DNA from: an uncultured Bacteroidota bacterium
Lineage (GTDB): Bacteria; Bacteroidota; Bacteroidia; Chitinophagales; Chitinophagaceae
Direction of reading: 5' to 3'
Assembly (NCBI GenBank): GCA_903881265.1
Contig: CAIRSV010000160.1
Span: 1-34,709, forward strand
DNA: 34,709 nt
The position numbers were made by a program, and so were the translations under genes. Below, piece after piece: positions 1-34,709 of this stretch; position 1 is the first letter of the stretch; each line of letters starts with the position of its first letter. The notes beneath the pieces were generated by a model that worked only from the letters and a program-made list of their open reading frames with translations, was not told where the DNA came from and searched no databases.

Positions 1-228
1 ATCGACCGGATTATTTTTATCAATTTTGATGCTGATAAGTTCTACGCGCAGTTCGCTAATTGCTTCGATATTCTTCTTTAGTAATTTGGCAATCGACAAT
101 CCTCTATCAACAATACCTGCTAGCACAATCTCGCTTTCGGTGATATTATTCTCGACAATTTCGTACGCAATGCGGTTGAGCTTGGTTTCGGCTTGCTTAC
201 TGTCTATTATTTGTGTCTGAACAGGCAT
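1..228 (-). CDS. Phosphoribosyltransferase, PyrR-like (C-terminus runs off the window start)
   Basis: Reverse-strand reading from ATG at 228: MPVQTQIIDSKQAETKLNRIAYEIVENNITESEIVLAGIVDRGLSIAKLLKKNIEAISELRVELISIKIDKNN, open to position 1. Resembles the PyrR/uracil phosphoribosyltransferase N-terminus. Absent from the ORF track because it has no stop in the window. Confidence 0.75.
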   Translation of the reverse strand, partial: MPVQTQIIDSKQAETKLNRIAYEIVENNITESEIVLAGIVDRGLSIAKLLKKNIEAISELRVELISIKIDKNNPVD

Positions 229-240
229 TTGTTTTTACGG

Positions 241-270
241 CAAAAATACAAGTAAGAAATTGTAAACAAA
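241..270 (-). promoter_or_regulatory. Bacteroidota-type promoter for the PRTase gene
   Basis: Reverse strand TTTG (267-270) - 18 nt - TATTTTTG (241-248), fits TTG/TAnnTTTG. Confidence 0.5.
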
Positions 271-294
271 TCGATAATTCTTAAACATTACCAT

Positions 295-302
295 TAATTT
301 TG
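295..302 (+). promoter_or_regulatory. -7 element (TAATTTTG) upstream of the Fe-S oxidoreductase gene
   Basis: Matches TAnnTTTG 20 nt upstream of the ATG at 322; no clear -33 element. Confidence 0.35.
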
Positions 303-321
303 TCCCAATTAAAATCGGATT

Positions 322-1641
322 ATGCAATTGGTTCAACAGATACTTTTCGTTCTCATATCAGCGGTGGCTATTTTTCTTTTTATAAAAAAAATAAGTGAGA
401 TACGAAGGAATATTCTTCTTGGGAAGGATGCCGATTGCAGCGATAATAGCGCACAACGATGGCGCAATGTCATGTTGAATGCGTTTGGTCAGAAAAAGAT
501 GTTCAAAAATCCTCTTGTGGCGGTCCTTCATTTTTTCGTATACGCTGGTTTTATTATCATCAATCTTGAAATACTAGAAATTATTCTTGATGGTATTACA
601 GGTCATCATCGCTTGTTTTCGCCAGCGCTTGGAAGTTTGTATTCAACCCTCATCGGTTGCTTTGAAGTCCTTGCGTTTGCAGTGTTAGTAGCTTGTGTTA
701 TTTTCTTGGCAAGAAGGCACATTGTAAAAATAAAACGATTCAATAAAGGCGAGTTACTGGGTGGATGGCCTCGCAGTGATGCTAATTATATTCTCGCATT
801 TGAAATTGTCTTGATGTCATTATTCTTAATCATGAATGCGTGCGATTTAAATTTACAACAACTTCATGCAGCGCATTATGTGCACACAGATGCCTTTTGG
901 ATTTCGCAACACATCGCGCCCTTATTCAATGGCCTGTCGGCAACCACATTGACGTTCATTGAACGTTTTTCTTGGTGGGCTCATATCATCGGCATATTTG
1001 TCTTCATGAATTATTTGCCTTATTCAAAACATCTTCACGTGATTCTTGCGTTTCCAAATGCCTATTATGCAAAACTTGACGCGAAAGGAAAAATGTCCAA
1101 TATGAAAGACATACAGAATGAAGTGCTTTATATGATGCAACCCGAACTCGCGCCCACAAGCACTGATCCGAACGCAGCGATGAAATTCGGCGCACGCGAT
1201 GTCACAGATTTAAGTTGGAAGAATTTGATGGATGCGTATAGTTGTACTGAATGCGGTCGCTGTAGCGCTTCTTGTCCGGCTAATGAAACAGGGAAAAAAC
1301 TTTCGCCACGGAAGATTATGATGGATACGAGAGATCGTTTGGACGAAGTAGGCAAAAATATAAATCTCAATAAGGAGTTCAAGGACGATGGTAAAACATT
1401 GTTGCATGATTATGTAACCGTTGAAGAACTTCGGGCCTGCACTACCTGCAATGCATGTGTAGAAGCTTGTCCTGTGAGTATTTCACCGCTCGATATCATT
1501 ATGCAATTGCGACGCAATTTGGTAATGGAAGAAAGTAATGCACCACAAGAATGGAATCAGATGTTTGGCAATATCGAAAATAACATGGCCCCTTGGAAAT
1601 TTAGTCCCGATGACAGAGATGCCTGGGTGCATGCATCTTAA
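322..1641 (+). CDS. Membrane-anchored 4Fe-4S oxidoreductase (HdrD/GlpC-like N-terminal half)
   Basis: N-terminal hydrophobic helices; two CxxCxxCxxxCP motifs (CTECGRCSASCP, CTTCNACVEACP). Confidence 0.85.
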   Translation: MQLVQQILFVLISAVAIFLFIKKISEIRRNILLGKDADCSDNSAQRWRNVMLNAFGQKKMFKNPLVAVLHFFVYAGFIIINLEILEIILDGITGHHRLFSPALGSLYSTLIGCFEVLAFAVLVACVIFLARRHIVKIKRFNKGELLGGWPRSDANYILAFEIVLMSLFLIMNACDLNLQQLHAAHYVHTDAFWISQHIAPLFNGLSATTLTFIERFSWWAHIIGIFVFMNYLPYSKHLHVILAFPNAYYAKLDAKGKMSNMKDIQNEVLYMMQPELAPTSTDPNAAMKFGARDVTDLSWKNLMDAYSCTECGRCSASCPANETGKKLSPRKIMMDTRDRLDEVGKNINLNKEFKDDGKTLLHDYVTVEELRACTTCNACVEACPVSISPLDIIMQLRRNLVMEESNAPQEWNQMFGNIENNMAPWKFSPDDRDAWVHAS

Positions 1642-1720
1642 TTTTTAGCTACCTGCATTTATCGAGAACAAAAAAAAGAACAAGCGCAACGTCAACTAAT
1701 ATCAACTACAAATAATACGC

Positions 1721-2512
1721 ATGAACGTACGAACATATGCCGAGTATCAGGCTAACAATGAAACCCCTGAAATCCTTTTTTGGGTAGGATGCGCAGGCAG
1801 TTTTGACCAACGGGCTCAAAAAGTTACCAAAGCTTTTGTTGACATATTAAACCATGTCGGTATTCAATTTGCCATCTTGGGCAAAGAAGAAATGTGCACT
1901 GGCGATCCGGCACGAAGAGCGGGCAACGAATTCCTGTTTCAGATGATGGCGTATAATAATATTCAAACAATGAATATGTATGCGGTGAAAAAGATTGTTA
2001 CCACTTGCCCGCATTGTTTTAATACATTAAAGAATGAATATCCTGAATTGGGTGGCAATTACGAAGTGATTTCGCATGCTGTGTATCTGCAGCAACTCAT
2101 CAATGATGGTAAATTAAAAATGAAAGAAGGTGGTGAATTCAAAGGCACAAAAATCACGTATCACGACAGTTGTTATCTAGGTCGTGCGAATGGTGTATTT
2201 GAAGCACCTCGTGAGGTATTGCAATCACTAGATGCTGAACTAATTGAAATGAAGCGATGCAAAACCAATGGATTATGTTGTGGTGCTGGTGGCGCGCAGA
2301 TGTTTAAAGAAGATGAAGAAGGAACTTCAAGAGTCAATTGGGAACGCACAGCCGAAGCGCTAGAAACAGGCGCTAAAGTTATCGCCAGTAATTGTCCGTT
2401 TTGTCTTACTATGCTCACTGATGGTGTAAAGAATAAGGAGAAAGAAGACGAAGTACAAGTGTTGGATATTGCTGAGATGATTGCTCGAGGCATCCCTAAC
2501 GCATCATTGTAA
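1721..2512 (+). CDS. CCG-domain (Fe-S)-binding oxidoreductase subunit (HdrB/LutA-like)
   Basis: Cysteine-rich CCG motifs (CPHCFNTL; CCGAGGAQMFKED; NCPFCLTML); co-oriented with the preceding Fe-S protein. Confidence 0.85.
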   Translation: MNVRTYAEYQANNETPEILFWVGCAGSFDQRAQKVTKAFVDILNHVGIQFAILGKEEMCTGDPARRAGNEFLFQMMAYNNIQTMNMYAVKKIVTTCPHCFNTLKNEYPELGGNYEVISHAVYLQQLINDGKLKMKEGGEFKGTKITYHDSCYLGRANGVFEAPREVLQSLDAELIEMKRCKTNGLCCGAGGAQMFKEDEEGTSRVNWERTAEALETGAKVIASNCPFCLTMLTDGVKNKEKEDEVQVLDIAEMIARGIPNASL

Positions 2513-2607
2513 TTTTCAGCACTATCGTATTCAATCAATATAGCAGGTAGATGTGAAAAGATTATTTTTGAAGAGGCTTCACATGGAAGCGATTTGCGCT
2601 AAAAACC

Positions 2608-2799
2608 TTGTTTTGGTTCGTTGTAAAAATTTCATGTGAACTATTCTTTTCATTCGTTGATCACACGTTTTATAAGGTGTTTACATATCACTCATTGCGC
2701 GCAATCGGAATCGAGTCGGTCGTGATGGGTTTCTTGTTCTCCCTTTGGTTCGAACCTCGAATGGATAAAGATTTTTGGAAGAGAAAAAAGAAACAGTAA
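2608..2799 (+). CDS. Small membrane protein candidate (TTG start as tracked; may extend upstream)
   Basis: Hydrophobic segments followed by a charged tail FEPRMDKDFWKRKKKQ; protein-like composition. Confidence 0.45.
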   Translation: MFWFVVKISCELFFSFVDHTFYKVFTYHSLRAIGIESVVMGFLFSLWFEPRMDKDFWKRKKKQ

Positions 2800-2810
2800 C
2801 CTTTGCATCA

Positions 2811-3314
2811 ATGACAACAGAAGTAGCCACAATTTTACCAACCGATTTTGCACCCAACTCTAGGGTTTGGATTTATCAGAGCAACCGCCCATTTTCAGAT
2901 CAAGAGGAAAAGGAAATCAATGAGCAGTTGTTTACTTTTTATTCGCAATGGCTATCGCACGGCGCCGCTGTGAAAGGTTGGGCCAAACTTGTTTTCAAGC
3001 AATTCGTGATCGTGATGGCTGATGAACGTTATACTGGTGTAGGTGGATGTAGCACTGATAGCATGGTTCGAATTATCAAAAGTTTCGATCGGCAGTATTC
3101 AGTGGATTTATTTGACAGACTTAGCATCACCTTCCTTGTCGATGAGAAACCGCAGCCACTTCCAATGCAGCAGGTTAAGTATGCACTCGAAAAAGGGTAT
3201 ATCAAAACAGACACCTTGCTCTTCAATAATACAGTGGATACGAAAGAAAAGTTGGAACAAGAATGGCTCGTTCCGCTCAATAAAAGTTGGCTTTGGAATA
3301 GAATTGCCAATTAA
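2811..3314 (+). CDS. Bacteroidota conserved hypothetical, often labelled 'ABC transporter ATPase'
   Basis: MTTEVATILPTDFAPNSRVWIYQSNRPFSDQEEKEI...VKGWAKLFKQF-like family; start at the second Met of the ORF. Confidence 0.65.
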   Translation: MTTEVATILPTDFAPNSRVWIYQSNRPFSDQEEKEINEQLFTFYSQWLSHGAAVKGWAKLVFKQFVIVMADERYTGVGGCSTDSMVRIIKSFDRQYSVDLFDRLSITFLVDEKPQPLPMQQVKYALEKGYIKTDTLLFNNTVDTKEKLEQEWLVPLNKSWLWNRIAN

Positions 3315-3333
3315 GATTTTTTATTTATCTTCG
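3304..3333 (+). promoter_or_regulatory. tRNA-Arg promoter
   Basis: TTG (3304-3306) - 19 nt - TATCTTCG (3326-3333), 12 nt upstream of the mature tRNA. Confidence 0.5.
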
Positions 3334-3344
3334 CCGCCCTAAAC

Positions 3345-3418
3345 GGTCCGGTAGCTCAGCTGGATAGAGCAACAGCCTTCTAAGCTGTAGGTCATTGGTT
3401 CGAATCCAATCCGGATCA
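3345..3418 (+). tRNA. tRNA-Arg (anticodon TCT)
   Basis: Acceptor GGTCCGG/CCGGATC, D arm GCTC..GAGC, anticodon arm ACAGC-CTTCTAA-GCTGT, T arm ATTGG-TTCGAAT-CCAAT, discriminator A; no encoded CCA. Confidence 0.95.
3388..3417 (+). repeat. 30-bp direct repeat, copy 1 (tRNA variable region, T arm and 3' acceptor)
   Basis: TAGGTCATTGGTTCGAATCCAATCCGGATC identical to 3717-3746. Confidence 0.95.
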
Positions 3419-3421
3419 CTC

Positions 3422-3455
3422 AAGGTTCTCTATTATTATAGAGGACCTTTTTTTT
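3422..3455 (+). terminator. Rho-independent terminator of the tRNA gene
   Basis: 12-bp stem AAGGTTCTCTAT/ATAGAGGACCTT, loop TATT, then an 8-nt T tract. Confidence 0.85.
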
Positions 3456-3710
3456 ATGTTTTACGTTTATATAATTTACAGTCAAAAACTTGATAAATTT
3501 TACATTGGATATACTACTAATATTCAAATGAGATTTCATCAATATCATAACCAAGGTAGAAGCAAGTTTACCAGCAGAGGAATTCCTTGGGAATTCTGCT
3601 ATTCAGAATCGTTTGAAACAGAAATTGAAGCGATACGAAGAGAAAAACAAATTAAGCTTACGAAAAGCAGAAAATATATTCTCAGCTTAATAGAGCAATC
3701 CCGATTTTAA
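3456..3710 (+). CDS. Small GIY-YIG domain nuclease (UvrC/YhbQ-like)
   Basis: MFYVYIIYSQKLDKFYIGYTTNIQMRFHQYHNQ...FETEIEAIRREKQIK: GIY-YIG signature (YVYII...YIGYT), Arg and EAIRRE motif. Confidence 0.9.
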   Translation: MFYVYIIYSQKLDKFYIGYTTNIQMRFHQYHNQGRSKFTSRGIPWEFCYSESFETEIEAIRREKQIKLTKSRKYILSLIEQSRF

Positions 3711-3746
3711 TCGGGATAGGTCATTGGTTCGAATCCAATCCGGATC
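3681..3746 (+). pseudogene. Degenerate tRNA-Arg copy overlapping the GIY-YIG 3' end
   Basis: CTCAGCTTAATAGAGCAA versus tRNA CTCAGCTGGATAGAGCAA (16/18), then a 20-nt palindrome in place of the anticodon arm, then an exact 30-nt match to the tRNA 3' end (3717-3746). The 5' acceptor strand is absent. Confidence 0.85.
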
Positions 3747-3751
3747 GCATT

Positions 3752-3778
3752 CATCCACCTTGTGCGGATGTTTTTTTT
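3752..3778 (+). terminator. Putative terminator after the tRNA relic
   Basis: CATCC...GGATG hairpin followed by T8. Confidence 0.6.
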
Positions 3779-3917
3779 CATGCTATGCAAGAATGGCGTT
3801 ATTGTACTAAATTATTGTTGGTGAGCAAGATGCATAGTCATATAACTTTTAGGACAATTTGCTACATTTACAGCTTATTGTCACGTCAAATGTATTCAAC
3901 TTGCTTATATAAAAATT

Positions 3918-5108
3918 ATGAAACAACAATTACTTCTTCTCATTGTCTTACTAAGTAATCAACTTAATGCACAGCCTTTTCAACTTGGGCATACAACGAT
4001 TACATTAATCGATAGCGCGCGGAATAACAGAAGCATTGCTACGGAAATTTATTATCCTGCTGATCTAGCAGGTAATAATGTGCCTATAACAACCTCAACG
4101 AATGCCACATTTCCGGTACTTAGTTTTGGCCATGGTTTTGTGATGTCGTGGGATGCGTATCAGAATATATGGGAGGCCATAGTGCCTGAAGGATTCATTA
4201 TTGCTTTTCCAAAAACGGAAGGAGGTCCTTCACCTTCACATAGCAATTTTGGGCAAGATCTTGAATTTGTTCTTTCGTCGTTACAAGCGCTTAATATGAA
4301 TGCAACATCCCTATTTTACAATCGAATTGACTCTATGAATTGTGTGATGGGTCATAGTATGGGCGGTGGCGCAGCCTTGTTGGCCGCAAAAAATAGTACG
4401 ATCATAAAATCGTTGGCGGTCTTAGCACCTGCCGAAACAAATCCTTCTGCTATTCAAGCTTCAATAGGGATAGGTATTCCTTCACTTATTTTTGCAGGTG
4501 GAAACGATTGTGTCACGCCCCCTTCAACAAATCAAGTACCTATGTATGATTCGTTGCAAAGCAATTGCAAAACATATATCAGTATACAAGGAGGCAGCCA
4601 TTGTCAAATGGCCGAGAGCAATGTATTATGCAGTTTTGGCGAAGCTACTTGCACACCACAACCAACAATATCACGAGTGCAACAGCATAGTGTTATCAAC
4701 CGGTATTTGATTCCTTGGTTGAATTTTCAATTAAAAAATAACTGCAAATCAGGTGCCCAAATTGATTCAATGATATCAACAGACGCTGATATCCTCTTTC
4801 AAAAAAATTGTACTTTATGCAGCGCAACATCTGTGACCGACTATTCAACATCGTTAGCTGTTGACGTATTCCCCAATCCATTTACAGACAAACTACATAT
4901 ACAATTCAACAAACGTAACGACAGTCGTAAAATTAAAGTCGATATTATTCAACTAGATGGCAGGATTTTATTTTCTGAAATATTTTTTTCCGGCACTAGT
5001 CATGAACAAATAACATTGAGCCTCAATAAAAATTTACCCAAAGGGATTTATTTTCTACATGCTACTACAGGGTCGCATCAATCTGTAAAAAAACTAATCA
5101 AACAATAA
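3918..5108 (+). CDS. Secreted alpha/beta hydrolase (cutinase/PAF-AH/chlorophyllase-like) with T9SS type A sorting domain
   Basis: Signal peptide; nucleophile elbow MGHSMGGGAALLAA; C-terminal VDVFPNPFTDKLHIQF...LPKGIYFLHATTGSHQSVKKLIKQ. Confidence 0.85.
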   Translation: MKQQLLLLIVLLSNQLNAQPFQLGHTTITLIDSARNNRSIATEIYYPADLAGNNVPITTSTNATFPVLSFGHGFVMSWDAYQNIWEAIVPEGFIIAFPKTEGGPSPSHSNFGQDLEFVLSSLQALNMNATSLFYNRIDSMNCVMGHSMGGGAALLAAKNSTIIKSLAVLAPAETNPSAIQASIGIGIPSLIFAGGNDCVTPPSTNQVPMYDSLQSNCKTYISIQGGSHCQMAESNVLCSFGEATCTPQPTISRVQQHSVINRYLIPWLNFQLKNNCKSGAQIDSMISTDADILFQKNCTLCSATSVTDYSTSLAVDVFPNPFTDKLHIQFNKRNDSRKIKVDIIQLDGRILFSEIFFSGTSHEQITLSLNKNLPKGIYFLHATTGSHQSVKKLIKQ

Positions 5109-5345
5109 CGATTATGTTGCTTATTGTCTGACAGCAATTCGATACGCAGCGGCAGAAAAAAAAGTAATCTACTCTACTGTTCTATCCATTCAACCTTAAG
5201 CCATTTCGAATACCCAACATAATCCTCCGGGTTGAGAAGGAATTAACTTTGGTCTCCTCCCAGTTTCTATTCATTCAGACTGCCGTTCATTTAAAATTGT
5301 TTTATACGACAAGGCATCTTACTTTTAGTTATTAATTTTTGTTTT

Positions 5346-8300
5346 ATGAAAAGACATCTACTCGTGGTTTTCCTCGTCATGCTTTCGTGCACCATACACG
5401 CACAAATAGTGATTAATGAAGGGAGCAATAAAAATAATTCAAGTATTGCGGATGAAGAAGGCGACTATACAGATTGGATTGAATTGTATAACCCATCGGG
5501 TAGTACAATTGATTTGTATAATTATACCTTGACAGATACGAATAGTCAACCTGCTCAATGGGTATTTCCACATCATAATTTATTACCCGGTGCTTTCGAG
5601 ATGATTTACTGCAGTGGTAAAGATTATATGGCATCGGCCCCATTCACGCCGGTGTCAAATTCAGGAACGTTCAGCGCCGCTGCCGGTTGGAATGCACATG
5701 CATTCAGCACACCATTTTATTGGGATGGTGTAAGCAATTTAGTGATTAATGTTTGCAGCTATAGTTCTACAGGCTATACAACCAATTCAATTGTCCGCCA
5801 AAGTGCCACCACCTTTAATTCGAGCATCTTTGCTTATCAGGATGGGAATGCCGGCGCATGTAGTTTTATCAATGGCACGAATGTGATGCAACGTCCGAAT
5901 ATGAAAATTAATGGGTACACCATTGGCACAGGTACTATACAAAATAGCACTACCGGCTATCCTGCTCCTTATGGAAACTGGTATTGGGGCGCGCGTAATC
6001 AATTTTTAATTCTAGCTTCTGAATTAACAGCAGCAGGATTAAGCGCTGGCAATCTCACTAATCTAGCATTTGATGTGGTATCACCCGACCCTGCCGTGTA
6101 TGATTATATCGACATCAGTATGAACCTCACATCGATATCAAATTTCACAACAAAGTTTGCGCCTATGGGTGGTAATAATTTTCATACTAATTTTAAAATT
6201 TCCAATGCAGGCGAAACAATTTCATTGTATAATTCTTCTTCGATGTTGCAAAGCAGCCTGTATGTGAACAATGCTTATATTGATGTCAGTAATGGTTGTT
6301 ACCCAAATGCGTCGGCGAATATGGCCTCTTTTTATCCGCCCACACCCGGAGCCACTAATAACGGTTCAACACCATTAAACGGGAGCGCCATTGCGCCAGC
6401 ATTTTCGGTGAATCCTGGCATCTACAATACCCCATTTTATGTTAGCATTCTAAATCCGAACGGCAGTAATTCAAGTATCCGATATACGTTAGATGGCAAG
6501 GATCCCACACCAAGTTCATTGCTGTATACGGGCAGTCCGATTTATATTTTTCAAAACACACCCATTAAAGCAAGAGCCTTTATCAATGGCGCCGTACCGA
6601 GTACAATTAGTAATGCGACCTATCTTTTTGGCATCAATCACACGACACCGATCTTGTCTGTTATTACGGATAGTGCAAACTTATTCGGACTTTACGGAAA
6701 TTTTGACAACCCAGCTAGTGATTGGATGAAAGCGGCCTATATTGACTATTTTGATTCTACCTCATTCCATAACTTGCTCTTCTCGAGGCATTCAGGTATG
6801 ATACAAGATGGAGGATTAGGCGGTAGCCGATTCGCGCCCCAACGTTCGTTCAGAATTGACATGAATGACCCCGTAGTAGGTGATGGGCCAATTAATTATC
6901 CTGTTATTCCAAACAAACCAACTCGTGCAAAATACAGTAAATTCTATCTGCGCAATGGTAGTAATCAATATCTGCGTTTACCCTATAAAGATGCTGCACA
7001 GGTGAGAATGATGGCTGAGGAAACGAATAACTATTATTCGGCATGGCGTCCGGTATCCGTCTATATCAATGGGCAATATTGGGGTCTGTATGAATTGCGT
7101 GAAAAATTTGATACTGATTTTTTCAACTTTCAAGACAACGCTACGTCCAATACGGTCGACATCTTATCGCAAAGCGCTTACTATCAAAGTACCTTACGAT
7201 CTGTTACCGGCAATCCGGTAGATACATTTTATGCAGCCTACAATGCCTTCAATGCGCTCAATGCCAACAGCGCGTTGTATTGGGATAGTGCCGATCATTA
7301 TTTTGATATGCAGTATTATACTGATTATATCATCGGTGAATCTTGGATGGGCAATACTGATTGGCCTAACAACAATATTAAAATTTATCGTTCCGACAAA
7401 ACTAACGATCGATATCGTTTTTGTATCATCGATCAAGAGCTTGCCTTGCATCCGAACGCGTGGACAACATGCACCTTTGACCATATCGAGTTTATGCTAG
7501 GGCAAAGTACAAACAATCCTTATATCAATGTATGGTTGAAAAGTATGCAAAACCAACGATTTCATGCTTATTTCATCAACCGCTTTGCCGATCTGATGAA
7601 TACAAGTTATGATACATCAAGACTTCGACGCATCAATAAATTTATGTTTGACCAAACCGTGATGGAAATGCCTAAAGAGTATGCACGTTGGGGTAATGCA
7701 GGCAATATTCCAGGCCAGATGAATGACTTTTATACAAATTATCTGACCTTAGACAGTGAACTAGTTTGCAGAACAGAACAAGTAAGAAATCACATTCAGA
7801 ACAATTTTAATTTGCCACAACAAATCGATTTAACATTGGATGTGTTCCCAGCCGGTGCAGGTAAAATTCATATCAGCACTATCACACCGAATACATATCC
7901 ATGGCATGGTGTCTATTTTGATGGGCTGCCTGTAAAAATTGAAGCTGTCGCTAATTCGGGCTACACCTTCCAAAATTGGGGTTCGAATGGACAAATTACA
8001 ACGATCTTAAATCCGGTATTTGATGATACGCTGCAGTCGAATGGCTTGTTTAAAGCCTATTTTCAACAAATAACCACTTTCATTCCAAGCATAAACGATT
8101 ACAAGTCAAATTTCGTATTGTATCCATCTCCGGCGGCTAATGAAGTTACGTTATTATGCGAAAATCAGGCGGTGTTGCGCGATGGTACGTATGAAATTGT
8201 AACAACAACCGGCGTGAAGGTAGCAGAAGGTGATGTAAAAAATGATCAACGAGAAACCACAGTATCCGTTTCGAATCTAGTGCCGGGCGTCTATCTTTTT

Positions 8301-8357
8301 ATCATTCATAATAAAAAAGATAACATGAAATGGAATATCAAATTCACTAAGCTATAA
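5346..8357 (+). CDS. Secreted lamin-tail / chitobiase-C-like / CotH kinase family protein with T9SS sorting domain
   Basis: Signal peptide; IVINEGSNKN...WIELYNPSG (lamin-tail); IRYTLDGKDPTPSSLLY (CHB_HEX_C-like); YINGQYWGLYELREKFDTDFF and FCIIDQELAL (CotH-like); C-terminal FVLYPSPAANEVTLLC...GVYLFIIHNKKDNMKWNIKF. Confidence 0.85.
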   Translation: MKRHLLVVFLVMLSCTIHAQIVINEGSNKNNSSIADEEGDYTDWIELYNPSGSTIDLYNYTLTDTNSQPAQWVFPHHNLLPGAFEMIYCSGKDYMASAPFTPVSNSGTFSAAAGWNAHAFSTPFYWDGVSNLVINVCSYSSTGYTTNSIVRQSATTFNSSIFAYQDGNAGACSFINGTNVMQRPNMKINGYTIGTGTIQNSTTGYPAPYGNWYWGARNQFLILASELTAAGLSAGNLTNLAFDVVSPDPAVYDYIDISMNLTSISNFTTKFAPMGGNNFHTNFKISNAGETISLYNSSSMLQSSLYVNNAYIDVSNGCYPNASANMASFYPPTPGATNNGSTPLNGSAIAPAFSVNPGIYNTPFYVSILNPNGSNSSIRYTLDGKDPTPSSLLYTGSPIYIFQNTPIKARAFINGAVPSTISNATYLFGINHTTPILSVITDSANLFGLYGNFDNPASDWMKAAYIDYFDSTSFHNLLFSRHSGMIQDGGLGGSRFAPQRSFRIDMNDPVVGDGPINYPVIPNKPTRAKYSKFYLRNGSNQYLRLPYKDAAQVRMMAEETNNYYSAWRPVSVYINGQYWGLYELREKFDTDFFNFQDNATSNTVDILSQSAYYQSTLRSVTGNPVDTFYAAYNAFNALNANSALYWDSADHYFDMQYYTDYIIGESWMGNTDWPNNNIKIYRSDKTNDRYRFCIIDQELALHPNAWTTCTFDHIEFMLGQSTNNPYINVWLKSMQNQRFHAYFINRFADLMNTSYDTSRLRRINKFMFDQTVMEMPKEYARWGNAGNIPGQMNDFYTNYLTLDSELVCRTEQVRNHIQNNFNLPQQIDLTLDVFPAGAGKIHISTITPNTYPWHGVYFDGLPVKIEAVANSGYTFQNWGSNGQITTILNPVFDDTLQSNGLFKAYFQQITTFIPSINDYKSNFVLYPSPAANEVTLLCENQAVLRDGTYEIVTTTGVKVAEGDVKNDQRETTVSVSNLVPGVYLFIIHNKKDNMKWNIKFTKL

Positions 8358-8637
8358 TAACGGGCGAACTTCTGTAATACCCTGCAAATAAAGACTTCCA
8401 TTGATGTGTCATATGCTGCGCACGTACCATTTATTTTGTGTGCAATGATTCTAGCGCCTGATGAAGAATGCGTATAATGAATGAATGAATACCTATTCTC
8501 GCACGAATAAATCGTTCATGTGCTTCCTGTATTTTATACGAACAAGACCATTGCCCAACAAAACCCGATCGAGGTTTCGTATTGACAAGTTTTTAAAATA
8601 TATTTACAAGGCGATTTATCACTCAATTATATTTACA

Positions 8638-11600
8638 ATGCCCTATTTCTATACTCAACTTGTTCGCAAGTTTGCTTGCCTAGTTTGTTTCACATTCTTG
8701 TCGTATACCTCCTTCTCGCAAGCTGGCTGGACTGCATTAATAACCGTCACTAATTTAGTACAAACCGATGCCAATACGTTCGAGTATGAAGTTTACATTA
8801 CTAATAATGGCCCTGTCAATTATGCCATCGCTGGATATTCATGGGGGATGAACATGACACCGGGTATTGCCAACGGTGGTACCATACAACATACCTATTT
8901 ATGCCGAGATGCTATATTCAACCCACTACCTGCTGTAACAGCGGGATACACAGCCATGACTTCTCATTTGAGAGCCACCACAACCAATGTCGGTGCAGGA
9001 AGTGAAGTGTCGCTCATACCCGGCATGCCTTATAAATTAGGCAGAATGCGTGTTCATACCACTGCTGCCACTTGGGCCTCTAATGCGAATCCTTTTGTAC
9101 CGGTAACGCCAACAACACCAATACAAGTTGTGTTTGCAGCAGGTAAAACTCAATGCATCATTACAGCTGTGCTAGCGCCTGGCATAGCCCCATCCTATTC
9201 GATCAATGGCGTTGCAAATGCAGCATCAGCTACGTCTATTCAAGGACTTACAGCAGTGATGATACCCGACCCGGCTGGCAGCAATCCATTTCTGTTGAAT
9301 TGCAGTACATGCCTCTATGGCACACCAGTTTCGGCTTGCAATAGTTATACCTGGGTAGCTAATGGACAAACCTATACAAACAGCGGCACCTACACGCAAA
9401 CCTTTATGCTTCCAAGTGGATGTGATAGTGTTTCACAAATCAATCTGTCTATTAAACAATCTAGTTCGGCCACCTTTAATCAGACAGGATGCGATACGGT
9501 GATAATGAATGGGATGACGTATACAGCTACCGGTGTGTATTCAACTACATTAACCAATGCAGTTGGTTGCGATAGTGTCATAACGAACAATGCCACAGTC
9601 AAGCATAGTTCTGCCATCAGTATAAGTGCTACAGCTTGTAACAGCTATACGTTCAATGGGCAGACCTACAGCAATAGCGGCGTGTATGTTCAAACATTGT
9701 TGAATGCGGCAGGTTGCGACAGCACCATTACCCTCAATGCGACAATCAATCACAGCAGTGTATCAACCAACAGCCAAACAGCTTGTAATGCATACACTTG
9801 GAACGGACAAACCTATACTAGCAGCGGAACATTTACTCAAACATTAATGAATAGTGTAGGTTGTGATAGCACACTCACGCTTCAACTTATTATACATGCT
9901 AGTTCAACTACAACCTTGAATTACACTGCATGCAACTCGTACGTTTGGAACGGGCAAACCTATACCAATAGCGGCAACTACGCTATCCCGTTCACCAATA
10001 TCTATGGATGTGATAGCACCTCGTTGCTTACTTTGGTTATTCATTTAAGTGCCACGACAAGCACGAGCCACACGGCCTGTAATTCGTATGTATGGAATAC
10101 GCAGACCTATACCACTAGCGGCACATTCACTCATAACTATCTGACTACATTCGGCTGCGATAGTATCGCCACCTTGATACTGACTATCAATCAGACGTCC
10201 ACTTCGACCACCAACCAAACAGCGTGCAACTCGTATACTTGGAACGGGCAATCGTATAATACAAGCGGTACATTCACTCAAACAGTCATCAATAATGCCG
10301 GTTGCGATAGCATACTCACGCTTCAACTTGTGATAGTACCAAGTCCGATTACAACCTTCAATACTACTGCTTGTAACGCCTATGTTTGGAACGGACAAAC
10401 CTATACCAACAGTGGCACCTATACACTCACGAACACAGCTAGCAATGGTTGTGATAGTACGTCGACTCTTAATCTTGTGATTCAATTAAGTGCCACATCA
10501 ACTGTTAGTCATACTGCCTGCAACGCATATCAATGGGCGACACAGACCTATACTAATAGCGGTACATATATTTATAGCTTTGTCAACGCGTTCGGCTGCG
10601 ATAGTATTGCCACCTTGATACTGACTATCAATCAAACGTCCACTTCGACAACCAACCAAACTGCGTGTAACTCGTATACTTGGAACGGACAATCGTATAC
10701 TACAAGCGGCACATTTACTCAAACATTCATCAATTATGCAGGTTGTGATAGCATACTCACACTTCACCTTATCATATATCCTACTTCAACTACAACCTTG
10801 AATCAAACGGCTTGTAACTCGTATGTTTGGAACGGACAAACCTATACTATTAGTGGCAGCCACTCATTGACGTTCACAAATATCTATGGATGTGATAGCA
10901 CTGCCAATCTTAATCTCATCATTCATTTGAGTGCCACGACAAGCACGAGTCATACTGCCTGCAACTCGTATTTTTGGAATGCACAGACCTATACAAACAG
11001 CGGTGCCTATACCCATAGCTATCTTACGATATTCGGATGCGATAGTATTGCGTCTTTGTTGCTGACTATCAATCAGACTTCCTCTTCTACCATAAATCAA
11101 AGTGCGTGTAATTCGTATACTTGGAATGCGCAAACGTATACCAACACAGGAAGCTATGCACAAACCTATCTAAACACAGCAGGTTGCGACAGCGTGGCTT
11201 ATCTCAACCTGATAATAAAATATGCATCTATCGCAACGTTCAATCAAGCTGCCTGTGACAGCTATGTATGGTTCACACAAACCTATACCAATAGCGGAAC
11301 ATATATTCACACCTTAGTAAATGCAGCGGGATGCGACAGTACCATTACACTCAACCTAAGCATCAACCAAAGTAGCAATGCTTCTATTAATCAAAATGCG
11401 TGTGAATCGTATCTATGGAATGGGCAAACGTATACTGTCAGCGGCATACATACCCATACATTTACTAGTATTGCCGGATGCGATAGTGTGGTAACACTCA
11501 ATCTCAGCATTCATTATCAAACCGCATCAACATTGAATTTGACGGCTTGTAATTTTTTAGTGTACAATGGACAAACCTATACAAGTAGCGGAAGCTTTAC

Positions 11601-12540
11601 ACAAATTCTTGTCAATAGTCAGGGTTGTGATAGTGCTGCTACCTTAATCATCACAATCCAATCTAGCAGCAGTCATTCAGTAAGTCAGACTGCTTGTAAC
11701 AGCTATACCCTGAATGGACAAACATATAACAGCAGCGGCACCTACAATCAGCTGTATACGAATGCTGTGGGTTGCGATAGTACGTTAACATTAAACCTTG
11801 TGATTCATCCAGATGAGTACACGTTCGAAAATAAAAGTGACTGTAATTTTGTTACTTGGAACGGACAAGTGTACACAAACAGTGGCACCTATTCGCAGAG
11901 CTACATAGCTTCTACAGGCTGTGATAGTATCGCAACATTAATTGCTACTATCTTCACTAATACCACAAGTAGCATCACCCTATCGGGCTGTACTTCTGTT
12001 TCGTTGAATGGTCAAAACTATACAAGCAGCGGTACGTATGCGCAGCATCTGCTGAATGCGAATGGGTGCGATAGTTCGATTTTACTTTATGTCACAATTG
12101 AACTGAATAGTGCCACAGAACAATACCTGCATTTATGCAAAGGAAAAAGCATCACGATAGGTCAACATACCTATACAACAACGGGTGATTTTATCGACAC
12201 CTTACAAAATAGTTCCGGATGCGACAGTGTTATCACGACACATCTCGAAGTCGAAAATTCGCAGGAAGGCGGTTATTTTATTGCCAATGCCTTTTCACCT
12301 AATAATGATGGTTTGAATGATTGCTTCGGAATCACCTATTGGAAGAATGTCGAGAAATTGCAGTTCATCATCTGCAATCGATGGGGAGAAGTGGTATTTA
12401 AGACAACACAAATATGGGATTGTTGGAACGGCCATTACAAAGGAGCTCCTTCAGAACAAGGCACGTATTATTATTACATCAAAGCTACATTCAGTTGCGG
12501 CGAACAAGTCTATAAAGGTGATCTGACGTTGATTCGGTAG
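8638..12540 (+). CDS. Secreted tandem-repeat protein with gliding motility-associated C-terminal (CHU_C) domain
   Basis: Signal peptide MPYFYTQLVRKFACLVCFTFLSYTSFSQA starts at 8638, inside the 8485 ORF; about 20 repeats of ~49 aa; C-terminal FSPNNDGLNDCFGI...NRWGEVVF...GTYYYYIKA...YKGDLTLIR. Confidence 0.9.
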   Translation: MPYFYTQLVRKFACLVCFTFLSYTSFSQAGWTALITVTNLVQTDANTFEYEVYITNNGPVNYAIAGYSWGMNMTPGIANGGTIQHTYLCRDAIFNPLPAVTAGYTAMTSHLRATTTNVGAGSEVSLIPGMPYKLGRMRVHTTAATWASNANPFVPVTPTTPIQVVFAAGKTQCIITAVLAPGIAPSYSINGVANAASATSIQGLTAVMIPDPAGSNPFLLNCSTCLYGTPVSACNSYTWVANGQTYTNSGTYTQTFMLPSGCDSVSQINLSIKQSSSATFNQTGCDTVIMNGMTYTATGVYSTTLTNAVGCDSVITNNATVKHSSAISISATACNSYTFNGQTYSNSGVYVQTLLNAAGCDSTITLNATINHSSVSTNSQTACNAYTWNGQTYTSSGTFTQTLMNSVGCDSTLTLQLIIHASSTTTLNYTACNSYVWNGQTYTNSGNYAIPFTNIYGCDSTSLLTLVIHLSATTSTSHTACNSYVWNTQTYTTSGTFTHNYLTTFGCDSIATLILTINQTSTSTTNQTACNSYTWNGQSYNTSGTFTQTVINNAGCDSILTLQLVIVPSPITTFNTTACNAYVWNGQTYTNSGTYTLTNTASNGCDSTSTLNLVIQLSATSTVSHTACNAYQWATQTYTNSGTYIYSFVNAFGCDSIATLILTINQTSTSTTNQTACNSYTWNGQSYTTSGTFTQTFINYAGCDSILTLHLIIYPTSTTTLNQTACNSYVWNGQTYTISGSHSLTFTNIYGCDSTANLNLIIHLSATTSTSHTACNSYFWNAQTYTNSGAYTHSYLTIFGCDSIASLLLTINQTSSSTINQSACNSYTWNAQTYTNTGSYAQTYLNTAGCDSVAYLNLIIKYASIATFNQAACDSYVWFTQTYTNSGTYIHTLVNAAGCDSTITLNLSINQSSNASINQNACESYLWNGQTYTVSGIHTHTFTSIAGCDSVVTLNLSIHYQTASTLNLTACNFLVYNGQTYTSSGSFTQILVNSQGCDSAATLIITIQSSSSHSVSQTACNSYTLNGQTYNSSGTYNQLYTNAVGCDSTLTLNLVIHPDEYTFENKSDCNFVTWNGQVYTNSGTYSQSYIASTGCDSIATLIATIFTNTTSSITLSGCTSVSLNGQNYTSSGTYAQHLLNANGCDSSILLYVTIELNSATEQYLHLCKGKSITIGQHTYTTTGDFIDTLQNSSGCDSVITTHLEVENSQEGGYFIANAFSPNNDGLNDCFGITYWKNVEKLQFIICNRWGEVVFKTTQIWDCWNGHYKGAPSEQGTYYYYIKATFSCGEQVYKGDLTLIR
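9322..12258 (+). repeat. About 20 tandem ~147-bp coding repeats (consensus NQTACNSYTWNGQTYTNSGTYTQTFxNxxGCDSxxTLNLxIxxSSxxT)
   Basis: Read directly from the translation; most units are exactly 147 nt. Confidence 0.95.
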
Positions 12541-12638
12541 TTGGAAAAATACAGCAGCCCCTTTACTAAATATTACAGGCGAAAAATTAATTTGTTCCCA
12601 CAAAAGCTGACTACTTTTTTATACACCGAACTGCATAG

Positions 12639-13313
12639 CTATTCCATCAAATCAGGTCGACGCTCGGCTGTTCGCTTCAGCGCTTCTTCCTGACGCCATT
12701 CTTCGATCATCTTAAAATGCCCATTCAACAATACCTCAGGCACTTTCAACCCTTTGAATTCGGCTGGTCGCGTATACACAGGCGGCGCCAATAAGCCATC
12801 TTGATGCGAGTCGGTAAGCGCAGACGTTTCATCATTTAATACGCCGGGTATCAGTCGCCCGATACTATCCACCAAAATAGCTGCTGCCAATTCGCCACCA
12901 CTCAACACATAATCGCCGATGGAGATTTCCATCGTCACATACAAATCTCTGATACGTTGATCGATGCCTTTATAATGACCACATATCATCATCACATTTT
13001 CTTTTAGCGAAAGTGTATTGGCCATTTTCTGATGAAATGTTTTTCCATCTGGCGTGAGATAAATAATGTCGTCATACGCTCGCTCAGCTTTTAATTTCTC
13101 AATACAATCCGAAAGCGGTTCACACATAATAACCATACCGGCACCACCACCATATTGCGTATCATCAACCTGCCCATGCTTATTAACGGCAAATTCGCGC
13201 AGCTGATGAAGATGGATATCAAGCAGGCCGCGCTCTTTCGCCCTTTTCATAATAGAATGATTCAAGGGACTTTCGAGCAACTCGGGCAAAACGGTAATAA
13301 TGTCTATACGCAT
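12639..13313 (-). CDS. trmD: tRNA (guanine-N1)-methyltransferase
   Basis: MRIDIITVLPELLESPLNHSIMKRA...DDTQYGGGAGMVM-like...GHYKGIDQRI...DYVLSGGELAA. Confidence 0.97.
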   Translation of the reverse strand: MRIDIITVLPELLESPLNHSIMKRAKERGLLDIHLHQLREFAVNKHGQVDDTQYGGGAGMVIMCEPLSDCIEKLKAERAYDDIIYLTPDGKTFHQKMANTLSLKENVMMICGHYKGIDQRIRDLYVTMEISIGDYVLSGGELAAAILVDSIGRLIPGVLNDETSALTDSHQDGLLAPPVYTRPAEFKGLKVPEVLLNGHFKMIEEWRQEEALKRTAERRPDLME

Positions 13314-13326
13314 GGGATGATATCTT

Positions 13327-13827
13327 TTACAAATCGAGCAATCCTTCCGGAATGTTCATATGGATGATTTTCTTTTGAGTGTCGGTTGAAATAATCAAAT
13401 CGTGTTGGGAAGGAAGCAGCACTTCTTTTCCTTGATAGTTCACCAAAAACATATTGTTCATTTTTGATTCAATGGCTTCAATAATTTCACCAATTAACTG
13501 ATCGCCTTGTTGAACAGTATAGCCGATGTATTGTTGTAAGTTGATGGTATTCATCGTATCAATCGTATAATTGATAGAAGAATAAACAAACTTGTTTAGA
13601 ATGAGTTTGGCTTCATCACGATTATTAATCTCTTCGAGTTTGCAAATACATTCATCATTCGCAATACTTTTGATTGATTCAATAAAAAAAGGGATAAAGC
13701 TTCCAGGATTCAATTCGATCATAAGACAATCCCACTGACTGAATCGCGTGTTTCGCTTCAACTGATGACTGAAGGTTACTTCCCCTTTCAGCCCGTGTAT
13801 TCCTGTTACCTTCCCGATGAATTGCAT
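13327..13827 (-). CDS. rimM: Ribosome maturation factor RimM
   Basis: MQFIGKVTGIHGLKGEVTFSHQ...YIGYTVQQGDQLIGEI...LLPSQHDLI; directly upstream of trmD. Confidence 0.9.
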   Translation of the reverse strand: MQFIGKVTGIHGLKGEVTFSHQLKRNTRFSQWDCLMIELNPGSFIPFFIESIKSIANDECICKLEEINNRDEAKLILNKFVYSSINYTIDTMNTINLQQYIGYTVQQGDQLIGEIIEAIESKMNNMFLVNYQGKEVLLPSQHDLIISTDTQKKIIHMNIPEGLLDL

Positions 13828-13834
13828 ATACTCG

Positions 13835-13842
13835 CAAAAGTA
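13835..13842 (-). promoter_or_regulatory. -7 element TACTTTTG for rimM
   Basis: Reverse complement of CAAAAGTA; ends 7 nt before the ATG at 13827. Confidence 0.4.
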
Positions 13843-13963
13843 ATACAAGATTGTAGATATGTATGCAGCGTTGCAATGTCTAACCCATATTTTTTGATCA
13901 CAAAAAAATCTGCCGCTACCAGCAGAAATTTTAGATTGATGTGACGAATAAAATTAGATGCGT

Positions 13964-14509
13964 TTATTTGAATGGTGTCACCTTGATTGAACATTGAATT
14001 GTTGCGATCATCGGCACATCATGTGTGATGTCGGTATTAGTGGTGAATTTTATTTTTGCTTTGTACGAAGACGCTTTCAAGTAAGATGTCACATCGATGT
14101 CGTTCAGTTCAAAATCAATTTGTGTGGGACTTGTGTGAATAGCATCGTCAGTGCCAACTTCTGTCACAGACACACCATCAGCAGAGAGTGAGCAAACAGC
14201 ATTATCCACGATACCAAAGGTATAGGATGGTAATGTCGTGTCGGCAATTTGCAATGAAATAGCATTGATGGTAGCGGATTCAATCTTTGAAATATCAAAA
14301 CCGTTTTGCAAGGCCAAGTCTTTCAAATCGGCCTGAATATCTTTTTCGATTTCAAACGTGCCTGCTACCATTGGTGCAGGAATTACGAATGTGATATCTG
14401 AATAGGTTTTATGAATAGTAATAGACTTAAACCTTGAACAGGAATTAAGCATCAGGAATCCGCTACTAATTATAAAGGCTAGCAAACATGCTACAAGTGT
14501 CCGTTTCAT
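13964..14509 (-). CDS. Hypothetical lipoprotein
   Basis: MKRTLVACLLAFIISSGFLMLNSCSRF: hydrophobic leader and lipobox-like Cys. Confidence 0.6.
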   Translation of the reverse strand: MKRTLVACLLAFIISSGFLMLNSCSRFKSITIHKTYSDITFVIPAPMVAGTFEIEKDIQADLKDLALQNGFDISKIESATINAISLQIADTTLPSYTFGIVDNAVCSLSADGVSVTEVGTDDAIHTSPTQIDFELNDIDVTSYLKASSYKAKIKFTTNTDITHDVPMIATIQCSIKVTPFK

Positions 14510-14531
14510 ATCGTGCTGTTTTATTTGTTTC

Positions 14532-14539
14532 CAAAAGTA
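14532..14539 (-). promoter_or_regulatory. -7 element TACTTTTG for the lipoprotein gene
   Basis: Reverse complement of CAAAAGTA, 22 nt upstream of the start. Confidence 0.4.
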
Positions 14540-14594
14540 CTAATTTATTGACGACGCCGCGCGGTTTAACGAACAAAGTCGAAACTCTTTTGCA

Positions 14595-15236
14595 TTAGGT
14601 AACCTCATTGAGATAGGTCAAAAAAGTGTCACGCGATATCATACGAGCGCCAAGACTTTCAAGATGATCGGTATGAACCTGACAATCGATTAGTTGAATG
14701 CCTAACTCTTTCAGATAGGTGACAACGTGAATGAACGCAAACTTGCTCGCATTTTTTTCTAGACTGAACATACTTTCACCACAAAAAACGCGGTCAAGTT
14801 GCACACCATAAAGTCCACCAATTAATTCACCATTGCTCCAACATTCAGCGCTGATGGCGTAACCTGCTTCGTGCAGTCTGATATAGGCTTCTTCCATCGC
14901 ATCATGAATCCAAGTACCCGTTTGATATTTACGTTTAGCGATTCTGCACTGTCGTATGGTCGATGCAAAATCTTGATTCACAGTGAAGGTCCATGCTTCT
15001 TTACGGATCAATGTCTGCATACTTTTACTTACCTTCAGTTCATCCGGATGTAAGACAAAACGAGGATTAGGGCTATACCATAAAATAGGCTCATCGGCAT
15101 TATACCAAGGAAATATTCCACTTCGATAAGCCAACAAAAGTCGATCAATCGATAAGTCGCCACCTATCCCTACAAGCCCGTCCTCATCGGCCATTGATAC
15201 AGGTGGAAACATAAGTGTTTGTGGCAGGATAAACAT
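14595..15236 (-). CDS. aat: Leucyl/phenylalanyl-tRNA--protein transferase
   Basis: FPPVSMADEDGLVGIGGDLSIDRLLLAYRSGIFPWYNADEPILWYSPNPRFVL...GGLYGVQLDRVFCGESMFS. Confidence 0.97.
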   Translation of the reverse strand: MFILPQTLMFPPVSMADEDGLVGIGGDLSIDRLLLAYRSGIFPWYNADEPILWYSPNPRFVLHPDELKVSKSMQTLIRKEAWTFTVNQDFASTIRQCRIAKRKYQTGTWIHDAMEEAYIRLHEAGYAISAECWSNGELIGGLYGVQLDRVFCGESMFSLEKNASKFAFIHVVTYLKELGIQLIDCQVHTDHLESLGARMISRDTFLTYLNEVT

Positions 15237-15288
15237 AGGCTATCTAGTATTGGACAAAATTTATTTGAAGAGAAAGACAGATAAAAAA

Positions 15289-15588
15289 TCAGGATACCAA
15301 TTCTTCAATCGAGGCTCCTATACCGCGATCAGTAATACCATCACACATCACTTTGAGTCCGTCATAGTCGCCCGTTTTTACCGAACATTTTCCTTTATAA
15401 TGAATCAACATAGTACATTGTTCGGCCTGTTCTTGTGTGTGTTTACAAACGCTTATCAACGTTTCTATCACCCAATCAAATGTATTGACCTCATCATTCC
15501 ATACGATTAAATGAAAGCCTGCATTGTCATCTTCGAGTACATCAAGATCAGGCAATAGTTCGGTCTCTGTTAGTTCAAATGTTTTCAC
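15289..15588 (-). CDS. clpS: ATP-dependent Clp protease adaptor ClpS (GTG start)
   Basis: FHLIVWNDEVNTFDWVIETLISVCKHTQEQAEQCTMLIHYKGKCSVKTGDYDGL. Confidence 0.95.
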   Translation of the reverse strand: MKTFELTETELLPDLDVLEDDNAGFHLIVWNDEVNTFDWVIETLISVCKHTQEQAEQCTMLIHYKGKCSVKTGDYDGLKVMCDGITDRGIGASIEELVS

Positions 15589-15618
15589 GTGATTGCAAAA
15601 GTATTACATTTGCACGTG
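15586..15618. promoter_or_regulatory. Quasi-palindromic divergent promoter between clpS and the alkD leader
   Basis: CACGTG-ATTG-CAAAAGTA-T-TACATTTG-CACGTG: two oppositely oriented TAnnTTTG boxes flanked by CACGTG. Confidence 0.5.
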
Positions 15619-15655
15619 TCAAGGAAAACGTTTTTTTTATAAAAATCTATTGGCT

Positions 15656-15793
15656 ATGGCCGAAAGAAATCAGTTGATATCTGTGCTAAAGGCATCATCA
15701 TACGAAGTAAAACTGAATGACTTTCAGCTCGTCTACTCAATCAATTTTCTGTCACAGACAACTGGATGTATCACAATTAAATTATGTTTATAG
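15656..15793 (+). CDS. Possible 45-codon leader ORF upstream of the alkD-like gene
   Basis: MAERNQLISVLKASSYEVKLNDFQLVYSINFLSQTTGCITIKLCL; stop at 15791-15793, 1 nt before the next ATG. Confidence 0.3.
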   Translation: MAERNQLISVLKASSYEVKLNDFQLVYSINFLSQTTGCITIKLCL

Positions 15794-15794
15794 G

Positions 15795-16505
15795 ATGGAA
15801 ACTGCAAGCAACATTTTACGCGAACTAGAGGCTATGGGTTCTGAGCAAACTAAAAAAACCTTGATCAAGCACGGGGCACCTGAGAATATGTTCGGTGTAA
15901 AAATCGGAGATATGAAAGCCATTGTGAAACGGATAAAGAAAGATTATCAACTTGCCCTTGATCTTTTCAACACGGGCAACAGCGACGCTATGTATCTAGC
16001 AGGTCTTATCGGTGACGAAACAAAAATGACCAAAGCTGATTTAAATCATTGGGCCAAGAATAGCACCTGGCATTTGATCAGCGAATATACTGTTCCGTTT
16101 GTGGCTGCAGAAAGTAACTATGGTTTTGAATTATCGCTCGAGTGGATTCAGTCGAAGAACGAACGAATTGCCACTGCGGGTTGGGCTACCTTGTCGGCTT
16201 TTGTAAGTATCACAGCAGATGAAAAACTTGATATGAAAGCCTTAGAAAAATTATTAGATCTTGTGACAAAGGAAATTCATCAATCGACAAACCGCATTCG
16301 ATACACAATGAATGGCTTTGTAATTTCAATTGGAGGCTATGTAAGAGCCTTGAACGCAAACGCAAAAGAGACTGCTAAGGCCATAGGAAAAGTGAATGTG
16401 TCTATGGGCGATACCGCTTGCAAGGTGCCGGATGCCTTGCAGTACATAGAAAAAATGGAGAAGATGTATCCTGTAGGAAAGAAACGGAAAACGGCTCGAT
16501 GCTGA
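15795..16505 (+). CDS. DNA alkylation repair protein (AlkD-like HEAT repeat)
   Basis: METASNILRELEAMGSEQTKKTLIKHGAPENMFGVKIGDMKAIVKRIKKDYQLALDLFNTGNSDAMYLAGLI. Confidence 0.85.
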   Translation: METASNILRELEAMGSEQTKKTLIKHGAPENMFGVKIGDMKAIVKRIKKDYQLALDLFNTGNSDAMYLAGLIGDETKMTKADLNHWAKNSTWHLISEYTVPFVAAESNYGFELSLEWIQSKNERIATAGWATLSAFVSITADEKLDMKALEKLLDLVTKEIHQSTNRIRYTMNGFVISIGGYVRALNANAKETAKAIGKVNVSMGDTACKVPDALQYIEKMEKMYPVGKKRKTARC

Positions 16506-16507
16506 TG

Positions 16508-17191
16508 CTATTTCCTGGATTCGCTCAACAAACTGCGCGCTTCTAGATATGAACGAATTCTGATCGGCGCAAAATAAATCAATGACGTAAAGAAAATAGC
16601 GCCATACACATCGTACGTGTAATGAACGCGCATACATAAAATCATAAAGCTCATCAGCAACGTGGCCGCAATGAGATACCCTTTCAAATATTTCTTTTCA
16701 GCGCAAAGAAAATAAATCCAGATACTAGCCACATGCCCACTAAAGAATAAATCCTTGGTCAATGGCGAATGACGAGGGTAGACTGTATTTTCTAAAAACA
16801 AATCTCGCAATACGATGATACCTGCCGGAGGATCGAGTGCGACTAGTAAAATACAAAACTGCCTGACGACAGCCACTGCAAAATGCATTTCGATAATACG
16901 AAGAATGATGCGAGGTTTTTCGAGATGACTCAGCACGATAAGGCTCATTGATGAATATAAAAGAAAAAAGATAGGCGCCGAAAAATCAATGCTTGGGAAA
17001 AGTTGAAGCAGGTTATCGTCTAACTGAACGCCTTTTCGCATTTCGACATAATTGCCAAGTTTTTGCGTCACGGCCGAATAAATAAAAAACAAACCGGGCA
17101 TCAACAATAACTTCAAGGTAAACGACTTATCGCTCAGGGCTATCTTCCAGGCCTGAACTATGTGAATGATATGACATTTTAATGTATTCAA
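16508..17191 (-). CDS. PAP2 / sphingomyelin-synthase-like membrane phosphotransferase
   Basis: KDLFFSGHVA and HYTYDVYGAIFF motifs in a multi-helix membrane protein. Confidence 0.75.
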   Translation of the reverse strand: MNTLKCHIIHIVQAWKIALSDKSFTLKLLLMPGLFFIYSAVTQKLGNYVEMRKGVQLDDNLLQLFPSIDFSAPIFFLLYSSMSLIVLSHLEKPRIILRIIEMHFAVAVVRQFCILLVALDPPAGIIVLRDLFLENTVYPRHSPLTKDLFFSGHVASIWIYFLCAEKKYLKGYLIAATLLMSFMILCMRVHYTYDVYGAIFFTSLIYFAPIRIRSYLEARSLLSESRK

Positions 17192-17388
17192 ATGAGTAAC
17201 AATTTGATAATGGTAAGATTATGATTTAATAACTACGAAAATTTGGATTTTTAATCCCACAAAGAAAACAAGAATAAACCGTAAAAAAAAGAGGTGCTTG
17301 TTAGAGAAATGATAACATTGCGAATGGTATACATAGTTTGTACAGATACTTTTCTTTAAAAAAAAACAGAAATAAAGATGGCAAACCT

Positions 17389-17396
17389 TATTTTTG
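17389..17396 (+). promoter_or_regulatory. -7 element TATTTTTG for pdhB
   Basis: Matches TAnnTTTG, 20 nt upstream of the ATG. Confidence 0.4.
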
Positions 17397-17415
17397 TCGA
17401 CCTTAAACACCAATT

Positions 17416-18399
17416 ATGCGCGAAATATCCTTTAGACAAGCCCTGAGAGAAGCCATGCAAGAAGAAATGCGTGCAGATGAACGAGTGTTTTTGATTGGAG
17501 AGGAAGTGGCTGAATACAACGGCGCGTACAAGGTTAGTCAAGGTATGCTTGATGAATTTGGTGCCAAAAGGGTCATTGATACGCCAATTGCCGAGTTAGG
17601 TTTTGCCGCCATCGCAGTAGGTGCCGCATCCAACGGCTTGCGACCTATTGTCGAGTTTATGACGTGGAATTTTGCAGTGCTTCCGCTAGATCAAATTATG
17701 AATCATGCATCTAAAATGCTTGCGATGAGCGGGGGACAATTTAGTTGCCCTATCGTCTTCAGAGGACCCAATGGTTCTGCCGGTCAGCTTGGTGCGCAAC
17801 ATTCAACTGCATTTGAAAGTTGGTATGGCAATATCCCAGGCTTGAAGGTAGTTTCAGTTTCAAATCCTTATGATGCGAAAGGCTTATTAAAAAGTGCAAT
17901 TCGCGATAATGATCCAGTCGTCTTTATGGAAAGTGAGGTAATGTATGGCGATATGGGCTTTGTACCCGAAGAAGAATATCTGATACCAATTGGGAAAGCT
18001 GATATCAAACGAGCCGGCACCGATGTAACTATTGTGTCGTTCAACAAGATGATGAAAGTAGCGCTATCCGCAGCCGATGAGCTACAAACGGAAGGCATCA
18101 GTGCTGAGGTGATTGATTTACGAACTATCCGTCCATTAGATGTGCATACGATTGTTGAGTCAGTCAAAAAAACAAACCGCCTGTTAATCATTGAAGAGCA
18201 ATGGCCATTTGCTAGTGTCTCATCTGAAATCACCTATAAAGTACAACGCGAAGCCTTTGATTATTTGGATGCGCCTATTCGTAGGTTATGCAGCACAGAT
18301 ACGAGTATGCATTATGCTCCGACATTGGTGGCCGAATATTTACCAACTGTGAGCAAGGCCGTAAAGGCAGTGAAGGAAATGATGTATTCGATTAAATAG
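17416..18399 (+). CDS. pdhB: Pyruvate dehydrogenase E1 component subunit beta
   Basis: MREISFRQALREAMQEEMRADERVFLIGEEVAEYNGAYKVSQGMLDEFGAKRVIDTPIAELGF. Confidence 0.95.
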   Translation: MREISFRQALREAMQEEMRADERVFLIGEEVAEYNGAYKVSQGMLDEFGAKRVIDTPIAELGFAAIAVGAASNGLRPIVEFMTWNFAVLPLDQIMNHASKMLAMSGGQFSCPIVFRGPNGSAGQLGAQHSTAFESWYGNIPGLKVVSVSNPYDAKGLLKSAIRDNDPVVFMESEVMYGDMGFVPEEEYLIPIGKADIKRAGTDVTIVSFNKMMKVALSAADELQTEGISAEVIDLRTIRPLDVHTIVESVKKTNRLLIIEEQWPFASVSSEITYKVQREAFDYLDAPIRRLCSTDTSMHYAPTLVAEYLPTVSKAVKAVKEMMYSIK

Positions 18400-18480
18400 T
18401 ATTTGACATCTTCTATTTCAACCACGCATCTTTATCTTGTCGATAGGGTATGAATGCCCACCACCCCTTATTTTTTGTCC

Positions 18481-19521
18481 ATGCGATCCCATGAATACTA
18501 CTTACAACGATGCCTTTCCCTTGCAATGAATGGCTGCGGAAAAGTTTCTCCTAACCCTATGGTAGGGGCTGTCTTAGTATATGAAGACCGCATCATAGGC
18601 GAAGGCTATCATACACAATATGGTGAGGCACATGCCGAAGTAAATTGTATCCTTTCGGTAAAAGAAAGTGAGAAGCCGCTGATTGATAAATCGACGTTAT
18701 ACGTTTCGCTCGAACCCTGCTCGCATCACGGCAAAACGCCACCCTGTGCCGATTTCATTATTCGTCATTCGATACCGAATGTCGTAATTGGCTGTAAAGA
18801 CCTTTCAGCCAAGGTAAATGGAGATGGCATCAAACGATTGCGCAATCATGGCATCAACGTCACTGAACATATCCTCGAGGCAGAAGCGATCGAACTCAAT
18901 AAACGCTTCTTTACCTTTCATCAAAAAAAACGCCCCTATATCATACTTAAATGGGCGCAATCTGCTGAGGGTTATATTGGAAGTCCGCACGAACCCATCA
19001 GATTATCGGACACTATCACTGATAAATTGGTGCATCAATGGCGCGCTGAAGAAGATACGATTTGGGTTGGTTTTAATACCGCGAAGATTGACAACCCACG
19101 CTTGAATGTACGACATGTACACGGACGAAATCCGATACGCATTCTCTATGACCGGACACTTGATTTGGATGAACAATCGCATTTGTTTGACCAAAGCCAA
19201 CCTACATTAATCTTCAATACCATCATTGATAGAGAAGCAGAAAACAGACGACTGATTAAGATTCATCACGACGATTCAATTGGTCAAATACTCGATTATT
19301 TATACTCCCAAGCCATTCTTTCTGTGTTGGTTGAAGGTGGAGAAAAACTTATCACTCAACTGATCGACCAAAATCATTGGGATGAAATTAGAATGATACA
19401 AACCACCACCTCACTTAAAGATGGCACGAAGGCACCGCTCCTGGATAAGCAACTGGAAACAATGCAGCAAGCGTGCGGGAATGATATGATTCACTTGTAT
19501 AAAAATAGTACCTTACGCTGA
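18481..19521 (+). CDS. ribD: Riboflavin biosynthesis bifunctional deaminase/reductase
   Basis: MRSHEYYLQRCLSLAMNGCGKVSPNPMVGAVLV...HAEVNCI...LYVSLEPCSHHGKTPPCAD. Confidence 0.95.
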   Translation: MRSHEYYLQRCLSLAMNGCGKVSPNPMVGAVLVYEDRIIGEGYHTQYGEAHAEVNCILSVKESEKPLIDKSTLYVSLEPCSHHGKTPPCADFIIRHSIPNVVIGCKDLSAKVNGDGIKRLRNHGINVTEHILEAEAIELNKRFFTFHQKKRPYIILKWAQSAEGYIGSPHEPIRLSDTITDKLVHQWRAEEDTIWVGFNTAKIDNPRLNVRHVHGRNPIRILYDRTLDLDEQSHLFDQSQPTLIFNTIIDREAENRRLIKIHHDDSIGQILDYLYSQAILSVLVEGGEKLITQLIDQNHWDEIRMIQTTTSLKDGTKAPLLDKQLETMQQACGNDMIHLYKNSTLR

Positions 19522-20405
19522 TGCTGTATCTGCTTTTATCCATCCTATTGAATGCGTATCTCGGTATCTTATTTGCCTATTTCAAAAAATATAAGATTGA
19601 CATTTTTCAAGCAATCGTTTTCAATTATGGCATTTGTGTGCTCACAGGCAGTATATTCTTAGGTACTTTTCCTGTTCAACCACACATCCTCGCTGAACCT
19701 TATTTTCGTTGGGCATTGGCCATGGGCTTCCTATTCATATCCGTGTTTAATCTGATTGGCATTTCTTCGGTTAAAGTAGGCATCACCATTACGCAGACAT
19801 CCAACAAACTATCCTTTGTAATTCCTGTACTATTTTCTTATTTCTTGTATCAAGAACAGATTACACCCATTAAAATAGCTGGTATTGCTGCGGCGTTGAT
19901 TGCTGTCCTATTGGTATCAACAAAACCAAAAGAGACGAAAGACAACCCAACGACTCATTGGGAATACGCCTTACCATTCGTATTATTTGTGAGTAGCGGC
20001 ATCATCGACACGCTCACTAAATATGTCGAACATACATTTTTGACATCTGAAGCGATATCCAATACATACCTAATTACCGGCTTCCTCACCGCATTCTTGA
20101 TTGGCATATCCGTATTAGGTTATTTGTTTCTTACAGGTAAGCGAACATTTCATTATCGCAACCTGCTTGCAGGCATCGTATTAGGAGTACCCAATTACTT
20201 TTCGATTTATTATTTGGTCAAAGCGCTGCAAAGTAAGGCATTAAGTAGTTCGGCTATTATTCCTATCAACAATATCACTGTCCTGTTTGTCGTAAGTCTA
20301 TTTGGCATTTTTGTGTTCAACGAAAAATTATCCAAACTTAATTACATCGGACTAATCCTCACTATCATGGCTATTCTGTTGATTTTTGCCGGTGATAAAC
20401 TATAA
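19521..20405 (+). CDS. DMT/EamA-like transporter
   Basis: Roughly ten hydrophobic segments; start overlaps the ribD stop (TGATG). Confidence 0.8.
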   Translation: MLYLLLSILLNAYLGILFAYFKKYKIDIFQAIVFNYGICVLTGSIFLGTFPVQPHILAEPYFRWALAMGFLFISVFNLIGISSVKVGITITQTSNKLSFVIPVLFSYFLYQEQITPIKIAGIAAALIAVLLVSTKPKETKDNPTTHWEYALPFVLFVSSGIIDTLTKYVEHTFLTSEAISNTYLITGFLTAFLIGISVLGYLFLTGKRTFHYRNLLAGIVLGVPNYFSIYYLVKALQSKALSSSAIIPINNITVLFVVSLFGIFVFNEKLSKLNYIGLILTIMAILLIFAGDKL

Positions 20406-20453
20406 TCCTTCATCGAAAAGAAAACAACATATCGAACCATTGAAGGACACGGG

Positions 20454-21020
20454 GTGGCAGAATTCAAAGATCGTGGAAGTAAATTCCTTGCCTTTGCTTC
20501 TGAGGTTTCTTCTATCGATGACGTTAAAAATAAGCTCAAGCATTTAAAAGAAGAACATCCCAAGGCTGTTCATTTTTGCTATGCCTTTCGAATAGGCACC
20601 GATGGTAATGTATTCAGGGCTGCAGATGATGGCGAACCTTCAGGCAGTGCAGGCAAACCTATTTTAGGACAAATCGATAGTGCTGGACTCACAGATCTAT
20701 TGATTGTGGTTGTCCGTTATTTCGGCGGTACCTTGCTTGGTGTTCCGGGATTAATCAATGCCTACAAAACAGCAGCCTATGAAGCGCTTCAGCTTGCTGT
20801 TGTAGTTGAAAAAAATTTGGAGGCCCGTTACGCCTTGGAATTTCCTTACACCTTAATGAATGATGTCATGCGAATAGTAAAACAACATCAAGTGCGTATT
20901 ATCACAAGTGAAATGACCCTGTTTTGCGAATACCAAATTCGTATCCCATTAAGCGAGGTGACAGAAGCCATCGATAAATTTGAAAAACTAAGAGAAGTTG
21001 CTATAAAATCGCTTCCATAA
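20454..21020 (+). CDS. YigZ/IMPACT family protein (GTG start as tracked; N-terminus probably begins upstream)
   Basis: FKDRGSKFLAFASEV...HFCYAFRIG...ADDGEPSGSAGKPILGQI...VVVRYFGGTLLGVPGLINAYKTAA. Confidence 0.9.
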   Translation: MAEFKDRGSKFLAFASEVSSIDDVKNKLKHLKEEHPKAVHFCYAFRIGTDGNVFRAADDGEPSGSAGKPILGQIDSAGLTDLLIVVVRYFGGTLLGVPGLINAYKTAAYEALQLAVVVEKNLEARYALEFPYTLMNDVMRIVKQHQVRIITSEMTLFCEYQIRIPLSEVTEAIDKFEKLREVAIKSLP

Positions 21021-21070
21021 AAATCACAATGATTTGCATCAGGTGTTACATGAACTAACGTGCTATTCCA

Positions 21071-21718
21071 TTAGAAACTTAAGCCTACGTGACATTGTAT
21101 CATTTGGTTCTTCCATTCAGCTGACTGCCCGGCAACGGTTTCAAGATTACTCATGTTATTGATGCCAGAAATATATCGTATGCCAATATTTGGATGAACC
21201 GCTGCATGCTTACTTCCAATTTGAAGCCATAGCCCCCCTACCAAATTAAAATTTCCTGATTGAACAAGGTTGACACCACTTTTGAGCACATTGTCTTTAT
21301 CAATCACACTGACGCTAGCAGCATATTGCGGGCCAACTTGTAACCAAAGAAATTGCGTAAGTTTTAGATTGATTAAAATGGGAATTGAAATATTCGTGAA
21401 GCGAAACGTTCCATTTTTAAAGCTGTCGGTCCCCGCATTCCAATATTGCTGATAAAGTCCATAGAAAGTCGAATCAGTAGTCACCGTATTTTGCGTCCAC
21501 AGCACCTCAAGTTGAATACCAAGCCGATGCCTGTTTGCATAAATAAAAATCCCCGCCAACGGATCGGTACTATAGTTGTCTTTCCATTCAGTTGCAGACA
21601 CCTTATTAAAGTTGAGGCCAGCCTTTACACCGACACCAAAATTAAACCCTAATTTTTCTTTTGCGGCTGCAGAAAACATTCCACATACAATCACTGTGAA
21701 GAGGAGTATTTTTTTCAT
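21071..21718 (-). CDS. Outer membrane beta-barrel (PorT-like) protein
   Basis: Signal peptide, FNFGVGVKAGLNFNKVSATEWKD, terminal aromatic strand CHVGLSF. Confidence 0.75.
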   Translation of the reverse strand: MKKILLFTVIVCGMFSAAAKEKLGFNFGVGVKAGLNFNKVSATEWKDNYSTDPLAGIFIYANRHRLGIQLEVLWTQNTVTTDSTFYGLYQQYWNAGTDSFKNGTFRFTNISIPILINLKLTQFLWLQVGPQYAASVSVIDKDNVLKSGVNLVQSGNFNLVGGLWLQIGSKHAAVHPNIGIRYISGINNMSNLETVAGQSAEWKNQMIQCHVGLSF

Positions 21719-21892
21719 GGTGTAAAAATAACAATTTTAAATTCAATTCAGTGTATCAAACGCAGGAAGAACAATCATTGATACAATGAACAAGCATAGA
21801 AAAGATAAGCATACCTTTTAAATTTTATAGCTGACTAAGAACTAGTTGGTTGACACAACTGAACGAGGGTATTGAAAAAAGAATTCGCAGGT

Positions 21893-21924
21893 TGACTGAA
21901 TAAAGCAGGATGGTATTACATTTG
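21893..21924 (+). promoter_or_regulatory. Promoter of dcd
   Basis: TTG (21893-21895) - 21 nt - TACATTTG (21917-21924), 20 nt upstream of the ATG. Confidence 0.6.
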
Positions 21925-21943
21925 TGGGCAAAATTGTTTCGAT

Positions 21944-22480
21944 ATGATTCTTTCAGACACCCGCATTTTAGAAGAAATAGAAAAAGGTAGCATTAAAATT
22001 GTACCCTACGACAGAGATTGCCTTGGAAGTAATTCGTATGATGTGCATTTAGGCAAGCATCTTGCTACCTACGCCGAAAAGGAATTGGATGCTAAAAAAC
22101 ACAACGAGATCGTGCATTTCGATATTCCTGAGGAAGGCTTTCTGTTGCTTCCCGGTGATTTTTATTTGGGTGTTACTGAAGAATACACCGAAACGCACGA
22201 GCATGTCCCATTTTTAGAAGGCAAATCAAGCACTGGCCGATTAGGTATTGATATACACGCAACGGCCGGCAAAGGTGATGTTGGATTTTGTGGCAACTGG
22301 ACGCTTGAAATTTCTGTGAAACAACCGGTCAGGGTTTATGCTGGAATGCCTATTGGTCAATTAATCTATTTTCCGGTGGATGGCGAAATTCTAGTCAAGT
22401 ACAATAATAAAGTAGGTGCAAAATATAGCGGGCAACCCAAACGTCCGGTAGAAAGCATGATGTGGAAGAATAAATTCTAA
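21944..22480 (+). CDS. dcd: dCTP deaminase
   Basis: MILSDTRILEEIEKGSIKIVPYDRDCLGSNSYDVHLG...LEGKSSTGRLGIDIHATAGKGDVGFCGNWTLEI. Confidence 0.95.
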   Translation: MILSDTRILEEIEKGSIKIVPYDRDCLGSNSYDVHLGKHLATYAEKELDAKKHNEIVHFDIPEEGFLLLPGDFYLGVTEEYTETHEHVPFLEGKSSTGRLGIDIHATAGKGDVGFCGNWTLEISVKQPVRVYAGMPIGQLIYFPVDGEILVKYNNKVGAKYSGQPKRPVESMMWKNKF

Positions 22481-22604
22481 TCAGTCAAATCAACGATTAA
22501 AACGATGTTGACCGATTGAATGTTCCTTCGTTTTATCTTGTTCGGGTCAGGTACTGCAAATCCCATATCATCGAAATAAAATAGGTTAAACCCTATCTGG
22601 TTTG

Positions 22605-22612
22605 TAAATTTG
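22605..22612 (+). promoter_or_regulatory. -7 element TAAATTTG for ccmE
   Basis: Matches TAnnTTTG, 28 nt upstream of the ATG at 22640. Confidence 0.4.
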
Positions 22613-22639
22613 CCCAATCTAAAATTTTTGCTCTACTAT

Positions 22640-23038
22640 ATGAAAAAATCAAATCTTGTTGCATTAGTGGTAATCGCAATAGCATTGGCAGCCATCCTTA
22701 GTATGGTGGGCGATTTCAGCAGTTACGAGACCTTTACAACAGCCGAAGAAAAACCTGGTAAGGAGTTTCAAATCATAGCAAAACTGGATACAGTCGAACA
22801 TAAAATGATGTACGATCCGATTAAAGACGCCAATCATTTTACGTTTTACGCCAAAGACGAAGCAGGTCAATTGAAGAAAGTCGTGTTTAATGGTACCAAA
22901 CCACAAGATTTCGAACGAAGTGAAAAGTTAACCATGACAGGTTCAATGCAAAATGGGGAATTCAAATGCAGTAAGATACTGATGAAATGCCCTTCTAAAT
23001 ACAAAACAGACCAAGTCGCTGTGGGTCAACCAAGCTAA
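22640..23038 (+). CDS. ccmE: Cytochrome c maturation protein CcmE (CxxxY type)
   Basis: N-terminal TM; OB-fold-like body; FNGTKPQDFERSEKLTMTGSMQNGEFKCSKILMKCPSKYK; followed by ccmF. Confidence 0.85.
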   Translation: MKKSNLVALVVIAIALAAILSMVGDFSSYETFTTAEEKPGKEFQIIAKLDTVEHKMMYDPIKDANHFTFYAKDEAGQLKKVVFNGTKPQDFERSEKLTMTGSMQNGEFKCSKILMKCPSKYKTDQVAVGQPS

Positions 23039-23079
23039 TGACAGGGTGCCTTATTATTCAACTTTCAAACACATACTAA

Positions 23080-25503
23080 TTGGAAACCCAATTTCTTAAC
23101 GAACATGCACTGCCCGGTAAGATCGGCGAATTGTTTACCATTCTATCCTTTGCTGCCTCAATCGTCGCTACGATTGCTTATTTCCTGAGTACACAATCTC
23201 GTTCAGAAATGGATCAGAGGAATTGGAAAAATTTGGCGCGTTCATCATTCTTTGTGCATACAGGCAGTGTCTTTGGTATTTTTATTACCCTCTTTTATAT
23301 CATTTTCAATCACTATTTTGAATACAATTATGCGTGGACACATTCATCGAGAGAATTGCCGTTCAAGTATTTGCTTTCCTGTTTTTGGGAGGGGCAAGAA
23401 GGTAGCTTCCTCTTATGGACCACATGGAATTGCATTCTGAGTTTTTTTGTGATTGGTAAAAATAACAAATGGGAATCTCCTGTGATGAGTATCGTGGGAT
23501 TAGCCCAAGTGATTTTAGCATCGATGTTACTAGGCCTCTATTTCTTCGGCGAACGCATCGGTAGCAACCCCTTCATATTTCTGCGCGACCAAATGGTTGG
23601 GGCACCAATATTCCAACTACCAAATTATTTATCAGCCATCCGCGATGGGAATGGGTTAAATCCATTACTTCAAAACTATTGGATGGTGATACATCCCCCA
23701 ATTCTCTTTCTTGGGTTTGCGTCTACTATCTTCCCATTTGCCTATGTGATAGCCATCATGTGGAAGAATGATTATGAAGATTTCATTCCGACATTATTGA
23801 AATGGTCGTTATTCAGTTGTATGATACTCGGTACTGGCATCATGATGGGTGGGGCTTGGGCTTATGAGAGTTTAAACTTTGGAGGCTATTGGGCTTGGGA
23901 TCCTGTCGAAAATGCGTCGTTGGTTCCTTGGATTATTATGGTCGCAGGCCTACACACCTTAATGATCTATAAATCAACCGGCTATTCGCTTAAATCAGTT
24001 ATCCTGTTTTTTATCTTGTCTTTTTCGCTTGTGCTGTATTCATCTTTTTTAACAAGGACCGGCATTTTAGGCGAAACATCCGTGCATGCTTTCACGGGCG
24101 AAGGTGGCTCATTGTTTTATCACTTACTGTTCTTTTTGTTTCTTTTTATGCTGCTTGGTTTTGTTTTATTCTTTAAAAATATTCGTACGATACCCGACCA
24201 TAAAAAAGAAGAAGAGGCCCTGAGTTCAAGAGAATTCTGGATGTTTATTGGCGCCTTAGTGCTGATGATTTCAGTCGTTCAAATAACCTATACAACCTCC
24301 ATGCCTGTATGGAACAAGATGTTCAATACGAAGTTAGCCATCACTGATCCAATTTCGCATTACAACAAAATTCAGATTTGGATTACCATGTTGGTATTGC
24401 TTGGAACAGCCACAGTCTATTATTTAAAATTCAAGCATTCGGCTATGCGTGAAGTGCTGATGAAGCTAGCGCTGCCGTTTACGTTAGCGTTGGCAGGCAC
24501 CGCGGCTATTTCGTATCTGCAAGAATTAAAATCAGCGCCAATAGTGGCATTGATGTTCATGGCTATTTTTTCAGTATTGGCCAACTTCTTCTTCATTATC
24601 AGAACGTTGAAGTGGAATGCCATTAAATGGGGAGGTTCAACTGCGCATATCGGATTTGGACTGATGGTTATTGGGATTATTCTTTCGTCCTATAATAAGC
24701 AAGTGATTTCAGTGAATAGATTAGGTGTTGATTTTCCAATGGGTAAACAAACAGAAGAAGAAAATAAAAAAGAAAGCAGAGAAAATCTTTTGTTGTTCAG
24801 GAACATGCCTATCACTATGGCAGGCTATACCTTAACCTATAACGGTGATACAGTGGAAGGCCCCAATCATTATTACAGGATAAAATATCAAACTCGAAAA
24901 AATGATACCGGTGCGATCAACGAAGAATTTATCCTGCAACCCAATGCCCAGATTAACCCAAAGATGGGTTTAATTTCAAGTCCAGATACCAAGCATTATC
25001 TTACCCATGATGTCTTTACGTATATCACCTCAACAGTTGACAAATCGCAGATGAGGGACACTGTTAGCTACACGAGTAAAATGATGAAAATCGGCGATAC
25101 TGCCTTTTTCGCGTCAGGCTTTATGATTTTTGAAGGATTCAATACCAATGTCAATTCAAAAAACTATGTGCCTCAAACAGGAGACATTGCAGTAAGTGCC
25201 AAACTAAAAGTATATAATCTTGAAGGAGTAGCCACCAATGCCTCACCGGTGTATGTGATTCGTCAGCAGCAAGAAGAAATCATTGAAGATACCCTAGTTG
25301 CCGATAACCTGTATACGCGACTTACCAAAATAGTGCCTGCTGAGAATGCAGCTGTTATCGAATTCAAGCAACCGAGTGCCATGAATGATTATGTCATTAT
25401 GAAGGCCATCCTTTTCCCATACATCAACGTCTTGTGGCTCGGAACTGTCGTGATGATTTTAGGATTCTTACTCAGTTTGTATAAGAGAATTAAAACAAAA
25501 TAA
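23080..25503 (+). CDS. ccmF: Cytochrome c biogenesis protein CcmF/CcsA (heme lyase), TTG start
   Basis: Multi-TM; tryptophan-rich GGYWAWDPVENASLVPWIIMVAGLHTL; WEGQEGSFLLWTTW. Confidence 0.95.
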   Translation: METQFLNEHALPGKIGELFTILSFAASIVATIAYFLSTQSRSEMDQRNWKNLARSSFFVHTGSVFGIFITLFYIIFNHYFEYNYAWTHSSRELPFKYLLSCFWEGQEGSFLLWTTWNCILSFFVIGKNNKWESPVMSIVGLAQVILASMLLGLYFFGERIGSNPFIFLRDQMVGAPIFQLPNYLSAIRDGNGLNPLLQNYWMVIHPPILFLGFASTIFPFAYVIAIMWKNDYEDFIPTLLKWSLFSCMILGTGIMMGGAWAYESLNFGGYWAWDPVENASLVPWIIMVAGLHTLMIYKSTGYSLKSVILFFILSFSLVLYSSFLTRTGILGETSVHAFTGEGGSLFYHLLFFLFLFMLLGFVLFFKNIRTIPDHKKEEEALSSREFWMFIGALVLMISVVQITYTTSMPVWNKMFNTKLAITDPISHYNKIQIWITMLVLLGTATVYYLKFKHSAMREVLMKLALPFTLALAGTAAISYLQELKSAPIVALMFMAIFSVLANFFFIIRTLKWNAIKWGGSTAHIGFGLMVIGIILSSYNKQVISVNRLGVDFPMGKQTEEENKKESRENLLLFRNMPITMAGYTLTYNGDTVEGPNHYYRIKYQTRKNDTGAINEEFILQPNAQINPKMGLISSPDTKHYLTHDVFTYITSTVDKSQMRDTVSYTSKMMKIGDTAFFASGFMIFEGFNTNVNSKNYVPQTGDIAVSAKLKVYNLEGVATNASPVYVIRQQQEEIIEDTLVADNLYTRLTKIVPAENAAVIEFKQPSAMNDYVIMKAILFPYINVLWLGTVVMILGFLLSLYKRIKTK

Positions 25504-25659
25504 TTTGTTTAAGAATTTTTTTATCTATATTTACCTTGTAAAAAAGTATTTTTAAAAACAACTGATACACCCTGTTGCAGGCTTGCATACAACGAAAATG
25601 CGACAAGGCGTATACCCGAAACAAAACCGGGAAGCCGATAAAAAACTAATTATAGACAA

Positions 25660-26205
25660 ATGAAACGAATCATATTTACTTCACTAGCGACATTGCTAGT
25701 ATTTACAGCGGTATTATTTAATGGATGTAAACATGATAAGTGCGAGCAGGTAAGTTGTGCGTTCGGCGGTGTTTGTAAGGATGGCAATTGTTTATGCCAA
25801 ACAGGTTATGAAGGCGATCATTGTGAAACAATCACGCGTGATAAATTCAAAGGTCAATGGAATGTCAATGAAGACGGCACCCTTTCATCTCCAGCGCAAT
25901 ACACCACGAGTATTGAAAATGGACCAACTGTTAATCAAGTTGTGATCAAAAATTTCCAGAATTTTTATATGTCAGAAACCGTATTAGCTGTGGCCTACAA
26001 AGACACCTTGACCATTCCATTACAAGTAATGGCTGATGGCAGTAAAGTAGAAGGATGGGCTACGATTACCGATACAAATCCATTGAATCAACATTATTAT
26101 CAGCATGCTGTGATGACGATGTATTATAAAGTCACTAGCAGCGATGGATTGCAAGTTAACCAATATGGTTATGGTGGTTCAGGTCCATCTCTTTGGGCTA
26201 AATAA
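25660..26205 (+). CDS. EGF-like domain lipoprotein
   Basis: Leader ...VLFNGCKHDKC; EGF-like CEQVSCAFGGVCKDGNCLCQTGYEGDHCE. Confidence 0.75.
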   Translation: MKRIIFTSLATLLVFTAVLFNGCKHDKCEQVSCAFGGVCKDGNCLCQTGYEGDHCETITRDKFKGQWNVNEDGTLSSPAQYTTSIENGPTVNQVVIKNFQNFYMSETVLAVAYKDTLTIPLQVMADGSKVEGWATITDTNPLNQHYYQHAVMTMYYKVTSSDGLQVNQYGYGGSGPSLWAK

Positions 26206-26384
26206 ATCGTTCCCCGTTTAGTATCTTCTTACGTTTTATCGTTCTGCTTGAACGTGTTGTTTCATTGATCTCCATTCGTTTCGACCTACCTATGATTCAA
26301 GATCGTTTGATGAGTATATCTTGATGATGCATTGAAACAGAGGCATCAGCGAACATACAAGATGCGGTATCATGTGTCCCCACA

Positions 26385-28466
26385 TTAATAATTCAGTAGT
26401 TCCCCAATCGCAACCTCCACTTTTTCAGTAGTTGGCAGCATGGCTTGCTCGAGTATGACATTCATAGGAACAGCCGGCAGATCCATAGCACCCACTGTTT
26501 TCACCGGTGCATCCAATTGATAAAAACAAGCTTGTGCAATTCGACAGGCCAATGCCTCTGCGAATGAATTACGTAATTGTTCTTCTGTCAGCACCATACA
26601 TTTGCCATGCTTTCGAACGGTAGAAAAAATCAACTCTTCATCGAGCGGATAGATGGTACGTATATCAATCACCTCAACAGAACCAGGGTATTTTTTAGCC
26701 GCATTCTTCGCCCAATAAACGCCCATCCCATAGGTTATGATACAAAGGCTGTTCCCATCCTCTAGTTGTTCGTCCTCAGCTTGCAGTACAGATAATCCTT
26801 TTCCTAATGGAAGAATATAATCCGAATCAGGCTCGATAGTTTTTGCTTCTTCAGTACCCGGCACCTTGCTCCAATATAATCCTTTATGCTCAAGCATCAC
26901 CACTGGATTGGGATCATAATAGGCCGCTTTCAACAGTCCTTTTAGATCAGCCGCATTTGAAGGATAACAAACCTTGATCCCTTTTATGTTAGCAAGAATC
27001 GATTCGACACTACCACTATGATAAGGGCCACCACCGCCATAGGCACCAATGGGTACACGCAATACCATACTCACTGGGAACTTGCCACAGCTTAGATAAC
27101 AAGATTTTGAAATTTCAGTGACTAATTGATTAATACCAGGATAGATATAATCAGCAAACTGCACTTCAACAAACGCCTTGATGCCAACGGCACTTAACCC
27201 TATGGTACTTCCAATGATATAGGCCTCTTGAATTGCAGTATTAAACACACGGTCATCGCCAAATTTATCTGCGAGTGTTGCTGCTTCTCTGAATACGCCA
27301 CCCAAACGTTTACCTACATCCTGTCCATAAAAAATACATTCAGGATGTCTGCGCATTATCTCCTCGATTGCGTGAAGCGCTGCATCGACCATCACCACCT
27401 TCTCGCCATTTGCCGGCACACGGATACCTTTTTCTTCAGTAATAGGTGTATCAGCAAATACATAGTGGCCAACACTTAACGGATTCGGTTCAGGCGAATC
27501 CACAGCCTCAGCAAATTCACGCAATACAAATTCTTTCTCTTCTTGCTCAATTTGTTCTAATTCACTTTCCGAAACGCCTTGTTTTAAAAGTTCCTTTTTT
27601 AGTTTAGGTGCGGGATCATTTTTCAAATGTTTGGCCATATCCTCTTCCGTGCGATACCATTCCTTGCGCACACCACTTGTATGATGGCCTAATAAAGGAA
27701 CACTTGCATGCACTAGAACAGGCTTTCGGTGTTCGCGCACATAATGAATAGCATTCTCGATTACTTCGTAACTTTTTGCAAAATCACTTCCATCAACCTG
27801 CAAGCGTTCTATGCCTTTAAACCCTTGTATAAACTCATACGCATTCATTGTGCGTGCTTCATCACTGCTCACGCTGATACCCCAATCATTATCTTCAACC
27901 AGATAAATAATCGGTAATTGTCGCAAGGCAGCAAACTGAAAAGCCTCACTCACTTCACCTTCTGTAACACTTCCGTCACCGAAACAACAAACAACCACAG
28001 GTTTTTGATCAACCGATGCAATTGGACCTGAGATTTCAGCATTCGAAGCATTCAAACAAGCCTTTTCAATATATTGTATGCCTTGTGCAATTCCGGTGGT
28101 GGGTACGGCCTGCATACCAGTGGCACTGCTTTGATGGATGATTTTAGGAAAGTTTTCCCTTCTTGAATTCGGATGATTGTAATACTCACGGCCACCTGTA
28201 AAAGGGTCATCTGCTTTTGCTAGTAATTGCAACATCATTTCATAAGGTCGCCATCCCATACCTAACATGATACTTTCATCTCGATAATACGGACTTACCC
28301 AATCGCATGCTTTCAATTGAAAGGCGAGCGCTAACTGTATAGCTTCGTGCCCACGTGAGGTACTATGAACGTACTTACATATCGGTCGGTTATCCTCATA
28401 GGTCTCTGCCATTGCTTTGGCAGTCATCATCAATCGATAAGCCTTCAATGAAAGTTTTGTATCCAT
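26385..28466 (-). CDS. Fused alpha/beta E1 component of a 2-oxoacid (branched-chain) dehydrogenase
   Basis: Alpha half with TPP motif CFGDGSVTEGEVSEAFQFAALRQLPIIYLVEDNDWGIS; beta half with FYGQDVGKRLGGVFREAATLADKFGDDRVFNTAIQEAYIIGSTIGLS; start at the MDTKLSLKAYRLM Met. Confidence 0.9.
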   Translation of the reverse strand: MDTKLSLKAYRLMMTAKAMAETYEDNRPICKYVHSTSRGHEAIQLALAFQLKACDWVSPYYRDESIMLGMGWRPYEMMLQLLAKADDPFTGGREYYNHPNSRRENFPKIIHQSSATGMQAVPTTGIAQGIQYIEKACLNASNAEISGPIASVDQKPVVVCCFGDGSVTEGEVSEAFQFAALRQLPIIYLVEDNDWGISVSSDEARTMNAYEFIQGFKGIERLQVDGSDFAKSYEVIENAIHYVREHRKPVLVHASVPLLGHHTSGVRKEWYRTEEDMAKHLKNDPAPKLKKELLKQGVSESELEQIEQEEKEFVLREFAEAVDSPEPNPLSVGHYVFADTPITEEKGIRVPANGEKVVMVDAALHAIEEIMRRHPECIFYGQDVGKRLGGVFREAATLADKFGDDRVFNTAIQEAYIIGSTIGLSAVGIKAFVEVQFADYIYPGINQLVTEISKSCYLSCGKFPVSMVLRVPIGAYGGGGPYHSGSVESILANIKGIKVCYPSNAADLKGLLKAAYYDPNPVVMLEHKGLYWSKVPGTEEAKTIEPDSDYILPLGKGLSVLQAEDEQLEDGNSLCIITYGMGVYWAKNAAKKYPGSVEVIDIRTIYPLDEELIFSTVRKHGKCMVLTEEQLRNSFAEALACRIAQACFYQLDAPVKTVGAMDLPAVPMNVILEQAMLPTTEKVEVAIGELLNY

Positions 28467-28482
28467 GCGTTTAAAGTGTGCG

Positions 28483-28490
28483 CAAAGATA
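28483..28490 (-). promoter_or_regulatory. -7 element TATCTTTG for the E1 alpha/beta gene
   Basis: Reverse complement of CAAAGATA, 16 nt upstream of the start at 28466. Confidence 0.45.
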
Positions 28491-28655
28491 CCTTCTGCAG
28501 CGTGATGATGGAAGGAAAAGATTGAAATTTATTGAGAAGATAGGTCTACATATTTCTGACAGATGAAGCACTTGTTTGAGACCGCAATTGTTCTACAAAT
28601 ACTTTTCTTATTCCTATACTAACTGATCTCCACTTCCAAGATCAACTCGTATTGT

Positions 28656-29390
28656 TTACTCTACGTAGGAATGCAACAGCATTGATTCCAACGCAATCGC
28701 CTTTGGAAACAGGATATTGTTTTCAAAATGAATATGCAGCTGAAGATCCTGTTCAAATTCATCTAGTTTGGCATAGAGTGCTTTAAACGTATTACAGGCC
28801 CAGGAAGGAGGTGTATACGAGTCACTTAGCACACGTATTTGCTTGAATACATTACCGACTACTTCGTGTTCCTCTTGCATGATTTGAATAGGATTGAACA
28901 CAGATCCAACATGCGATTCCTCGAGCGCCGTCTGTTGTTTTTTAACTGCTACCAACTTTTTTATGTAAGGGAATAAAATCATTTCTTCCTTTCGCATATG
29001 AGAACTTAAATCCATCGCAACTTGCTTAAACAGCCGTGCAATTTCAATCACAGCCGGGTGACCTGTGCCGTGCACCTTCACCACCTTCGTTGCATATTCA
29101 TCAATCAGGTCAAGTGATTCAAGCACATACGAATGATGTGTGTGAATGATATAATCAATTAGAAAATCTAGTTCCCATCGATTACATTGCTGTGACGGCA
29201 AACTACTATCACTAATCGTGTTTAAATCCTGCAGCAGAAGTGCCACGTCAATATTTTTTTTCAAACATATTTTTTCGATAGAAACACCTCCACCGCAGCA
29301 AAAGTCGATTCCATACTTTTTAAAAATATGTGCAGCTTGGATATTTTCCGAAACGACATCGGATACGTTCACTTCCATATTGATATGCAT
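28656..29390 (-). CDS. ric: Iron-sulfur cluster repair di-iron protein (RIC/ScdA/YtfE-like)
   Basis: ScdA_N: FKKYGIDFCCGGGVSIEKICLKKN; hemerythrin-like histidines (THHSYV, HMRKEEMILFPYI, EEHEVVG, HIHFENNILFP). Confidence 0.92.
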   Translation of the reverse strand: MHINMEVNVSDVVSENIQAAHIFKKYGIDFCCGGGVSIEKICLKKNIDVALLLQDLNTISDSSLPSQQCNRWELDFLIDYIIHTHHSYVLESLDLIDEYATKVVKVHGTGHPAVIEIARLFKQVAMDLSSHMRKEEMILFPYIKKLVAVKKQQTALEESHVGSVFNPIQIMQEEHEVVGNVFKQIRVLSDSYTPPSWACNTFKALYAKLDEFEQDLQLHIHFENNILFPKAIALESMLLHSYVE

Positions 29391-29660
29391 ACTTGTTTAA
29401 TTAGAGTACTATAAATTCCTACTGCATTGGCTAACGCCATTGACCCATTGAATCGAAACGAATCGGCGTAATCAGTATCAATCGTTCGATTAGGTAGACG
29501 GTTGATGCTTTGCAAATTGCCAATTGATTCTAGTAAGAAGGCAAATCTAGCACCTTATCTCTAATTAAATACCTTTTTGTCTTTATTTGTTTCCATCAAC
29601 ATACCAACATCTTTAAAAATCGTTCGTATTTGTTGTCTTTGTGGTGAAAAGGCAGTCCAC

Positions 29661-31154
29661 TTAATTATTAAACTTAATGGTATCAAAATCGAATAGCCCC
29701 ATCTTCGGATCATATTTTATCAATAACACATGACCATAACGAGCTGGCAAAATACCAATTCTTGTGTATGTAGAAAACGTAGGCACTACAAAACGGTCTA
29801 CGTTAATTTCGCCATTCTTATACAACAAGTTGCCTAATGAAAATTTCTTTGAGTGATAATTGTAATCGGTGAAAACGAACGATATATTTTCTTCTGTCGT
29901 TTTTTCATCTCGCACAAAGTAGTTTATGTCCATGCGTTCCTTTGCATTCGCAACAACAGCGCCATTTTGAGGACGTCGATAATACTTCTTCGGAAGGCGA
30001 ACTCCATCATCCTTATTCGGCTCAACATGTATTTTTACAAGCTCACCCCTATCATCGAGTTCAAGCAAACAAATATTCTTCTTATTAAAAACGACATAGG
30101 GATTCCTAAACGGCCGGATGCGCAATTTAGTCCTGAGCAGTTGCTCTGCAGCCACAAGCCAATCGCCATTTTTAAGCTTAACGGCCTTATGCATATAGAG
30201 GTAACTATTGACAAGCAATTTGTATTTTTTTACAACGGAATCCTTTACAAGACTTTTCGTAAACTCATTATATTGTTCACGCACTATTTTCCCATTCAGG
30301 TCAAGAAAATGGATACAAGTGCCGTATTTAACCTTACTGAACTCATGCGAGCGTATCGTGAATTGAGAAATGATTTCGATTCCGTTCTTTTGTATTTCTG
30401 CTGAAATCGGATAGATTGAAACAGAATCATCTTTGAACAAATTCGTTTCAGCAATCTTGACACCATACGCTGATAATAACTGTATAGACGTAGTGACATC
30501 ATTAAAATGCTTTCTATGTCTATACGTATACACTGCATTGACAATATACTTATTATCTGCCGCCACTAACTGCACATTCTGCGGATATGCACTTACTTGC
30601 TTGTATTGCCATACGTTATTTTCATTGGTCAAACATTGAATAGTAGTCGATTTCATACCATGAGTCTCAGTGGTGAGATAATCGAGTACCCCCTGATGAT
30701 TGACGGCGTATAAAGGTGTCTGCTGAAAGGTTATTTCAGAAATGTCAGTGATATTTCGCACTTTAATGCTGATGGTGGTATCAAAACTAACCGACGCGTT
30801 TTTATCGAAGACGATGTATCGAATCGCTTGATCTTTTTTTTCAAATTTGGTGACAATATTCGTACCATTATACACAGCGGCACTGAAGGTAAATTTCGAA
30901 TCGAGTGTAAATTTCTTTTGCCCAACATCCCTCAAATATTCATCGTACACATCGATGATAAAACTAGATGAATCTTTGCTCACCTTATCCAACAAATAAA
31001 CATAGGCATGGCCAATCAAGACATTGTTTTCAAGCATCGGAATCAAGAAGCTATGCTTGCTGTCGAAATACATACCATTCTGCGCCGATACCTTTGCCCC
31101 ACAAAGTGAGATGAGCAGCACAATCAGCAATAATTTACTTTTTAGTGAATCCAT
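29661..31154 (-). CDS. Secreted protein of unknown function
   Basis: Signal peptide MDSLKSKLLLIVLLISLCGAKVSAQ; 497 aa; overlaps the M48 gene end by 20 nt. Confidence 0.7.
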   Translation of the reverse strand: MDSLKSKLLLIVLLISLCGAKVSAQNGMYFDSKHSFLIPMLENNVLIGHAYVYLLDKVSKDSSSFIIDVYDEYLRDVGQKKFTLDSKFTFSAAVYNGTNIVTKFEKKDQAIRYIVFDKNASVSFDTTISIKVRNITDISEITFQQTPLYAVNHQGVLDYLTTETHGMKSTTIQCLTNENNVWQYKQVSAYPQNVQLVAADNKYIVNAVYTYRHRKHFNDVTTSIQLLSAYGVKIAETNLFKDDSVSIYPISAEIQKNGIEIISQFTIRSHEFSKVKYGTCIHFLDLNGKIVREQYNEFTKSLVKDSVVKKYKLLVNSYLYMHKAVKLKNGDWLVAAEQLLRTKLRIRPFRNPYVVFNKKNICLLELDDRGELVKIHVEPNKDDGVRLPKKYYRRPQNGAVVANAKERMDINYFVRDEKTTEENISFVFTDYNYHSKKFSLGNLLYKNGEINVDRFVVPTFSTYTRIGILPARYGHVLLIKYDPKMGLFDFDTIKFNN

Positions 31155-32493
31155 TATAAATTGTTTGTATTTCAGGGTATGAACTTATTCTAGCATAATA
31201 ACGCGTCACGTAATGCTGACATAGCATATCAAACTCATCCACTGTGGTTCGATCAATAATACGCAACAGCTGATTATATCCTTCCGAAAAATCATCCGAC
31301 TCAATCGGAATAAAATTCTGTATTGTATGCTTCTTGATAGCCTTGTTGATTTCACTCAACCCTATTGCGATATTCTTATAGAGATAGTTATTCTCAGGAA
31401 ATTCATTCAGCAACAGAATAGCATAATACACCACTGCGGCATATCGTTTGCGAAATAGATAAGTCTCTATAATTTCAAACTTACTCGTATGTACAACACT
31501 ATCAAACAATGCGTTTGACTGCATGAATATGTGCTTCCCTGTGGGCTCGAATTTCAACAATGCAATCTGAGAATCGATCATCTTGATTCTATACGGAATA
31601 TCGGGGTGCGTCTTTATTGAATCCTTATCAAATTCCATTGCCTTTTTATTTCCGAAGGACATAGTATTTTTCTTCGCAATCAGCCATTCAGGTTTCAAGG
31701 AATGCGCGTTATTTTCAAGGTACTTAGTATAGTCTATCTTCGAACTATCATCATCGGCATGATCAAGAATTTGCATCAAGGAGATACCTTCACGCAAATC
31801 GTAATCGGTCTTGCGTAAAAGCACTAACGCCATCGAGTCGGCAGATTCTTCATTCGCACGACTATATGTTGCAAAGTCGTAATTATAATTTTTAAGAAAC
31901 TGAAACGTCTTATCAAGTTTGTTGTACTTGGCTTTATTGATATCTCGAATTTCCTTTTTGACTGCCTTGTCTTTCGATCGTTTTTCTTGGGCAATAAAAT
32001 GATCTTGTACGTGAAAAAGAAGCTGATGCGACAACTCGTGACAGATCAAAAAAGCTACTTGCGATTCATTCGTCAATTGCTCCAATAAACCGATATTGAT
32101 ATAAAGTTTATAATCCCCCATATTAAAGGCATTTGGGGCTGCGTATCTGGTACAAACAATTTCAAACTTCTCTTTTAATCCATTATGAATGGTCACAGAA
32201 TCCAATATATTTTTCAGATACTTTTTCATAAAAGGTTCCTCAATATATTGTTTTGACTTAGCGCCTGCGGCATAGCCACGATGAAGTACATACAGATACT
32301 TATTGAACTTCTTGATCATAGCCTGATCAACCGTATTATACTTAACACTGAGCTTCTTGTTGAATGCACTCTCATTCATTTTATTACCTGACGAACTATA
32401 TTTCACAGGTGTGTAATCAGATTTGTATTGTCCTGTCGAACACAGATTACAAAGAAGTAAACAAAATAATAGAACGAGTTTAATGTGCTTCAT
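31135..32493 (-). CDS. Exported M48-family metalloprotease
   Basis: Signal peptide; zinc motif FLICHELSHQLLFH; downstream NEESADSMAL. Confidence 0.88.
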   Translation of the reverse strand: MKHIKLVLLFCLLLCNLCSTGQYKSDYTPVKYSSSGNKMNESAFNKKLSVKYNTVDQAMIKKFNKYLYVLHRGYAAGAKSKQYIEEPFMKKYLKNILDSVTIHNGLKEKFEIVCTRYAAPNAFNMGDYKLYINIGLLEQLTNESQVAFLICHELSHQLLFHVQDHFIAQEKRSKDKAVKKEIRDINKAKYNKLDKTFQFLKNYNYDFATYSRANEESADSMALVLLRKTDYDLREGISLMQILDHADDDSSKIDYTKYLENNAHSLKPEWLIAKKNTMSFGNKKAMEFDKDSIKTHPDIPYRIKMIDSQIALLKFEPTGKHIFMQSNALFDSVVHTSKFEIIETYLFRKRYAAVVYYAILLLNEFPENNYLYKNIAIGLSEINKAIKKHTIQNFIPIESDDFSEGYNQLLRIIDRTTVDEFDMLCQHYVTRYYARISSYPEIQTIYNGFTKK

Positions 32494-32503
32494 AATCTAT
32501 AAT

Positions 32504-33208
32504 TTACCAACCTATATTATCGTGCGACTTGCGCCATTTATTTTTAAACGAATAAAACAATCCGACTTGCGCAATACTCGTCAGTATACCAACTTCGGCA
32601 GAGATACCAATATTGCGTATCAACAGAAATTTCGCCCCCACCCCAAGATCCATTGAAATGGGTGAATACGTTGACAAACTTCCATCTGCCGTATGATGAA
32701 TAGCGGCTGTGCGCAAGGCTATTGAGTCGGCAGAATTGTACGTTACGGAGCGGAACCGAGCACCAGCCCCAGCGAAAAAATATACGATAGAACGAGGTCG
32801 CTGAATGACATAACGCATCGCTCTTATCTGAATAGCGATACGACGCCCTTTTGTTTCGAGGTCGTATGCATGAATCGTATCGGTACGTTTTTCGTTGAGA
32901 TCAAACGAATAATAATTCACCCCTAATCCCAACGAAGTATAATCACTCATCGCATAGTCGACATTGGCATTTAGTGGATTCGAATACTGAATATTATAAC
33001 GAATGGAAGGGTCATTGACAGATTGCGTATGCACATATTTTTCTAGCACCATACGATTATAATTATTGGCACCATACGACACTGTAAACATCATATTGGC
33101 TTTGGCCATCAAAGGTTCTTGCGCCTTTGCCTGCAAGAAAGAACAGAACATCATTACTGCCAGTAGCCACTTAGTTATACCCTTTGAGATAGGATAACTG
33201 AACGTCAT
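32504..33208 (-). CDS. Outer membrane beta-barrel protein
   Basis: Signal peptide from the Met at 33208 (MTFSYPISKGITKWLLAVMMFCSFLQAKAQ); alternating amphipathic segments. The tracked ORF start (33304) looks too early. Confidence 0.6.
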   Translation of the reverse strand: MTFSYPISKGITKWLLAVMMFCSFLQAKAQEPLMAKANMMFTVSYGANNYNRMVLEKYVHTQSVNDPSIRYNIQYSNPLNANVDYAMSDYTSLGLGVNYYSFDLNEKRTDTIHAYDLETKGRRIAIQIRAMRYVIQRPRSIVYFFAGAGARFRSVTYNSADSIALRTAAIHHTADGSLSTYSPISMDLGVGAKFLLIRNIGISAEVGILTSIAQVGLFYSFKNKWRKSHDNIGW

Positions 33209-33308
33209 ATAGTCTGTTAGAATAGAAGAATCCTCTGTTTGCATACCGTAGCAATTTAGCGCACAATATAGCTTTTTTTGTTTCATCATGTGTATGAATA
33301 TCATTCCA

Positions 33309-34709
33309 TCAATTCGTTGGTCCGTTATCGATGATTGCTTCTAACGTAGTTTGAATTGTTGCCGGCAGGTTCGATAAGAAATCAAACCCTGTAGCAGATT
33401 CAATCGCATCAATACTTGTGCGATACGTACCCCACGCATTCGCGTTTACAGTTTGCGTGTTTGGCATATCCACCGCAATCACGCGTGTGCTTGTCGAAAT
33501 CCTATTCAGATCATTATTACCAACAGGCAATGCAACAACTACCTTCCAAAAGTGCGAAGGCACATTCATATGACCGCTTGCTATGGTATAGGTAATGCCA
33601 CCATTGCTACCGGTACCACCTGATCCATAGCCACCGCTATAGGTATATAATTCATAGCCACTATTGATAAGCGTACTACAATATTGCTCTAATCCACTCC
33701 ATGTAATCTGATTGAGATTAGGGGCTTGCGGCATAATATTACTCATCAAGAAAGTGACGGCATTATCCGTGATATTATTGTTACGGTGTGACGAAGGCAC
33801 CTGATGTCCGCGATCAAAACCGCTGCCCGCATAACCCGACGAACTCGCTCTGTAAAAGCTTGAAGGAATTTGCACATCCGTGCTAAAACAATCGCAACGT
33901 GGCGTAGTGCCAACATCCGACAAATCGAGGTGCCACGCCACCCATGCGGCACTTCCTTTCGACTCATTATAGGCCAAATCAAATTGTGGTTTAATAAGCA
34001 AATAATTATCAGGGAACGAAATATCTGTCACTGCATTACTCGGATTTCCTAATGCCAAATGATCATTATCATTACTGACGATAGTCGGTGTGATTGCGCC
34101 GACATTGACATCATCGATATTCAATCGACCACCAGAAAGTTTACGAAGTTGAAAACGAACATTGCCAGTGACATTCACCGTAAAAGAAACACTTTGCAAG
34201 GTTGTTGTCGAGGTAGTTACGATACTTCCCTGCTGAGCCCACGTTGCACCGCCGTTCGAAGACAAATACAACGCCCATGTGCTCGTTGCTTCACTTGCAT
34301 ATTTTGCGTGCCATATGGTGACAGACGCCGAATCGATGACAACATCAAAGTTCATTGTAATCTTACCCGTATTTTGTATGCGTGCCGATTGTGCGCCATT
34401 CTTACGATCGGAAGTAGACGAGCCTATTAATGCATCGTCAAAGTTCCAGCTGCCGGTCGATAACGAAACATCGCCAGTAGTGTAGGATGTTTTTATACCG
34501 TTTTCCATGGTCTCGGGAAATACGATGAATACTGGATGATACGAAAAAATAAAGTGGGCTAGATTATCTTCGATGATAGGAAAATCTAGCAAGTCAATAT
34601 TGCCATCCCCATTCAAATCAGTGGCAAAATAACCATATTGAAAATACTGAATATCCGCCTCCAGTTCCTGCGCGTCTAATAAATCAATATTCTCATCGCT
34701 TGCTAAATC
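33309..34709 (-). CDS. Secreted DNA/RNA non-specific endonuclease (NucA-like) with dockerin/EF-hand-like repeats; N-terminus beyond the window
   Basis: FDRGHQVPSSHRNN active-site motif. The frame stays open to 34709, reading DLASDENIDLLDAQELEADIQYFQYGYFATDLNGDGNIDLLDFPIIEDN, so the tracked TTG start at 34616 is not the real start. Confidence 0.88.
   Translation of the reverse strand, partial: DLASDENIDLLDAQELEADIQYFQYGYFATDLNGDGNIDLLDFPIIEDNLAHFIFSYHPVFIVFPETMENGIKTSYTTGDVSLSTGSWNFDDALIGSSTSDRKNGAQSARIQNTGKITMNFDVVIDSASVTIWHAKYASEATSTWALYLSSNGGATWAQQGSIVTTSTTTLQSVSFTVNVTGNVRFQLRKLSGGRLNIDDVNVGAITPTIVSNDNDHLALGNPSNAVTDISFPDNYLLIKPQFDLAYNESKGSAAWVAWHLDLSDVGTTPRCDCFSTDVQIPSSFYRASSSGYAGSGFDRGHQVPSSHRNNNITDNAVTFLMSNIMPQAPNLNQITWSGLEQYCSTLINSGYELYTYSGGYGSGGTGSNGGITYTIASGHMNVPSHFWKVVVALPVGNNDLNRISTSTRVIAVDMPNTQTVNANAWGTYRTSIDAIESATGFDFLSNLPATIQTTLEAIIDNGPTN

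Follow-up and report, generated by a model that had tools for sequence, protein, structure and literature searches.

A GIY-YIG nuclease unit beside a rebuilt tRNA-Arg gene in a Bacteroidota bacterium: a candidate homing-type element of tRNA genes

Organization of the tRNA-Arg locus

The window analysed here is the whole stretch of 34,709 nucleotides of contig CAIRSV010000160.1 from an uncultured bacterium of the Chitinophagaceae. It contains a tRNA-Arg(TCT) gene (T), a terminator, a small GIY-YIG nuclease gene, a degenerate tRNA-Arg copy (T'), and a second terminator in direct succession (Table 1). These parts had been named in a preliminary description of the same DNA, together with an exact 30-bp repeat shared by the two tRNA copies. 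The tRNA gene was confirmed by ARAGORN and Rfam, the nuclease gene by Pfam (against a cut-off of 22.6 bits for PF01541), and the repeat by renewed repeat comparison; both terminators are present. No further exact tRNA match of the size of the 30-bp repeat occurs elsewhere in the window.

Table 1. Features of the element-bearing tRNA-Arg site (window coordinates)
Feature	Position	Strand	Basis
Upstream flanking ORF, 179 aa, orthology marker in G008, G003 and G002	2775-3314	+	
Intact, functional-looking tRNA-Arg(TCT) (T)	3345-3418	+	ARAGORN (3345-3419); Rfam RF00005, 72 bits
Terminator of the inserted unit	3422-3455	+	12-bp stem, -15.7 kcal/mol
GIY-YIG nuclease, 84 aa	3456-3710	+	PF01541, 61.6 bits, E 8.7e-17
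T', degenerate tRNA-Arg copy (D-arm, hairpin and exact 3' part)	3681-3746	+	Repeats
D-arm part of T'	3681-3698	+	16/18 identical (89%) to 3355-3372
Hairpin X, ATCCCGATTTTAATCGGGAT, replacing the anticodon arm of T'	3698-3717	+	Palindrome
tRNA 3' part, 30-bp exact copy (variable loop, T-arm, acceptor)	3717-3746	+	Identical to 3388-3417
Second terminator, native to the tRNA and displaced by the insertion	3748-3778	+	Homologue in G008

The T-run of the first terminator directly abuts the ATG of the nuclease ORF, and the final ~10 codons of this ORF consist of tRNA-like D-arm sequence and hairpin X, the D-arm being read as codons LSLIEQ and the hairpin holding the TAA stop. T' is devoid of the 5' acceptor strand and is not called by ARAGORN. 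The TCCCGA..TCGGGA pair of the hairpin occurs once in the window, compared with 0.01 occurrences expected by chance. Neither the replacement of the anticodon arm by a hairpin nor the tRNA-derived nature of the ORF 3' end figured in the preliminary description.

The nuclease gene is the only recognisable gene in the 329 bp of the inserted unit. As had been stated earlier, no integrase or transposase adjoins the element in the ORF and Pfam survey, and no inverted repeat links the two ends of the unit. Since transposase and terminal inverted repeats are lacking and the duplicated stretch is tRNA sequence, an insertion sequence or transposon was rejected. A group I or group II intron was rejected as well, because the tRNA gene is intact and uninterrupted and no intron family was matched in the window at the Rfam gathering threshold. 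The label 'ABC ATPase' given earlier to the upstream frame (2811-3314) could not be upheld, as the flanking ORF has no Pfam match. Elsewhere in the window (8485-12540), a large ORF of 1351 aa is composed of ~50-residue repeats (ACNSYTWNGQTYT..GCDS type) and probably encodes a cell-surface protein.

An empty allele of the locus is found in the congener G008, whose contig C106 aligns to window positions 2330-3419 at 79% identity, through the flanking ORF and the tRNA gene, the latter being 99% identical to T and in the same position. After the tRNA, the alignment jumps to the terminator at ~3750-3778, and precisely 329 bp, the exact spacing of the 30-bp repeat, are absent. This bears out the proposal of the preliminary description that an insertion of about 0.33 kb entered the tRNA gene and that an intact tRNA was rebuilt upstream. 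The comparison with G008 also indicates that the terminator 3' of T' is native, and that the terminator 3' of the intact tRNA, which is missing in the empty allele, came with the unit. An identical copy of the latter lies beside the tRNA-Arg of another congener, G007, where the contigs break and no nuclease was found; G007 was not counted as occupied. The 3' parts of T and T' are identical in the window and too short for phylogeny to separate imported from native sequence, and that of T' is taken as the host's own 3' end, displaced downstream. In G002 and G003, the upstream flank is alike (71-73% identity) and the tRNA-Arg carries no unit.

The same polymorphism is present in Parafilimonas (G021, G146, G474, and G476-G479), where four species have an orthologous tRNA-Arg that is single and free of the unit, and three others have an occupied site. 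G021 contains two complete units, G476 three nuclease genes and one left copy, and G478 at least one nuclease gene and two left copies. In the last two, a T' copy adjoins the native promoter region (AACTAATTAAAAATTA..TTTTGC), and the intact tRNA gene is found deeper within the array. Genome assemblies from cultured strains, among them that of Parafilimonas terrae DSM 28286 (G021, locus L200), show the layout as well; it is therefore not confined to metagenome bins. Empty sites in relatives, for which the preliminary description had proposed to look, thus exist in G008 and in four Parafilimonas species. A homing element should be present or absent at one defined position of a conserved gene and have exact empty alleles, and this pattern is displayed by the window and G008 and by the four empty and three occupied Parafilimonas. 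For tRNA-Arg and tRNA-Lys, the types compared, occupied and empty genomes do not differ in the sequence of the intact tRNA. The idea that a changed anticodon stem confers immunity on the intact tRNA was rejected, since this stem is the same in empty genomes.

The nuclease family at other tRNA genes

Similarity to two tRNA-linked nucleases was used to collect a sample of 137 GIY-YIG loci from the family and class to which the window belongs. An intact tRNA gene lies within 400 nt of the nuclease in 108 of the 137 loci, a fraction that describes this similarity-drawn sample and not all GIY-YIG genes, and 23 isoacceptors are represented. The recurrent association of short GIY-YIG ORFs with tRNA genes and duplicated tRNA parts, which had been suggested as a check, is thereby established. 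The orientation is almost invariable (125 tRNA hits on the same strand and 1 on the opposite strand), and the distance from the tRNA to the nuclease domain downstream of it is mostly 11-97 nt. Within 300 nt after this domain, 80/97 loci repeat the 3' half of the tRNA, and 38/97 have 5'-half copies before the tRNA; the left-side units lack an ORF. Tandem arrays comprise up to about ten units (G283, 457-bp spacing), and decayed nuclease copies are present in many of them. A position of the youngest unit next to the tRNA received only a weak signal, the first unit being the better one in 9 arrays and the last in 4. Several loci without an ARAGORN tRNA had tRNA 3' or T' pieces. Other structured RNAs were discarded as targets because an Rfam search of 30 loci returned tRNA alone.

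In the window's genus, most small GIY-YIG ORFs adjoin a tRNA gene, namely Leu(taa), Arg(acg), Asp, Pro, Val, or Arg(tct). Six loci of the window's own genome match PF01541, three of which are tRNA-linked, and tRNA-Leu-like and tRNA-Pro-like pieces were detected at contig ends in two own-genome loci (C125 and C154). When the sample was anchored on the tRNA instead, a nuclease was found at 4 of 31 tRNA-Arg(tct) loci, and 24 were bare. Outside Bacteroidota, the layout with its repeats was observed at single loci of Planctomycetota, Acidobacteriota, Verrucomicrobiota, Ignavibacteriota, and candidate phyla; it was not seen in the few loci fetched from Bacillota or archaea. The related loci are located on bacterial genome contigs. 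A phage collection yielded one weak homologue of the window nuclease (36% identity), and a plasmid collection yielded 35%-identical hits in three Sinorhizobium records only.

T' copies have a typical structure, in which tRNA position ~26-28 is joined to position 44/45 via X, i.e., the anticodon arm is lost. In certain lineages, those of Asp, Met, Phe, and Ser, the hairpin is found in a neighbouring arm instead. A perfect stem of at least 5 bp is present in 27/39 X segments of 12-24 nt, compared with 2.2% of shuffled sequences. The stems vary in sequence between loci, yet 97% of their positions are paired, compared with 57% when strands are re-dealt among loci, a test that took only hairpin-bearing X from a set chosen for clean hairpins. 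A REP-like repeat dispersed over the genome was also considered for X and dismissed, because each genome contains 1-23 occurrences of TCCCGA..TCGGGA, some of them in tRNA arrays, which is below the REP scale. With regard to the end of the ORF, the stop codon is TAG in 51/95 cases, compared with 20/105 long neighbouring ORFs, because the D-loop often supplies TAG.

Some loci depart from the common layout. At L019 and L103, the broken tRNA copies have a palindrome of another kind (CCTGCCTGCCGGCAGGCAGG type) inserted into their D-loop. L019 also has a reverse layout, with the nuclease upstream and its ORF running into the 5' end of the intact tRNA; the reverse layout was also found in L097 and L109, at tRNA-Pro(ggg). 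In Litoribacter populi (L222 and L223), three GIY-YIG genes are interspersed among copies of tRNA-Cys and tRNA-Lys, and the locus may hold a nested pair of elements that differ in tRNA type. Hairpin-bearing broken copies occur near an intact tRNA with no nuclease gene in L292 (G023) and L021 (G033), and these arrays are possibly remnants or non-autonomous units. In L096, L133, and L143, the piece upstream of the nuclease starts at about the anticodon arm or later and lacks a 5' tRNA half, which would fit a unit that integrated, or persisted, away from any complete tRNA gene; such loci could reveal the true ends of the unit. A fourth small GIY-YIG gene of the window's own genome (L002, contig C179, 1170-2000) is not linked to a tRNA and is flanked on both sides by TGTCATGCTGAGCG(A/C)AGC repeat arrays, 3.2 kb containing 11 ATGCTGAGC-type motifs; G008 has a close relative (L052).

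The AlphaFold2 model of the 84-aa nuclease has a GIY-YIG fold (pLDDT 82.8), and its nearest folds are UPF0213 (1zg2) and Slx1, followed by I-TevI. It comprises the catalytic domain alone, with no second or separate DNA-binding domain. Residues Y5, Y16, R26, H31, E63, and K67 are invariant among 24 relatives, and G18 is kept in >90%. A tree was built from 133 nuclease domains, trimmed before the tRNA-derived C-terminus in the cases checked. On its 74 columns, with many weak forks, tRNA type requires 43 changes compared with 80.5 after shuffling (0/200 shuffles as low), and host family requires 47 compared with 51.1. The nuclease phylogeny thus tracks tRNA type and hardly host family; each of the labels Met, Val, Ala, Asn, and Asp is concentrated in clades that include several host families. 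A host-incongruent history with site-specific lineages, as is characteristic of homing elements, is therefore seen to the extent that this short alignment and its many weak forks allow. Over 100 nuclease pairs, the median dN/dS is 0.15 and none reaches 1, which indicates purifying selection. Neighbouring units of one array are separated by dS of 0.2-0.65, also with dN/dS <1; array units are therefore often separate arrivals or old copies whose protein is under selection.

A putative homing cycle and competing explanations

Taken together, the family is probably an intron-free, homing-type selfish element that is specialised on tRNA genes and rebuilds the tRNA it enters. The mobile unit would consist of a tRNA 3' part, a terminator, the GIY-YIG gene, a D-arm piece, and the hairpin. 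Briefly, the nuclease may break an empty tRNA gene in or near the anticodon arm, and the break may be repaired from an element-bearing copy, with the tRNA sequence on both sides serving as homology arms. Upon insertion at the anticodon arm, the tRNA 3' part of the unit would be joined to the host 5' half to give a working tRNA, and the original 3' part of the host would be pushed downstream, behind the D-arm piece and the hairpin, to form T'. The position of the hairpin suggests that it marks the destroyed site and that T', having its arm replaced, would no longer contain the cut site. Repeated rounds at the rebuilt tRNA could add units on both sides and so generate the tandem arrays that are observed. 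The nuclease would thereby drive its own spread.

Several points sit uneasily with homing. The immunity of occupied sites that characterizes classic homing does not extend to T, because the intact tRNA is unchanged relative to empty genomes; self-cutting must therefore be tolerated or suppressed. To judge from the model, the nearest folds belong to UPF0213 and Slx1 rather than to a sequence-specific homing enzyme with its own DNA-binding domain. The several copies per array under purifying selection exceed what a decaying homing gene would leave, unless units arrive separately. In addition, the tie to tRNA type could stem from the homology arms rather than from cleavage specificity. A fuller version of the homing reading holds that each nuclease lineage is specialised on one isoacceptor, and that the family forms a chromosomal selfish class in Bacteroidota and other phyla, which performs intron-free homing at tRNA genes, brings replacement tRNA sequence, and swaps the cut-site arm of the broken copy for a perfect hairpin. 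This fuller version is judged slightly more likely than not.

The main alternative, although we consider it rather unlikely, is a nuclease specific for hairpins or branches. Slx1, a eukaryotic nuclease, selects its substrates by structure and acts with a partner; Slx1-like cutting here would be directed not at sequence but at branched or hairpin DNA, such as an extruded tRNA gene or X. Arrays would then form by break-induced unequal exchange between tRNA copies, with the spread to new tRNA genes as a by-product. The closest folds, the small size without a separate DNA-binding domain, and the retention of X as a hairpin in the clean-hairpin set while its sequence varies all agree with such structure-directed recombination; lineages tied to isoacceptors are not expected from it unless the homology arms alone decide. 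Strong purifying selection, also within arrays at dS 0.2-0.65, together with the maintained stem, might instead reflect a domesticated function, in which the nuclease and a tRNA-like T' RNA benefit either the host or the element and arrays persist for this reason; they might, for instance, counter foreign tRNA genes or tRNA-targeting systems in the manner of a defence or toxin-antitoxin system. A phage counterpart, SegB, does have a selectable effect on tRNA dosage (PMC13096335). The extra copies here cannot be complete tRNAs and would give no dosage gain, nuclease copies have decayed in many arrays, and no defence neighbours were recognised in the window; given also the presence and absence within a genus and the grouping of lineages by tRNA type and not by host, domestication is improbable.

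Still less can be said for ordinary tandem tRNA duplication, in which a passenger GIY-YIG gene came to lie between two copies, one of which decayed. Tandem tRNA genes do exist, and the nuclease-free arrays of broken copies (L292 and L021) and the left-side units without an ORF would fit. It is nonetheless very unlikely, because it would have to produce the same layout at 23 tRNA types, with the ORF end in the D-arm and the hairpin in the anticodon arm, as well as nuclease lineages sorted by tRNA type across host families. Empty and occupied alleles are exactly one unit apart, T' has gained a hairpin and not merely decayed at random, and adjacent array units differ by dS of 0.2-0.65. The native terminator lies behind T', and the native promoter abuts T' in G476 and G478; an appeal to assembly artefact fails on the cultured-strain assemblies. 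Such an ordinary duplication, named in the preliminary description as an origin that would speak against its proposal, does not explain the native terminator or the tree. tRNA 3' ends are classic attachment sites, and the direct repeat of the tRNA 3' end does resemble an attL/attR pair left by a tRNA-integrating genomic island or phage that lost its integrase. Such a remnant is hardly credible for a unit of only ~330 bp that retains the same size class and gene content over >100 loci, with no integrase between the tRNA and T' in the loci read, copies disrupted at the anticodon arm (outside the usual 3'-end identity block), left-side 5'-half copies, and almost no phage or plasmid homologues.

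Known counterparts and implications

The closest parallels are mobile ORFs (mORFs) of fungal mitochondria, reported from atp6 of Allomyces macrogynus and from atp6, atp9, cox2, and nad3 of Glomus sp., in which an endonuclease ORF brings a replacement 3' part of the gene and the native end is displaced, so that the gene remains functional and no intron is involved (PMC3630166). The window element likewise has an endonuclease ORF, a replacement 3' part, and a displaced native 3' end, with the native terminator behind T', and one mORF (atp9) is of the GIY-YIG type (PMC3630166). mORFs, however, are found in mitochondrial protein-coding genes and are mostly LAGLIDADG, whereas the present family is found at tRNA genes of bacterial chromosomes; its hairpin-bearing broken copies and tandem arrays are not described for mORFs (PMC3630166).

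A second parallel is SegB, a free-standing GIY-YIG homing endonuclease at the tRNA cluster of phages T4 and T6, which in T6 cuts tRNA DNA and drives tandem amplification, the nuclease gene sharing microhomology at its 3' end with the tRNA 5' end; the survey in that study covered phage and archaeal virus proteins (PMC13096335). A nuclease-gene 3' end sharing sequence with the tRNA 5' part and tandem units are also features of the loci surveyed here. On the other hand, the T6 repeats carry functional tRNA-Tyr copies, whereas here the extra copies are broken and one tRNA is rebuilt per locus, and SegB is phage-borne, whereas the present family is chromosomal and the window nuclease has a single weak phage match.

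Single-domain GIY-YIG proteins of the UPF0213/YhbQ type (1zg2 and 1ywl) and Slx1 share the size class or the catalytic fold, and we know of no tRNA-embedded layout for UPF0213 or Slx1. Tyrosine recombinase islands also insert at tRNA genes, restore a complete tRNA, and leave a 3'-end repeat; the window element differs in lacking a recombinase, in its size of ~0.33 kb, in its break point at the anticodon arm, and in having broken copies on either side. Bacterial tRNA genes are also entered by group I introns, which can carry homing endonucleases (PMC3984707), but the window element lies outside an uninterrupted mature tRNA gene and matches no intron family.

Homing-type elements that replace a gene end are thus already known, and the present family is not categorically new. 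It is apparently large and undescribed: no description of such arrays in bacterial chromosomes was found in the open-access literature, subscription papers and preprints being outside the scope of the search. tRNA genes are among the most conserved sequences of a cell. If the interpretation is correct, an element built on an 84-aa nuclease that enters and rebuilds them, with hairpin-marked remains left behind, would be among the smallest autonomous mobile elements, and many of the GIY-YIG ORFs and degenerate tRNA copies of Bacteroidota would find their explanation in it. It would also represent a bacterial counterpart to the mobile ORFs of fungal mitochondria and to phage SegB, and would provide a set of small natural nucleases, each associated with a different tRNA gene. 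The pairs of empty and occupied alleles described here make intron-free homing directly testable.
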